A model generated the notes under the pieces. That model was not told the origin of the DNA. It was given only the letters and a program-made list of their open reading frames with translations, and did not search any database. Positions 1 through 64,000 of a stretch of 64,000 nucleotides of DNA are shown here, piece by piece (the first letter of the stretch is position 1; every line of letters starts with the position of its first letter). Origin of the DNA: Thiohalobacter sp. IOR34 (GTDB lineage Bacteria > Pseudomonadota > Gammaproteobacteria > Thiohalobacterales > Thiohalobacteraceae); contig NZ_CP128988.1 of NCBI RefSeq assembly GCF_030406045.1, positions 2,329,438 through 2,393,437 of the forward strand, read 5' to 3'. A program made the position numbers and the translations under genes.

Positions 1-1
1 C

Positions 2-628
2 GCCCCCTATCTCTGCTACATGCGTCAGGACACCGCCTTTCACCCCGGCGAGGCGGTCAGCCAGCGCATCGTCGGCCGCTGGCTGGCCGAACACCTGGAC
101 CGGCTGGCCACCGTCGACCCCCACCTGCATCGCACCGCGCAGCTGGCCGACGCCGTACCCGTAGCCGAGGCAATCACGCTCAGCGCCGCGCCGCTGATCG
201 GGGCCTTCATCAAGCACCGCCTGGGCAGCCCCCTGCTGCTCGGCCCGGACGAGGAGTCGGCGCAGTGGGTGGCCTCGGCGGCCCGCCCCCACGGCCTCGA
301 CTACGGAGTGGCCCGCAAGCAACGCCATGGTGACCTCGAGGTGGAGATCGAACTGCCGCCGCTGGCGGTGGCCGGACGTGAAGTGGTGCTGGTCGACGAC
401 GTCGCCAGCAGCGGCCACACCCTGGCCGTGGCAGCCAAGCGGCTGCACGAGGCCGGCGCGGCAACCGTGCATGCGGTGGTCACCCATGCCCTGTTCGCCG
501 GCGACGCCCTGGAGGTGATGCGTGAGGCCGGCATCACCTCGGTATGGAGCACCGACAGCATCCCTCACTCGAGCAACGCCATCGAGCTGGCTCCGCTGCT
601 CGCCAGCGGCCTGCAGGCCATCTATTGA
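2..628 (+). CDS. Ribose-phosphate pyrophosphokinase-like protein (5' end cut by window)
   Basis: The frame is open to the window edge and begins in the typical PRPP synthase stretch APYLCYMRQD, so the first ATG (nt 20) is internal and the gene starts upstream. The C-terminal half has the PRPP-binding loop VVLVDDVASSGHT (about nt 380-421). PRPP synthases make PRPP from ribose 5-phosphate and ATP in the cytoplasm. The motif SSGHT instead of STGGT suggests the archaeal-like or divergent class rather than the housekeeping Prs. It ends 8 nt before the next ORF start, so the two are probably cotranscribed. The family is seen clearly; the exact substrate is inferred. Confidence 0.85.
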   Translation, partial: APYLCYMRQDTAFHPGEAVSQRIVGRWLAEHLDRLATVDPHLHRTAQLADAVPVAEAITLSAAPLIGAFIKHRLGSPLLLGPDEESAQWVASAARPHGLDYGVARKQRHGDLEVEIELPPLAVAGREVVLVDDVASSGHTLAVAAKRLHEAGAATVHAVVTHALFAGDALEVMREAGITSVWSTDSIPHSSNAIELAPLLASGLQAIY

Positions 629-636
629 CCCGGCCG

Positions 637-1296
637 ATGTTCTCCCCCGCCTACTTCATTGCCTTCATCACCCTGCTGATCGTGCTCATGGCACTGATCC
701 AGATCGGCCTGCTGTCGATCGCCTTCGAGAAGCTCGGCCTCTCCCCCAACACCGGTTTCCTGCTGCTGCTCGCCTCGCTGTTCGGCAGCGGCATCAACCT
801 GCCGCTGGCCCGGGTCAGGGCCGAACCCTCCGAGCCCGGCCAGATCCCGCCCTACCTGCGTGGCCTGCTGCGCCAGCCGCCGCAACCCTTCAGCGGCCAG
901 ACCCTGATCGCCATCAACATCGGCGGCTGCGTGATCCCTGTGGCCTTCTCCCTCTACCTGCTCAGCCATCACCCCTTGCCGCTCTCCCAGGCGCTGCTCG
1001 GCATCCTCCTGGTCAGCGCCGTAAGCTATGCCTTCAGCCGGCCCATCCCCGGTCTCGGCATCGCCATGCCGGCGCTGCTCGCGCCCATCACCGCGGCCCT
1101 CGCCGCCCTGCTCATCAACCCGGCAATGAGCCCGCCGCTGGCCTACGTCGCCGGCACCCTGGGCGTGCTGATCGGCGCCGACCTGCTGCACATGAAGGAC
1201 GTGCGCCACCTCGGCACCCCGGTGGTCAGCATCGGCGGCGCCGGCACCTTCGACGGCATCTTCATCACCGGCATCGTCGCAGTCCTCCTCGCCTGA
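637..1296 (+). CDS. DUF1614 family integral membrane protein
   Basis: This 219-residue hydrophobic protein has about six to seven predicted membrane segments, starting with FIAFITLLIVLMALIQIGLL near the N-terminus. It has the DUF1614-type glycine-rich C-terminal part (VSIGGAGTFDGIFITGI). The ATG at 637 gives a membrane-start protein just after the PRPP synthase-like gene; upstream in-frame starts would overlap that gene without hydrophobic content. Its function is unknown. The tight spacing suggests an operon with the upstream nucleotide-metabolism gene. Confidence 0.75.
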   Translation: MFSPAYFIAFITLLIVLMALIQIGLLSIAFEKLGLSPNTGFLLLLASLFGSGINLPLARVRAEPSEPGQIPPYLRGLLRQPPQPFSGQTLIAINIGGCVIPVAFSLYLLSHHPLPLSQALLGILLVSAVSYAFSRPIPGLGIAMPALLAPITAALAALLINPAMSPPLAYVAGTLGVLIGADLLHMKDVRHLGTPVVSIGGAGTFDGIFITGIVAVLLA

Positions 1297-1391
1297 GCGG
1301 GGATAGCCACGGAACCCGGGAGGCAGCTGAACACGCAGATTGGGCAAAGGAGCGTGGCGACGTACCCAATATCGACACCTCAACAAAAGAA

Positions 1392-1503
1392 ATAGCCACG
1401 AAATCCACGGAAAACACGGACTTGTTTATTGCGACGCGCACGCTTCACGCGGCGTCGTGAAAGCCAAGTCCTTTTCCGTGTTTTCCGTGGGTTCCGTGGC
1501 TAT
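1392..1503. repeat. Inverted pair of CCACGGAAAACACGG-type repeats
   Basis: Two arms of about 29 bp face each other. The left arm (1392-1420) reads from atagccacg to aaaacacgga, and the right arm (1475-1503) is its reverse complement with two mismatches. The spacer is 54 nt. Related sequence recurs near 50.4, 55.6, 56.8 and 56.96 kb. The pair lies just before the SDR gene and, read through, yields spurious FRVFRGFRG peptide. It could form a long stem-loop; no function is known to me. Confidence 0.8.
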
Positions 1504-1515
1504 CATTGCGAACCC

Positions 1516-2370
1516 ATGAACCAAGACCGGAAAAGCATCCTCATCACCGGCTGCTCCAGCGGCATCGGCCACCACTGCGCCCACGGCCTGCAAAAGCGCG
1601 GCTGGCGGGTATTCGCCGGGGCGCGCAAGGCGGAAGACGTGCAGCGGCTGAAGGACGAAGGCCTGGAGGCGCTACCACTGGACCTGGACGACAGCGCCTC
1701 CATCGCTGCGGCGGTGGACCTGGTGCTGGAACGCAGCGGCGGCCGCCTCGACGCCCTGTTCAACAACGCCGGCTACGGCCAGCCGGGGGCAGTGGAGGAC
1801 CTGAGCCGGGCAACGCTGCGCGCCCAGTTCGAGAGCAACGTCTTTGGCACCCTGGAACTGACCAACCGGATCATCCCGCTGATGCGCGCCCAGGGACAGG
1901 GGCGCATCGTGCAGAACAGCTCGGTGCTGGGCTTCGTCGCCCTGCCCTACCGAGGGGCCTACAATGCCAGCAAGTACGCCCTGGAGGGCCTCTACGACAC
2001 CCTGCGGCTGGAACTGGCCGGCAGCGGCATCCACTGCGTGCTGATCGAGCCCGGCCCCATCGAGAGCCGCTTTCGCGAGCATGCCTACGCGATGTTCCGG
2101 CGTCACATCGATGCCGAGCACAGCGTGCATCGTGAGCGCTATGCCGCCATGGTGCGACGCCTCACCCGGCCGGGACCGGCGGCCCCCTTCACCCTTGGCC
2201 CCGATGCGGTGCTGAAGAAACTGCTCCATGCCCTGGAAAGCCCCCGTCCCAGACCGCGCTACTACGTGACCTTCCCCACCTGGCTGTTCGGCACGCTCAA
2301 GCGGCTGCTCGGCAGCCGCGCCCTGGACCGCGTGCTGCTGGGCGTGTCGCGCGGCGAGCATCGCGCCTGA
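1516..2370 (+). CDS. SDR family oxidoreductase
   Basis: Classical short-chain dehydrogenase of 284 residues. It has the Rossmann glycine motif TGCSSGIG near residue 10, NNAGYG around residue 80, catalytic Ser in NSSVLG and catalytic YNASK around residue 150. This family uses NAD(P)H to reduce or oxidise alcohols and ketones; the substrate cannot be read from the sequence. The extended C-terminus resembles SDRs annotated as acting on hydrophobic substrates. Start chosen at 1516 because upstream in-frame sequence is repeat DNA. The stop TGA abuts a fragment of the CCCGGATATTGC element. Confidence 0.88.
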   Translation: MNQDRKSILITGCSSGIGHHCAHGLQKRGWRVFAGARKAEDVQRLKDEGLEALPLDLDDSASIAAAVDLVLERSGGRLDALFNNAGYGQPGAVEDLSRATLRAQFESNVFGTLELTNRIIPLMRAQGQGRIVQNSSVLGFVALPYRGAYNASKYALEGLYDTLRLELAGSGIHCVLIEPGPIESRFREHAYAMFRRHIDAEHSVHRERYAAMVRRLTRPGPAAPFTLGPDAVLKKLLHALESPRPRPRYYVTFPTWLFGTLKRLLGSRALDRVLLGVSRGEHRA

Positions 2371-2408
2371 CCCGGATGTTGCACCAAGGATTCGATGCTC
2401 AGGGCAAA
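2371..2408. repeat. Fragment of the CCCGGATATTGC element (left end only)
   Basis: Starts directly after the SDR stop codon with cccggatgttgcaccaagg and continues into the shared sequence attcgatgctcagggc. No right terminus is found before the convergent phosphodiesterase gene ends at 2418. Interpreted as a decayed copy of the element family described at 13184, 19535 and 48970. Confidence 0.75.
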
Positions 2409-2417
2409 GCCACCACC

Positions 2418-3578
2418 TCAGGCGTCGGCGACGATCAGCGGCACCCGCATCTCGTCCTCGCTGAGGCCGCTATGCACCCCCGTGAAGAAGAACGGCTTCT
2501 CGCCAGACAGATAGTCCTTGATCACGTGGCGCCCCTTCATCAGCAGCACATAGTCGCCGACGCGCCGCGCCAGTTGCGGATGCGGCTCACCCAGGCCGAA
2601 CCAGCCCCGCTCGATGAGATCCTCGGCCCGGCGCAGCTCGCAGTAGCTGTCCAGGACGTCAGCGACATAACGCTCGAAGGCCGCCTCCCGCCCGGGACGC
2701 ACGTAGCAGTAGGCGGCGCGTGGCTCGCCGCACAGTGGCAGGGCCAGGCATTCGGCGAGCTGCGGATGGTCCTCCAGCAACAGATAGTGCGCCGGGCCGG
2801 AGTCGATGAAGCCGTGATCCGCCACCACCAGAACCCGGGTGTCGCTGCCGGCACAGGCAGCAAGGAATTCTGCAAACAGGCGGTCGAACTCCGTCAGCAG
2901 CTCGGCGCATGCCCGGCTCGCCACCCCCTCACGGTGGGCCATGGCATCGAATTCCGACCAGTAGGCATAGGTGAACTGCCGGCCACGGCCGCCATGCAGG
3001 CGCTGCAACAGGCGCTCGAAGAGGACCGCCGGCTGCTGATAGCCGATGCGTGGCGTTCTCCCGGCGGTGGCGCGGCTGAAGGGTGAATCGGCGATCCAGG
3101 CCTCGGTGATTATCGCGCTATCCACCGGCAGGCGATCGAACAGCGGCGGCGCACCGAGCAGGCGCCCGGGCTCGAAGCCGGCGGCGGCCAGGTCCAGTCC
3201 GCCGGCCCGGCTGCGGAAAGGCAGGATGCTGGTCACCATGCCCAGCTCGCGCAGCCACATGAACCAGCCGCTGATGGCGTGCTGCTGGGGACCGACGCCG
3301 GTGAACAGGCTGGTCACCGCACTGGCAGTGGTGCTCGGAAAGACCGAACTCAGGGCAACGCGCAATCCGGCAGCGAGGCGGCTGTGGGGATGCGCCTGGC
3401 GAAGGTGATTGAAGCCCAGTCCATCGATGACCAGCAGCACCAGGTTGCGACAGTCCTGCAACTCCCGACCGGGCAGGCATTCGAGTTGCGGATAGAGCCC
3501 GGCATCGAGCCCCAATCCGACGCGAATGCTGCTCATCAGATTGACGATGCTGCTACCCCGGTAATCCGGCCCCTGCAT
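2418..3578 (-). CDS. Alkaline phosphatase family protein (type I phosphodiesterase / nucleotide pyrophosphatase)
   Basis: A 386-residue member of the PF01663 superfamily. Visible features are LVLLVIDGLGFNHL (first metal-binding Asp), FPSTTASAVTSL (nucleophilic Thr region), HAISGWFMW, and VVADHGFIDSGPAH (metal-binding Asp/His). These enzymes hydrolyse phosphodiester or phosphate bonds of nucleotides or other small molecules with two metal ions. No signal peptide is evident. Start MQGPDYRG at 3578 chosen for the upstream AGGAAAGGGGAAG ribosome-binding site. The gene converges on the SDR gene. Confidence 0.85.
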   Translation of the reverse strand: MQGPDYRGSSIVNLMSSIRVGLGLDAGLYPQLECLPGRELQDCRNLVLLVIDGLGFNHLRQAHPHSRLAAGLRVALSSVFPSTTASAVTSLFTGVGPQQHAISGWFMWLRELGMVTSILPFRSRAGGLDLAAAGFEPGRLLGAPPLFDRLPVDSAIITEAWIADSPFSRATAGRTPRIGYQQPAVLFERLLQRLHGGRGRQFTYAYWSEFDAMAHREGVASRACAELLTEFDRLFAEFLAACAGSDTRVLVVADHGFIDSGPAHYLLLEDHPQLAECLALPLCGEPRAAYCYVRPGREAAFERYVADVLDSYCELRRAEDLIERGWFGLGEPHPQLARRVGDYVLLMKGRHVIKDYLSGEKPFFFTGVHSGLSEDEMRVPLIVADA

Positions 3579-3967
3579 GGCACTTCCCCTTTCCTGCGTT
3601 TCTTGCAGCAGCCGCGGTAATGCCGCTGCCCACCAGCCCATCCATTCTGTTCGGGAATCCGCGCCAGGGAAAGGGGACCGAGGGACCCATCGGGGACCGC
3701 AATTCCGTTGAAGGCAAACCACTGCTCATGAAAAGAGCCGGGGATCGGTCGCAACATACGCCCGCGAATCGAAGCGATGCACGACACGTGCCTCTGTTCC
3801 AGGGTCTGTCCGATCAAACCTGGCTATGGCAATTGATCAGGGTCCCCCAGTAAATACCCTAATAAAAGTGTCTATACAGCCCTGCCGACAACGGCCGCTA
3901 TGGCCTCCAGGGACGATTTCCAGCGGCCGGACCCGCCGGCCGCAACCAGCAGGAGGCAGACAACGTC
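3579..3967. other. Intergenic region without a convincing gene
   Basis: 389 nt between the divergent phosphodiesterase and metallo-hydrolase genes. It holds the ribosome-binding sites of both. A TTGATCAGGGTCC stretch near 3834 has only an FNR half-site. Short open frames here have poor start contexts. An A/T-rich segment at 3850-3880 is the likely promoter area for the downstream pair, but no clear -35/-10 was found. Confidence 0.5.
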
Positions 3968-4822
3968 ATGCAAGTTCAAGCCTTTATCGATCACGGCCGG
4001 ACCTGGACCCTGACCTATCTGGTCTATGACGAAGACACCGGTGATGCCATCGTCATCGACCCCATCCTCGACCTGGACACCACCCCCTGGCGCACCTCCA
4101 CGGCCTCGCTGGATCGGCTGCTTGCCGCCATCCACGAACGGCAGCTGCACGTTCACTGGATCTTCGACACCCACGTGCACGCCGATCACATCAGCGGCTC
4201 CGCCACGCTAAAGCAGCGCCTCGGCGCGCCCATGGCGATCGGCGCCAACATCCGCCGCGTCCAGGCGATCTTCAAGGAAACCTTCAACCTGCCGGCGAGC
4301 TTCCCCACCGACGGCAGCCAGTTCGACCGCCTGCTGAACGACGGCGACGAAATCCATGCCGGCAGCCTGAAGGTGCGGGTGCTGCACACCCCCGGCCACA
4401 CGCCGGCCTGCTGCACCTATCAGATCGGAGATGCGCTGTTCACCGGTGACGTGCTGTTCCTGCCAGACGTGGGCGTGGCGCGCTGCGACTTCCCCGATGG
4501 CAGTGCACGCGACCTCTACCGCTCGGTGAGACGCCTCTACGAGTTCCCCGACGAGACCCGGGTGTTCGTGGGCCATGACTACCCACACGGCCGGGATTTC
4601 TTCTACGAAACCAGTATCGGTGCAAGCAAGGCCTCCAACATCGACCTGCCGGAGAGCATCGACGAGGACAGTTTCGTCGCCAACATCGAGGCACGTGATG
4701 CCGGCCTGCCGGCTCCGCGGCTGCTGTTTCCCAGCCTGCAACTGAACATCAATGCCGGCGCGCTGCCGAAGCCGGAGGACAACGACATTGCCTATCTCAA
4801 GGTACCCCTGAACTACCTGTGA
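3968..4822 (+). CDS. MBL-fold metallo-hydrolase, persulfide dioxygenase (ETHE1/Blh)-like
   Basis: A 284-residue metallo-beta-lactamase-fold protein. Metal-binding motifs are visible in order: DTHVHADHISG (near residues 65-75), HTPGHTPACC (near 140), ALFTGDVLF and VFVGHDYPHG (near 205). This ligand set matches the ETHE1/Blh group, which oxidises glutathione persulfide to sulfite with mononuclear iron. A good site (aggaggcagac) precedes the ATG. It is followed after 45 nt by a cyclic-nucleotide-binding/rhodanese fusion, which supports a sulfane-sulfur role. Other MBL hydrolases such as glyoxalase II-like enzymes remain possible. Confidence 0.8.
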   Translation: MQVQAFIDHGRTWTLTYLVYDEDTGDAIVIDPILDLDTTPWRTSTASLDRLLAAIHERQLHVHWIFDTHVHADHISGSATLKQRLGAPMAIGANIRRVQAIFKETFNLPASFPTDGSQFDRLLNDGDEIHAGSLKVRVLHTPGHTPACCTYQIGDALFTGDVLFLPDVGVARCDFPDGSARDLYRSVRRLYEFPDETRVFVGHDYPHGRDFFYETSIGASKASNIDLPESIDEDSFVANIEARDAGLPAPRLLFPSLQLNINAGALPKPEDNDIAYLKVPLNYL

Positions 4823-4867
4823 ACAGATCGACGCGCGGCCGGGAGAGGCGCCAAAGGAGAAGACCCG

Positions 4868-5959
4868 ATGATGAGCAAAAAGATGGAACACGTGCTGGAC
4901 AACCTGTCCCGGCATTACATGCCCTTCACACTGCTGTCCCCCGAGCGCCTGTCGGAAGTGGTCAGCGTGGTGCGTTTCGTGGAGCTGCGGGAAGGCGAGA
5001 TCCTGCAGATCCGCGGCGGCAAGGCCAACGACTACCTGTACGTGGTGGAAGGCCAGCTGGAAGTCATCCAGTGTGGCTCGGTGCGCTCCTTCTGCGGTCC
5101 CCAGGACACCCGCTCCAGACCCTTCATCCTGCCCAGCGAACCGAACACGGCAACCATCCTGGCCCGGCAGGACTCCATCATCTGCCATGCCGACCGGGAG
5201 ATGCTCGACAACCTGATCGCCTGGGACGAGGTGGTGCACCTGAGCGAGGAGACCGACGCCGAGCTGCACGAACGCCTGGAACTGGTACGCAACTCCCTGG
5301 TGTTCCGCCGCCTGCCGCTGGAGGTGGTGGAGACCGCCTTCAAGCGGATGGAGGTGGTGGAGGTCAAGGCCGGTGAGAACATCATCACCATGGGCGAGGA
5401 CGGCGACGCCTACTACATCATCCACAAGGGCACGGCCGAGACCTACCAGATGGGTCTGTACGACGACCAGCCGGTGAAGGTGGCGGAGCTCGGTGAGGGC
5501 GATGCCTTCGGCTGCGAGGCACTGATCTCGGGCAACAAGCGCTGCGAGACCGTGGTGGCCAGCAGCGACTGCACCTTGCTGGCGCTCAACCACGAGGTGT
5601 TCGACGAGATCATCCGCAATCCCCTGATCAAGACCGTGCACCCCAGCGTGGCCCGAACCATGGTCGAGACGGGTTACAAGCTGATCGACGTCCGCTACGC
5701 CGAGGAATTCGACGACCACCACATCCCCGGCGCCATCCTCATTCCCCTCTACGAGCTGCGCAACCGGATGGATGAACTGGACCCCAACGAACGTTACATC
5801 GTCTACTGCCACGCCGGCGGACGCAGCGCGGTGGCGACCCTGATCCTGGCCCAGAACCAGTTCGATGTCGTCAGCCTGGAGGGTGGCATCCGCGATTGGC
5901 CCTTCGAGACGGTCAGCATCGAGGAAGAGGCCCCGCCGCCCCAGGCTGCCATTGCCTGA
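4868..5959 (+). CDS. Tandem cyclic-nucleotide-binding domains fused to a rhodanese domain
   Basis: A 363-residue protein with two cNMP-binding-like beta-roll domains (about residues 20-130 and 145-250) and a C-terminal rhodanese domain (about 265-350) with the active-site loop YCHAGGRSA. The phosphate-binding cassette of the second domain reads FGCEALISGNKRCETVVA and is degenerate against the usual FGE-ALI-RAATV pattern, so nucleotide binding is uncertain. Rhodaneses move sulfane sulfur between thiols. Placement after the persulfide dioxygenase-like gene suggests a sensor or carrier for the same sulfur pool. The ATGATG start is preceded by aaaggagaa. Confidence 0.85.
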   Translation: MMSKKMEHVLDNLSRHYMPFTLLSPERLSEVVSVVRFVELREGEILQIRGGKANDYLYVVEGQLEVIQCGSVRSFCGPQDTRSRPFILPSEPNTATILARQDSIICHADREMLDNLIAWDEVVHLSEETDAELHERLELVRNSLVFRRLPLEVVETAFKRMEVVEVKAGENIITMGEDGDAYYIIHKGTAETYQMGLYDDQPVKVAELGEGDAFGCEALISGNKRCETVVASSDCTLLALNHEVFDEIIRNPLIKTVHPSVARTMVETGYKLIDVRYAEEFDDHHIPGAILIPLYELRNRMDELDPNERYIVYCHAGGRSAVATLILAQNQFDVVSLEGGIRDWPFETVSIEEEAPPPQAAIA

Positions 5960-6005
5960 CAGCCGGTGCCGCCCCGGCACGCGCTGGCCGACCTGGAAGC
6001 AGACG

Positions 6006-6032
6006 AAAAAAAGCCCCGCCAGGCGGCGGGGC
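6006..6032 (-). terminator. Rho-independent terminator downstream of clpB
   Basis: An 8-bp perfect stem gccccgcc/ggcggggc with a 4-nt loop (6013-6032). Read on the minus strand it is followed by seven T (complement of 6006-6012). It sits about 180 nt past the clpB stop. The plus-strand copy lacks a T-run but may also stall transcription from the rhodanese gene. Confidence 0.8.
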
Positions 6033-6208
6033 ATTGCCTGAATGGGCGGTGAGCAGAGTCACCGTTATCAGGTGGAGGAGTCACACAGTTCCAACCGTTG
6101 TCACGATCGTCACTGTATGCTTAATACATAGTAGCCACACTGCCATAAATCAAGGGCAGCGGCGCAGATATTGACCCGGCCACCCAATATGCCGGAAATA
6201 TGCCGGGA

Positions 6209-8806
6209 TCAGGCCGCGGACTCCGTGGCCCGACCCTTGCGGAACGCCAGCTCGCCACCCTCCAGCTCCACTTCGATCACATCACCCGGCAGGAATTCGC
6301 CGGCGAGGATCTTCTGTGCCAGCGGATTCTCCAGCTGATGCTGGATGGCCCGCTTCAGCGGCCGGGCACCGTACACCGGATCGAATCCGGCCTCGCCCAG
6401 CCTGTCGAGTGCCGCCTCGCTGATCTCCAGCCGCATCTCACGCTCGGCCAGCCGCTGCCGCAGGTGGTCGATCTGGATATTGGCAATCGAACGAATCTGC
6501 TCGCGGCCCAGCGGATGGAACACCACCGTCTCGTCGATGCGGTTGATGAACTCCGGCCGGAAGTGCTGGCCAACGATCTCCAGCACCGCGGTCTTCATCG
6601 CCTCGTAGTCGTTGGTGTGCGCCATCTCCTGGATGAGCTGCGAACCCAGATTCGAGGTCATGACGATCACCGTGTTGCGGAAGTCCACGGTCCGCCCCTG
6701 GCCATCCGTGAGACGACCGTCGTCGAGCACCTGCAGCAGCACGTTGAACACGTCCGGGTGGGCCTTCTCGACCTCGTCGAGCAGGATCACCGAATAGGGC
6801 TTGCGCCGCACCGCCTCGGTCAGATAGCCGCCCTCCTCGTAGCCGACGTAGCCCGGCGGGGCACCGATCAGCCGCGCCACCGAATGCTTCTCCATGAACT
6901 CCGACATGTCGATGCGCACCATGGCGTCCTCGGTGTCGAACAGGAACTCGGCCAGCGCCTTGGTCAGCTCGGTCTTGCCGACACCGGTCGGACCGAGGAA
7001 CAGGAAGGAACCGTTCGGCCGGTTGGGATCGGCGAGCCCGGCGCGCGAGCGGCGGATGGCATCGGACACGGCCTTGACCGCCTCGTCCTGGCCCACCACG
7101 CGCTTGCGGATCTCGTCCTCCATGCGCAGCAGCTTGTCGCGCTCGCCCTCGAGCATCTTGGACACCGGAATGCCGGTCCACTTGGAGACCACCTCGGCGA
7201 TCTCCTCGTCGGTGACCTTGTTGCGCAACAGTTTCATCTCCTGGGTCTCGGCCTGGGCTGCTCGCTCCAGCTGCTTCTCCAGCTCCGGGATCTTGCCGTA
7301 CTGCAGCTCGCCTGCCCGCGCCAGGTCACCGGCACGCTGGGCGGTTTCCAGCTCCATGCGCGCCCGCTCCAGCTCTTCCTTGATGTGATGGGTGCCCTGC
7401 ACCGCGGCCTTCTCGGCCTTCCAGATCTCCTCCAGATCGGAGTACTCGCGCTCCAGCTTGGCGATCTCGTCCTCCAGACTGGCCAGGCGTTTCTTGGAGG
7501 CCTCGTCGGTCTCCTTCTTCAGCGCCTCGCGCTCGATCTTGAGCTGGATCAGACGCCGTTCGAGCCGGTCCAGCGCCTCCGGCTTGGAGTCGATCTCCAT
7601 GCGGATGCGCGAGGCCGCCTCGTCGACCAGGTCGATGGCCTTGTCCGGCAGCTTGCGGTCGGTGATGTAGCGGTGCGAGAGGGTGGCTGCAGCAACGATC
7701 GCCGGGTCAGTGATCTCCACACCGTGGTGCACCTCGTAACGCTCCTTGAGGCCGCGCAGGATGGCGATGGTGTCCTCCACGCTCGGCTCGTCGACCAGCA
7801 CCTTCTGGAAACGGCGTTCCAGCGCCGCATCCTTCTCGATGTACTGGCGGTATTCGTCCAGGGTGGTGGCACCCACGCAATGCAGCTCACCGCGCGCCAG
7901 GGCCGGCTTGAGCATGTTACCGGCATCCATGGCGCCTTCGGCCTTGCCGGCGCCGACCATGGTATGCAATTCGTCGATGAAGAGGATGATCTGCCCCTCC
8001 TGCTTGGCCAGATCGGTGAGCACCGCCTTGAGGCGCTCCTCGAACTCGCCGCGGAACTTGGCACCGGCGATCAGCGCGCCCATGTCCAGCGACAGCAGAC
8101 GCTTGTTCTTCAGCCCCTCGGGCACCTCGCCGTTGACGATGCGCTGGGCCAGCCCCTCGACGATGGCGGTCTTGCCAACGCCAGGCTCGCCGATCAGCAC
8201 CGGGTTGTTCTTGGTGCGCCGCTGCAGTACCTGAACAGTGCGGCGGATCTCGTCGTCACGGCCGATCACCGGATCGAGCTTGCCCTGCTCGGCCCGTTCG
8301 GTGAGATCGATGGTGTATTTCTCCAGCGCCTGACGCTGGTCCTCGGCATTGGGGTCGTCCACCTTCTGACCACCGCGCAGCTTGTCGATGGCCTCCTCGA
8401 TCAGGCTCTTGGTGGCACCCGCCTTGCGCAGCAGATCACCGAGCGGCCCCTTGTCCTCCACCGCTGCGAGCACGAACAGCTCGCTGGAGATGTACTGGTC
8501 GTTGCGCTGCTGGGCCAGCTTGTCGGTGAGATTGAGCAGCCGGTTGAGGTCGTTGGAGATGTGCACCTCGCCGGCCACACCGGACACCTGCGGCAGCTTG
8601 TCCAGCATCTCGTTCAGCTGCGAACGCAGCAGATTGACGTTGACGTCGGCCTGGGTGAGCAGGTGGCGGACGGTGCCGCCCTCCTGGTCGAGCAGGGCGA
8701 CCAGGACGTGGGCCGGTTCGATGAACTGATGGTCCCGCCCCACGGCCAGGCTCTGGGCGTCGGCCAGCGCCATCTGGAATTTACTGGTGAGCTTGTCCAT
8801 TCGCAT
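6209..8806 (-). CDS. clpB: ATP-dependent disaggregase ClpB
   Basis: 865 residues, the usual ClpB length. Order: Clp N-domain (1-145), AAA1 with Walker A GEPGVGKT (206-213), the long coiled-coil middle domain (around 400-520, rich in E/K/R), and AAA2 with Walker A GPTGVGKT. It works with DnaK/DnaJ/GrpE to extract proteins from aggregates in the cytoplasm. Starts [11 protein letters not shown] as in the family. A near-consensus sigma-32 promoter lies upstream and a terminator downstream, so it appears monocistronic and heat-inducible. Confidence 0.98.
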
Positions 8807-8853
8807 GGTGTCGCGTCTCCGAATCTTGTCGTTGAAATGGGTTACTGGCTCTC

Positions 8854-8882
8854 AGATGGGGGGCCGGCAAAACCTTTTCAAG
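8854..8882 (-). promoter_or_regulatory. Predicted sigma-32 (heat-shock) promoter of clpB
   Basis: On the minus strand the sequence CTTGAAA (8876-8882) is followed after 14 nt by CCCCATCT (8854-8861). The RpoH consensus is CTTGAAA-N11-16-CCCCATNT, so both boxes and the spacing match. It lies 48 nt upstream of the clpB ATG. Confidence 0.88.
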
Positions 8883-8948
8883 GCCAGGGCCGTCGCCACA
8901 GGCGACACAGAAGCGATTGATCGGCAAGAGAAAGCGCGCCGGGGCACG

Positions 8949-9458
8949 TCAGAGGAAGCTGCCTGCCCCCAGCAGATGGCGGCGCCAGTAGGGATTGTCG
9001 AGCCGCGCCCGGGAGACGCGCTTGCCGCTCGACGGGGCATGGATGAACTCGCCATTGCCCGCATAGATGCCGATGTGCCGGCCCTTGCCGCCGATGCGGA
9101 AGAACAGCAGATCACCGGGGCGCAGCCGGTCCAGCAGCACCGGACGGGCGGCGGCGAACTGGTCGCGGGTGGTGCGCGGGACGCGGATGCCGGCGCGGCG
9201 ATGGGTGAAGTACACCAGACCGCTGCAGTCGAAACCACGGCGGTCGGTGCCGCCGTAGCGATAGGGCACACCGAGCTGGCGGCCGGCCTCGGCCAGCACC
9301 TGACGGCGCAGCGGCGACAGCGCGGCCGCTTCCGCCGGGACGGCGGATGCCACCCGCGGCGGGGTGGCGCCAGGCGGGACCGTCTGCCCGGCGCAGGCGG
9401 CCAGCAGCAGTCCCAGCACGGACACTCCGATCAGCCGCCGGCCTGTCTGTCGTCGCAT
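8949..9458 (-). CDS. NlpC/P60 (C40) family lipoprotein, cell-wall endopeptidase
   Basis: 169 residues. The N-terminus is a lipoprotein signal ending in the lipobox LLAAC. The C-terminal NlpC/P60 domain shows catalytic Cys in RGFDCSGLV and His in GRHIGIYAG, followed by EFIHAPSSGK. Such enzymes cut peptide cross-links of peptidoglycan in the periplasm. Similar in size to E. coli Spr/NlpC. A strong site (ggagggagaccg) precedes the ATG. Divergent from holC, with a long palindrome in between. Confidence 0.92.
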   Translation of the reverse strand: MRRQTGRRLIGVSVLGLLLAACAGQTVPPGATPPRVASAVPAEAAALSPLRRQVLAEAGRQLGVPYRYGGTDRRGFDCSGLVYFTHRRAGIRVPRTTRDQFAAARPVLLDRLRPGDLLFFRIGGKGRHIGIYAGNGEFIHAPSSGKRVSRARLDNPYWRRHLLGAGSFL

Positions 9459-9540
9459 CGGTCTCCCTCCTGTTCTCTCCCCATCAGCGGCAGCGCCAGC
9501 CAGCGGCTTGAGGGCTGCCTCAGGCCGGGGAAGGCTTGTT

Positions 9541-9578
9541 ATTAACCCGGCAACGGTATATACCGTTGCCGGGTTAAT
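9541..9578. promoter_or_regulatory. Perfect 38-bp palindrome between nlpC-like gene and holC
   Basis: Two 19-bp arms are exact reverse complements with no spacer: attaacccggcaacggtat followed directly by its complement. The centre is tatata. The octamer TTGCCGGG in the right arm (9566-9573) is repeated at 9580-9587. A possible -35 TTGTTA (9536-9541) with a -10 inside the palindrome centre would make it an operator overlapping a promoter. The regulator is unknown. Confidence 0.7.
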
Positions 9579-9644
9579 ATTGCCGGGCCGAATATGACAT
9601 CATTGTCCAACCAGCCCGCCAAGCCCGAGGAGGCCGCCGAGCCC

Positions 9645-10076
9645 ATGACCCGCGTCGACTTCTACGTGCTGCCCACGGCCGGCCCGCAGGACCGCGCCCG
9701 ACTCGTCTGCCGGCTGACAGAGAAGGCCTACCTGCAGGGTCACCGCATCTACATCCACACCGACTCGGCGGCCAGCGCGGCCCAGCTCGACGAACTGCTG
9801 TGGACCTTCAGCCAGGGCAGCTTCCTGCCCCACGGGCTGGCCGGCGAGGTGGACGCGGCAGAGACGGCCATCCTGCTCGGTCACGATCACGAACCCGAGA
9901 CCCACAACGAGGTGCTGATCAACCATGCCCATGAGGTGCCGCTGTTCTTCGGCCGCTTCGAACGGGTCGCCGAGCTGGTCGACCAGCAGCCGGAGCACCT
10001 GCAGCAGGCCCGGCAACGCTACAGCTTCTACCGGGAGCGCGGCTATGCGCTCAATTCGCACAAGCTGAAAGGCTGA
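9645..10076 (+). CDS. holC: DNA polymerase III subunit chi
   Basis: Chi links the clamp loader to SSB at the replication fork. From MTRVDFYVL the protein has 143 residues, near the E. coli length of 147. Family features are visible: TEKAYLQGHRIYIHT, QLDELLWTFSQGSFLPHGL, and the C-terminal RQRYSFYRERGYALNSHK. An upstream in-frame ATG at 9594 would add a low-complexity tail; 9645 is chosen because the conserved fold begins there and gaggag precedes it. It is followed by valS, the common gammaproteobacterial order holC-valS. Confidence 0.9.
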   Translation: MTRVDFYVLPTAGPQDRARLVCRLTEKAYLQGHRIYIHTDSAASAAQLDELLWTFSQGSFLPHGLAGEVDAAETAILLGHDHEPETHNEVLINHAHEVPLFFGRFERVAELVDQQPEHLQQARQRYSFYRERGYALNSHKLKG

Positions 10077-10080
10077 TGAC

Positions 10081-10305
10081 ATGGACGGGAACGGCCAGAT
10101 CCCCGAGCTGCACAGCGTAATCCGTGCCCCCGAGGCCGGGGCGGACGAGGAAGCGGCCGCGGCCCGACTGCTGCCGGCACTGCGCGCGCTGGTTGCCGAG
10201 GAGAGCGCCGCGGTGCTGGCCGAGGCCGCCGAGGAGATCCAGCGCCGGGTCGAACGGCGCCTGCCCGAACTGCTGGCGAGCCTCGCCGAGAGCCGTCGCG
10301 ACTGA
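10081..10305 (+). CDS. Small hypothetical protein between holC and valS
   Basis: A 74-residue, alanine- and glutamate-rich ORF that starts 4 nt after the holC stop. Its second half ([23 protein letters not shown]) is strongly helical with heptad-like spacing. I do not recognise a named family. The close spacing suggests translation coupled to holC. Another small helical replication accessory protein is possible but not shown. Confidence 0.6.
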
Positions 10306-10380
10306 CCGGCAGACCGCCTGTGACACTGCCGGAAAAGCACCCGCCCAGCCACATCCCCCGGGCTGCCGGGGCACTTTGGG

Positions 10381-10386
10381 TATAAT
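10381..10386 (+). promoter_or_regulatory. Possible -10 element upstream of valS
   Basis: A perfect TATAAT 35 nt before the valS ATG. No convincing -35 hexamer is present at 16-18 nt upstream, and there is no TGn extension, so the call rests on the -10 box alone. Confidence 0.4.
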
Positions 10387-10420
10387 GCCCGCTTTTCTGA
10401 TTGCCGGAGCCGCGAACGCG

Positions 10421-13183
10421 ATGGAAAAGACGTACAACCCCCACGCCATCGAACAGCGTTGGTACCAGACCTGGGAAGACAACGGCTATTTCGAGCCCAG
10501 TGGCGAGGGCCAGCCCTACTGCATCATGATCCCACCGCCGAACGTCACCGGCAGCCTGCACATGGGCCATGCCTTCCAGGACACCATCATGGACGCCCTG
10601 ATCCGCTACCACCGCATGAAGGGCGACAATACCCTCTGGCAGGCCGGCACCGACCATGCCGGCATCGCCACCCAGATGGTGGTCGAACGCCAGCTGGAAG
10701 CGGAGGGCAAGAGCCGTCACGACCTCGGCCGCGCCGCCTTCATCGCCAAGGTCTGGGAATGGAAACGCGAGTCCGGCGGCACCATCACCCGTCAGCTGCG
10801 CCGCATGGGCGCCTCGCTGGACTGGTCGCGGGAGCGCTTCACCATGGACGACGGCCTGTCCGAAGCAGTGCGCGAGGTGTTCGTCCGGCTTCACGAGGAG
10901 GGGCTGATCTACCGCGGCAAGCGGCTGGTCAACTGGGACCCGGTGCTGCACACTGCAGTCTCTGATCTGGAGGTGGTCTCGCAGGAGGAATCCGGTCACC
11001 TGTGGCACATGCGTTATCCGCTGGCCGACGGCTCCGGCCATCTGGTGGTGGCCACCACCCGCCCCGAGACCCTGCTCGGCGATACCGCGGTGGCCGTGCA
11101 CCCGGACGACGAGCGCTACAAGGATCTGATCGGCAAGCGGGTGAAGCTGCCGCTCACCGATCGCGAGATCCCGATCGTCGCCGACGAGCACGTCGATCCC
11201 GAGTTCGGCACCGGCTGCGTGAAGATCACCCCGGCTCACGACTTCAACGACTACGAGGTGGGCCAGCGGCACGGCCTGCCGATGATCAACATCTTCACCA
11301 TCGACGCCGCGCTGAACGAGAACGTGCCGGCCAAGTACCGCGGCCTCGACCGCTACGAGGCGCGCGATGTCATCGTCCACGACCTGGACGAGCTGGGCCT
11401 GCTGGAGGCGGTGGAGGACCACCGACTGATGGTGCCACGGGGCGATCGTTCCGGGGCGGTGGTCGAGCCCTTCCTCACCGACCAGTGGTTCGTGAAGATC
11501 GGTCCCCTGGCCCAGCCGGCCATCGAGGCGGTGGAGAAAGGTGACATCCGCTTCGTGCCGGACAACTGGAAGAACACCTATTTCGAGTGGATGCGCAACA
11601 TCCAGGACTGGTGCATTTCGCGGCAGATCTGGTGGGGCCACCGCATCCCCGCCTGGTACGACAGCGAGGGCAATGTCTATGTCGGCCGCAGCGAGGACGA
11701 GGTGCGCGAGAAGCACGGGCTCGGCGACATCGAGCTGAAGCAGGACGAGGACGTGCTCGACACCTGGTTCAGTTCCGCGCTCTGGCCCTTCTCGACCCTG
11801 GGCTGGCCCCAGCAGACCGAGGCGCTCAGGACCTGGTACCCGACCAGTGTGCTGGTCACCGGCTTCGACATCATCTTCTTCTGGGTGGCGCGGATGATCA
11901 TGATGGGCCTCAAGTTCATGGGCGACGTGCCCTTCCGCGAGGTCTACATCCACGGCCTGGTGCGCGACGCCCATGGCCAGAAGATGTCCAAGTCCAAGGG
12001 CAATGTGCTGGACCCCATCGACCTGATCGACGGCATCGATCTGGAGACCCTGATCGAGAAGCGCACCCGCGGCCTGATGCAGCCGCAGATGGCCAGGAAG
12101 ATCGAAAAGGCGACACGCAAGGAGTTCCCCAAGGGCATCCCGGCCTTCGGCACGGACGCCCTGCGCTTCACCTTCGCCGCCATGGCCTCCACCGGCCGTG
12201 ACATCAACTTCGACCTGGGCCGCATCGAGGGCTACCGCAACTTCTGCAACAAGCTGTGGAACGCGGCCCGCTACGTACTGATGAACACCGAGGCCGAGGA
12301 CTGCGGCCAGCGCGGTGGCGAGGTCGAGCTGTCCGCCGCCGACCGCTGGATCATCGCCCGCCTGCAACGCACCATCGGCGCCGTCACCGAGGCCATCGAG
12401 CACTACCGCCTGGACCACGCCGCCCAGGCGCTCTACGAGTTCATCTGGAACGAGTACTGCGACTGGTACCTGGAACTCTCCAAGCCTGTGCTGACCGGCA
12501 GCGGCAGCAGCGAGGCCGCCCGCCGCGGCACCCGCCGCACCCTGGTACAGGTCCTGGAGACGACCCTGCGCCTGGCCCACCCCGTGATGCCCTTCATCAC
12601 CGAGGAGATCTGGCAGCGGGTTGCACCGCTGGCCGGGGTGGAAGGCCCGACCATCATGCGCCAGCCCTTCCCCGTCGCCGACGACTCGCTGATCGATGCC
12701 GCGGCGGTGGAAGAGATGGAATGGGTGATGGGCTTCATCCTCGGCGTGCGCAAGATCCGCAGCGGCATGAACATCGACCCGCGCAAGCCGCTGCCGGTAC
12801 TGATCGAAAACGGCAGCGAGAGCGACCGCGCCCGGCTGGAAGCCAACCGCCACTATCTGCTGAACCTGGGACGCATCGAGTCCATCACCTGGCTGGAGGC
12901 CGGCGCGACCCCGCCGGAGTCGGCCACCGCACTGCTCGGCAAGGCCAAACTGCTGATCCCGATGGCCGGGCTGATCGACAAGGAGGCCGAGATCGCACGG
13001 CTGAAGAAGGAGATCGAACGCAGCTGCAATGAATGGACGCGGATCGAAAAGAAGCTCGCCAACTGCGACTTCGTCGAAAAGGCCCCCGAGGCGGTAGTGG
13101 CCAAGGAACGCCACAAGCTGGGCGCCCTGACCACCGCGATCAAGGATCTTAAGGCCCAGCTGCACCGCATCGAGTCCCTCTAG
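10421..13183 (+). CDS. valS: Valine--tRNA ligase
   Basis: 920 residues (E. coli 951). Class I signatures are present: [13 protein letters not shown] (HMGH at 47-50) and KMSKS at 521-525. An editing domain lies between them. The C-terminal coiled-coil arm that binds tRNA(Val) is visible ([16 protein letters not shown]). It charges tRNA(Val) in the cytoplasm. ATG at 10421 opens with [15 protein letters not shown], the standard N-terminus. The stop codon TAG is followed directly by the CTAG flank of a mobile-looking element. Confidence 0.98.
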
Positions 13184-13401
13184 CTAGCCCGGATATTGCA
13201 TCAGGACCCCGGATGATGGCCTGGCTGGACCCGCGGGTATCGCGGCCTGGAGGCCGCTCCTACAACACATTGTGCCGCCACGCCCCGTAGGAGCGGCCTC
13301 CAGGCCGCGATTGGGCAATATCCCCGGGCGCGCATGATCGGCCAGCCTGCCTTGCCAGCTTCGCCCTGCGCATCGAATCCTTGGTGCAATATCCGGGCTA
13401 G
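13184..13401. mobile_element. MITE-like element, 218 bp, with CTAG flanks
   Basis: Bounded by CTAG at both ends (13184-13187 and 13398-13401). Termini are cccggatattgcatca on the left and the reverse complement of cccggatattgcaccaagg on the right. It holds no ORF with coding character. Its centre carries an inverted pair of GTAGGAGCGGCC repeats (13239-13264 and 13286-13312). The left half matches the fragment at 27625-27772. It lies directly after the valS stop codon. Confidence 0.85.
13239..13312. repeat. Inverted pair of GTAGGAGCGGCCTCCAGGCCGCGAT repeats
   Basis: Each unit is itself an imperfect palindrome (GGCC centre); the two units point toward each other and could fold into a long hairpin. 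The same pair with a similar spacer (ggcgtggcggcacaatgtgt or its complement) occurs at 27644-27716, 50478-50546 and 55811-55886. This resembles the REP-type repeats known in Pseudomonas and related genomes. Confidence 0.85.
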
Positions 13402-13629
13402 ACGGGTTCAAGTGGAAGCGTCCCGCCGTTCAAGAACTCCCGGACGTTGCCGATAGAGATTTGAGTTACCTGTCGACGCAACGAATAATTTGATGTAGGT
13501 TAGTACGTTACAGGAGTCGCACCGGTCCCTGAGAGGGAGCCAGGGATATAACAGACAGGTCACGGAAGGCTGAACCATGGTGCTTTCCGCCCCTATCTTG
13601 GCGGAAGACCAACGGTCCTTGGGGATTCA

Positions 13630-14709
13630 ATGCCAACCATCCTGATCGTGGACGACCGTTTCTCCAGCCGCCAGACCCTGGCCGAGCTGGCGCACACCTT
13701 TCATCAGGAGACCACGGTCGAGGCGTTCAGCAATCCCGAGGACGCGCTGCGCTGGCTGAACTGGCATGCCGCCGACCTGGTCCTGACCCGTTACGACCTG
13801 CCGCAGATCACCGGCGTCGAATTCATCCGCCGGGTACGCGAACTGCCGGGTGGCAGCCACCTGCCGCTGGTCATCATCACCGCTGCCGACGACCGCTACG
13901 CGCGCTACGCCGCGCTGGATGCCGGCGCCACCGATTCCCTCACCGATCCCGTCGATCATGTCGAGTGGCAGGTCCGCTGCCGCAACCTGCTCACCCAGTA
14001 CCAGCAGCACCGGATCATCCAGGACCGCGCCCACTGGCTGGAGAAGCAGGTCTCGGAGGCGGTCAGCGCGATCCGCGTGCGCGAGCAGGAGACCCTGCTG
14101 CGACTCGCCAAGGCCGGCGAATACCGCGACGAGGAGACCGGCAATCACGTGGTGCGCATGGCCAAGTATGCCAGGCTGATCGCCGAGGCCATGGGTCTGG
14201 AACGCGAGGAGGCCGAGATCATCGAGCTGGCCGCACCGATGCACGACATCGGCAAGATCGGCATCCCCGACGACATCCTGCTCAAGCCGGACCGCCTGCC
14301 GCCCGAGGAGTTCGAGATCATGAAGCGGCACACGGTGATCGGCTACGAGATCCTCAAGGACAGCCCCTCGCAGTACCTGCAGATGGGCGCAGTGATTGCC
14401 CTCGGCCACCATGAGAAATTCAACGGCACCGGCTACCCGCATGGCCTGCGCGGCGAGGACATCCCCCTCTCGGCGCGCATCGTCGCCGTGGCCGACGTCT
14501 ATGACGCCTTGACCTCGGCCCGTCCCTACAAGCGCGCCTGGGAGGCCGACGAAGCCTTCGAGTTCATGCAGCGCAACAGTGGGACACACTTCGACCCGCG
14601 TTGTCTGGACGCCTTCCACAGCCAGATGGAGCGCGTGATCCGCATCCAGAAGCTGCTCAGCGACCACCCGGAACCGGCCCTGCCGGAACGGCACAGCGAC
14701 ATCGCCTGA
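13630..14709 (+). CDS. Response-regulator-like protein with HD-GYP domain; receiver degenerate
   Basis: 359 residues: receiver-like domain (1-118), linker helix, then HD-GYP domain (150-345) with MHDIGK (H205, D206), HH at 260-261 and GYP at 268-270. HD-GYP proteins hydrolyse cyclic di-GMP with a metal centre, as in RpfG. The receiver keeps the acidic pair D8-D9 and T84, but the phosphoacceptor position is Arg54 (LTRYDLP where LTDYxMP is expected). The conserved Lys is Asp106 (LTDPVD). It is therefore probably not phosphorylated in the usual way. Monocistronic by spacing. Confidence 0.9.
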   Translation: MPTILIVDDRFSSRQTLAELAHTFHQETTVEAFSNPEDALRWLNWHAADLVLTRYDLPQITGVEFIRRVRELPGGSHLPLVIITAADDRYARYAALDAGATDSLTDPVDHVEWQVRCRNLLTQYQQHRIIQDRAHWLEKQVSEAVSAIRVREQETLLRLAKAGEYRDEETGNHVVRMAKYARLIAEAMGLEREEAEIIELAAPMHDIGKIGIPDDILLKPDRLPPEEFEIMKRHTVIGYEILKDSPSQYLQMGAVIALGHHEKFNGTGYPHGLRGEDIPLSARIVAVADVYDALTSARPYKRAWEADEAFEFMQRNSGTHFDPRCLDAFHSQMERVIRIQKLLSDHPEPALPERHSDIA

Positions 14710-14773
14710 CCCTCCCCTCCAGCTGGCGCTCCGGTATACTGGCCCGACCCCAACGGCCGGAAGCGGCAGCGAG

Positions 14774-15886
14774 ATGAGCAGATACCGCGGCGAGACCCAC
14801 TTTCACCATGACGCCCCCGCCTGCTGTGGCGTGCTGCTGACCAACCTCGGCACCCCGGAGGCACCGACCCCCGCCGCGCTGCGCCGTTATCTGGCCGAAT
14901 TCCTCTGGGATCCCCGGGTGGTGGAGATGCCACGTCCCCTGTGGTGGCTGCTCCTGCACGGGGTGATCCTGCGCACCCGTCCGGCGCGGGCCGCACGGGC
15001 CTATCGCAGCATCTGGTCGGCCGAGGGTTCACCCTTGCTGGCCATCTCCCGACGCCAGCAGTCCGGCCTGCAACAGCGACTCGACGCCCGCCTGCCGGGG
15101 CCGCTGCGGGTGGCACTGGGCATGCGCTACGGTCGCCCCTCCATCGAGGACGGCCTGGAGGAACTGCGCGCCGCCGGTGCCCGTCGCCTGCTGGTGCTGC
15201 CCCTCTATCCCCAGTATTCCGCCACCACCACGGCCTCCACCTTCGATGCGGTGAGCGCCGTGCTGCAGCGCTGGCGCTGGCTGCCTGCGCTGCGCTTCGT
15301 CGACCACTATCACGAGCATCCGGCCTATATCCGCGCCCTGGTGGCGAGCATCCGCGAACACCGTGCGCCATCCGGCGACGAGGCACGGCTGCTGTTCTCC
15401 TTCCACGGCCTGCCCAGGCGCTACCTGCTGCAGGGCGACCCCTACCACTGCGAGTGTCACAAGACCGCCCGCCTGGTGGCCGAGGCCCTGCAGCTGGACT
15501 CCGGCCAGTGGCAGCTCGCCTTCCAGTCGCGCTTCGGCCGCGAGGAATGGCTCAAGCCCTACACCGACCAGACCCTGAAGCGCTGGGCCAGGGACGGCAT
15601 CCGCCGGGTGCAGGTCGTCTGCCCCGGCTTCAGCGCCGACTGCCTGGAGACCCTGGAGGAGATCGGCGAACAGAACCGCGAGCTGTTCCTCAAGGCGGGC
15701 GGCGAACACTTCGAGTACATCCCGGCCCTCAACGACCGCCCCGACCACCTGGAAGCACTGGCCGACATCGTCTGCGAGCAGATCCAGGGCTGGCCGGAGG
15801 CCGACCCTCAGTGGGACGCAGAACGCGACGCCGCCGAGCGCAGCCAGCGTCTGGAACGGGCGCGCCGCCTCGGGGCGTCTGGCTGA
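14774..15886 (+). CDS. hemH: Ferrochelatase
   Basis: Inserts Fe2+ into protoporphyrin IX, the last step of protohaem synthesis. 370 residues, typical of proteobacterial HemH. Landmarks are GVLLTNLGTPEAPT at the N-terminus, the metal-binding His in SFHGLPRRY, and a C-terminal VVCPGFSADCLETLEEIGEQNRE. A tatact hexamer at 14735 may be its -10. A supply of haem fits the multihaem cytochromes encoded at 27.8-31.3 kb, although the genes are not adjacent. Confidence 0.96.
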   Translation: MSRYRGETHFHHDAPACCGVLLTNLGTPEAPTPAALRRYLAEFLWDPRVVEMPRPLWWLLLHGVILRTRPARAARAYRSIWSAEGSPLLAISRRQQSGLQQRLDARLPGPLRVALGMRYGRPSIEDGLEELRAAGARRLLVLPLYPQYSATTTASTFDAVSAVLQRWRWLPALRFVDHYHEHPAYIRALVASIREHRAPSGDEARLLFSFHGLPRRYLLQGDPYHCECHKTARLVAEALQLDSGQWQLAFQSRFGREEWLKPYTDQTLKRWARDGIRRVQVVCPGFSADCLETLEEIGEQNRELFLKAGGEHFEYIPALNDRPDHLEALADIVCEQIQGWPEADPQWDAERDAAERSQRLERARRLGASG

Positions 15887-15924
15887 ACGCCGTTTGCCTC
15901 ATGCCCGCCAGGGGAGACAGGCCG

Positions 15925-16893
15925 ATGGATTCGACGGGCGCCGCCGCGCCGCCCCTGCTGCTCGGCATCAGCAGCTGCCTGCTCGGCGAGGCGGTGCGTT
16001 ACGACGGCAGCGACCGGCGGGATACGTGGATCTGCGGCCCCCTGGCCGAGGTCTTCGACTTCGAGCCGTTCTGCCCCGAGACGGCCATCGGCCTCGGCGT
16101 GCCGCGGCCGCCGATCCAGCTGCTCGGCACGCCGCAGCGCTGCCGGGCCCGTGGGGTGGAGGATCCCGCCCTCGACGTCACCATCCCCCTGCAACGCCTC
16201 GGCCGCGAGCGTGCCCGGCAGCTGGGCCGGATCAGCGGCTACATCTTCAAGGCCAGATCGCCGAGCTGCGGCCTGAGCGACGTCAGGCTGCTCGGCCCGG
16301 ACGGGCGCAGCCGCCGCCGCGGCACCGGCCGCTATGCCGCCGCCTTCCTCGCCGCCCGGCCGGCCCTGCCGGTCATCGACGAACGCCGGCTGAGCGATCC
16401 GCGGCAGCGCGACCCCTTCCTGGAACGGGTCTTTGCCTACCACCGCTGGCAGCGGCTGCAGGCCTCCCGCCCGGACCGCGCTGCCGTGCAACACTTCCAT
16501 CGCCGCCAGCGCCTGGCGCTGGACGCCCACGGCCCGGCCGGCCGGCGTGCCCTGGATCGCTGGCTGGAAGGGCCGGGCAGGCGGCTGGCCCCGTCCCGGC
16601 TGGTCAGCGCCTATCTGCCGCGTTTCATGCAGGCATTGGCCCCGGCCGCCACGCCGCGGCGCCATCATGCGGTGCTGCAAGGCATCGCCCGCCAGCTCCG
16701 CCCCCGACTCGACGCCGCCGACCGCCAGGAGCTGGAAGAGCTGATCGCGGCCTGGACGCGCGGCGAACTGCCGCGCAGCGCCGTGCTGGTCCTGCTGCGC
16801 CATCTGCTGCGCCGGCATCCGCTCGAATCCCTGGCGGAACAGAGCTATCTCTTCCCGGAAGCCGCGGAACAGCGACTGCGGCAGATCCTCTGA
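15925..16893 (+). CDS. DUF523 and DUF1722 domain protein
   Basis: 322 residues. The DUF523 part (1-150) shows SSCLLGEAVRYDG, FCPE and ARSPSCG, with conserved cysteines. The DUF1722 part (about 190-310) resembles E. coli YbgA (HFHRRQRLALDAH, LLRRHPLESLAEQSYLFP). The biochemical role is unproven. YbgA-like genes often neighbour photolyase genes, but none is present here. Start 15925 is preceded by aggggaga at good spacing; an in-frame ATG at 15901 is less likely. It lies 38 nt after hemH. Confidence 0.85.
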   Translation: MDSTGAAAPPLLLGISSCLLGEAVRYDGSDRRDTWICGPLAEVFDFEPFCPETAIGLGVPRPPIQLLGTPQRCRARGVEDPALDVTIPLQRLGRERARQLGRISGYIFKARSPSCGLSDVRLLGPDGRSRRRGTGRYAAAFLAARPALPVIDERRLSDPRQRDPFLERVFAYHRWQRLQASRPDRAAVQHFHRRQRLALDAHGPAGRRALDRWLEGPGRRLAPSRLVSAYLPRFMQALAPAATPRRHHAVLQGIARQLRPRLDAADRQELEELIAAWTRGELPRSAVLVLLRHLLRRHPLESLAEQSYLFPEAAEQRLRQIL

Positions 16894-16906
16894 GGGCCAC
16901 GCTCGC

Positions 16907-17893
16907 TCAGCGGCGCCGGCGGCGATGCGGACGACGCCCCCGGTCGCTCTTCGGTTCCAGGGTGCTGCGCCGCTTCTCCAGCAGGCAGAGGAAAAAGCCC
17001 TCCATCGCCCCCGCCGGCAGGATGCGCCGGGCGCCGGCCAGCGCCGGAGCGAAGGCCCGGCCCTGCCACTCGGCCAGCCCCGGCCGCCAGTTGGCGAAGG
17101 GCAACTCGACGGGCAACACCTCGAGGGCATCGCCGAAGGTTCGCAGCAGCCGGTCGAGCACCGCCTCGTTCTCCTCCGGCGCAAAGGAACAGGTCGAGTA
17201 AAGCAGCCGGCCGCCCGGCTTCAGGCACTGCACGGCGGAGAACAGCAGCCGCCCCTGCTTGCGCGCCATATCGCGGATCTTGGCGGGGCTCCAGTGGGCG
17301 TAGCTGGCCGGCTGGTCGAGGCGAATGCGCCCCTCGCTGGAGCAGGGTGCATCGAGCAGCACGCGGTCGAAGCGCTCGGGCGTCTTGCGCCAGATGTGGC
17401 TGCCGTCGGCCAGATAGGTCTGCACCATTTCCACCCCCTGGGCCGCCAGGTTGGCCCGCAGGCGGAAGAAGCGTGGACGCACCGCCTCCACCGCGGCGAT
17501 GCGTCCCCGGTTCTGCATCAGCCCGGCCATCTGCGTGGTCTTGCTGCCGGGTGCGGCGGCCAGATCCAGCACCTCCTCGCCGGGCTGCGGATCGAGCAGC
17601 CAGGGGGGGAGCATGCTGGACAGGTTCTGGATGTAGATGGCCCCCTCGGCCACCGCCTTCGAGTGGCTCAACGCCTCGCGCTGCGCCGAGGGCAGGGTGA
17701 AGGCGCCCGGCAGCCAGTCGACCGACTGGGGCTCCAACCCCTCCGCCTGCAGCGCGGCGCGGGCCGCCTCGACCCCGCCGCGCAGGGGATTGGCACGGCA
17801 GGCCAGGCGCGGTGGCGGCCCGGCCAGGGCCTTGGTGTCCGGCAGCAGGGCCTGCAGCCGCTGCAGCAGGATCTCGGGCGGGGCGTCACTCAT
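16907..17893 (-). CDS. RsmB/NOP-family RNA m5C methyltransferase
   Basis: 328 residues with SAM-binding DLAAAPGSKTTQMA, the general-base motif DAPCSSEGRI (Cys of motif IV) and YSTCSFAPEENE (catalytic Cys of motif VI). These two cysteines define RNA cytosine-5 methyltransferases. It lacks the N-terminal NusB-like domain of RsmB, so it is closer to the short RsmF/YebU or NSUN type. It likely modifies rRNA or tRNA. The C-terminus is very basic (GRRPHRRRRR). Convergent with the DUF523 gene and divergent from the TIGR03790 gene. Confidence 0.88.
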   Translation of the reverse strand: MSDAPPEILLQRLQALLPDTKALAGPPPRLACRANPLRGGVEAARAALQAEGLEPQSVDWLPGAFTLPSAQREALSHSKAVAEGAIYIQNLSSMLPPWLLDPQPGEEVLDLAAAPGSKTTQMAGLMQNRGRIAAVEAVRPRFFRLRANLAAQGVEMVQTYLADGSHIWRKTPERFDRVLLDAPCSSEGRIRLDQPASYAHWSPAKIRDMARKQGRLLFSAVQCLKPGGRLLYSTCSFAPEENEAVLDRLLRTFGDALEVLPVELPFANWRPGLAEWQGRAFAPALAGARRILPAGAMEGFFLCLLEKRRSTLEPKSDRGRRPHRRRRR

Positions 17894-17912
17894 TCTATGG
17901 TACCGTAGGGGG

Positions 17913-19184
17913 ATGTCTGTCTTGCCGTTGCGCCGTGCCCTTCTCTGGCTGATCGCGGGCCTGTGCTGGATGAGCCAGGCCGGTGCGGCACCACCGCAGC
18001 TGCTGTTGCCCAAGTCCCGGCTGTCGCCGGACGAGATCGCCATTATCGTCAATGACCGGGACCCTGTCAGCCGGCGCATCGGCGACTATTACCGCCAGGC
18101 GCGCGGCATCCCCAGGGCCAACCTGATCCATGTCTCCCTGCCGCCCGGGCGCGCCACCCTGCGGCCTGCCCGTTTCGAGGCCATCTATCGCGAGGTCCAG
18201 GCCCGGACCCCGCCGCAGGTGCAGGCCTATGCCCTGACCTGGACGACCCCCTTCCGCGTCGGCTGCATGTCCATCACCACCGCCTTCGCCGCCGGTTTCG
18301 ACCGCCAGTGGTGCTCCGCCAAGCGCTGTGCACCCACCCGGCGCAGCCCCTACTTCAACAGCACCAGCCAGCAGCCCTGGCAGGAACTCGGGCTGCGTCC
18401 GACGATGAGCATCGCGGGCCGTGACTTCGACCAGGCACGGGCGCTGATCGACCGCGGCATCGCCAGCGACGCCAGCTGGCCGAAAGGCAGCGCCTATCTG
18501 CTCGAGACCTCGGACCGGCGCCGCTCGGTGCGCGCCCCCGGCTTTCCCTTCATCGCCCGGCTGTTCGGCCGCCGGCTGCCGGTGAGGCTGCTGAAACAGG
18601 ACAGCCTGCGCGACCGTGACGACGTGCTGTTCTATTTCACCGGCCTGCCCCGCGTGGAGGGGCTCGACAGCCTGGGTTTCCTCCCCGGGGCGGTGGCCGA
18701 CCACCTGACCTCGGCCGGCGGCATCCTCACCGGCAAACGCCAGATGACCGTGCTGCGCTGGCTGGAAGCCGGTGCCACCGGCAGCTACGGGACGGTGGTC
18801 GAACCCTGCAACCTGCCGGCCAAGTTCCCGGCCCCCGGCGTGCTGATGGCGCACTACCTGGGCGGCGCCAGCCTGGTCGAGGCCTACTGGAAGAGCGTCG
18901 CCATGCCCGGCGAGGGGCTGTTCGTCGGCGAGCCCCTGGCCGCACCCTTCGCCGGCGAGCGCCTGCACGAGGCAAAGGACGGCCTGCTGCTCGAGACCCA
19001 CGCCCTGCGCCCCGGCCACTACCGCCTGCTCGCCGCCGCCACCCCGGTCGGCCCCTTCCGGCCCTTGCCCAGCATCCTCCAGGTGCAGGCCGGCCAGTGG
19101 CGGTTCCGCCTGCCACGGGTGAAGGCCGCCTATCTGAAACTCGAACCCGTCGCCGCGGTCAGCATCCACCGGCCGGCGCCATGA
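17913..19184 (+). CDS. TIGR03790 family secreted protein
   Basis: 423 residues with a signal peptide (LLWLIAGLCWMSQAGAA). The mature start IAIIVNDRDPVSRRIGDYYRQARGIPRANLIHV matches TIGR03790, a family of exported proteins of unknown function. Other conserved blocks are RWLEAGATGSYGTVVEPCN and VEAYWKSVAMPGEGLFVGEPLA. Start at 17913 follows gtagggg. Its stop overlaps the next ATG (ATGA at 19181-19184), so the downstream DUF2007 gene is translationally coupled. Confidence 0.85.
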   Translation: MSVLPLRRALLWLIAGLCWMSQAGAAPPQLLLPKSRLSPDEIAIIVNDRDPVSRRIGDYYRQARGIPRANLIHVSLPPGRATLRPARFEAIYREVQARTPPQVQAYALTWTTPFRVGCMSITTAFAAGFDRQWCSAKRCAPTRRSPYFNSTSQQPWQELGLRPTMSIAGRDFDQARALIDRGIASDASWPKGSAYLLETSDRRRSVRAPGFPFIARLFGRRLPVRLLKQDSLRDRDDVLFYFTGLPRVEGLDSLGFLPGAVADHLTSAGGILTGKRQMTVLRWLEAGATGSYGTVVEPCNLPAKFPAPGVLMAHYLGGASLVEAYWKSVAMPGEGLFVGEPLAAPFAGERLHEAKDGLLLETHALRPGHYRLLAAATPVGPFRPLPSILQVQAGQWRFRLPRVKAAYLKLEPVAAVSIHRPAP

Positions 19185-19525
19185 AACGCCTCTACAGCAG
19201 CGCCGACAGCCTGCTGCTCAACCATCTGCTGAATCTTCTCCGCAACGCCGGCATCGACTGCCGGCTGGGCAACGAGTTCCTGGGCGGCGGTGCCGGCGAG
19301 CTGCCGGTACTCGATGTCTGGCCCGAGATCCGGGTGGCCGACGCCGACCTGGCCCAGGCCCGGCGCCTGCTCGAGGCCGCCCTGGGTCCACCGCCCCCGG
19401 CCCCACCGGCTTGGCAGTGCCCCCACTGTGGCGAGACCCTGGAGGGGCAATTCGACCAGTGCTGGAACTGTGGCAAATCACGACCGGGAGGGTTGCATTT
19501 GCCTCACTCTGGGCTATCCTCGTAA
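19181..19525 (+). CDS. DUF2007 domain protein with zinc ribbon
   Basis: 114 residues. The N-terminal part (MKRLYSSADSLLLNHLLNLLRNAGIDCRLGNEFLGGG) fits DUF2007, a putative signal-transducing domain. A C-terminal zinc ribbon is formed by CPHCGETL and CWNCGK. Overlaps the TIGR03790 stop by 4 bp. The last residues run into low-complexity sequence before a mobile-looking element at 19535. Confidence 0.85.
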   Translation: MKRLYSSADSLLLNHLLNLLRNAGIDCRLGNEFLGGGAGELPVLDVWPEIRVADADLAQARRLLEAALGPPPPAPPAWQCPHCGETLEGQFDQCWNCGKSRPGGLHLPHSGLSS

Positions 19526-19534
19526 ATGATAGGG

Positions 19535-19787
19535 TTAAGCCGGATATTGCACCAAGGATTCGATTCTCAGGGCGGAGCTGGCAAGGCAGGTTGGTCGATC
19601 ACCCGCAGCAGCATAGCCGTAGCTAGGGTTCAAGGGGGATCGGCCAGGATGCGCAGCCAGATGCGTCCTGAGATCGAATAGGCACAAAGTGTACCCCGCC
19701 ACGAGGGCCTATTTGCGAGCCTCCTGGCCTTGTATACCAGCCTGCACTCCGATCATGCGGGCCGCCTTGGTGCAATATCCGGGTTAA
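19535..19787. mobile_element. Full-length MITE-like element, 253 bp, with TTAA flanks
   Basis: TTAA occurs at both ends (19535-19538 and 19784-19787), consistent with a 4-bp target duplication. Terminal inverted repeats are ccggatattgcaccaagg and its complement. Identical length and about 90% similar interior to the copy at 48970-49222. No ORF. It begins 9 nt after the DUF2007 stop. Confidence 0.9.
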
Positions 19788-19831
19788 GGACCTCGTAGAA
19801 GGTCTCCCTTGGAGCGAGGAGGAAAAAAACA

Positions 19832-19951
19832 ATGACTATCATGAACGTAATCCGCAAGACCTGTACCTGGTGTGTCGGCACGGCCATCCTTTTGCTGACC
19901 CTGCTGGCCATCGTCTGGATGGTCATCCTGGCCGGCGCGCCACAGCCCTAG
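19832..19951 (+). CDS. 39-residue single-pass membrane peptide
   Basis: ATG preceded by a strong site (gcgaggaggaaaaaaac). The product starts MTIMNVIRKTCTWC and continues with an uninterrupted hydrophobic helix (ILLLTLLAIVWMVILAG) before a short GAPQP tail. Positive charges (R, K) precede the helix, so the C-terminus should face the periplasm. A perfect 16-bp hairpin follows 12 nt after the stop. No family recognised; coding status rests on the start site, topology and terminator-like hairpin. Confidence 0.65.
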   Translation: MTIMNVIRKTCTWCVGTAILLLTLLAIVWMVILAGAPQP

Positions 19952-19963
19952 GCTACTGTTTCG

Positions 19964-19999
19964 ACGCCACTTCCCCTGCCGGCGCAGGGGAAGTGGCGT
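19964..19999 (+). terminator. Perfect 16-bp hairpin after the 39-residue ORF
   Basis: Stem acgccacttcccctgc pairs exactly with 19984-19999; loop cggc. No T-run follows on either strand, so termination may be weak or Rho-assisted. It may instead protect the transcript 3' end. Confidence 0.55.
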
Positions 20000-20115
20000 T
20001 GCTGTCTCACAGCGGGAGGCAGCGGGATCAACCCTGGCCGGCAGCGGCCGATACAGTCTCCAGACCCGGCGGTCCCTCGTCGGACAAGCCATGCAAACTG
20101 TCTGGAGGTTGTCTC

Positions 20116-20679
20116 ATGCGCCATGCCCTCGCCCCTGCCCTGCTGATCCTCGGTCTCTGCCAGAGCGCAGCCATCCAGGCCGGCTGGAATCCCTTCCGGG
20201 AGGAAGCCGCCGCCAGCCGGCCAACGGCCAAGGACCACGAGGTAGCCGCCGCTATCGCCGCCTTCCGGGCCAAGGATCCGGACATGAAGGTGTTCTTCGA
20301 CAAGGCCTATGGCTATGCGGTCTTTCCCACCGTCGGCAAGGGCGGCATCGGCATCGGCGGCGCCTACGGCAAGGGTGAGGTCTTCGTCCGCGGCCGGCAC
20401 GTCGGCTACACCTCGCTGAGCCAGCTGACCATAGGCTTCCAGTTCGGCGGCCAGGCCTACAGCGAGATCATCTTCTTCAGGGACAAGGCCACCATGGAGG
20501 ACTTTCAGGCCGGCAACTTCGAGTTCAGCGCCCAGGCCTCGGCGGTGGCAGCCACCGCTGGTGCCTCGGCCGACGCCGACTACAGCAACGGCGTGGCCAT
20601 CTTCACCCTGGCCAAGGGTGGACTGATGTACGAGGCCTCGGTAGGCGGCCAGAAATTCAGCTTCACGCCGCGGAAATAG
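20116..20679 (+). CDS. SYLF/Ysc84-domain lipid-binding protein, exported
   Basis: 187 residues with a signal peptide ([20 protein letters not shown]). The SYLF domain follows: [34 protein letters not shown], then [16 protein letters not shown] and a C-terminal [15 protein letters not shown]. Ysc84/SYLF domains bind phosphoinositides in eukaryotes; the bacterial role is not settled. Its last 17 bp overlap the convergent ubiV 3' end. Confidence 0.9.
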
Positions 20680-21613
20680 GCGCCACACCCTCCGCCAGCG
20701 CCGCGGCCGCAGCCTGCTCGATGCCGGGGCGGCCGAACCAGTAGCCGTCGCAGCTCGCCCAGGGCAGCAGCCGCTGCAGGCTGGCATTCGCCTCCTCGGG
20801 GCTGCGCAGCCCGCGCAGACAGTCGTCATAGAGGCCGATCACCTCGGCAGTTCCCCGCGAGTGGGGGCTGATGCGCAGCACATCCACCTTCAGCTCGACG
20901 AGCTCCGGCAGCACCGGCAGCAGATTGCAGACGCTGGCCGACTGGGTCTGAATGCCGTTGATGTTGAGGAACGACTGGTCCTCCCGGGTGCGCAGGGTCA
21001 GACCATCCGGGTAGTCCAGGCAGCGGAACTGGCAGTCGTCCTTGGGCAGGTTGTGGGCCCGGGCCGTGAAGCAGCGGGCCGAGTAGGCGAGCGGCAGCCG
21101 GCCATGGACGAAGACCTCGGTCTCCACGCCGGCCGGCCGGTTCTGCTGCATCTCCGCCAGGGTCTCGCGCGACAGCTCCACCGGGAACAACCAGCGGCGC
21201 AGGCCGCTTTCCGCCAGACGCTGCAGGGCTCGCGGGTTGTAGATGTTGACGCTGGGCCCGGTGGCGAAGGGCCGCCCCTCCAGGAGGTTGACCGCGGCCA
21301 TGTCGTTGGCCTCGACCATGAAGCGGCCGTTGTCGCACAGCCGGCGCAGGGTCTTCAGCTCCGACTCGGCCTCTATCAGCGCCAGGGTCGAGATCACCAC
21401 CTCCTTGCCGGCATCGCCGAGCCGCCCGGCCAGTTCCAGCCAGTCGTCGGTCTTCAGCTGACGGCGCTTGGCGCACACCGCCTCGCCAAGGTAGACGATG
21501 TCCACCGGCGTCTCGGCCATCTGTTCATAGAACTCGAACACCTGCGCCCGCGGCCAGAAGTAGAGCAGCGGGCCGAGCGACAGTCGGGGTCTGTGTTGGG
21601 TCGTCATTGCCAT
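20663..21613 (-). CDS. ubiV: Oxygen-independent ubiquinone biosynthesis protein UbiV (U32 peptidase-like)
   Basis: 316 residues, U32 family. The four Fe-S cysteines match the UbiV pattern: one in [10 protein letters not shown] and three in [19 protein letters not shown] with spacings of 13 and 4, as in E. coli UbiV. UbiV and UbiU form a complex that hydroxylates the ubiquinone ring without O2. Its start overlaps the ubiU stop by 10 nt, giving an operon with ubiU and the radical SAM gene. Confidence 0.94.
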
Positions 21614-22599
21614 GGCCTGTGGTAGGCCCCCAGGGTGGTCTGTGTGCCCTCGGCGACCTTGCCGAGCTGGGACAGCCAGTCCGACTGGGGAATGTAGTTG
21701 TCGGGATTGCGCTGACAGGCATCCAGGGCCGCGCGCCAGACGCGGGTCACCTGGGCCACATAGGCGGGACTGCGCTGGCGCCCCTCCAGCTTGACTGCCG
21801 CCACCCCGGCCGCCGCCAGCTGCGGCAGTATGGCCAGGGTATTGAGGCTGGTCGGTTCCTCCAGGGCGTAATAGGTGCTGTCACCAACCTGGAAACGGCC
21901 CTTGCAGAGGGTCGGATAGCCCGGGTTCTCATCCGCGGTGAAACGGTCGATGAGGATGCCGTTGAGGCGCGTCTCCAGGCGGTCGTCGATCTCGCGCCAT
22001 TCCACCGCCTTGGCCGGAGAGCAGGCGCCGTAGGTGTTGGGCGACTCGCCGGTGGCGAAGGAGGACAGCAGGCAGCGCCCCTCGACCATCACGCACAGGC
22101 TGCCGAAGCCGAACACCTCGATGTCCACCGGGCTGCGTTCGATCAGCGCCTGCACCTGGGCCAGCGACAGCACCCGCGGCACCACCACCCGCTGGATGCC
22201 GAAATGCCGGTGGTAGAAGTCGATCGCCTCGTAGTTGGTGGCCGAGCCCTGCACCGAGAGATGCAGTCGCGCCTCGGGCCAGCGTTCGCTGGCATAGTCC
22301 AGCACGCCGATGTCGGCGGCGATCAGCGCATCGACACCGAGCCCCACGGCCTCGTCCACCGCCCGCTGCCAGCGCGGCCAACCGGCCGGCTGCGGGTAGG
22401 TATTGATGGCCAGGAACACCCGCGCCTGGCGTGCGTGGGCATATTCCACCCCCTGGCGCATGGCATCGGCGTTGAAGTTGAGCCCGGCAAAGTGGCGCGC
22501 GTTGGTGTCGTCGCGAAAGCCGATGTAGACGGCATCGGCGCCGTTGTCGACGGCACTCTTCAGGGCATGCAGATTGCCTGCTGGACAGACCAGTTCCAT
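21604..22599 (-). CDS. ubiU: Oxygen-independent ubiquinone biosynthesis protein UbiU (U32 peptidase-like)
   Basis: 331 residues beginning [27 protein letters not shown], the UbiU/U32 hallmark. Cysteines likely to hold a 4Fe-4S cluster are in [17 protein letters not shown] and LCKGRF. Works with UbiV in prephenate-dependent, O2-independent ring hydroxylation. ATG at 22599 is preferred to the TTG at 22602; aggtg is upstream. Second gene of the operon led by the radical SAM gene. Confidence 0.94.
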
Positions 22600-22625
22600 C
22601 AATCACCTCTCAGTATTAGCCCGTA

Positions 22626-23546
22626 TTAGCCCGGCCAGCCGACGGCGGCCGCCATCTGCCGCCGCGCCAGCTCGCCCTCGATGGCGTTCAGCACCGCCCA
22701 CTTCCGGCTGCACCAGGCCGGTGCCAGCAGCAGCCGTGCCTCGGCGGTGCCGGTCAGGCGGTGAAACACCACCTCGGGAGGGGTCTGCTCCACCAGGTCG
22801 GCGGCAATCGACACATAGTCGTCGAAACCCAGCGGCCGGTATTCGCCGCGCCGCCAGGCATTGGCCAGGCGGGTGCCCTTGACCACGTGCAGCGGGTGCA
22901 GCTTGAGGCCGTCGACGCCCAGCTCCAACACCCGCTGCAGGGTGGCCAGCGCCCGTGCCCGGCCCTCACCCGGCAAGCCGACGATCAGGTGGGTGCAGAC
23001 CGGGATGCCGCGCCCGCGGGCGGCGCGCAGGGTGTCGCGATACTCGGCGAAACCGTGGCCGCGGTTGACCCGCTGCAGGGTGTCGTCGAAGGCCGACTGC
23101 AGCCCCAGCTCCAGCCACACCTCGTAGCCGCGTTCCCGGTAGCCGGCCAGCAGATCGAGCACCGCCGGCGGCACACAGTCCGGGCGGGTGCCCACCGACA
23201 GGCCGACCACGTCCGGCTCGGACAGGGCCGCCTCGTAGAGCCGGGCCAGGTTGCGCACGTCGTCGTAGGTGTTGGTATAGGCCTGAAAATACGCGATAAA
23301 ACGCCGCGCCCCGGTGCGCTTGGCGAGCACCCGCCGGCCCGCTTCGATCTGTGCCGCGATCGGCGGCGGTTGCCTGGCATTGGGATTGAACGAAGCATTG
23401 TTGCAGAATGTACAGCCGCCGCGGCCCTTGCTGCCGTCCCGGTTGGGACAGGTGAAGCCGGCGTGAATCGCCAGCTTGTGGACCCGCTCACCATAGCGGC
23501 GCAACAGATCCTGGCCGTAGGTGTTGACGTACTGATGCAGACTCAT
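22626..23546 (-). CDS. TIGR01212 family radical SAM protein (YhcC-like)
   Basis: 306 residues. The Fe-S motif is CPNRDGSKGRGGCTFC (CX7CX2C spacing typical of TIGR01212/YhcC). Conserved blocks include FIAYFQAYTNTY, VGLSVGTRPDC and WLELGLQSA. The substrate is unknown. First gene of an operon with ubiU and ubiV, whose promoter region holds an FNR-type site shared with pdxS. The C-terminal ...GWPG plus stop comes from ccgggctaa, which resembles the end of the dispersed element, possibly a remnant that trimmed the 3' end. Confidence 0.9.
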   Translation of the reverse strand: MSLHQYVNTYGQDLLRRYGERVHKLAIHAGFTCPNRDGSKGRGGCTFCNNASFNPNARQPPPIAAQIEAGRRVLAKRTGARRFIAYFQAYTNTYDDVRNLARLYEAALSEPDVVGLSVGTRPDCVPPAVLDLLAGYRERGYEVWLELGLQSAFDDTLQRVNRGHGFAEYRDTLRAARGRGIPVCTHLIVGLPGEGRARALATLQRVLELGVDGLKLHPLHVVKGTRLANAWRRGEYRPLGFDDYVSIAADLVEQTPPEVVFHRLTGTAEARLLLAPAWCSRKWAVLNAIEGELARRQMAAAVGWPG

Positions 23547-23579
23547 GCTCCGCCGCCCTGCTCGCCACGCCGGCCGGAA

Positions 23580-23591
23580 TCTGACAGACTC
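23580..23591. repeat. Solo end of the GAGTCTGTCGGA element
   Basis: tctgacagactc followed by ctg differs by one base from the right terminus of the MITE-like element at 27458-27617. No partner terminus was found, so this may be a remnant or chance. It lies between the radical SAM start and the FNR-type site. Confidence 0.4.
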
Positions 23592-23639
23592 CTGTTAAAA
23601 CCCATCGGGATAGATTCTCACTTGTAGCGAAACCAGTAC

Positions 23640-23653
23640 TTGATCCATATCAA
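23640..23653. promoter_or_regulatory. Perfect FNR/Anr-type site in the divergent ubi/pdx promoter region
   Basis: TTGATccatATCAA matches the consensus TTGAT-N4-ATCAA at all ten fixed positions. It lies 93 nt upstream of the radical SAM-ubiU-ubiV operon start and 53 nt upstream of pdxS. On the plus strand a weak -10 (TAAGCT, 23675-23680) would place the site near -41, the class II activation position. FNR/Anr is an O2-labile activator, which fits the O2-independent pathways on both sides. Confidence 0.8.
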
Positions 23654-23706
23654 CCCAACAGACGGGCGCCCCGCTAAGCTAAGGGGTTCCCATTGGAGAA
23701 CCTAGC

Positions 23707-24621
23707 ATGACATCCACTCCGGAATCCCCGGCAAGCGCCGGAGACAGCAGCGATTTTTCCGTCAAGGTCGGCCTTGCCGAGATGCTCAAGGGCGGCGTCA
23801 TCATGGACGTCACCAACGCCGAGCAGGCGAAGATCGCCGAGGCGGCCGGTGCCGCTGCGGTGATGGCCCTGGAGCGCATCCCGGCCGACATCCGCCGCGA
23901 CGGCGGCATCGCGCGGATGTCCGACCCGGCGATGATCCGCGACATCCAGGCCGCAGTCTCCATCCCGGTGATGGCCAAGTGCCGCATCGGCCATTTTGCC
24001 GAGGCCCAGGTACTGGAGGCGCTGGCCATCGACTTCATCGACGAGAGCGAGGTCCTGACCCCGGCCGACGACCGGCATCACGTCGACAAGCACCGCTTCC
24101 GCGTGCCCTTCGTCTGCGGCGCCACCGACCTCGGCGAAGCACTGCGCCGCATCGGCGAGGGCGCGGCCATGATCCGCACCAAGGGCGAGGCCGGCAGCGG
24201 CAACATCGTCGAGGCCGTGAAGCACATGCGCGCGCTGCAGGACGGCATGCGCCGTCTCACCACCCTGGACCACGCCCAGCTGATGACCGCCGCCAAGGAA
24301 CTGGGCGCGCCCTACGATCTGGTCTGCCATGTCGCCGAGCACGGCCGGCTGCCGGTGCCCAACTTCTCGGCCGGCGGCATCGCCACCCCGGCCGACGCCG
24401 CGCTGATGATGCAGCTCGGCGCCGAGGCGGTGTTCGTCGGCTCCGGCATCTTCAAGTCGGACGACCCCCAGGCCCGCGCCGAGGCCATCGTCCAGGCGAC
24501 GACCTACTACAACGACCCGCAGAAGCTGCTCGAGGTCAGCACCGGCCTGAAGAGCGCCATGCAGGGACTGGACATGGCCGATATCCCACCCGACCAGCGG
24601 CTGGCCGAACGCGGATGGTAG
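23707..24621 (+). CDS. pdxS: Pyridoxal 5'-phosphate synthase lyase subunit PdxS
   Basis: 304 residues. Highly conserved: [25 protein letters not shown], the Schiff-base Lys in [11 protein letters not shown], the phosphate loop Lys in [12 protein letters not shown], and [20 protein letters not shown]. It condenses ribose 5-phosphate, glyceraldehyde 3-phosphate and ammonia directly into PLP. Its start ATG follows ggagaa. It overlaps pdxT by 7 nt. This DXP-independent route is less usual in gammaproteobacteria, which mostly use PdxA/PdxJ/PdxH. Confidence 0.97.
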
Positions 24622-25229
24622 TACAGGCAACGATCGGCGTGCTGGCCCTGCAGGGCGCCTTCCAGAAGCATCTCGACATGCTGGCCCGGCTCGACCAGCC
24701 GGCGCGGGCGGTGCGCTACCCCGAGCAGCTTGCGGACTGTGCCGGGCTGATCCTCCCGGGTGGCGAATCGACTACCATGAGCCGTCTGCTGCGCGACACC
24801 GGGCTGCTGCAGCCGCTGCGCGAGTACGCATGCGAGCACCCGCTGTTCGGCACCTGCGCCGGCCTGATCCTGATGGCCGAACGGGTCGAGGACCCCCGCG
24901 TCGAACCGCTGGGGGTGCTGCCGATGCGCGCCGAACGCAACCGCTACGGCCGGCAGATCGACAGCTTCACCGCTCCGCTGCAACTGGCCTTCGACGCGGA
25001 CGGCCCACCCTTCCCGGGCGTCTTCATCCGTGCCCCGGCCGCCAGCGAACTGGGCGAGGAGATCGAGGTACTGGCCCGACACCAAGGGCAGCCGGTGCTA
25101 CTCGCTGCCGGTGCTCACCTGGCCGCCGCCTTCCACCCGGAACTGACCGACGACCCGCGGGTGCACCGCCACTGGCTACAGCGGATCGCGGCAGCCTCCC
25201 GCCCCCAGGCCAGGGCGGCGGCTTCCTGA
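24615..25229 (+). CDS. pdxT: Pyridoxal 5'-phosphate synthase glutaminase subunit PdxT
   Basis: 204 residues, class I glutamine amidotransferase that supplies ammonia to PdxS. Catalytic triad regions are visible: GTCAGL (Cys), and [10 protein letters not shown] (His and Glu). Substrate loop [15 protein letters not shown] is conserved. ATG at 24615 overlaps the pdxS stop. The C-terminal tail (RPQARAAAS) runs past the usual end. Confidence 0.96.
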
Positions 25230-25255
25230 TGTCCGTCCATGGAGGAGACCTGTCG

Positions 25256-25744
25256 ATGAACAGCGCATCCCTGCCCAGCCGGCAACGCACACCCAGCCTG
25301 CCGCCATTGCTCACCTGGCCCCTGGAGTTCCTGCCCCGCCGCCTGCCGGAGGAGGTCTTCGTCGCCGCCCTCAACCGGCTGTTTGCCGAGCCGCTGCGTA
25401 ACGGCGAACTCGACTTCCTGGAAGGACGCATGCTGCAGATTGGCCTCACCGACCTGGGCCGATCACTGCGCATCGGCCTGCGGCAGCGACGTCTGCAGCG
25501 CGGCACGCCCGGCCAGCGGCCGGACATCCGCATCGAAGGCAAGCTCTACGAGTTCCTGCTGCTGGCCACCCGCCGCGAGGACGCCGACACCCTGTTCTTC
25601 AACCGCCGGCTGCGGCTCGCCGGTGACACCGAGCTGGGCCTCTACGTCAAGAACTTCCTCGACGCCCAAGAGCCGGACGAACGCTTGCAGCCGCTGCTGC
25701 GCCTGCTGGAGCAGGCCTGCCGCATGCTGGAGCGCTGGGGCTGA
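25256..25744 (+). CDS. ubiT: Ubiquinone biosynthesis accessory factor UbiT (SCP2 domain)
   Basis: 162 residues. The SCP2-like domain is seen in LNRLFAEPLRNGELDFLEGRMLQIGLTDLG, then IRIEGKLYEFLLLATRREDADTLFFNRRLRLAGDTELGLYVKN in two blocks. UbiT is a lipid-binding protein required for anaerobic ubiquinone synthesis with UbiU and UbiV. A strong site (ggaggag) precedes ATG 25256; an in-frame ATG at 25229 lacks one. The following GNAT gene overlaps the stop, as with yhbT/yhbS in E. coli, supporting the UbiT call. Confidence 0.9.
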   Translation: MNSASLPSRQRTPSLPPLLTWPLEFLPRRLPEEVFVAALNRLFAEPLRNGELDFLEGRMLQIGLTDLGRSLRIGLRQRRLQRGTPGQRPDIRIEGKLYEFLLLATRREDADTLFFNRRLRLAGDTELGLYVKNFLDAQEPDERLQPLLRLLEQACRMLERWG

Positions 25745-26199
25745 TGATCGAGACGGCCGAGCTGGAGCGCGAGGATCACCGTCAGGCGGTCTTCGAACTG
25801 CTCGACCTCTATGCCCGCGACCGCATGGGCGAGGACCATCCGCTGGACCCGGCCCTGCAGCCGGCGCTGATCGACGGCCTGCGACGGGCCGGGGCACTGG
25901 TGCTGCTGGCCTTCGACGACGGCACCGCGGTCGGTCTGCTGATCGGCTTCGAGGCTTTCTCCACCTTCAATGCCCGTCCGCTGCTCAACGTCCACGACCT
26001 GGCGGTCCGTCCGGGCTACCGCGGCCACGGCATCGGCCGACGGCTGCTGGAAAGCGCCGAGGAGATCGCACGCCAACGCGGTTACTGCAAACTGACGCTG
26101 GAGGTACGCATCGACAACGAGGCCGCCCAGCACCTGTACCGCAGCTTCGGTTTCCGCGACTGCCGGCCGCCGATGTGGTTCTGGCACAAACCGCTCTAG
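25744..26199 (+). CDS. GNAT family N-acetyltransferase (YhbS-position)
   Basis: 151 residues with the acetyl-CoA loop VRPGYRGHGIGRRLL and a C-terminal NEAAQHLYRSFGFRDCR. The acceptor substrate is unknown. Start overlaps the ubiT stop (TGATG). E. coli places the acetyltransferase gene yhbS beside ubiT (yhbT), so the pairing is conserved. Stop codon TAG is followed by two more CTAG units and the degraded end of a dispersed element. Confidence 0.88.
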   Translation: MIETAELEREDHRQAVFELLDLYARDRMGEDHPLDPALQPALIDGLRRAGALVLLAFDDGTAVGLLIGFEAFSTFNARPLLNVHDLAVRPGYRGHGIGRRLLESAEEIARQRGYCKLTLEVRIDNEAAQHLYRSFGFRDCRPPMWFWHKPL

Positions 26200-26203
26200 C
26201 TAG

Positions 26204-26310
26204 CTAGCCCGCCTCCTGCACCAAGGATTCGATTCTCGGGGCGGATCGGACTGAAATCGAACAGGCGCAAAGCGTAACCTGCCTGCGCGGGTCTTGCATG
26301 GCATCGCCTT
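26204..26310. mobile_element. Truncated copy of the CCCGGATATTGC element
   Basis: Starts at the third of three tandem CTAG tetramers (26196-26207). Left end cccgcctcctgcaccaaggattcgattctc is a divergent terminus; the interior then jumps to the part ...gaaatcgaacaggcgcaaagcg that is central in the full copies, so it is internally deleted. No right terminus; the 3' boundary is approximate. Confidence 0.7.
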
Positions 26311-26369
26311 CCCGCCCGCTTGTACCTATAATCAAAACGACACTGGTACAGCAAAGGGAGATCAGCGCC

Positions 26370-26756
26370 ATGGCTACTGCCAAGAAGAAGACCACCAGGA
26401 AGAAATCCGTCACTGCCAGGAAGACCGCCGCGCGCAAGAAATCAGCGGTGAGTCGCAAGAAATCCGCCGCCAAGAAGAAGGCCATCAGTGAGAAGCAGCG
26501 CAGCCTGACGGCCCGGCTGCGCGCGGAACTCAAGGCCAGCAAGGAACTGCTGCGCACCGCCAACGCCAATGCCAAGGCGGAGATCGCTCAGCTCAAGGAG
26601 AAACTCGCCGCCGCCCTGAAGCGCGAGCAGGAACTGCTCAAGCTCAGTGAGAAGAAGGCCAAGATGATGCTCCAGGCCGGCGAACGCTGGGAGAAGGCGC
26701 AGCTGCGCAAGATCCAGTCGGTGGTCAAGAAGAAACGCCGCAAGTCGCGGGCCTGA
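26370..26756 (+). CDS. Lysine-rich, histone H1/AlgP-like small protein
   Basis: 128 residues. The first 50 are built of K/A/R/T/S repeats (ATAKKKTTRKKS, ARKTAARKKS), like the tails of bacterial histone H1-like proteins. The middle (residues 50-110) is a long coiled coil rich in K/E/L. The C-terminus is again basic (VVKKKRRKSRA). Likely binds DNA or RNA non-specifically in the cytoplasm. The site aagggagatc precedes ATG 26370. A good terminator follows. Confidence 0.75.
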   Translation: MATAKKKTTRKKSVTARKTAARKKSAVSRKKSAAKKKAISEKQRSLTARLRAELKASKELLRTANANAKAEIAQLKEKLAAALKREQELLKLSEKKAKMMLQAGERWEKAQLRKIQSVVKKKRRKSRA

Positions 26757-26844
26757 GGCGAAGCGCCAATCCTCCGGCTGCGGCTCGCAGCCCGCAGCCC
26801 GCAGCCGGCATCTACGCCGCAGGTCTCACCGCTGCGAGTCGCCT

Positions 26845-26879
26845 CGCCACCCGCAGCTTGCGGGTGGCGGGATTTTCTT
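26845..26879 (+). terminator. Rho-independent terminator after the lysine-rich gene
   Basis: Perfect 11-bp stem cgccacccgca / tgcgggtggcg with loop gct (26845-26869), followed by ggattttctt. It lies 88 nt past the stop. Confidence 0.8.
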
Positions 26880-26973
26880 CCCGCTTGCCGCTAGAATGTA
26901 GGCGGTGATCCCATGCCCGGCGCCAGCGCCGGGCCATTCATCCAGCATCCCGTTTATTTTGTGGGGAGGTGAT

Positions 26974-27393
26974 ATGTTCTTCAAAGCAGTGGCCGGACTC
27001 GTCCTCCTGGCCAGCGGCAACGCGCTCGCCGGCCAGTTCCCCCTGGAGATCTTCGAATATTTCGACGACAGCAAGATCGTCATCTATGCCAGGGAGGAGG
27101 CCATCCAGCAGGCACCGGCCTGGATGCCGGAGACAGGCGCACCGCCGCTCGGGATCGGCCGCCTGATCGAGATCGGCAACCAGTGGATCAGCCGTGACCC
27201 CCGCCTGCAGGGTGCCCACATCCACGAAATCGAGCTGAAACCGATCCGCCACCACGAATCACAGCAGCGCTGGTACTACCTGGTCCAGCTACAGAGGGCG
27301 GACGACAGCGGCAAACCAGTGAAGACCTATCTCGCCGTGCTGCTGGACGGCACGGTCCTGCCTGCGCTGCGCGAGCCCGCCGCCTACAAGTAA
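26974..27393 (+). CDS. Secreted hypothetical protein
   Basis: 139 residues with a signal peptide (MFFKAVAGLVLLASGNALAG). The mature part has no motif I can name; it includes FPLEIFEYFDDSKIVIYARE and a C-terminal beta-rich WYYLVQLQRADDSGKPVKTYLAVLLDG. Start chosen for the strong site ggggaggtgat. Probably periplasmic. Confidence 0.75.
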   Translation: MFFKAVAGLVLLASGNALAGQFPLEIFEYFDDSKIVIYAREEAIQQAPAWMPETGAPPLGIGRLIEIGNQWISRDPRLQGAHIHEIELKPIRHHESQQRWYYLVQLQRADDSGKPVKTYLAVLLDGTVLPALREPAAYK

Positions 27394-27457
27394 CTTCCCG
27401 TCCGCCGGCGGGGCGGCCAACGACGTCGCCTCGCCCCAAGTCGCATGTGCAGGCCAA

Positions 27458-27617
27458 GAGTCTGTCGGACTTACGGTCAATCTACCGCGCTGATGGGAGG
27501 GCGGCCCAAATCCCCCCGATTTCTCGTTGCGTAGGCCCACGATGCGCCTCGAAATCGTGAGAATTTGTGCTCGCTCTCCCACCATGTTCGCTACGATTGC
27601 CTGAATCCGACAGACTC
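27458..27617. mobile_element. Second MITE-like element, 160 bp, GAGTCTGTCGGA termini
   Basis: Exact 12-bp terminal inverted repeats gagtctgtcgga (27458-27469) and tccgacagactc (27606-27617), with partial pairing for a further 15 bp. No ORF of coding quality inside. No obvious target duplication. A one-mismatch solo end occurs at 23580. Confidence 0.7.
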
Positions 27618-27624
27618 CTGGGGG

Positions 27625-27772
27625 GCCTGTCAACACCGCGCCAATCGCGGCCAGGAGGCCGCTCCTACGGGGCATGGCGGCACAATGTGTTGTAGGAGCG
27701 GCCTCCAGGCCGCGATCCCCGGCGGGTCCAGCCACGCCATCATCCGGGGACTTGGTGCAATATCCGGGCTAA
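27625..27772. mobile_element. Truncated CCCGGATATTGC element ending on a stop codon
   Basis: The right terminus cttggtgcaatatccggg is intact and is followed by CTAA (27769-27772), which on the minus strand contains the TAG stop of the c/b cytochrome gene. The interior matches the left half of the 13184 element, inverted, including a GTAGGAGCGGCC pair (27644-27668 and 27691-27716). The other terminus is missing next to the 27458 element. Confidence 0.8.
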
Positions 27773-29730
27773 ACCAGCCCGCGCTGGCTGAAGCCGACCA
27801 GCACCATGATCAGCAGGATGATGCCGACCGCCAGCAGGGTGAAGCCGATGACATGGAAGACGAAGTTGGCGAGCTTCGAGGGCGGGTCCACCAGGTGCTT
27901 CTCCAGCTCGCCGCTGGCCACCAGCCGGGCATATTCCTCCGGCCGCTCCTCCTTGAACTCCTCCAGGTCCCAACTGCCGGTGAACATCACCGTGTCCAGC
28001 GGGAACTTGGCCGGCCGGAAATGGTTGTTGAAGAAGTGCACCACGAACAGGGTGGCGACTGCCAGGAAGGCCTCCACGCCATGGGCGATGGAGGCGACGT
28101 TGAACACCCAGCCCGGCAGGTATTTCAGGGTCACCGGCGAGAACCAGAGCAGCAGCCCGGAGCTGCCGATGACGAAGGCCCCCCAGTACACTGCCCAGTA
28201 GTCGAACTTCTCCCAGTAGGTCCAGCGGTCGAAGCGCGGCTGCCGGCCCTTGCCGAAGAACCAGCGGAACTGGCCCTTCATGTCCTCCCAGTCCTTCCTG
28301 CGCGGCAACAGCGAATTCGGCCCGAACCAGTCGAAATCCTTGTCGCGCAGCACCCGGGCCAGCACCACGCCGCCGTGGCCGAACACCGAGAGCAGGAAGA
28401 TGCTGCCGGCGGTACGGTGGATCAGGCCGAAGGTAGCGGAGCCGCCGACTGCCTCGATGGCGCGCATCGCCCAGTCGGTATCCGGGTACATCACCGCCAT
28501 GCCGGTCAATACCAGGGTCATGACCGACAGCGCCAGGGCCCAGTGGTTGAGGCGCCAGTACCAGGGGAAGCGCTGGAACTGCTTGTCGCTGTGCTTGCGC
28601 TCCGGCTTCTCGCGGTAGGGCACCGAGATGCCACCCCCGCCACGGTACCACTTGATGACCCGCGACTTGTACTCACGATAGAACCAGAGCAGCGAATGGC
28701 CATAGAAGAAGATCAGCACGCCGATGACGATGCCGACCATGAACTTGCCGGTGATGAACATCGCCGGATACTTCTCGAAGTCACTGGTGTTGCCGTGCGG
28801 CTTGTACTGGACGATCTTGTCGCTGGCGTCCTCGTGGCATTCGCGGCAGGTCTCCAGCCGGTTCTGCCCGCTGACCAGTGACAGGGGGTCGTCGATGCGC
28901 CGGGTGTCATGGCCGCGGTGGCAGTCGACGCAGCGCGCCACCTTTTCGTTGCCCAGCCAGGCCAGGGCGCCGTGAGTGGTGGTCATGTAGCTGGTGACCG
29001 CCTTCTCGTGGCAGTTGCCGCAGTTCTTGGTGACGATGCGGTGCGCGCTGAGCCCCTTCACCTCGCTGACCTGATGCGAGGAATGGCAGTCGCTGCAGGT
29101 CGCGCTGTCCCCCTTCCAGGGAGTCCTGATGGCCGCGCCGTGGACCGACTGGCCGTACTCGGCCAGGGCGTCCTGGTGACAGCCGCCACACATCTGCGGG
29201 GAATTCTCGCGATAGGTCGAGGCCCGGGGATCCGAGGAGCTGAACACATAGTGGGCGGTGTGGCAATCGGCACAGTCGGCATTGTCCACCAGCCCGCCCT
29301 CGGCACGCTCGGCATGGATGGAATGGGTGTAGGCCTCGGTCTGCACCACCACCGGCGGCGTCTTCACCCGCCGGGTGATGGCCCGCCCCTTGGGCTTGAC
29401 CCTTTCCCTGATCTGCTGCGGGTCGAGCCGCACGTGGCAGCTGACGCAGTCGACCTTGGCCAATTCGTCCTCGTGCGGCAGGCGTTCGACGTCGCTGTGA
29501 CACTCGACGCAGGCCAGCTCGCCGTGGCGGCTCTCCTGCATCGCCTCGTAGTTGAGGTCCAGCGAGCGTTTGCGGCCCCCCCCATGCGCCCCCTCGGGCA
29601 CGGCAAAGCCCTTCACTCCGTGACATTCCAGGCACTCGGCATCGTCGATGGCGGGCGCGGCGGCGGCCCAGCCGGCAAGACCGCACAACAGGAGTAGTAG
29701 CGAAAGGAAACGCAAGCAGGTTCGAATCAT
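27769..29730 (-). CDS. Inner-membrane multihaem c/b cytochrome (nonahaem c domain fused to cytochrome b), CbcL-like architecture
   Basis: 653 residues. Signal peptide (RFLSLLLLLCGLAGWAAA), then nine CXXCH haem-c motifs (CLECH, CVECH, CVSCH, CADCH, CGGCH, CSDCH, CGNCH, CVDCH, CRECH) in a periplasmic domain. A membrane cytochrome b domain follows, with candidate haem-b histidines in RLNHWALALS, LIHRTAGSIF, VFGHGG and HGVEAF. The order resembles Geobacter CbcL, a quinol oxidoreductase. It likely exchanges electrons between the quinone pool and the octaheme protein encoded upstream. ATG 29730 was chosen for the signal peptide, though its ribosome site is weak. Confidence 0.88.
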   Translation of the reverse strand: MIRTCLRFLSLLLLLCGLAGWAAAAPAIDDAECLECHGVKGFAVPEGAHGGGRKRSLDLNYEAMQESRHGELACVECHSDVERLPHEDELAKVDCVSCHVRLDPQQIRERVKPKGRAITRRVKTPPVVVQTEAYTHSIHAERAEGGLVDNADCADCHTAHYVFSSSDPRASTYRENSPQMCGGCHQDALAEYGQSVHGAAIRTPWKGDSATCSDCHSSHQVSEVKGLSAHRIVTKNCGNCHEKAVTSYMTTTHGALAWLGNEKVARCVDCHRGHDTRRIDDPLSLVSGQNRLETCRECHEDASDKIVQYKPHGNTSDFEKYPAMFITGKFMVGIVIGVLIFFYGHSLLWFYREYKSRVIKWYRGGGGISVPYREKPERKHSDKQFQRFPWYWRLNHWALALSVMTLVLTGMAVMYPDTDWAMRAIEAVGGSATFGLIHRTAGSIFLLSVFGHGGVVLARVLRDKDFDWFGPNSLLPRRKDWEDMKGQFRWFFGKGRQPRFDRWTYWEKFDYWAVYWGAFVIGSSGLLLWFSPVTLKYLPGWVFNVASIAHGVEAFLAVATLFVVHFFNNHFRPAKFPLDTVMFTGSWDLEEFKEERPEEYARLVASGELEKHLVDPPSKLANFVFHVIGFTLLAVGIILLIMVLVGFSQRGLV

Positions 29731-29814
29731 GAGGAGAACTACGGAACAGAGCGGACGGACGCCCGCCAACAAATGCCGGCCGCGGTCCAACCCGGGGACC
29801 GCGGCCGGACCCGG

Positions 29815-31302
29815 TTACATCTTCTTGCCGGTCTTGAAGCCGTGGTTGTCGTCATCCTTCGGCGACCAGGCCTTGGGCGGTTTCTGCCCCAGGAACCAGC
29901 GATGCATCTCGGAGTTGAGGATCTCGTCGAGCAGCGCCTCGACCTTGTCGGCACCCCTGGCATTGCCGTCCCTGCGGGCCTTCTCGATCAGTTCCTTCAC
30001 CTCCGGCACCATTTCCAGGTAGAAGCGGTGGGCCACCTCGAACATGCCTTCCCAGTGGACATAGTCCGGAGCCAGCATGGCGGCACCGTGACGGGCGCGG
30101 CGACCCTCATGGTGCCACAGATAGAAGTAGGTCCACTCGACCTTCTCGTTGAACTTCACGGGATCGATCAGCTTCTCCTGCTTGAGGACCGTGATCAGCT
30201 TCTTGGCAGGAATCGCGAACTTGTCGTTGAACAGCTCGACGAAGGAATCCAGCTGTTCGTAGAAGTTGTCGACGATGTTGCGGCCATGGCAGGAGGTGCA
30301 GACCGACTTCATGTCCTTGCGCCGTTCCAGCCAGGGCTTGACCTGCTTGCCGGCCTTCCTGGCCTTCTCGTCGATCTTGAAGGACACCGGCGCCCGCAGG
30401 TTCCAGGAGATGCGCGAGCCGATGTCGTGATCGACCGGCAGGTCCTTGGTGGCCGACATGTGACAGGTGGCACAGGTCGGGGCGGCGGTATAATCCTCGC
30501 CCGGGATCCACTTGCTGGAGTCCATGTTCATCTCGTCGATGTGGGCACGGAAGGCGACACCGTGCACCGACTCCTCGTAGATCTCCTTCTGCGGATGATC
30601 CGGACCCAGGTGACAGCGGCCGCAGTTGTCGGGGTGACGGGCCTGTTCCGCGGAGAAGTTGTGACGCAGGTGGCAGGCCGAGCAGGCACCCTTGGAACCG
30701 TCCGGGTTGATGCGGCCGATACCGGTGTTCGGCCAGGAAGCCGAGTTGAGACTGCCGTCGGAGTTCACCCGCACGATGGAGCCGTGGCAGCCCATGCAGC
30801 CGGAGGTGACCACCGGCGAGGTACCATTCAGCAGCGGCGCCCCCTCGACCACCTCGGCCAGCACGTTGTCCAGCGAGCCGAGGATGTTGCCGGCCGAGGC
30901 ATGATGACTGCGGTCGAATTCCTCGACCTCACGCTCGTGGCAGTTGCTGCAGTCCTTGGGGGAGACGATGACCGAGATCACGAAATCCTTGTGCTTGATG
31001 GCATCCTTGTCGGAAGGATCGGCCTTGTGGCATTCGTAGCAACCGACATTGGCGCGGTAATGCTTGGAATCACCCCACATGCCATAGATGCCCGGCGTCT
31101 TCTCCCGGTGGCAGGAAACGCACTGGGCGCTCTCCTTGCTCAGGTTCTTGAAGCCTTCCAGTATCTTGACCGGCTCGTTCTTCTTGTTCGGCGATACCTG
31201 GCCAGCCGCTGCGGCGGCCGGCAACGCCAGCCACGCCAGGCACAACACCGCGACCAGCGTACGACGGATGGAACCGAACAGGCCTCTGTCTACCACTGCC
31301 AT
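29815..31302 (-). CDS. Octaheme cytochrome c, hydroxylamine oxidoreductase-like
   Basis: 495 residues with a signal peptide (LVAVLCLAWLALPAAAAAG) and eight CXXCH motifs (CVSCH, CYECH, CSNCH, CMGCH, CSACH, CGRCH, CATCH, CTSCH). Haem order and the C-terminal WTYFYLWHHEGRRARHGAAMLAPDYVHWEG fit the HAO family rather than NrfA or TvNiR. HAO itself oxidises hydroxylamine; HAO-like proteins without the cross-linking Tyr reduce nitrite, NO or hydroxylamine. Which applies here needs an alignment at the P460 Tyr. Start 31302 follows ggggaagaagac. First gene of the pair with the c/b cytochrome. Confidence 0.85.
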   Translation of the reverse strand: MAVVDRGLFGSIRRTLVAVLCLAWLALPAAAAAGQVSPNKKNEPVKILEGFKNLSKESAQCVSCHREKTPGIYGMWGDSKHYRANVGCYECHKADPSDKDAIKHKDFVISVIVSPKDCSNCHEREVEEFDRSHHASAGNILGSLDNVLAEVVEGAPLLNGTSPVVTSGCMGCHGSIVRVNSDGSLNSASWPNTGIGRINPDGSKGACSACHLRHNFSAEQARHPDNCGRCHLGPDHPQKEIYEESVHGVAFRAHIDEMNMDSSKWIPGEDYTAAPTCATCHMSATKDLPVDHDIGSRISWNLRAPVSFKIDEKARKAGKQVKPWLERRKDMKSVCTSCHGRNIVDNFYEQLDSFVELFNDKFAIPAKKLITVLKQEKLIDPVKFNEKVEWTYFYLWHHEGRRARHGAAMLAPDYVHWEGMFEVAHRFYLEMVPEVKELIEKARRDGNARGADKVEALLDEILNSEMHRWFLGQKPPKAWSPKDDDNHGFKTGKKM

Positions 31303-31643
31303 TGTCTTCTTCCCCACTGATAAGGTTGTTTTGACAAGATTCTGCCCCTTCCATAGCAAGAATCCGGCCAACTACCGAACCAACGCAAAATTCGACAATA
31401 ACGTCATGAATATAAGGCGATTGATCAGGAACCGCGCAAGGTGAAGAAACCGTTTCAGGCATCCGCCAGGGGCATCATGCCCGGGATTGGTGCGAATCCC
31501 CGGAAATCTCACCATTTGGGTGCACCAGAGGCAGGATAAAAAAACGCCGCGGCGGGCCGCCCGCCCGAGAGGAGACGAGTGGGGGGCGGCGCGACCCGCT
31601 GCGACAGAGGCACCGGCCGGGGACACAAGGCCCCGGGAGGCGG
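31303..31643. other. Intergenic region between the cytochrome pair and ftsZ
   Basis: Holds the ribosome site of the octaheme gene, an FNR half-site ttgat (31416-31420) with no second half, a possible minus-strand -10 tatatt near 31409-31414, and the ftsZ terminator. No ORF of coding quality. Confidence 0.5.
31538..31565 (-). terminator. Rho-independent terminator downstream of ftsZ
   Basis: On the minus strand a GC stem ggcggg/cccgcc (31551-31565) is followed by gcggcg and seven T (complement of 31538-31544). It lies about 80 nt after the ftsZ stop and marks the end of the dcw cluster. Confidence 0.75.
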
Positions 31644-32801
31644 CTAGTCGGCCTGGCGACGCAGGAAGGCCGGGATGTCGAGGTACTCCATGTCCTCCTC
31701 GTAGTTGGGAGCGGCCGAGCCCTGATCCGGCGCCGGCGGCTGCTTGCGCATCACCGTCGGCCGGTCCAGCTTGCCGTAGTCGACCTCGCCGTTGCTGGTC
31801 TTCTCCACCAGCTTGACGGTCGGTTCCTCCGGCAACTGCTGGCGCTGGGCGCCGAGACCGGTGGCAACCACGGTGACCCGCAGCTCGTCCGACATCTCGG
31901 GATCGATCACGGTACCGACCACCACGGTGGCGTTCTCGGAGGCGAACTCCTTGACCGCGTTGCCGACCTCCTCGAACTCGCCGATGGACAGGTCCATGCC
32001 GGCGGTGACGTTGACCAGGATACCGGCCGCGCCGGACAGGTTGACATCCTCCAGCAGCGGACTGGCAATGGCGGCCTCGGCCGCCTCGCGGGCCCGGTCC
32101 TCGCCGCTGGCGGCGCCGGAGCCCATCATCGCCATGCCCATCTCCGACATCACGGTGCGCACGTCGGCGAAGTCGACGTTGATCAGGCCGGGCCGGGTGA
32201 TCAGCTCGGCGATGCCCTGCACTGCGCCGAGCAGCACGTCGTTGGCGGCCTTGAAGGCACTGAGCAGGCTGACCTGCTTGCCGAGCACGCTGAGCAGCTT
32301 CTCGTTGGGAATGGTGATCAGCGAATCCACGTACTGGCCCAGCTCCTTGATGCCCTGATCGGCGATGGCCATGCGCTTCTTGCCCTCGAAGGGGAAGGGC
32401 CGGGTGACCACGGCCACGGTGAGAATGCCGAGTTCCTTGGCTACCTGGGCGACCACCGGGGCCGCGCCGGTGCCGGTGCCGCCGCCCATGCCGGCGGTGA
32501 TGAACAGCATGTCCGAGCCCTCGATGGCCTCGGCGATACGCTCGCGGTCCTCCATCGCCGCCTGGCGGCCGACATCGGGGTTGGCGCCGGCGCCCAGCCC
32601 CTTGGTGATGCTGGAGCCCATCTGCAGCGAGATCGGCACGCTGATGTTCTGCAGGGCCTGTGCGTCGGTATTGGCGCAGATGAAGTCCACACCCTCGATA
32701 TTGGCCTCGACCATGTGCTGCAGGGCATTGCCGCCGCCACCGCCCACGCCCATGACCTTGATCACAGCGTTCTGGCTGTATGCATCCATCAATTCAAACA
32801 T
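31644..32801 (-). CDS. ftsZ: Cell division protein FtsZ
   Basis: 385 residues. The tubulin signature [10 protein letters not shown] is present, as are NTDAQAL near the N-terminus and the conserved C-terminal peptide [11 protein letters not shown] that binds FtsA and ZipA. GTP-dependent polymer that forms the division ring. Separated from ftsA by 72 nt that include a hairpin (ttcggt ggag accgaa) and the site agaggag. Followed by a terminator, not by lpxC. Confidence 0.99.
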
Positions 32802-32873
32802 CGTCTCGTCTCCTCTCTCTGGGTTGATGCTCAGTACTGCATTCGGTCTCCACCGAACTCTTCAAAAAACGTT

Positions 32874-34109
32874 TCAGAAATTGCCCTGGAACCAGCCCTT
32901 CATGCGCTCCCACACACCACGGAAGCCGCGCCCGTAGTGGCCGTCCAGATTGCGCTGGGTGCGGTTCTGATTGCCGAACAGCAGCAGGCCGACGCCGGTG
33001 GCGTAGATCGGGTTGCGCACCACGTCGGCCAGCCCGGCCACGTACTGCGGGGTGCCGAGGCGCACCGGCATGTGGAAGATCTCCTCGGCCAGCTCGACCA
33101 GACCCTCCATCTTGGAGCTGCCGCCGGTGAGCACGATGCCGGCCGCCACCAGGTCCTCGAAACCGCTGCGCCGCAACTCGGCCTGGATCAGGGACATCAG
33201 CTCCTCGTAGCGCGGCTCCACCACCTCGGCCAGGGTATGCCGTGCCAGGCGCCGCGCCGGGCGCTCGCCGACGCTGGGCACTTCGATGGTCTCCTCCGGC
33301 GAGGCCAGCTGGGTCAGGGCGCAGGCGTACTTGATCTTGATCTCCTCGGCATGCTGGGTCGGGGTGCGCAGCGCCACGGCGATGTCGTTGGTCACCTGGT
33401 CACCGGCGATGGGGATCACCGCGGTGTGGCGGATCGAGCCCTCGGTGAACACCGCGATGTCAGTGGTACCGCCGCCGATGTCGACCAGGGCCACCCCCAG
33501 CTCCTTCTCGTCCTCGGTCAGCACCGCATAGCTGGAGGCGAGCTGTTCAAGGATGATGTCGTCCACCTCCAGGCCACAGCGGCGCACGCACTTGATGATG
33601 TTCTGCGCCGCGCTGACCGCGCCGGTCACCAGGTGCACCTTGGCCTCCAGCCGCACGCCGGACATGCCGACCGGCTCGCGGATACCCTCCTGGCTGTCGA
33701 TGATGAATTCCTGGGGCAGGATGTGCAGGATCTTCTGGTCGGCGGGGATGGCCACGGCGCGCGCCGCATCGATCACCCGTTCCACGTCACCCGGCGTGAC
33801 CTCCTTGTCACGGATGGCGACGATGCCATGCGAGTTCAGGCTGCGGATGTGGCTGCCGGCGATGCCGGTGTACACCGAGTGGATCTGGCAGCCGGCCATC
33901 AACTCGGCCTCCTCCACCGCCCGCTGGATGGAGTGCACGGTGGACTCGATGTTCACCACCACGCCCTTCTTCATGCCGCGCGAGGGGTGCGATCCGATGC
34001 CGATGATCTCGACATCGCCGTCCGCCATCACCTCACCGACGATCGCCACGACCTTCGACGTGCCTATATCCAGTCCGACGATCATGCTCTTCTCGACTCG
34101 TTTCGACAT
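32874..34109 (-). CDS. ftsA: Cell division protein FtsA
   Basis: 411 residues, actin-like ATPase that anchors FtsZ to the membrane. GLDIGTSKV and VDIGGGTTDIAVF are the phosphate loops; GIVLTGGSSKMEG is the adenosine motif. The C-terminal amphipathic helix GVWERMKGWFQGNF is visible. MSKRVEKS start is preceded by agggttga. The start follows the ftsQ stop by 7 nt. Confidence 0.98.
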   Translation of the reverse strand: MSKRVEKSMIVGLDIGTSKVVAIVGEVMADGDVEIIGIGSHPSRGMKKGVVVNIESTVHSIQRAVEEAELMAGCQIHSVYTGIAGSHIRSLNSHGIVAIRDKEVTPGDVERVIDAARAVAIPADQKILHILPQEFIIDSQEGIREPVGMSGVRLEAKVHLVTGAVSAAQNIIKCVRRCGLEVDDIILEQLASSYAVLTEDEKELGVALVDIGGGTTDIAVFTEGSIRHTAVIPIAGDQVTNDIAVALRTPTQHAEEIKIKYACALTQLASPEETIEVPSVGERPARRLARHTLAEVVEPRYEELMSLIQAELRRSGFEDLVAAGIVLTGGSSKMEGLVELAEEIFHMPVRLGTPQYVAGLADVVRNPIYATGVGLLLFGNQNRTQRNLDGHYGRGFRGVWERMKGWFQGNF

Positions 34110-34116
34110 TGTGTGT

Positions 34117-34914
34117 TCAACCCTCATGCTGTCCGGCAGTCTCTCGCTGCCTTTGCCAGCGCACGGCAAGTCCGTTGCTGTAGCGCATGTCTACCGTCTC
34201 CGCCGTTCGTCCCGCCGCGGCGAAGACCAGGGGATAGATCCGCACGAAGCGCTGCAGGCGCTGGCCGGCATGTTCGCGCCCCAGTTTCAGTTCCACGCCG
34301 TCGCCCAGCCGCAGCCGCCAGGCGCGGCGCGCATCCAGCTCCAGCCGGGCGACGCGCAGTCCCAGCGGACGCAGCGCCTCGACCGCGGCCACGTACTGGC
34401 GCATCACCCGCTCGCGCAGTACCTCGGGACCGTCCAGCCGCGGCAGACGCGGATCGATGTCCTCCGCCGGGGGCCGGAACAGCTCGCCATGCGGATTGAG
34501 CAGACCGTCCTCGCCCCAGCGCGCCACCGCCTGCTGCTCGACCACCTGCAGGCGCAGGGTGTCCGGCCAGAGGCGCTGCACCTTGACCCGCTGTACCCAG
34601 GGCAGGGCCTCGGCGGCGCGGCGCACGGCCTCGACATCGACGCTGAAGAAGCCGCCACTGGCCACCGGCGCCACGGCCGCACGCAGCCTGGCCTGGTCGA
34701 GATGGCGGAACTCGCCCTCGATGCGGACCGTGCGCAGCGGCAGGCTGTGCGGATCGCGCAGCCAGAGCGCCCCCCAGCCGGCGCCACCGGCCAGCGCGGC
34801 GAACAGCAGGCCGAGCAGCCCCAGCTGCAGCAGCCGGGCGCGCCGCTGGCGCCGATCGTCCTGCGTCCTGCGCCGGCTGGCCTGCCCGCCGCGGGTCTTC
34901 TTCGCTCCGGCCAT
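34117..34914 (-). CDS. ftsQ: Cell division protein FtsQ
   Basis: 265 residues. Basic cytoplasmic N-terminus, one membrane helix (LLQLGLLGLLFAALAGGAGW), POTRA domain (LPLRTVRIEGEFRHLD ... VQRVKVQRLWPDTLRLQVVEQQAVARW) and the FtsQ beta domain. Periplasmic scaffold that recruits FtsB/FtsL. Sits 2 nt after ddlB. Confidence 0.96.
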   Translation of the reverse strand: MAGAKKTRGGQASRRRTQDDRRQRRARLLQLGLLGLLFAALAGGAGWGALWLRDPHSLPLRTVRIEGEFRHLDQARLRAAVAPVASGGFFSVDVEAVRRAAEALPWVQRVKVQRLWPDTLRLQVVEQQAVARWGEDGLLNPHGELFRPPAEDIDPRLPRLDGPEVLRERVMRQYVAAVEALRPLGLRVARLELDARRAWRLRLGDGVELKLGREHAGQRLQRFVRIYPLVFAAAGRTAETVDMRYSNGLAVRWQRQRETAGQHEG

Positions 34915-34915
34915 C

Positions 34916-35848
34916 TCAGGCCACCCCCTGTCGGCTGGTGTCGAGGATGCGCAACACCAGCTCGTCGAATTCGATACCCGCCGCCCGCGCCGCCATCGGC
35001 ACCAGGCTGTGATCGGTCATGCCGGGCACGGTGTTGACCTCGATCAGCCAGGGCGCGCCGGCCGCATCGAGCAGCAGATCCACCCGTCCCCAGCCCCGGG
35101 CATCGACCGCCGCGAAGGCCGCCAGCGCCAGGCCCTGCAGCGCCGTCTCCTGGTCCGCCGGCAGGCCGCAGGGGCAGTGGTAGCGGGTACTGTCGGCCTC
35201 GTACTTGGCGGCGTAGTCGTAATACTCGCGGGGCGTCTCCAGCCGGATCAGTGGCAGGGCCTCGCCGGCCAGCAGCGCCACCGTGTATTCCTCACCCTCG
35301 ATCCAGCGTTCGATCAGCACACAGGAATCGTAGGCACGTGCCTGTTCCCAGGCCGCCGGCAGTGCCGCGGCCGAGTCGACCCGGCTCATGCCGATGCTCG
35401 ATCCCTCGCGGGCAGGCTTGACCATCACCGGAAAGCCCAGCTCGTCGGCCACCCGCGCCAGCTCGTCCACCGCCTCGGCCACCACGAAGGGCGGCGTCGG
35501 CAGACCGGCCGCCTGCCAGACCTGCTTGCTGCGCAGCTTGTCCATGCCCAGGGCCGAGCCGAGCACCCCGCTGCCGGTATAGGGCAGACCCAGGGTTTGC
35601 AGGGCGCCCTGGATCACGCCGTCCTCGCCGCCGCGACCGTGCAGGGCGATGAAGGCCCGCGCGTAGCCGCCCTGCTGCAGCTCGGCCAGCAGGCCCTCGT
35701 TGGCGGCATCCAGACCCTGGGCATCGATCCCCCGGCGGCGCAGGGCCTCGAGCACCGCGTTACCGCTCTTCAGGGAGATCTCGCGCTCGGCGGAACATCC
35801 GCCCATGAGCACGGCCACTCTGCCGAAGTCCGCCGCCTGGCCGTTCAT
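34916..35848 (-). CDS. ddlB: D-alanine--D-alanine ligase
   Basis: 310 residues, ATP-grasp fold. VLMGGCSAEREISLKSG, HGRGGEDGVIQG, PVMVKPAREGSSIGM and WLIEVNTVPGMTDHSL are family landmarks. Makes D-Ala-D-Ala for the peptidoglycan stem. Its ATG overlaps the murB stop (ATGA). Confidence 0.97.
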   Translation of the reverse strand: MNGQAADFGRVAVLMGGCSAEREISLKSGNAVLEALRRRGIDAQGLDAANEGLLAELQQGGYARAFIALHGRGGEDGVIQGALQTLGLPYTGSGVLGSALGMDKLRSKQVWQAAGLPTPPFVVAEAVDELARVADELGFPVMVKPAREGSSIGMSRVDSAAALPAAWEQARAYDSCVLIERWIEGEEYTVALLAGEALPLIRLETPREYYDYAAKYEADSTRYHCPCGLPADQETALQGLALAAFAAVDARGWGRVDLLLDAAGAPWLIEVNTVPGMTDHSLVPMAARAAGIEFDELVLRILDTSRQGVA

Positions 35849-36756
35849 CCGCCCGCTCCCCCGGCCACGCCGAGAATCCTCACCTCGGGCTCCAGGCGCA
35901 CGCCCTGGCAGCGCTCGACCTCGGCCTGCACCAGGACGATCAGCGCCTCGATATCCGCCGCCCGCGCCCCGCCGGTGTTGATGATGAAATTGGCATGCCG
36001 CTGCGACACGCAGGCCGCACCGATGCAGCGCCCCTTCAGTCCACAGGCCTCGATCAGCCGCGCCGCATGGTCGCCCGGGGGATTGCGGAACACCGAGCCG
36101 CAGCTCGGCTCGCCGATCGGCTGGCTCGCGGCGCGGCGCTCGAGCAGGGCACGGATCCGCGCCTGGGCGCCTTCCACGTCACCCGCCTCCAGGCGCAAGT
36201 GGGCAGCCACGAACCACTCGCCGGCCGGACCGCTGACCTCGCGGTAACCGACCTCGAAGTCCGCCGGCAGGCGGGTGCGCCGCTCGCCGTGGCGGTCGAT
36301 GGTCTCCACCGCGGCGACCAGCCGCCAGGTCTCGCCGCCGAAGGCGCCGGCGTTCATGGCCAGCGCGCCGCCCATGCTGCCCGGGATGCCGGCCAGGAAT
36401 TCCGCCCCCACCAGGCCGTGGCGGGCGGCAAAACGCGCCACCTTGTTGCAGGCCACGCCGGCCTCGGCGCGGATCAACCCGTCGTCGAGCATCTGCAGGG
36501 CATCCAGCCCGCCGAAGGGCGCAATCACCACGGCGTCGATGCCGCCGTCGCGCACCAGCAGATTGCTGCCCAGCCCCACCCAGACCAGCCGCTCCTCCGC
36601 GGGCAGGCTGCGCAGGAAGACCGCCAGATCCTCGAGGTCGGCCGGCTGGTACCAGAGCCTGGCCGGTCCGCCGACCCGCCAGCTGGTATGACGGGCCATG
36701 GGCTCGTCGTGGCGCAGGATGCCGCGCAGCGGGCGATCTGCCGGAGCAGCCATCAT
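35845..36756 (-). CDS. murB: UDP-N-acetylmuramate dehydrogenase
   Basis: 303 residues, FAD enzyme reducing UDP-GlcNAc-enolpyruvate to UDP-MurNAc. HTSWRVGGPA, GLGSNLLVRDGGIDAVVI, GIPGSMGGALAMNAGAFGGE and GSVFRNP(P) are seen. GAFGGET-type sequence points to the type II MurB common outside enterobacteria. Start 36756 overlaps the stop of the 52-residue ORF. Confidence 0.97.
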   Translation of the reverse strand: MMAAPADRPLRGILRHDEPMARHTSWRVGGPARLWYQPADLEDLAVFLRSLPAEERLVWVGLGSNLLVRDGGIDAVVIAPFGGLDALQMLDDGLIRAEAGVACNKVARFAARHGLVGAEFLAGIPGSMGGALAMNAGAFGGETWRLVAAVETIDRHGERRTRLPADFEVGYREVSGPAGEWFVAAHLRLEAGDVEGAQARIRALLERRAASQPIGEPSCGSVFRNPPGDHAARLIEACGLKGRCIGAACVSQRHANFIINTGGARAADIEALIVLVQAEVERCQGVRLEPEVRILGVAGGAGG

Positions 36757-36911
36757 GTCCGCGTCCTCGCCTTGGCCGAGGGCTGGGTCTTGCGCCGCGG
36801 CGCCGGCAGCGCCTCGCCGGCCGGAGCGGCGGGCAGCCGTTGCGAGAGGCGGCTGTGCAGGGATTCACCGCAGCCCATGTGCAGCCGCGGACGGCTTCGC
36901 GTGTGACTCAT
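36753..36911 (-). CDS. 52-residue basic ORF wedged between murC and murB
   Basis: Its ATG overlaps the murC stop (ATGA at 36908-36911) and its own TGA overlaps the murB ATG (36753-36756). The product starts [20 protein letters not shown] and ends [12 protein letters not shown]; it is rich in Arg, Pro and Ala, with no membrane helix. Either it is a coupled small protein or an in-frame leader that carries ribosomes from murC to murB. Composition is close to a random reading of GC-rich DNA, so coding is not proven. Confidence 0.5.
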
Positions 36912-38359
36912 GCCTCGTCCTCCCGGCCGCAAGCGGACCAGTGTTCCAGCAACAGGTTGGGCGCCGTGCCGATGTCGCCGGCACCCAGGGTCAGCAGCAA
37001 ATCGCCGGGGGCGAGCACCCCCGCCAGCGCCTCGGGCAGCTCGGCCACGCCCTCGACGAAGATCGGGTCGACCTGGCCGCGGGCACGGATGGCGCGGCAC
37101 AGGGCGCGGCCGTCGGCACCGGCGATGGGCGCCTCGCCGGCAGGATAGACCTCGGTCAGCAGCAGCACGTCGACGCCCGACAGGACGCGGGCGAAGTCCT
37201 CGAACAGGTCGCGGGTGCGGCTGTAGCGATGCGGCTGGAAGGCCAGCACCAGACGCCGCTCCGGCCAGCCGCTGCGGATCGCCTCCAGGGTGGCGGCAAT
37301 CTCGCTGGGGTGGTGGCCGTAATCATCGATCAGCAGCACCGGCCCGGCAGGGCTCTCGACCTCGCCATACATCTGGAAGCGGCGGCCGATGCCGGCGAAG
37401 CCGGCCAGGGCGCGCTGGATGGCGGCATCGTCCACCCCCAGCTCGGTGGCCACGGCAATGGCGGCCAGGGCGTTCTGCACGTTGTGCCGGCCGGGCAGAT
37501 TGAGGGTCACCTGCAGCGGGTCATGGCCGGCGCGGTGCACCTGGAAGTGCATCTGCAACCCGCGCTGGCGCAGCCCGCTGACCCGCAGGTCGGCGCTCGG
37601 CTCGTCGATGGCATAGCTGCGCACCGGCCGGCTGATCTCGGTCAGGATCTCGCGCACCCCGGGATCGTCGAGGCAGACCACGGCCAGGCCGTAGAACGGC
37701 AGGTGATGGAGGAACTCGACGAAGGTCTGGCGCAGGCGGCCGAAGTCGCCCTGGTAGGTCTCCAGGTGATCGGCATCGATGTTGGTCACCACCGCCAGCA
37801 TCGGTTGCAGGTAGAGGAAGGAAGCATCGCTCTCATCGGCCTCGGCGACCAGATAGGTGCCGGCCCCCAGCCGGGCATGGCTGGCGGCGCTGTTCAGCCG
37901 GCCACCGATGACGAAGGTCGGGTCCAGCCCGCCTTCCGCCAGCAGGCTGGCGATCAGGCTGGTGGTGGTCGTCTTGCCGTGGGTGCCAGCCACGGCGATG
38001 CCGTAGCGGAAGCGCATCAGCTCGGCCAGCATCTCGGCGCGCGGCACCACGGGGATCCGCGCCGCATGGGCCGCGACCACCTCCGGGTTGTCGCTGGCGA
38101 CCGCGCTGGACACCACCACCACGTCACAGCCGCTCACCTGCCCGGCGCTGTGGCCGGTGAAGATCCGTGCCCCCAGCCCCGCGAGCCGCCGGGTCACGGC
38201 ATTGTCGCGCAGGTCCGAGCCCTGCACCTCGTAGCCCAGATTGAGCAGCACCTCGGCGATACCGCCCATGCCGACGCCGCCGATGCCGACGAAATGCACA
38301 CGGCGTACCCGGCCCATGCCGGTCGTCCGGTCCTGATCCTCGATCCGCCGCTCGATCAT
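36908..38359 (-). CDS. murC: UDP-N-acetylmuramate--L-alanine ligase
   Basis: About 483 residues. [23 protein letters not shown], the ATP loop [16 protein letters not shown] and [12 protein letters not shown] define MurC, which adds L-Ala to UDP-MurNAc. Start 38359 overlaps the murG stop by ATGA. An N-terminal stretch of about 16 residues before [10 protein letters not shown] is longer than usual; a later Met (MGRVRRVHF) is an alternative. Confidence 0.97.
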
Positions 38360-39444
38360 GCGCCACCTCCCGCCTCGATCAGGCACAGCTCCGCCACGCG
38401 CCGCGCCGCGTCGGGCCGGGCCAGGGCACGGGCGGCGCGGGCCATGGCCAGCAGCCGCTCGCGGTCGGCGCCCAGCTCGTCCAGCAGTGCGGCCAGGCGG
38501 TCGGCATCCAGTTCCGCCTGCGGCAGCAGCAGGCCGGCGCCGGCCCGTTCCAGGTAGCGGGCATTGCCGGTCTGGTGATCGTCGACGGCATGGGGATAGG
38601 GCACCAGCAGGGCACCGACCCCGGCCGCCGTCAGCTCGGCGACGGTCAGGGCACCGGCGCGGCAGAGCACCAGGTCGGCCCAGCCGTAGGCCGCGGCCAT
38701 GTCGTCGATGAAGGGCAGCAGCTCGGCCTCGACCCCGGCCGCGGCATAGGCAGCACGAGCCGCCTCCAGGTTGCGCTCGCCACTCTGGTGGCGCACCTCG
38801 GGGCGGCTGCCCGGCGTCAGGGCGGCCAGCGCCCGGGGCAGCACCTCGTTCAGCGCCTGGGCCCCCAGGCTGCCACCGAGGACCAGCAGCCGCAGGCGAC
38901 CGTGGCGACCGGCGAAGCGCGCCTCCGGCGCTGGCAGGGCGGCGATCTCGGCTCGCACCGGGTTGCCGGTATGGATCGGCTGATACCTTGCCGGCAGGCT
39001 GTCCGGGAAGCCCTCCATGACCCGCCGCGCCAGGGGCGCCAGCAGACGGTTGGTCAGGCCGGCGACCGAATTCTGTTCATGGATCAGCAGCGGCCGGCGG
39101 GTCAGCCAGGCCATGACCCCGCCCGGCCCGGTGACGAAGCCACCCATGCCGAGCACCGCGCGCGGCCGCAAGCGGAGCATCACCCAGAGCGACTGCAGCA
39201 GCGCCAGGGCGAGCATGAAGGGGGCCACCAGCCGCCGGCCGAGCCCCTTGCCGCGCAGGCCGCTGACGCGGATCCAGGCCATGGGGTAGCCGGCCGCGGG
39301 CACCAGCCGCGCCTCCAGGCCACGGCGAGTGCCGAGCCAGGCGACGGCAACGCCGGCGCGACGCAGCTCGGCGGCCACCGCCAGGGCCGGGAACACGTGG
39401 CCGCCAGTGCCGCCGGCCATGATCAGGATCGGCCGCCGGCTCAT
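38356..39444 (-). CDS. murG: UDP-GlcNAc--lipid I GlcNAc transferase
   Basis: 362 residues. [22 protein letters not shown] is the GT28 N-terminal loop; [30 protein letters not shown] and [11 protein letters not shown](TAAG) follow. Makes lipid II at the inner face of the membrane. Overlaps ftsW and murC by 4 bp each. Confidence 0.98.
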
Positions 39445-40637
39445 CGGCGCACCCCGCCACGCCGCTTGCGGGCGCGTGTCCTGTCCGCCGTCAGGGTATA
39501 CACCGAACAGCGGGTCTCGTAATCGATGCGCAGCAGCAGGGCCACGGCGATGCACATCACCACCAGGCTGGAGCCACCGTAGCTGAGCAGCGGCAGGGTC
39601 AGCCCCTTGGTCGGCAGCAGCCCCATGTTGACGCCCATGTTGATGAAGGCCTGCAGGCCGATCCAGGTGCCGATGCCGTAGGCGAGATAGCCGGCGAAGG
39701 GTTCGTTGGCCAGCTGCGCGGTACGGGCGATGGCAAAGGCCCGATAGACGAAGAAGGCATAGAGGCCGATCACCAGCAGCACCCCGAGCAGGCCAAGCTC
39801 CTCGGCCAGCACCGCGAACACGAAGTCGGTGTGCGCCTCCGGCAGGTAGAACAGCTTCTGCACGCCGGCGCCCAGCCCCACCCCGAACCATTCGCCGCGA
39901 CCGATGGCGATCAGCGACTGGGTGAGCTGGAAACCGCTGTCGAAGGGGTCGGCCCAGGGATTGAGGAAGGTGGTAAGGCGCGCCATGCGGTAGGGCGAGG
40001 TCACCGCCAGCAGGGCCATCAGACCTGCGGCGACGGCCAGCAGGATGGCGAACTGCCACCAGCGCACCCCGGCCAGGAACATCAGCGTCAGCGCGGTGGC
40101 CAGCAACACCACTGTGGCACCGAAGTCCGGCTCGGCCAGCAGCAGTATGCAGACCAGTCCCAGCACCGCCATCGGCTTGAGGAAACCGCTGACCTGTTCC
40201 CGCACCTCGCCGGCGCGGCGCACCAGGTAGCCGGAGAGGTAGATCAGCACCAGCAGCTTGGCCGGTTCCGAGACCTGCAGGTTGAAAGGACCGAAACCGA
40301 CCCAGCGGGTACTGCCGTTGATGGTCTTGCCCACCCCCGGCACCAGCACCAGCAGCAGCAGGCCGAGGGCCAGGAACAGGGCCACCATCCCGGCCCGCGA
40401 CCAGACCGCCAGACGCAGGCGAAAGGCCGCCATGCCGAGCAGGATGCCGACCAGCAGATACAGCGCCTGGCGGACGATGAAGAAGAACGGCTGGCCGGTT
40501 TCGCGGTCGGCGATGCTGATCGAGGCCGAGGCCACCATCACCAGGCCGAGACTGGCCAGCACCGCGGCGGCAGCGAGCAGGCCGAGATCGAACTGCGGAC
40601 AGCGCAGGCTGCGGGCGGGAAGCGCGGCGACGCTCAT
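39441..40637 (-). CDS. ftsW: Lipid II polymerase FtsW (SEDS family)
   Basis: 398 residues with about ten membrane helices. SEDS features: NGSTRWVGFGPFNLQVSEPAKL, AEPDFGATVVLL (catalytic Asp region), AHTDFVFAVLAEELG and the C-terminal LPLLSYGGSSL. Septal glycosyltransferase partner of FtsI. Overlaps murD and murG by ATGA. Confidence 0.97.
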   Translation of the reverse strand: MSVAALPARSLRCPQFDLGLLAAAAVLASLGLVMVASASISIADRETGQPFFFIVRQALYLLVGILLGMAAFRLRLAVWSRAGMVALFLALGLLLLVLVPGVGKTINGSTRWVGFGPFNLQVSEPAKLLVLIYLSGYLVRRAGEVREQVSGFLKPMAVLGLVCILLLAEPDFGATVVLLATALTLMFLAGVRWWQFAILLAVAAGLMALLAVTSPYRMARLTTFLNPWADPFDSGFQLTQSLIAIGRGEWFGVGLGAGVQKLFYLPEAHTDFVFAVLAEELGLLGVLLVIGLYAFFVYRAFAIARTAQLANEPFAGYLAYGIGTWIGLQAFINMGVNMGLLPTKGLTLPLLSYGGSSLVVMCIAVALLLRIDYETRCSVYTLTADRTRARKRRGGVRR

Positions 40638-41998
40638 GCCAGGAACTCCTGCAGCGCCTCGGCGAAACGCCGGCCGCGGTCCTCGTACCCTTCGAACATG
40701 TCGAAGCTGGCACAGGCCGGGGAGAGCAGCACGGCGTCGCCCGGCCGGGCCAGGCGGGCGGCGGTCTCGACCGCCTGGCGCATGTCCGCCACCCGCTGCA
40801 CCGGCACGCAGCCGCCGAGCGCCGCCTCGATCTCGGCCGCATCCTCGCCGAGCAGCACCACCGCCCGGGCCCGCCCACAGACCGCCTCGCGCAGCGGCGA
40901 GAAGTCCGCGCCCTTGCCCTGCCCGCCCATGATCAGTACCAGCGGGCGTTCCTCGAAGCCGGAGATGGCCGCCAGGGTGGCACCGACGTTGGTGGCCTTG
41001 GAATCGTTGTACCAGTCGACGCCCTCCGCCGCTGCCAGCCACTGGGTACGGTGCGGCAGACCGCCGAACTCGCGCAGGGCAGCCAGCATGGGCTCGGCTG
41101 GCAGTCCCAGCACCTCGCCCAGGGCCAGCGCCGCGAGGGCGTTGGCGAGATTGTGCCGCCCCGCCATGCGCACCGCGTCGACCGGCAGCAGCAGTTCCTC
41201 GCCGCGGGCGATGAACTCGCATCCCTCATGCCGGCGCAGGCCATAGCCCTCATCCACCGGCGTGCCCAGACGGAAGCCGAGCTGCGGCCGGTTGGGATCG
41301 GCCAGCCGGGCGGCGGCCGGATCGTCCAGGTTGACCACCTGCAACCCGGCGTTGCGGTAGATGCGCGCCTTGGCGGCGGCGTATTCGTCGAGCCCGCTGT
41401 AGCGGTCCATGTGGTCGGGACTGACGTTGAGCACCACTGCGGCCGCCGGCTGCAGGCTGTGCAGCGTCTCCAGCTGGAAGCTGGACAGCTCCAGCACGAA
41501 CAGATCGACCTCGCCGGCATCGAGCAGGTCGAGGGCCGGGATGCCGATGTTGCCACCCATCCGTACCCGGCGACCGGCGCGGCGCGCCATGTCGTAGACC
41601 AGGGTAGTCACCGTGCTCTTGCCATTGGAGCCGGTGATGGCCACTACCGGCGCATCGACGTGGCGCGCGAACAGTTCGATGTCGCCGATCACCTCGACGC
41701 CGCGGCTGCGCGCCTCCTCGATCAGCGGATGGCGCAGCGAGACGCCGGGGCTGACCAGGATCTGCTCGGCATGGCGGAAGGCGTCGGCATCGAAGCGACC
41801 AAGGAACAATGCCACCTCCGGCAGCTCACGCTGCAGCTCGGCCAGCCCCGCCGGGTTCTCGGCCGTGTCGGTCACCGCCACCTGCATGCCGTGACGGGCC
41901 AGGAAGCGCGCACAGGACAGACCGGTGCGGCCCAGGCCGACCACCAGCACCTTGCGTCCCGCGTTGCGTCCGGCGTGCATCGCTGCCCCTGTCTCCAT
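40634..41998 (-). CDS. murD: UDP-N-acetylmuramoyl-L-alanine--D-glutamate ligase
   Basis: 454 residues (or 448 from the inner Met at 41980). VLVVGLGRTGLSCARFL, the P-loop VAITGSNGKSTVTTLV, LNVSPDHMDRY and WYNDSKATNVGAT are typical. Adds D-Glu to the stem. It is preceded by a 24-residue ORF, the only non-overlapping stretch in this part of the cluster. Confidence 0.97.
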   Translation of the reverse strand: METGAAMHAGRNAGRKVLVVGLGRTGLSCARFLARHGMQVAVTDTAENPAGLAELQRELPEVALFLGRFDADAFRHAEQILVSPGVSLRHPLIEEARSRGVEVIGDIELFARHVDAPVVAITGSNGKSTVTTLVYDMARRAGRRVRMGGNIGIPALDLLDAGEVDLFVLELSSFQLETLHSLQPAAAVVLNVSPDHMDRYSGLDEYAAAKARIYRNAGLQVVNLDDPAAARLADPNRPQLGFRLGTPVDEGYGLRRHEGCEFIARGEELLLPVDAVRMAGRHNLANALAALALGEVLGLPAEPMLAALREFGGLPHRTQWLAAAEGVDWYNDSKATNVGATLAAISGFEERPLVLIMGGQGKGADFSPLREAVCGRARAVVLLGEDAAEIEAALGGCVPVQRVADMRQAVETAARLARPGDAVLLSPACASFDMFEGYEDRGRRFAEALQEFLA

Positions 41999-42014
41999 CG
42001 CCCGCTGCTATCCC

Positions 42015-42089
42015 TCAGACCAGCAGCCAGAACACGGACATGACCAGGAAGGTCAGCCCCACGATCTTCATCTGATAACGTACGTCCAT
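42015..42089 (-). CDS. 24-residue single-helix membrane peptide between mraY and murD
   Basis: ATG at 42089 follows the mraY stop by 10 nt and is preceded by aggggacgagg, a good ribosome site. The product is MDVRYQMKIV followed by GLTFLVMSVFWLLV: a charged start and one hydrophobic helix, then TGA. It ends 16 nt before murD. The gap between mraY and murD would otherwise be unexplained in a cluster that is packed by overlaps. No family recognised. A predicted small inner-membrane protein of the wall/division cluster. Confidence 0.6.
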   Translation of the reverse strand: MDVRYQMKIVGLTFLVMSVFWLLV

Positions 42090-42099
42090 CCTCGTCCCC

Positions 42100-43182
42100 T
42101 CAGCGAATCTTCAAGGTCGCCAGGCCGACCAGCACCAGGATCACGGTGATGATCCAGAAGCGCACAATGACCCTGGGTTCGGGCCAGCCCTTCAGCTCGA
42201 AGTGATGATGCAGCGGCGCCATGCGGAAGATGCGCCGCCCGGTGAGCTTGAACGAGGCCACCTGCAGGATGACCGACACGGTCTCCATCACGAACACCCC
42301 GCCCATCACGAAATAGACCAGCTCCTGACGGACCAGCACGGCGATGATGCCCAGCGCCGCGCCCAGCGCCAGGGCACCGACGTCGCCCATGAATACCTGC
42401 GCCGGATAGGCGTTGAACCAGAGGAAACCCAGCCCGGCGCCGACGATGGCGCCGGCGAAGACCACCACCTCGCCGACATTGCGGATGTAGGGAATGGACA
42501 GGTACTCGGCAAACCTGACGTTGCCCGAGGCATAGGCGAACACCGCCAGCGCCCCGGCCACCATCACCGTCGGCAGGATGGCCAGGCCATCCAGGCCGTC
42601 GGTCAGGTTGACCGCATTGCTGGAACCGACGATGACGAAATAGGTCAGCAGCACATAGCCCCAGCCGAGGTCGATGGCGATGTTCTTGAAGAAGGGCACG
42701 ATCAGCTGCAGCTCGGCCGGCGACTGGGCGCTGAGATAGAGGTAGACGGCGACACCGAGGGCCACCGCCGACTGCCAGAAATACTTCCAGCGCGCGGCCA
42801 GTCCCTTGCTGTTCTTCAGCACCAGCTTCTTGTAGTCGTCGACCCAGCCGATGATGCCGAAGGCCAGGGTGGTGAGCAGCACCACCCAGACGTAGCGGTT
42901 GCCGAGATCGGCCCAGAGCAGGGTCGAGAGGGCGATGGCCACCAGGATCAGCGCCCCGCCCATGGTCGGTGTGCCGGCCTTGGTCAGATGCGACTCGGGG
43001 CCGTCGTCACGCACCTGCTGGCCGATCTGGTAGCGGCTCAGGCGGCGGATCATCGCCGGCCCCACCAGGAAGGAGATCAGCAGCGCGGTCAGCACGCCGA
43101 GGATGGCGCGCAGCGTCAGGTACTGGAAGACGTTGAAGCCGCTGTGATACTGGGTGAGATACTCGGCGAGCCAGAGCAGCAT
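42100..43182 (-). CDS. mraY: Phospho-MurNAc-pentapeptide transferase
   Basis: 360 residues, ten predicted membrane helices. KAGTPTMGG, the Asp pair in [19 protein letters not shown] and [11 protein letters not shown] (catalytic Asp/Mg) and [13 protein letters not shown] are all present. Makes lipid I. Start overlaps the murF stop (TGATG). Confidence 0.98.
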
Positions 43183-44534
43183 CAGTCACTCCCCCCCTCG
43201 GCGGCCAGCGCCTCGACCACCCGTTCCATGCGCATGCTGCGCGACCCCTTGACCAGCACCGTCTTGTCGGGGTCCAGCGCCGCGCCCAGATCCTCCAGCA
43301 GGGCATCGAGTGCATCGTACATCCGGGCACCGGCACCAAAGGCCCGTACCGCCTCCGCAGCCAGGGGACCCAGCCCGAACAGCCGGCTGACCCCGCTGGC
43401 CCGCGCCTGGCGGCCGGCCTCGGCGTGCAGGGCGCGGGCATCGCCGCCCAGTTCGCCCATCTCGCCCAGCACCAGCCAGTGCTCGCCCGGCTGGGCCCGC
43501 AGCACCTCCAGCGCCGCGCCCAGCGAGGCGGGATTGGCGTTGTAGCTGTCGTCGATCAGCCGCGCGCCCTGGCGACCGGCCAGGAAGCGCAGCCGGCCAG
43601 CGACCGCTCGCAAGCCGGACAGACCCTGCTGCACCTCATCGAGCCCGGCCCCGGCGGCCAGGGCCGCCGCGGTGGCGGCCAGGGCATTCATCACGTTGTG
43701 CCGCCCCGGCAGCGGCAGCCGCAGCTCGACCCGACCCTGCGGCGTGCGCAGGCGCAGCTCGCTGCCGGCCTCCACAGGCCGCCAGTCGGCGCTGACCGCG
43801 GCCGGCGCCTCCAGGCCGAAGTCGAGGATCTCGTGGCCGGCGGCCAGCGCCCGCCAGCGCGGAGCGAAGCGATCGTCGGCATTGATCACCGCCACGCCGT
43901 GCGGTCCCAGACCGGCGAAGATCTCCCCCTTGGCCTCGGCCACCCCGGCCAGATCGCCGAAGCCGGCCAGGTGTGCCGGCGCGGCGTTGGTGATCAGCGC
44001 CACGCTGGGCGCGGCGATCCCGGTCAGGAGGGCGATCTCGCCCGGATGGTTGGCGCCCATCTCGATCACCGCCGCCTGATGCCGCCCATCCAGCCGAAAC
44101 AGGGTCAGGGGCACGCCGATGTCATTGTTCAGATTGCCCCGCGTGGCCAGCACCCGCCGCCCGACGCCAAGGATGGCCGCAGTCATCTCCTTGACCGTGG
44201 TCTTGCCGTTGCTGCCGGTGACGGCCACCAGCGGCAGATCGAAGCGCCGCCGCCAGTGTCCGGCCAGTTCGCCCAGCGCGCGGCGGGTATCCGCCACCCG
44301 CAGCAGCGGCAGCACGGGGTTCAGCTCGCGTGAGACGGCCGCCGCCGCGGCCCCTCGCTCGGCGGCCTGCTGCAGATAGGCATGACCATCGAAGCGCTCG
44401 CCGACCAGGGCCACGAACAGGTTGCCGGGTTCCAGGCTCCGGCTGTCGGTGCTGACCCCGGCGAAACGCACATCGGCCCCGACGAGGTCGGCACCGAGCA
44501 GCCCGGCGGCCTCGGAGAGCTGCATGGACATCAT
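43182..44534 (-). CDS. murF: UDP-MurNAc-tripeptide--D-Ala-D-Ala ligase
   Basis: 450 residues. [18 protein letters not shown]-loop [32 protein letters not shown] and [15 protein letters not shown] define MurF. Adds D-Ala-D-Ala. Start overlaps the murE stop by 4 bp; a second ATG lies 3 nt on. Confidence 0.97.
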
Positions 44535-46057
44535 GACCCGCGCTCCTGCAGCAGACGCCGGACCTCGGCCCGGTCGCTGAAGGGGATGCGCGCATCGCCC
44601 ACCAGCTGAAAATCCTCGTGACCCTTGCCGGCCACCAGCACCACGTCACCAGGCCCGGCCGCCTCCAGGGCGCGGGCGATGGCCAGGCCGCGCCGGCGCT
44701 CGACCTGCACCGCCTGCGGCGCACGCATGCCGGCGAGGATCTCGGCCAGGATCTGCTCGGGATCCTCGCGGCGGGGGTTGTCGTCGGTGAGCAGCACCCG
44801 GTCGGCACAGCGCTCGGCGATGGCGCCCATCAGCGGGCGCTTGCCGCGATCGCGATCGCCGCCGGCACCGAACACGCACCAGAGCCGGCCACGGCAATGC
44901 TCGCGCAGGGCACCCAGCACGGCCTCCAGGGCACGCGGTGTATGGGCATAGTCGACCACCACCAGCGGCTGTTCACCACCACCGAAGGCCTCCATGCGGC
45001 CGGGAACGGTGCGCACCTGCGCCAGCCGTTCCAGGGCGGTGTCGAAATCGAGCCCGCGCAGCAGCAGCACGCCGAGCGCGGCCAGCAGGTTGCTGGCATT
45101 GAAACGGCCGAGCAGACGGCTGGCGAGCGTCCCCTCGCCCCAGCTGCTGCGGATCTCTATCTCCAGGCCCATCCCGGTGGCACGCAGCGCCTCGGCCTGC
45201 AACCAGCGGCCGCCCCCCTGGCGGGCCAGGGGGCCGAGACCGTAGGCCACCGGCTCGGCGTCGCCGGGCAGCCCGGCCAGCAGTTCGCGCCCCAGGGCAT
45301 CGTCGGCATTCAGAACCGCGGCGCCCAGTCCCGGGCTCTCGAACAGGCGCCGCTTGGCAGCGGCATAGGCCTCCAGGCTGCCATGGTAGTCGAGGTGGTC
45401 ACGCCCCAGATGGGTAAGCACCGCGACGTCGAAGGCCACCGCGCCGGTGCGTGCCTGGGCCAGGGCATGGGAGGACACCTCCATCACCGCGGCCGTGGCG
45501 CCCCGGTCACGGATGGCGGCCAGCTCGGCCTGCAGGGTGACGGCATCGGGCGTGGTATGGGCGCCGGGCTCGAGGGCGCCGTACAGGCCGTAGCCCAGGG
45601 TACCGATCAGGCCACAGGGCGCCCCGACCTGGTGCAGGGCCTGGGCGATGAAATGGCTGCAGGAGGTCTTGCCGTCGGTGCCGGTGACCCCGACCAGGAA
45701 CAGGGCCTCGGAGGGCCGGCCATGAAAACGCGACGCGATCTCGCCCAGCCTGGCTCCGAGCTCGGGCACGGCGACGGCCGGCAGCCCCAGCTCGCGCAGC
45801 ACCGGGGCCCCGGCATCCAGATCGGCGTCCGGCTCCCAGGCCACCGCGGCGGCCCCCGCCACCTGGGCCTCGGCAGCGAACTCCAGGCCATGCTGCCGGG
45901 TCCCGGAGAGAGCCAGAAACAGATCACCCGGCGCCAGGCGACGGCTGTCCAGGGCCAGGCCGCGGATCTCCAGATCGACGGCCGGCGGCACCTCGGCGAG
46001 CCCCTGTAGCAGCTCGCCGAGACGCATGCCCGGTTCCAGGCGCGGCGCGGTCATCAT
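44531..46057 (-). CDS. murE: UDP-MurNAc-L-Ala-D-Glu--meso-diaminopimelate ligase
   Basis: 508 residues. LALDSRRLAPGDLFLAL, P-loop VGVTGTDGKTSCSHFIAQ, and LLTDDNPRREDP. The DNPR motif marks meso-diaminopimelate specificity, so the wall is of the usual Gram-negative type. Start 46057 overlaps the ftsI stop by ATGA. Confidence 0.97.
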   Translation of the reverse strand: MMTAPRLEPGMRLGELLQGLAEVPPAVDLEIRGLALDSRRLAPGDLFLALSGTRQHGLEFAAEAQVAGAAAVAWEPDADLDAGAPVLRELGLPAVAVPELGARLGEIASRFHGRPSEALFLVGVTGTDGKTSCSHFIAQALHQVGAPCGLIGTLGYGLYGALEPGAHTTPDAVTLQAELAAIRDRGATAAVMEVSSHALAQARTGAVAFDVAVLTHLGRDHLDYHGSLEAYAAAKRRLFESPGLGAAVLNADDALGRELLAGLPGDAEPVAYGLGPLARQGGGRWLQAEALRATGMGLEIEIRSSWGEGTLASRLLGRFNASNLLAALGVLLLRGLDFDTALERLAQVRTVPGRMEAFGGGEQPLVVVDYAHTPRALEAVLGALREHCRGRLWCVFGAGGDRDRGKRPLMGAIAERCADRVLLTDDNPRREDPEQILAEILAGMRAPQAVQVERRRGLAIARALEAAGPGDVVLVAGKGHEDFQLVGDARIPFSDRAEVRRLLQERGS

Positions 46058-47775
46058 GCCGGGCCCCCTTCGCGCAGCGCCGCCTGGCGCAGCGCATCCG
46101 CATCCCCCAGGTCGTCGGGTGGCACGTTCAGCAACCGCAGCGCACCCGCCATGACCCGGGAGAAGACGGGCGCGGCGACCTTGCCGCCGTAGTAGTCGCC
46201 ATTGGAGGGCTCGTTGATCATCACCACCGTGACCAGCCGCGGCCGGCTGGCCGGTGCCAGACCGGCGAACACCGCGTAATAGCGGTGTTCGGCATAGCCA
46301 CCGGCGGTGGCCTTGTGCACCGTGCCGGTCTTGCCGGCCACCCGGTAACCCTGCACCCGGGCCGCCTGACCGGTGCCCTCGGGCCCCACGGCCTCCTCCA
46401 GCATGGCCCGCACCTGGCGGGCGACACTGGCGGGCAGCAGACGCCGGCCGGCCGGTGCCTGCTCGACCCGCAGCAGCGAGACCGGCCGCTGCCATCCGTC
46501 GGCGGCCAGCACCGCATAGGCCTTGGCGAGCTGCAGCGGGGTCACCGACAGCCCGTAGCCGAAGGCCATGGTGGCCTGCTCGATGTCATGCCAGCGTCGG
46601 TGGTGGGCCAGCAGGCCGCTGGCCTCGCCGGGGAAACCGCTGGCGGTGAGCTGGCCGAAGCCGAGATCGCTGTACAGCTGCCAGAGCCGTTCCCGGGGCA
46701 GGGACAGGGCGATCTTGGCGGCACCGACGTTGCTCGACTTGCGGATCACGCCGGTGACGTCGAGCCGGCCATAGTTGTGCACGTCGCGCACCGTGTTGAC
46801 CCCGACCTGGAACAGCCCGGGACGGGTATCGACCGGGGTGTCCGGCCGGTAGCGCCCGCTGGCCAGGGCCACGGCAATGGTGAAGGGCTTCATGGTCGAG
46901 CCCGGCTCGAAGACGTCGGTCAGGGCACGGTTGCGGATTTGCGCCGGCTTCAGGTGGCGCCGGTTGTTGGGGTTGAAGGACGGCTGGTTGACCATCGCCA
47001 GCACCTCGCCGCTGCGCACGTCCAACACCACCACCGACCCCGAGCGGGCCCGGTGCCGGCGTACCGCCGCCTTCAGCTCGCGGTAGGCCAGGTACTGGAT
47101 GCGCCGGTCGATGGACAGCCGCAGGTCCTTGCCGGGACGCGGCGCCCGCAGCCGTTCCACGTCCTCGATCACGTGCTGGCGGCCGTCGCGCAGCACCCGC
47201 TTGGCGCCCGGCGTGCCGCGCAGCCAGTCGTCATAGGCCAGCTCCAGCCCCTCCTGGCCGGCATCGTCGATGTCGGTGAAGCCGAGCAGATGGGCATTGA
47301 CCTCACCGTCCGGATAGTAGCGGTGATACTCGCGCTGCAGTGAGACCCCCGGTGCATCGAGGGCACGCACCTGGGCGGCGACGGTCGGTGTCACATGGCG
47401 CCGCAGGTAGACGAATTCCCGGTCGGCCCGCGCCGCCAGCAGGCGCTGCAGACGGTCGACGTCCAGTCCCAGCAGCCGCGCCAGGGGCGGCAGGTAGTCG
47501 CGTGCTGGCACCAGCAGCTGGGGATTGGCCCAGACGCTGTCCACCGGGGTGCTGACCGCCAGCGGCTCGCCGTTGCGGTCGAGGATCATGCCACGGTGGG
47601 CCGGCAGGCTGACCACCCGCAGGTGCCGGGCATCGCCCTGATCCTGGAGAAAGCCCTGGTGGATGATCTGCAGGTCCAGGGCGCGCCAGGCGAGAACCCC
47701 GAAGGCCAGCGCAAAGGCGCCCAGCAGCAGCCAGCGGCGACGCGGGAAATCCGGGCTCTGTTCGTTCTGCGTCAT
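46054..47775 (-). CDS. ftsI: Septal transpeptidase FtsI (PBP3)
   Basis: 573 residues: short cytoplasmic tail, one membrane helix (LLLGAFALAFGVLAW), dimerisation domain beginning RGMILDRNGEPLA, and the transpeptidase domain with S293TMK, S347SN and K482TGT. Cross-links septal peptidoglycan together with FtsW. Overlaps ftsL and murE by 4 bp. Confidence 0.98.
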   Translation of the reverse strand: MTQNEQSPDFPRRRWLLLGAFALAFGVLAWRALDLQIIHQGFLQDQGDARHLRVVSLPAHRGMILDRNGEPLAVSTPVDSVWANPQLLVPARDYLPPLARLLGLDVDRLQRLLAARADREFVYLRRHVTPTVAAQVRALDAPGVSLQREYHRYYPDGEVNAHLLGFTDIDDAGQEGLELAYDDWLRGTPGAKRVLRDGRQHVIEDVERLRAPRPGKDLRLSIDRRIQYLAYRELKAAVRRHRARSGSVVVLDVRSGEVLAMVNQPSFNPNNRRHLKPAQIRNRALTDVFEPGSTMKPFTIAVALASGRYRPDTPVDTRPGLFQVGVNTVRDVHNYGRLDVTGVIRKSSNVGAAKIALSLPRERLWQLYSDLGFGQLTASGFPGEASGLLAHHRRWHDIEQATMAFGYGLSVTPLQLAKAYAVLAADGWQRPVSLLRVEQAPAGRRLLPASVARQVRAMLEEAVGPEGTGQAARVQGYRVAGKTGTVHKATAGGYAEHRYYAVFAGLAPASRPRLVTVVMINEPSNGDYYGGKVAAPVFSRVMAGALRLLNVPPDDLGDADALRQAALREGGPA

Positions 47776-48035
47776 GGTCGGACGATCACCACCTGTTCGG
47801 GGGCCGGAATCACCATTCCCAGGCGGCTACGGGCCAGATCCTCGATCCGCCCGTGGGTCGCCCAGGTACTCTGCTCCAACTGCAACTGCCCCCATTCGAT
47901 ATTCAATGCATCGCGCTCCGCCTGCAGCCCCTGCAGCTCGACGAACAGCGTGCGACTGCGGTGCTTGGCATAGACCACGCCGATCGCCGAGCCGATCACC
48001 ATCAGCATCAGGGCCGCGATCAGCAGCGGCCTCAC
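47772..48035 (-). CDS. ftsL: Cell division protein FtsL
   Basis: 87 residues: short N-terminus, a membrane helix ([20 protein letters not shown]) and a periplasmic coiled coil ([26 protein letters not shown] in two parts), ending in [15 protein letters not shown]. Forms the FtsQLB activator complex. Start overlaps the rsmH stop. Confidence 0.95.
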
Positions 48036-48970
48036 GCCCGGCGCTCCGCCACCCGCAGCACCGCGCTGCGCGCCCGCGGGTTGGCCTCCAGCTCCGCCTT
48101 GCCGGGGCGGATCGCCTTGCCGATCAGCCGCAGCCGGCCAGCAGCCCGTTCGCCGGTCACCGGCAGATCACGCGGCAGCTCCGGGCCCTGCGCCTCACGG
48201 CGCAGGAAACGTTTCACCAGCCGATCCTCCAGCGAGTGGAAGCTGATCACCGCCAGCCGCCCACCGGGCGCCAGCACATCGACCGCCGCCGCCAGACCGG
48301 CCTCGAGATCGGCCAGCTCGCGGTTGACGTGGATGCGGATCGCCTGGAAGCTGCGCGTCGCCGGATGCTTGTGGCGCTCGCGCCCAGGCACCGCGCCAGC
48401 CACGATCTCCGCCAGCCGCGCGGTGCTCTCGATGGGCCGCTCGCGGCGCGCGGCGACGATGGCCCGGGCGATGCGCCGGCTGAAGCGCTCCTCGCCGTAG
48501 CGCCACAGCACCTCGGCGATCTCGGCCTCGCTGGCGCGGTTCAGCCACTCGGCCGCGCTCTCGCCGGCCTGCGGATCCATGCGCATGTCGAGGGGGCCAT
48601 CGCGCAGGAAGCTGAACCCCCGACGGGCATCGTCCAGCTGCGGCGAGGAGACGCCGAGGTCGAAGAGGATGCCGTCGACCCTGCCCCGGATACCGAACCT
48701 GTCCGCCAGCTGTCCCAACATGGCAAAACTGCCTCGCTCGATATGGAATCGGGCATCGTGCCCGAAGCGCTCCCGCGCCGCCTGCACCGCGTCAGGATCC
48801 TTGTCCATCGCATACAGCCGGCCCTCTGGGCCGAGCCGTTCGAGGATCGCCGCGGCATGTCCGCCACGACCGAAGGTGCCGTCGAGGTACAGCCCCCCGG
48901 GCCGCACGGCCAGGGCGTCCAGCGCCTCCTGCAGAAGTACCGGACGATGCGCAGCCGCTGCGGTCATCAC
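48032..48970 (-). CDS. rsmH: 16S rRNA (cytosine1402-N4)-methyltransferase
   Basis: 312 residues. [45 protein letters not shown] and the C-terminal [17 protein letters not shown] mark RsmH (MraW). Start is GTG 48970 or the adjacent ATG 48967. The GTG takes its first base from the CTAG flank of the inserted element, so the native upstream region has been replaced by element sequence; no good ribosome site is visible there. Confidence 0.96.
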
Positions 48971-49222
48971 TAGCCCGGATATTGCATCAAGGATTCGATT
49001 CTCAGGGCGGAGCTGGCAAAGCAGCTTGGTCGATCACCCGCAGAAGCATGGCCGTAGCCATGGTTCAAGGGCGATCGGCCAGGATGCGCAGCCAGATGCG
49101 TCCTGAAATCGAATAGGCACAAACCGTACCCCGCAGTGAGGGACCATTTGCGAGCCTCCCGGCCTTGTATGTCAGTCTGCACTCCGATCATGCGCGCCGC
49201 CTTGGTGCAATATCCGGGCTAG
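48970..49222. mobile_element. Full-length MITE-like element, 253 bp, inserted between mraZ and rsmH
   Basis: CTAG at both ends (48970-48973 and 49219-49222). Termini cccggatattgcatcaagg and the complement of cccggatattgcaccaagg. The CTAG at the mraZ side contains the mraZ TAG stop; the other CTAG touches the rsmH start. Same length as the copy at 19535-19787. No ORF. Confidence 0.9.
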
Positions 49223-49671
49223 AGGGTCAGCGCATCCAGCGCCTCGGGGATCTCGCCCTCCGGCTGCTCCTCCGAACGCCATTCCTCACAGCTCCGGTCC
49301 CAGGCCTCCTCGTTCCAGATCTCGAACTTCTTGCCCAGACCGCTCAGGACGACGCGCTTCTCCAGCTTGGCGAAGTCGCGCAGCCGCTGCGGCAGGAGGA
49401 TGCGGCCATGACCGTCCATGTCGAGTTCAGTGGCATGCCCGAGCAGCATGCGCTGCAGACGGCGCGCCTGTCGGTTCTGGTTGGGAAGGCGGATCAGCTT
49501 GTGCTCGACCTCCTCCCACTCCGGCAAGGGGTAGAGCATCAGACAGCCGTCTTCATGGACGGTCACGACCAGGTGACTGTCGCAGCACTCGGCCAGCACG
49601 CCGCGATAGCGGGTCGGCAGGGCCATGCGGCCCTTGCTGTCCAGGTTGACGGTGTTGACCCCTCGGAACAA
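49219..49671 (-). CDS. mraZ: Transcriptional regulator MraZ (TTG start)
   Basis: 150 residues from TTG 49671, giving the canonical start (M)FRGVNTVNLDSKGRMALPTRYR; the second AbrB-like repeat is ATELDMDGHGRILLPQRLR. MraZ binds TGGG repeats upstream of itself and represses the dcw operon in E. coli. No ATG is available; a TTG at 49683 would add four residues. The region ggggggag lies just before the TTG. Stop TAG lies inside the CTAG flank of the element. Confidence 0.93.
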   Translation of the reverse strand: MFRGVNTVNLDSKGRMALPTRYRGVLAECCDSHLVVTVHEDGCLMLYPLPEWEEVEHKLIRLPNQNRQARRLQRMLLGHATELDMDGHGRILLPQRLRDFAKLEKRVVLSGLGKKFEIWNEEAWDRSCEEWRSEEQPEGEIPEALDALTL

Positions 49672-49675
49672 AACT

Positions 49676-49720
49676 CCCCCCAAACCCCACTTTTTTATCC
49701 GTTAGCACCACTTCTTCCCA
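49676..49720 (-). promoter_or_regulatory. Candidate MraZ boxes (TGGG repeats)
   Basis: Minus-strand TGGGA (49716-49720), TGGTG (49706-49710) and TGGGG (49685-49689), plus another G-run next to the start. The first two are 10 bp apart, the spacing known for E. coli MraZ sites. They lie between the promoter and the start codon, as expected for autorepression. Confidence 0.55.
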
Positions 49721-49729
49721 CTTCGTGAC

Positions 49730-49758
49730 ACTATAGGTAGGGCACCGGGCTTCGTCAA
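49730..49758 (-). promoter_or_regulatory. Predicted sigma-70 promoter of the dcw cluster (Pmra)
   Basis: TTGACG (49753-49758) and TATAGT (49730-49735) on the minus strand with a 17-bp spacer. Both boxes differ from consensus by one base. Start of transcription would fall near 49723, about 52 nt before the mraZ TTG. Confidence 0.85.
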
Positions 49759-50015
49759 GAAAAATGCCGCGAAAAGGCCAAATAAATAGTTTTTGAATTC
49801 AATATGTTACATCAACTCGCGGAGGCAGGGGCCGCCAGCCACAGACAACCCGAAAGAAATCATCCGCTTAGCCGGGATAGCTGGAAAAGATCATGAGAAA
49901 ACAAGGGATTTACCCCGAAAAATACCGATAAAAAATGATACCGGACTGTCAAACGCCGGTCACAAAGGGTGGCTAAGCTGCCACCGAAGACAAGAGAAAC
50001 AGAGGAAACCGGAAC

Positions 50016-50228
50016 ATGCTCATGACAGGGTATTCCCACCCCACCGAGGGCCTCAGCCGACCCCTGGCCAAACATCTGCGCGAGGAGATTGCCCTGCTGG
50101 AGGCCCGCCTCTCGACCCTGGGCCTGGATGGCGACTGCGCCTATGAACGGGCGCTGAGTGGCGCCTACAGCCGGCTGCTCGAGGAACGGCGGAGCCAGCT
50201 GGCGGCCCTGCGGGCCGCCGGTCTCTAG
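50016..50228 (+). CDS. Small hypothetical protein (70 residues)
   Basis: Starts MLMTGYSHPTEGLSRPLAKHL after the site agaggaaacc. The middle LREEIALLEARLSTLGLDGDCAYERAL is helical and the end RLLEERRSQLAALRAAGL is coiled-coil-like. No family recognised. Its TAG stop (50226-50228) is part of the CTAG flank of a dispersed element. Divergent from mraZ. Confidence 0.65.
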   Translation: MLMTGYSHPTEGLSRPLAKHLREEIALLEARLSTLGLDGDCAYERALSGAYSRLLEERRSQLAALRAAGL

Positions 50229-50334
50229 GCCGGATATTGCACCAAGGATTCGATGCTCAGGGCGAGGCTGGCAAAGCAGCCTGGGTGATCGTCCGAAAAG
50301 TCTGCCAGCCGCCTTGATGCAATATCCGGGTTAG
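50225..50334. mobile_element. Short (110 bp) CCCGGATATTGC element on a stop codon
   Basis: Flanks CTAG (50225-50228) and TTAG (50331-50334). Termini ccggatattgcaccaagg and ccttgatgcaatatccggg. An internally deleted version of the 253-bp copies. The CTAG includes the stop codon of the 70-residue gene. Confidence 0.85.
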
Positions 50335-50350
50335 CCCCCCCCTTTGCGGG

Positions 50351-50546
50351 ATCGCGGCCTGGAGGCCGCTCCTACAATGTGTTCCGTGGATTCCGTGGCC
50401 ATCGATCTTTTCGTGGGTTTCGCGGGTTTCGTGGCCATCGTAGGTTCCGCCTGACGACGGCGGGTGATGCCACCTCGATCGCGGCCTGGAGACCGCTCCT
50501 GCGGGGCATGGCGGCACATGGTAGGAGCGGCCTCCAGGCCGCGATT
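50351..50546. repeat. Cluster of GTAGGAGCGGCC and CCGTGG-type repeats
   Basis: GTAGGAGCGGCC units at 50351-50376 (inverted), 50478-50503 (inverted) and 50521-50546 (direct). Between them, 50385-50440 has short tandem units of the ttcgtgggtttc / ttccgtggcc kind, related to the CCACGGAAAACACGG repeat. No gene. Confidence 0.8.
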
Positions 50547-50549
50547 GGC

Positions 50550-50695
50550 CTAACCCGGCTATTGCACCAGGGATTCGATGCTCAGGGCGGATCCGGCAAA
50601 GCAGCTTGGGCGATCGGCCGAAAAAGCAGGGCTGTAACCATGCCTTGAGGGGGATCGCCGAGGATGCGCAGCCCGACTCGGCCTGCGAACCAACC
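50550..50695. mobile_element. Truncated CCCGGATATTGC element upstream of the ssb 3' end
   Basis: Begins CTAA then cccggctattgcaccagg and follows the full-length interior (gcgatcggcc, aggatgcgcagcc). The right terminus is missing; boundary at about 50695. It lies 33 nt from the ssb stop. Confidence 0.75.
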
Positions 50696-50727
50696 CTGCG
50701 GCTGGAAGCGATCCCCGGTGCGGAGGC

Positions 50728-51183
50728 TCAGAAGGGGATGTCGTCGTCGAAGTCGCTGTCCAGACCACCGCCGCTCTCGGCCGCGGCCGGTTTGGCGGCA
50801 GGCGCCGTGGCCGGCGCCGACTGGCCGTAACCGCCGCCGCCCCCACCGCGACCGCCGAGCATCTGCATCTCGCTGGCGATGATCTCGGTGGTGTAGCGGT
50901 CGTTGCCGTTCTTGTCCTGCCACTTGCGGGTGCGCAGGCTGCCCTCGACATAGACCTGGGAGCCTTTCTTCAGGTACTCGCCGACGATCTCGGCCAGGCG
51001 CTGATAGAAGACCACGTTGTGCCACTCGGTGCGCTCCCTTTGCTCACCGGTCTGCTTGTCCTTCCATTGCTCGCTGGTGGCGATGGTGACGTTGGCCACG
51101 GCACCGCCACTCGGCATGTAGCGTACCTCCGGGTCCTTGCCCAGATTGCCAACCAGAATGACCTTGTTGATGCCTCGCGCCAT
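50728..51183 (-). CDS. ssb: Single-stranded DNA-binding protein
   Basis: 151 residues. [36 protein letters not shown] is the OB-fold start (shown here in two parts in the family), then [21 protein letters not shown] Gly/Ala/Pro linker ([12 protein letters not shown]) leads to the acidic tip [10 protein letters not shown] that recruits partners such as HolC. Located downstream of the MFS gene on the same strand. Confidence 0.98.
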
Positions 51184-51247
51184 GAGTGTTCCCCGTCTGT
51201 GCAGAATGCTGTCTAGCTGTCCATCATAGTGGCTGTCCCGCCGGGCT

Positions 51248-52633
51248 TCAAACCGGATTTTCCGCCACCTTCTCCAGGGCGGCCTCGTCCAGGGCATGGC
51301 CGTCGACCTTGAGGTAGGCAACCCCCTCCTCGGCGATCACCACGGCCTCGGCCACGCCACGCACGGTGGTGAAACGCTGCGCCAGACGGCGCGCCGATTC
51401 GGCATCGACCTCGCCGACCGCAACCAGCCGGCTCATCAGATAGCGCGGCTGCTTCATGGAGCTGGCCACCAGCGCCCAGAGCAAGGCCACCAGGGCGCAG
51501 AACAGGAACACCCCCACCTCGCCGAAGTGGCCGAGCAGCACGCCGCCGAGGGTGCCGCCAAGGAAGGCGCCGAGAAACTGCGAGCTGGAGTAGAAGCCCA
51601 TCGCCGTGCCCTTGCTGTCCGGCGGGGCCATCTTGGAGATCAGCGAGGGCAGGGTCGCCTCCAGGACGTTGAAGCCGACATAGAAGACGAACAGCGAGAT
51701 CGCCACCCCGGCCAGGCTGTCGCCCCACTCGGCCAGGCCCAGCTCGGCCAGCACCAGGGTCAGCACCGCGCCAACGAAGACCTGCTTCATGCGCCGCCGC
51801 TTCTCCGCCTGGATGACGAAGGGCACCATGGCCGCCACCGCCAGCAGCAGCACCGGCAGGTAGATCCACCAGTGATGGGCGATGGGCAGGCCGAGCCGGT
51901 CGCGCAGCACCAGCGGCAGGGCGACGAAGCTGGCGGTGAGGATCATGTGCAGGCTGAGGATGCCGTAATCGAGCCGCAGCAGCTGGGTGTCGCGCAGCAC
52001 GCTCATGAACTGTGCCGGCACCGGTTCGGCATCGCGGTGCACGCGGCTGATCACCGGCTGCGGCACCAGCAGGTAGAGGATGCCGATACCGGCCAGGGCC
52101 ATCAGCGCGGTCAGCCAGAAGATGCCGGACAGGCCGAGCCAGTGGTCGAACACCGGGCCCGCCACCAGGGCCACCGAGAACGACAGGCCGATGCTCATGC
52201 CGATGATGGCCATCGCCTTGGTGCGATGCTCCTCACGGGTCAGGTCGGCGGCCAGGGCCATGATGGCCGCCGCGATGGCCCCGGAGCCCTGCAGGGCCCG
52301 TGCGGCGATCATGGTGTAGATGTCGTCGGAGACGGCGGCCAGCACGCTGCCGGCGGCGAACAGCAGCAGGCCGACGGCGATCACCGGCTTGCGTCCCAGG
52401 CGGTCGGAGAGCAGACCGAAGGGGATCTGCAGCAGGGCCTGGGTCATGCCATAGGCGCCGATCGCGAAGCCCATCAGCGCCGGGGTGGCGCCGCGCAGCT
52501 CGTCGCTGTGCAGGGTGAACACCGGCAGAATCATGAACAACCCCAGCATGCGCATGGAGAAGATGCCGGCCAGGGAAACGGCCGCGCGGCGCTCGCCGGC
52601 GGTCATCGCGGAGTGAGCGGCCTGGGCAGTCAT
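51248..52633 (-). CDS. MFS transporter with C-terminal YAM domain (YajR-like)
   Basis: 461 residues: about twelve membrane helices with the MFS motif [12 protein letters not shown] in loop 2-3, then a cytosolic ferredoxin-like domain ([27 protein letters not shown]) as in E. coli YajR. Proton-linked export of an unknown drug or metabolite. Sits between ssb and uvrA. MTAQAAHS start has aagga 12 nt upstream. Confidence 0.88.
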
Positions 52634-52650
52634 CGACAGGGGTATTCCTT

Positions 52651-52680
52651 TTGCTCGGAACAGAGGAGGAGACGTATAGT
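52651..52680 (+). promoter_or_regulatory. Candidate uvrA promoter
   Basis: TTGCTC (52651-52656) and TATAGT (52675-52680) with an 18-bp spacer. No CTG-N10-CAG LexA-type site was seen in the 76-bp gap to the divergent MFS gene. Confidence 0.55.
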
Positions 52681-52709
52681 AGCAGGTTCGGCCGAATGCG
52701 GAAAACGAG

Positions 52710-55556
<2,847 letters not shown>

Positions 55557-55574
55557 GCCCACAAAACCTCGAAG

Positions 55575-55605
55575 GAATGCATGGCCACGGAAAACACGAA
55601 ACCCG
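55575..55605. repeat. CCACGGAAAACACGG repeat
   Basis: Reads gcatggccacggaaaacacg and continues into aaacccgcgg. Same family as the inverted pair at 1392-1503 and the copies at 56818-56992. Confidence 0.65.
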
Positions 55606-55698
55606 CGGACGGGTGTAAGACATTCTCTCCTTGCGCTGCTCCCCCGGTGTAACGGCTACCAGACCGCTATCCGCCAGATCAGGGGCACGGTGTGCACC

Positions 55699-56077
55699 CT
55701 AGCCCGCATATTGCACGAAGGCGGCCTTGAATGCGTATTTTTTCCGTTATTTATCAAGGCAGGCTCCGTGGACCGGGGTGGCAGGATGGCGCGGCACCCC
55801 TTGCGCCTCGATCGCGGCCTGGAGGCCGCTCCTACGACAACACATTGTGCCGCCATGCCCCGTAGGAGCGGCCTCCAGGCCGCGATGGGGGTTGCCACCA
55901 AAATCGCGGCGTGGACGCCGCTCCTACGGGGCAGGGCGGAACCTCTTGTTTTGTAGGAGCGGCCTCCAGGCCGCGATCGGGGGATCCACGGCGGGCAATG
56001 CCCGGAGTCAATCGAACAGGCTAATACCAGCCTGCACGCCGATCATGCGGGCCGCCTTGGTGCAATATCCGGGTTAG
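55699..56077. mobile_element. Long (379 bp) CCCGGATATTGC element carrying two GTAGGAGCGGCC pairs
   Basis: Flanks CTAG (55699-55702) and TTAG (56074-56077). Left end cccgcatattgcacgaagg, right end ccttggtgcaatatccggg. The interior includes GTAGGAGCGGCC-type units at 55811-55836, 55862-55886, 55902-55928 and 55951-55977 in alternating orientation. No ORF of coding quality. The TTAG holds the TAA stop of the SAM hydroxide adenosyltransferase gene (minus strand). Confidence 0.82.
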
Positions 56078-56808
56078 AGCTGACCATGAAAATGCACCCG
56101 GTCACCGACCGCGAGTTGCAGGATGTCGGCCGCGCGACCCTGGTTGACGGCGATCTCGACCAGGCCGTTGGCGTTCTCGTACCAGAACAGCCCGCCCGGC
56201 GGCAGATCGGAAAAGGTCCGCGCCCGACGGATCTGCCGCCCAGCGGCCTCGAGCTCACTGTCGCCACGCACACTGGCCGCGCGGATCCCGGTCATGATAT
56301 TGCCGTAGTGATCGATATAGACAACCTTGGCCAGTTCCGCCGGCCAGCCGGGGATGGTCCGTGAAGCGGCTGCTGACGGCCGTCCAGGCACCGGCTCGCC
56401 ACAGGCCAGCCTGGCCGCTACCGGGGCAAAGAGATCACGCCCATGGAAGCTGGCCGAGAGCCGCGCTGGCCGCCATTCGATGTCCCACCATTCGAGCTGT
56501 TCCGCCCGCGCCGCAACGACATTGAACAGGCCATTGTCCGGGCCGACGTACCAGCGGCCGTCGGCCCGCGCCACCACCGGGCGGCGGCCACTGCCGACGC
56601 CGGGATCGACCACGCACAGGAAAACACTCTCGGACGGGAATTCCCCGACATAGGCCGCCAGCAGGTAGGCCGCCGCCTGGATCTCGAAGGCCGGCAGATC
56701 GGCAAACAGATCGATGACCGGGATGCCGGGCGCCTCGCGGCTGAGCACCGCCTTCATCTGCCCCGTGTAGGGACCTTCGAGTCCGAAATCGGTGGCCAGA
56801 ACAATCAT
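56074..56808 (-). CDS. SAM hydroxide adenosyltransferase (DUF62 / duf-62 family)
   Basis: 244 residues. MIVLATDFGLEGPYTGQMK, CVVDPGVGSGRRPVVARADGRWYVGPDNGL and VYIDHYGNIMTGI are the family's SAM-binding blocks. These enzymes split SAM with water to adenosine and methionine; the cellular role is unclear. They are relatives of bacterial fluorinases/chlorinases. No clear ribosome site precedes ATG 56808. Stop TAA lies in the flank of the adjoining element. Confidence 0.88.
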   Translation of the reverse strand: MIVLATDFGLEGPYTGQMKAVLSREAPGIPVIDLFADLPAFEIQAAAYLLAAYVGEFPSESVFLCVVDPGVGSGRRPVVARADGRWYVGPDNGLFNVVAARAEQLEWWDIEWRPARLSASFHGRDLFAPVAARLACGEPVPGRPSAAASRTIPGWPAELAKVVYIDHYGNIMTGIRAASVRGDSELEAAGRQIRRARTFSDLPPGGLFWYENANGLVEIAVNQGRAADILQLAVGDRVHFHGQL

Positions 56809-56817
56809 GGTGAGGAT

Positions 56818-56992
56818 GATAGCCACGGATGTGCTAAATGGCCACGACGCCGACAAAAATCCATAGCCACGGAAAACACGGACGGCGGTTGTCACTGGCG
56901 GATAGCGGTCTGGCAGCCGTTACACCGCGGGAGCACTGCAAGGAGAGAATGTTTTTTATCCGTCCGTGGGTTCCGTGTTTTGCGTGGCCATT
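56818..56992. repeat. Group of CCACGGAAAACACGG repeats, inverted
   Basis: Left units at 56819-56830 and 56864-56885 (atagccacggaaaacacgga) face a right unit at 56960-56992 (tccgtgggttccgtgttttg). Same arrangement as 1392-1503. Lies between the SAM hydroxide adenosyltransferase start and the rplQ terminator. Confidence 0.75.
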
Positions 56993-57021
56993 TGCTTTCC
57001 CGGGTTCTGTGCCACCCCCAC

Positions 57022-57049
57022 AAAAAAGCCGGGCACTTGGCCCGGCTTT
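57022..57049 (-). terminator. Rho-independent terminator of the alpha/spc ribosomal operon
   Basis: 10-bp perfect stem aaagccgggc/gcccggcttt with loop acttg (57025-57049), and an A-run on the plus strand that reads as a T-run after the stem on the minus strand. It lies 29 nt past the rplQ stop. Confidence 0.88.
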
Positions 57050-57077
57050 CATGTGACTGCGAGCTTGCCGCAGATAT

Positions 57078-57473
57078 CTATTCGGCAGCCTCGGTCACGT
57101 CCTCGTCCGAGATCTCGGGGCGATCGACCAGTTCGACCAGGGCCATGGGCGCGGCGTCACCGGCACGGAAGCCCATCTTGAGGATGCGCACATAGCCGCC
57201 GGGACGCTCCTTGTAGCGCGGGCCCAGCTCGTTGAACAGCTTGGTGACCACCTCGCGATCGCGCAGACGGGAGAAGGCGAGACGACGCTTGTGCACGCTG
57301 TCGTTCTTGGCCATGGTGATCAGCGGTTCGGCCACGCGGCGCAGCTCCTTGGCCTTGGGCAGCGTGGTGGTGATGACCTCATGGCGCAGCAGCGAGGCCG
57401 CCATGTTGCGGAACATGGCCTTGCGATGCGAACTGTTGCGGTTAAGTTGCCGCCCACTCTTGCGATGACGCAT
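57078..57473 (-). CDS. rplQ: 50S ribosomal protein L17
   Basis: 131 residues. [20 protein letters not shown] is the invariant start. Acidic C-terminal tail (DEDVTEAAE). Last gene of the alpha operon, 57 nt after rpoA and followed by a terminator. Confidence 0.99.
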
Positions 57474-57530
57474 GATAGAAACCCTTCATTCAAAAAGTTG
57501 CCGCGCGGCGCGCGGCGCTGGTAAGCGTGT

Positions 57531-58523
57531 TCAGGATGCCTTTTCCTTGAGCCCCGGCGGCGGCCAGTTCTCGAGGCGCATGCCCAGCGACAGACCGTGC
57601 GAGGCCAGCACGTCCTTGATCTCGGTGAGCGACTTCTTGCCCAGGTTGGGGGCCTTCAGCAGCTCGACCTCGGTGCGCTGGATGAGGTCGCCGATGTAGT
57701 AGATGCTCTCCGCCTTCAGACAGTTCGCGGAACGCACGGTCAGCTCCAGATCGTCGACCGGGCGCAGCAGGATCGGATCGATGTCGCTGGCCGCTGCCTC
57801 CTGCTCTTCCTCTTCCTTGCCCTGCAGGTCGACGAAGACCGAGAGCTGCTCCTGGAGGATACCGGCCGCACGGCGGATGGCTTCCTCGGGGTCGATGGTA
57901 CCGTTGGTCTCGATGTCGATGACCAGCTTGTCCAGGTCGGTACGCTGCTCGACGCGCGCACTCTCGACCCCGTAGGTCACCTTGCGCACAGGACTGAAGC
58001 TGGCATCCAGCTGCAGGCTGCCGATCATCCGTTCCTCGCCGTCAGCGGAGCTGCGCTGACTGGCCGGCTGGTAGCCGCGACCCCGGGCGACCTTGAGGGT
58101 CATGTTGAGTTCGCCGGCCTTGGTCAGGTTGGCGATCACATGCTCCGGGTTCATGATCTCGACATCGTGTTCCAGCGTGATATCGGCCGCGGTGACCACG
58201 CCCGGTCCCTTTTTCTTCAGGGTCAGCGTGGCCTCGTCACGACTGTGCATGCGCAGCGCGATACCCTTGAGGTTGAGCAGGATATCGATGACATCCTCCT
58301 GCACGCCCTCCAGGGTGGAGTACTCGTGCAGCACACCCTCGATCTCGACATTGACCACTGCGGCACCCGGCATCGAGGACAGCAGGATGCGACGCAGCGC
58401 GTTGCCCAGGGTGTGGCCAAAGCCGCGCTCCAGCGGCTCGATGGTCACCTTGGCCTGCTCGCTGTTGATCGCCTGGATATCGACGATCCGGGGTTTCAGG
58501 AATTCACTCACCGTGCCCTGCAT
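57531..58523 (-). CDS. rpoA: RNA polymerase alpha subunit
   Basis: 330 residues. N-terminal assembly domain ([25 protein letters not shown]) and C-terminal domain ([36 protein letters not shown]) that contacts UP elements and activators. Standard place between rpsD and rplQ. Confidence 0.99.
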
Positions 58524-58547
58524 GGATTATCCTCTTTCCTAAATGGA

Positions 58548-59174
58548 TTACTTGGAGTACAGCTCGACGACCAGCTGCTCCTGAATCTCGGGCGGCAGAT
58601 CGGCCCGCTCCGGGCGGTTCTTGAAGACGCCTTCCATCTTCTTGGCATCGACGTCCATCCAGTCGGCAACGCCTCGCTGCTGGGCCAGTTCCATGGCAGC
58701 CTGCACGCGGCTCTGATTGCGCGCCTTCTCGGTCAGTGAGATGACGTCGTTGGGACGCACCTGGGCGGAGGGGATGTTCGTCTTCCGCCCGTTGACCAGC
58801 ACGCCGTTGTGGCGGACCAGCTGGCGCGCCTCGGCACGCGAAGCGGAAAAGCCCATGCGGTAGACGACGTTATCGAGACGCCCTTCCAGCAGGCGCAGCA
58901 GATTCTCGCCGGTGGACCCCTTGAGGCGCGCCGCCTCCTTGTAGTAGTTGCGGAACTGCTTCTCGAGCACCCCGTAGATGCGGCGCAGCTTCTGCTTCTC
59001 GCGCAGCTGCAGCGCATAGTCGGAGAGCCGGGTCCGGCGCTGACCGTGCTGGCCCGGCGGGAAGGGGCGGCTCTCCACCGCACACTTGCTGGTGAAGCAT
59101 TTCTCGCCCTTCAGAAACAGTTTACCGCCTTCACGACGGCACTGACGACATTTGGAACCGGTGTACTTTGCCAT
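58548..59174 (-). CDS. rpsD: 30S ribosomal protein S4, zinc-finger (C+) form
   Basis: 208 residues. Cysteines C9, C12, C26 and C31 form the zinc site of the C+ version; E. coli S4 lacks it. S4 domain [31 protein letters not shown] in the middle. S4 also represses its own operon in E. coli. Confidence 0.99.
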
Positions 59175-59186
59175 GTCGACTCCAGC

Positions 59187-59576
59187 TTAAACGCGACGTT
59201 TTTTCGGCGGACGGCAGCCGTTGTGCGGAATAGGCGTCACGTCCTGGATGTTGGTGATACGGAAACCTACGGCATTCAGGGCCCGGACTGCGGAGTCACG
59301 GCCCGGGCCGGGACCCTTGACCATCACCTCCAGGTTCTTCATGCCGAACTCCTGGGCAGCCTTGCCGGCGCGCTCGGCCGCGACCTGTGCGGCGAAGGGC
59401 GTGCTCTTGCGGGACCCACGGAAACCGGAACCACCCGCCGTCGCCCAGGAGAGCGCATTGCCCTGGCGGTCGGTGATGGTCACGATGGTGTTGTTGAAGG
59501 AAGCGTGAATATGGGCCACACCATCGACCACGTTCTTCTTCACCTTCTTCTTCGAGCGAGTTGCCGCTTTAGCCAT
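59187..59576 (-). CDS. rpsK: 30S ribosomal protein S11
   Basis: 129 residues. Basic start, [37 protein letters not shown] and C-terminal [18 protein letters not shown] are conserved. Between rpsM and rpsD as usual. Confidence 0.99.
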
Positions 59577-59616
59577 ACCTTAAGATCCTGGTCCTGAGTC
59601 TATCGACTGTCGTAGA

Positions 59617-59973
59617 TTACTTGCGAATGGGGCGCCGCGGGCCCTTGCGGGTGCGGGCGTTGGTGCGGGTGCGCTGGCCGCGCAGCGGCAGACCGCGACG
59701 ATGCCGCAGGCCGCGGTAGCAACCGAGGTCCATCAGGCGCTTGATGTTCATCGACACCTCGCGGCGCAGATCACCTTCGACCGTGAATTTGCCGACCTCG
59801 TTGCGCAGCGCCTCGAGTTCGCCCTCGGCCAACTCCTTGATCTTGCGGTCCGGGGCGACGCCGGCGGCCTCGCAGATCTGCTGGGCCCGGGTACGCCCGA
59901 TGCCGTAGATCGCAGTCAGCGCGATAACCGCATGTTTATTCACGGGAATGTTGATACCTGCAATACGGGCCAT
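59617..59973 (-). CDS. rpsM: 30S ribosomal protein S13
   Basis: 118 residues from [22 protein letters not shown]-terminal [20 protein letters not shown]. Start chosen at the conserved MARIAG. First gene of the alpha operon, 127 nt after rpmJ. Confidence 0.99.
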
Positions 59974-60100
59974 TAGCCTCTCCTGCCAAATTCCGTCCGA
60001 CACGCAGCCGGGAAACGCGGAAGAATATCCTGCACGAACGAAAAAATCAATCCACCGGCGCAATTTTCATTGCCCGGCCGGGATCTCCTGTTGCCGGGGA

Positions 60101-60214
60101 TCAACCCTGGCGCTGCTTGTGGCGGCCATCCTTGCAGATGACCCGCACCACGCCCTTGCGACGGATGATCTTGCAATGCCGACAGATCTTCTTCACCGAT
60201 GCACGAACTTTCAT
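60101..60214 (-). CDS. rpmJ: 50S ribosomal protein L36, zinc-binding form
   Basis: 37 residues: [20 protein letters not shown], then [17 protein letters not shown]. Zinc ligands C11, C14, C27 and H32 are intact. Located between secY and rpsM, the standard gammaproteobacterial position. Confidence 0.98.
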
Positions 60215-60268
60215 GATGACACCTTCAAATTCCAATCAAGCCACCCCTGGCCGGGATGGCCAGGAAAC

Positions 60269-61624
60269 CTATCTCAACAAACCGGCGCGGCCCTGACTCT
60301 TCAGGTTGGCCTTCTTCATCAGCCCCTCGTACTGGTGCGACATCATGTGTGCCTGCACCTGGGCCATGAAGTCCATGACCACCACGACGATGATCAGCAA
60401 GGAGGTGCCACCAAAATAGAAGGGCACGTTCCAGTACAGGATCAGAAACTCCGGCAGCAGACAGACGGCGGTGATATAGATGGCGCCTGCCAGGGTCAGC
60501 CGGGTCAGCACCCCGTCGATGTAGCGTGCCGTCTGCTCACCGGGACGGATCCCGGGAATGAAGGCACCGGATTTCTTCAGATTGTCCGCCGTCTCCCGCG
60601 AATTGAACACCAGCGCGGTGTAGAAGAAACAGAAGAAGACGATCGCCAGGGCATAGAACAGCACATACAGCGGCTGACCCGGCGAGAGCATGCCCGCGAT
60701 GTCCTTCAGCCAGCGCATCTCCTCGCTGGATCCGAACCAGCTGCCCAGCGTGGCCGGAAAGAGGATGATGCTGGAGGCGAAGATCGGCGGAATCACGCCC
60801 GCCATGTTCAGCTTCAGCGGCAAATGCGTACTCTGTGCCGCGTACACCTTGCGTCCCTGCTGGCGCTTGGCGTAGTTGACCGTGATCCGCCGCTGGCCGC
60901 GCTCCACAAATACCACGAAACCGGTCACTGCCAGCGCCAGGGCGAACAGGAAGAGAATGGTCAACACGTTCATCTCGCCGGTACGCGCCAGCTCCAGGGT
61001 ACCGCCGATCGCCTGTGGCAGGCCGGCAACGATACCGGCAAAGATGATCATCGAGATGCCGTTGCCGATGCCACGCTCGGTGATCTGCTCGCCCAGCCAC
61101 ATCAGGAACAGGGTTCCCGTCACCAGGGTCACCACCGCGCTGAGCACGAAGGCCGGGCCGGGGGAAAGCACCAGCGGGTTTCCACCCATCGACTGCCCTT
61201 CCAGACCAATGGCGATACCGATCGCCTGCAGGGTGGCCAGTACTACGGTCCCGTAGCGGGTGTACTGGGTGATCTTGCGCCGCCCCGCCTCACCTTCCTT
61301 CTTCAACTGCTCCAGCGCCGGCACCGTGTAGCTCAGCAGCTGCATGATGATCGACGCCGAAATATAGGGCATGATGCCGAGCGCAAACATCGACAGGCGC
61401 TTCAGCGCGCCACCCGAGAACATGTTGAACATGTCCAGGATGGTGCCCTTCTGCTGTTCGGCGAGCTGTGCCAGCACCGACGGATCGATGCCCGGTACCG
61501 GGATGAAGGTACCGAGGCGGAACACGGCCAGGGCCCCGAGGACGAAGAACAGCCGCTGGCGAAGCTCTTTCAGCTTGCCGATGTCACCGACCGTCCCCGC
61601 CAGGGTTGCACCTGCCCCTGCCAC
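60269..61624 (-). CDS. secY: Preprotein translocase subunit SecY (GTG start)
   Basis: 451 residues, ten membrane helices. [47 protein letters not shown] (in two parts), [14 protein letters not shown] and [18 protein letters not shown] are conserved. Channel of the Sec translocon. The start is GTG at 61624, 2 nt after the rplO stop, so initiation is probably coupled. Confidence 0.99.
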
Positions 61625-61626
61625 GG

Positions 61627-62061
61627 TCAGTCTTCGACCTTGCCGCCTGCCGCTTCGATGGCAGCCCGTGCACCCTTGGTCACGGCCAGGCCCTTGACGG
61701 TCACCGCCTTGTCCAGCTTGCCGGAGAGAATGACCTTGGCCTTCAGCGTCTGCTGCGGCACCAGGCTGGCCGTCTTCAGTGCCAGCAGGTCGATAACCTC
61801 GGCCTCGACCTTGGCCAGCTCGTGCAGACGCACCTCGGCGCGGGTGCGGCCGATGCGTGAACTGAAGCCGACCTTGGGCAGACGACGCTGCAGCGGCATC
61901 TGGCCGCCCTCGAATCCGACCTTGTGGAACCCGCCAGAGCGGGATTTCTGACCCTTGTGGCCTCGGCCGCAGGTCTTGCCGAGACCCGAACCGATACCAC
62001 GGCCGACACGCTTCGGCGCGGATTTGCTGCCAGCGGCAGGCTTGATGGTATTCAGGCGCAT
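61627..62061 (-). CDS. rplO: 50S ribosomal protein L15
   Basis: 144 residues. [22 protein letters not shown], then [17 protein letters not shown]. Between rpmD and secY. Confidence 0.99.
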
Positions 62062-62063
62062 AA

Positions 62064-62249
62064 TCAGACTTCCTCGACCTGCAACATGTAGGAGACCTTG
62101 TTGATCATGCCGCGGTTCTCCGGCGTATCGATCACCTCGACGGTGTGATGCATACGACGCAGACCGAGGCCGCGAACACAGGCCTTGTGGTTCTTCAGGC
62201 GCCCGTTGACGCTCTTCACCAGGGTAACCTTGAGTTTCTTCTCAGCCAT
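62064..62249 (-). CDS. rpmD: 50S ribosomal protein L30
   Basis: 61 residues: [30 protein letters not shown], family typical. Separated from rplO by 2 nt and from rpsE by 3 nt. Confidence 0.98.
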
Positions 62250-62252
62250 GAC

Positions 62253-62759
62253 TTAGCCCAGGATCTCTTCAATCGTCTTTCCACGCTTGGCGGCCACTTC
62301 TTCGGGAGAGGTCATCTCGACCAGACCGTTCATGGTGGCGCGCACGACATTGATCGGGTTGTTGCTGCCGATGCACTTGGCGAGCACGTCACGCACACCG
62401 AGCACCTCGAACACGGCACGCATCGCGCCGCCGGCGATGATGCCGGTACCTTCGGAGGCCGGCTGCATGTAGACCTTGGCTGCGCCATGACGGCCGACCA
62501 GCGGGTACTGCAGGGTACCATCCTTGAGGGCGACGCTCTGCATGTTGCGGCGCGCGGCCTCCATTGCCTTCTGGATGGCTACCGGCACCTCGCGTGCCTT
62601 GCCGGTACCGAAGCCGACACGGCCATTGCCGTCGCCAACGACGGTCAAGGCGGTGAAGCCGAATACACGGCCACCCTTGACCACCTTGGCCACGCGGTTC
62701 ACCGCTACCAGCTTCTCCTGGAGGCCATCGCCCTGCATCTGTGGATCAACATTTGCCAT
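62253..62759 (-). CDS. rpsE: 30S ribosomal protein S5
   Basis: 168 residues. [39 protein letters not shown] across the RNA-binding domain, then [24 protein letters not shown]. Part of the spc operon. Confidence 0.99.
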
Positions 62760-62769
62760 GATTCAACCC

Positions 62770-63123
62770 TTAAAACTCGAGGCCAGCTTCGCGTGCGGCA
62801 TCGGCCAACGCCTTCACACGGCCATGATACTTGAAACCGGAACGGTCGAAGGCGACCTTGCTGATACCGGCAGCCTTGGCCTTTTCCGCGATCGCCTTGC
62901 CGACTGCCGCCGCTGCATCCTGGTTGCCGGTGCCCTTCAGTTCGGCACGCAGCTGCTTGTCCAGGGTGGAAGCGGCCGCCACGACGGTATCACCCGAAGG
63001 TGCAAACACCTGGGCATAGATGTGCCGTGGCGTGCGGTGGATACTCAGCCGGTAGGTCGCCAGCTCGCGAATCTTGGCGCGGGTCCGGCGGGCACGGCGA
63101 ATACGTGCAGATTTCTTGTCCAT
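62770..63123 (-). CDS. rplR: 50S ribosomal protein L18
   Basis: 117 residues. [32 protein letters not shown] at the start and [24 protein letters not shown] at the end. 5S rRNA-binding. Confidence 0.99.
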
Positions 63124-63182
63124 TCCAGTTACCTTGTCTATACCCGGCAGCGATTTCTGACCGCTGGCCGCAGATCAAACGA

Positions 63183-63716
63183 TTATTTCTTCTTCGCTTC
63201 CTTGCGAATGATGGTCTCGTCTGCGTAGCGCACGCCCTTGCCCTTGTAGGGCTCCGGCGGGCGGAAGGCGCGGATCTCGGCCGCGACCTGACCGACCTTC
63301 TGTTTGTCGGCGCCCTTCACCACCACCTCGGTCTGACTCGGGGTCTCGACGGTGACGCCTTCCGGCACCTTGTAGTCCACCGGATGCGAGAAACCCAGGG
63401 TCAGATTGAGGGTCGAGCCCTGTGCCTGCGCGCGGTAGCCGACCCCGACCAGTTGCAGCTTCTTCTCGAAACCCTTGCTGACACCGGTGATCATGTTGTT
63501 CAGCAGCGCACGCGCAGTGCCGGAGTGCGCCCAGGCCGGCTTGGATTCCTCGCGCGGCAGGAAACTCAGCATGCTGCCGTCCTGCTTGATCTCGACGCTC
63601 GCGTGGAGTTCCTGCTCCAGGGCACCCTTCGGACCCTTGACCTTGACGATCTGACCGTCGATGCTGATTTCGACACCTGCCGGAATTTCAACCGGCTTCT
63701 TTGCTACTCGAGACAT
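63183..63716 (-). CDS. rplF: 50S ribosomal protein L6
   Basis: 177 residues. [43 protein letters not shown] and C-terminal [25 protein letters not shown]. Between rpsH and rplR. Confidence 0.99.
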
Positions 63717-63731
63717 GATTCAGGTCCTAAC

Positions 63732-64000
63732 TTAGCTGACGGTGCAGAGCACTTCGCCGCCTTCACCGGCCGCGCGCGCCTGGCGATCCGTCATCACGCC
63801 CTTGGACGTGGAAACGATGCAGATCCCGAGGCCGTTCTGCACCTTCGGCAGCTCGTCCTTACCCTTGTAGATCCGCAGACCGGGGCGGCTCACCCGCTTG
63901 ATACTGGAGATGACCGGACGACCCTGGTAGTACTTGAGTTCGATGGTCAGTTCCGGCTTGCCGCCGTGCTCGGCCACGCTGTAGTCAACGATATAACCTT
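63732..64000 (-). CDS. rpsH: 30S ribosomal protein S8 (5' end beyond window)
   Basis: The C-terminal two thirds of S8: [40 protein letters not shown] and [20 protein letters not shown]. The frame stays open to the window end, so the start lies outside. A GTG at 63977 is internal. Confidence 0.98.

Follow-up and report, generated by a model that had tools for sequence, protein, structure and literature searches.

A perfect FNR-type box between divergent mnmL–ubiUV and pdxST–ubiT operons of Thiohalobacter sp. IOR34 probably places pyridoxal phosphate synthase genes behind an oxygen-responsive ubiT promoter

The gap separating mnmL from pdxS in Thiohalobacter sp. IOR34 holds a perfect FNR-family box, and the reading that we consider probable is that FNR binds this 14-mer when oxygen falls, activating in class II fashion the operon on its right and very probably also the operon on its left, and that pdxST was captured by the FNR promoter of ubiT. 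The main biology, namely FNR control of ubiUVT, is already known, and the new part is modest. The window, that is, the whole 64,000-nucleotide stretch of DNA that was analyzed (67% GC), belongs to a genome consisting of one contig (2,961,281 bases, 100% complete) and carries the following features around the box:

20663 to 21613, minus strand: ubiV (NF047965, 412 bits, cut-off 275)
21604 to 22602, minus strand: ubiU, O2-independent ubiquinone hydroxylation (NF047963, 560 bits, cut-off 440)
22626 to 23546, minus strand: mnmL/ytqA, radical SAM tRNA-modification protein, first gene of the left operon (TIGR01212, 381 bits, cut-off 180)
23614 to 23619, minus strand: candidate -10 GAGAAT for mnmL-ubiU-ubiV, 20 nt past the box (relatives have -10-like hexamers at spacers of 21–22)
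23640 to 23653, no strand assigned: FNR-family box TTGATCCATATCAA, perfect (sequence match; position conserved in relatives)
23675 to 23680, plus strand: candidate -10 TAAGCT for pdxST-ubiT-GNAT, 21 nt past the box (several relatives have GATAAT or CATAAT at spacers of 21–23)
23707 to 24621, plus strand: pdxS, PLP synthase lyase subunit, first gene of the right operon (NF003215, 502 bits, cut-off 395)
24615 to 25229, plus strand: pdxT, PLP synthase glutaminase subunit (TIGR03800, 209 bits, cut-off 105.55)
25256 to 25744, plus strand: ubiT, SCP2-domain accessory factor (NF047962, 135.5 bits, cut-off 46.9)
25744 to 26199, plus strand: GNAT acetyltransferase, overlapping the ubiT stop (PF00583; under every NCBIfam equivalog cut-off)

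With UbiU, UbiV, and UbiT all over curated cut-offs at one locus, the O2-independent ubiquinone pathway UbiUVT is present. The names that the original prediction had given to UbiV, UbiU, PdxS, PdxT, and UbiT were each borne out by NCBIfam models, and its description of both operons as devoted to cofactor synthesis holds for UbiU/UbiV, PdxST, and UbiT but not for the radical SAM gene, which belongs to the MnmL/YtqA tRNA-modification family. Adjoining the locus (window 27769–29790, minus strand) is encoded a large multihaem cytochrome c that includes a membrane cytochrome b-like domain.

The FNR/Anr site first read at 23640–23653 was recovered at that exact place and with that exact sequence: the TTGATN4ATCAA-like box looked for at an FNR-dependent class II promoter is present here in perfect form, as the sole perfect match in the 64-kb window and one of nine in the genome, versus 0.5 expected under a first-order Markov model of the window. 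That it is a chance palindrome without function seems to us very improbable. It is, to be sure, only one 14-bp match, and matches with two mismatches are over-represented in the window (18 vs 6.8 expected, mostly in coding sequence), but the same model predicts only 3e-5 perfect sites in the 160-bp mnmL/pdxS gap, and both the box and its spacing to the -10 are kept at the same genes in relatives.

The FNR/Anr homologue on which the original prediction depended turned out to be a genuine FNR: it scores 302.6 bits against the Fnr model (cut-off 228), aligns over its length with solved FNR structures, and harbors all cluster cysteines (C-X2-C-X5-C plus a fourth Cys in VCEIPF) together with a recognition helix, VETVSR, of the E..SR type. 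One of the perfect boxes overlaps fnr at its 5′ end (longest reading frame), with hisB adjacent and a COX1-domain, CcoN-like cytochrome-oxidase gene nearby; further ones are found next to moaA, a cytochrome d1 nitrite reductase gene, a norC/norB-like pair, and nnrS, and another at a c-type cytochrome gene followed by a NapA-like oxidoreductase gene. Judged by these neighbors, the set looks like the working FNR/DNR regulon of a denitrifier. Two perfect boxes (G000:C1:546917 and 2113613; L017 and L018) have no evident anaerobic neighbor gene, the former being near a fabF-like gene and the latter between rpsP-like and ffh-like genes.

ANR and DNR recognize one common consensus, and the genome also holds CRP and at least two other CRP/FNR paralogues. 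In this regard, it is conceivable but unlikely that the box is functional while its activator is an NO-sensing paralogue of the DNR/NnrR type, or that both regulators share it, in which case the operons would track denitrification and not oxygen itself. One CRP/FNR paralogue without the FNR cysteine motif (G000:C1:2755863-2756603; L139:1364-2104) has a helix, PETFSR, that resembles the VETVSR of FNR and might recognize the same consensus, and several perfect boxes do lie at denitrification genes. However, this paralogue matches FtrB models only, well under cut-off, nine of the order's ten further genomes encode a close FNR orthologue (66–79% identity; in G232 as a fragment only), and in Escherichia coli experiments identify Fnr as the ubiUVT regulator (PMC10470549). 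FNR itself is thus the activator that we prefer.

Taken over the family, the spacing between box and promoter also fits class II activation by FNR. Over 18 promoters (both sides of the window box, the relatives, and the G234 ubiT gene), the average -10 score shows a sharp peak exactly 22 nt past the box, as high as in none of 2,000 shuffles, and this is the spacing expected for a class II activator at -41.5. In the window, where start sites are predicted, the box is centered at about -40.5 relative to TAAGCT and about -39.5 relative to GAGAAT, both hexamers being weak (≤4/6) and 1–2 nt short of the 22-nt optimum. The class II position near -41 proposed earlier from the -10 at 23675 thus agrees with a predicted center that is class II-like, albeit set by the weak TAAGCT. 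A search near the site yielded neither a consensus sigma-70 promoter nor an intrinsic terminator. By its geometry, transcription in both directions from the window box would be possible, neither direction being ideal (spacers of 21 nt on the right and 20 nt on the left).

The poor match and placement of these hexamers, the left one lying further off, and the distance of the left gene start from the box center (100 nt vs 58–72 in the family's other genomes) make it possible, if rather doubtful, that the box drives one operon only, most likely the right one, whose -10 is nearer the register, and that the second operon relies on a different promoter or is no longer controlled by FNR. Yet no hexamer within 45 nt on the left side resembles a -10 better than GAGAAT, a second box is absent within ~200 bp of mnmL, and mnmL-ubiUV has its own box in 9/9 comparable relatives at no more than two mismatches (7 at no more than one). 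We therefore keep to a box that very probably serves both operons.

From a comparative perspective, the order is represented in our collection by 11 genomes of one family, and the relatives are few (six genera) and not independent. A pdxS gene is found in 10 of these 11 genomes, whereas an even draw across the class gave 11 of 229 genomes over cut-off; the trait thus characterizes the clade and is uncommon in the class at large. Among named genomes, a scan with PdxT gave mostly members of other phyla, all lacking UbiT, and a single gammaproteobacterium (L045). In all nine readable relatives of the order (L036–L038, L040–L044 with L138, L137), as well as in the MAG L045, the gene groups are convergent, with pdxS-pdxT-ubiT, or ubiT alone in G234, facing ubiV-ubiU-mnmL. 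The divergent layout with a single intergenic box occurs in the window genome only, and none of the readable genomes of the order shares its gene order. Since the relatives are convergent and mostly carry a separate FNR-like box for each gene group, the single shared box appears to be a feature of the window genome, where a local rearrangement would have joined two 5′ ends (window 20663–26199) and left one box.

Among nine relatives, a box with at most one mismatch is found upstream of pdxS in six and upstream of mnmL in seven, against 2.4% of random 190-bp windows drawn from the same loci (binomial p for 7/9 = 1.5e-10, relatedness ignored). The best boxes upstream of pdxS have 0, 2, 1, 1, 1, 1, 0, and 2 mismatches in L036, L037, L038, L040, L041, L042, L043, and L045, and those upstream of mnmL have 2, 1, 1, 1, 2, 1, 1, 0, and 1 in L036, L037, L038, L040, L041, L042, L138, L137, and L045. 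Upstream of the truncated pdxS of L044 (G231), no box was found (3 mismatches at best). This MAG-encoded PdxS (L044:2440-3153) shows an in-frame loss of ~47 residues right after the conserved MAK lysine, and the MAG also holds PdxJ and PdxA; its pdxS may be a dispensable decaying gene or an assembly artefact.

Presence of the box at pdxS goes with linkage to ubiT. None of 10 pdxS genes lacking a downstream ubiT neighbor (nine from other class members and one from G234, of the same family) has a box with at most one mismatch within 250 bp upstream, versus 7 of 9 ubiT-linked pdxS genes, window included (Fisher p = 7e-4; 7/10 when the truncated L044 pdxS is counted). In G234, pdxST is located elsewhere and has no box, ubiT alone has the box TTGATCTGAGTCAA, and mnmL has a perfect one. 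The simplest reading of these arrangements would be an FNR promoter proper to ubiT, behind which pdxST was inserted; the opposite direction, with pdxST leaving in G234, is possible.

The two pathways differ in what they stand beside. PdxJ, PdxA, PdxH, and the PNPOx_N domain are all missing from the window genome, so that PdxST is the sole de novo route to PLP recognized here and would have to be expressed in air as well, not in anoxia alone. On the same ground, we discard for this genome a role of PdxST as an anaerobic back-up to PdxH or as a stand-in for an O2-dependent way of making PLP, and the oxygen-independent label originally given to the PLP operon does not make it an alternative route here, there being none of these proteins for it to be an alternative to. 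By contrast, two UbiH/UbiI-type hydroxylase genes and COQ7 (Coq7) coexist with UbiUVT; going by gene content, UbiUVT would be the anaerobic alternative to an O2-dependent ubiquinone route, and the label of oxygen-independent alternative fits ubiquinone, not PLP. As ubiquinone has both types of route and PLP only one, oxygen would operate a switch for the former and, for the latter, only a boost above a basal level. An FNR-only promoter for the sole PLP synthase would harm the cell in air, which is a point against the FNR model.

The strict 21–23 nt geometry at pdxS is seen in relatives that retain PdxJ/PdxA along with an intact linked pdxS (G122, G235, G236, and G237), whereas in relatives without PdxJ/PdxA it is shifted off the class II register (G229, G230, and G233) or the box is missing (G234). 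The window genome is the exception, being without PdxJ/PdxA yet not shifted (strict geometry in 4/4 genomes with PdxJ/PdxA vs 1/5 without; p = 0.048, phylogeny uncorrected), and we offer only as a hypothesis that the register of the box at pdxS may track pdxJ loss. Upstream of pdxS in L037, L038, and L042, whose genomes rely on PdxST alone, spacers are 27–28 or no good -10 occurs within 45 nt. PdxJ and PdxA are both found in G122, G231, G232, and G235–G237, but PdxH is absent there by TIGR00558, some having only generic PNPOx_N proteins; their DXP-dependent route looks as if it either lacks the last step or uses an unrecognized oxidase. Thiohalobacter has been reported with both B6 routes, the DXP-dependent one possibly incomplete (PMC9997740).

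In E. coli, Fnr activates both ubiUV and ubiT, which share with the window a divergent layout and FNR activation (predicted in the window) from one intergenic region; however, E. coli uses two separate and less perfect Fnr sites, F1 and F2, the mutation of either sparing the other operon, and its ubiT also has an aerobic promoter (PMC10470549). The window has a single perfect site; its two operons open with mnmL and pdxST, and ubiT occupies the third place in the latter. Across Pseudomonadota, 87% of ubiTUV triplets carry a predicted FNR site, a share that rises to 96% where ubiT and ubiUV are divergent (PMC11707229). FNR control of ubiUVT, invoked by the original prediction, is thus already published (PMC11707229; PMC10470549). 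The regions scanned in the PMC11707229 survey were only those preceding ubiT, ubiU, and ubiV, and pdx genes are unmentioned in its main text, whereas the box here lies upstream of pdxS and mnmL. In Gram-positives, according to work cited in PMC9997740, pdxST is controlled by the MocR-type PdxR, a dedicated pdxST activator that offers a point in common but differs from FNR in regulator family and signal. In the literature searched, we found no paper on ubiT together with pdxS, and FNR control of pdxST was not evident in titles and abstracts of the literature on pdxS/pdxT and FNR or on the FNR regulon and vitamin B6. What looks new is that pdxST stands between an FNR promoter and ubiT and that two divergent operons appear to share one box, versus two boxes in E. 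coli and the relatives.

On this basis, we propose a model whose computed parts are the box, the FNR, the conservation of the box at both operons, the family-wide -10 geometry, and gene content. The genome's FNR would act as an oxygen-labile [4Fe-4S] dimer with the 14-mer as its predicted site; upon a drop in oxygen, it would occupy the box, at about -40 on either side, and recruit sigma-70 RNA polymerase in class II fashion. Expression of the right-hand operon pdxS-pdxT-ubiT-GNAT would then rise, very probably along with that of the left-hand operon mnmL-ubiU-ubiV, which would allow O2-free hydroxylation of ubiquinone in the course of denitrification. In an ancestor of the family, pdxST would have come under FNR by insertion downstream of the FNR promoter and ahead of ubiT, and a basal aerobic level of pdxST would be retained, PdxST being the sole recognized PLP route.

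Such an arrangement would tie oxygen sensing to vitamin B6 supply, a tie that we did not find in the literature searched, and would provide a case of one FNR box apparently replacing two. It also offers a natural comparison of an essential pathway under an anaerobic activator, with pdxST found with or without ubiT and with or without PdxJ. At the scale of this gammaproteobacterial family, we tentatively suggest, as a scenario that may well prove wrong, that the insertion of pdxST behind the ubiT promoter put B6 synthesis under FNR, and that lineages that later lost PdxJ/PdxA loosened or moved the box so as to make PLP in air.
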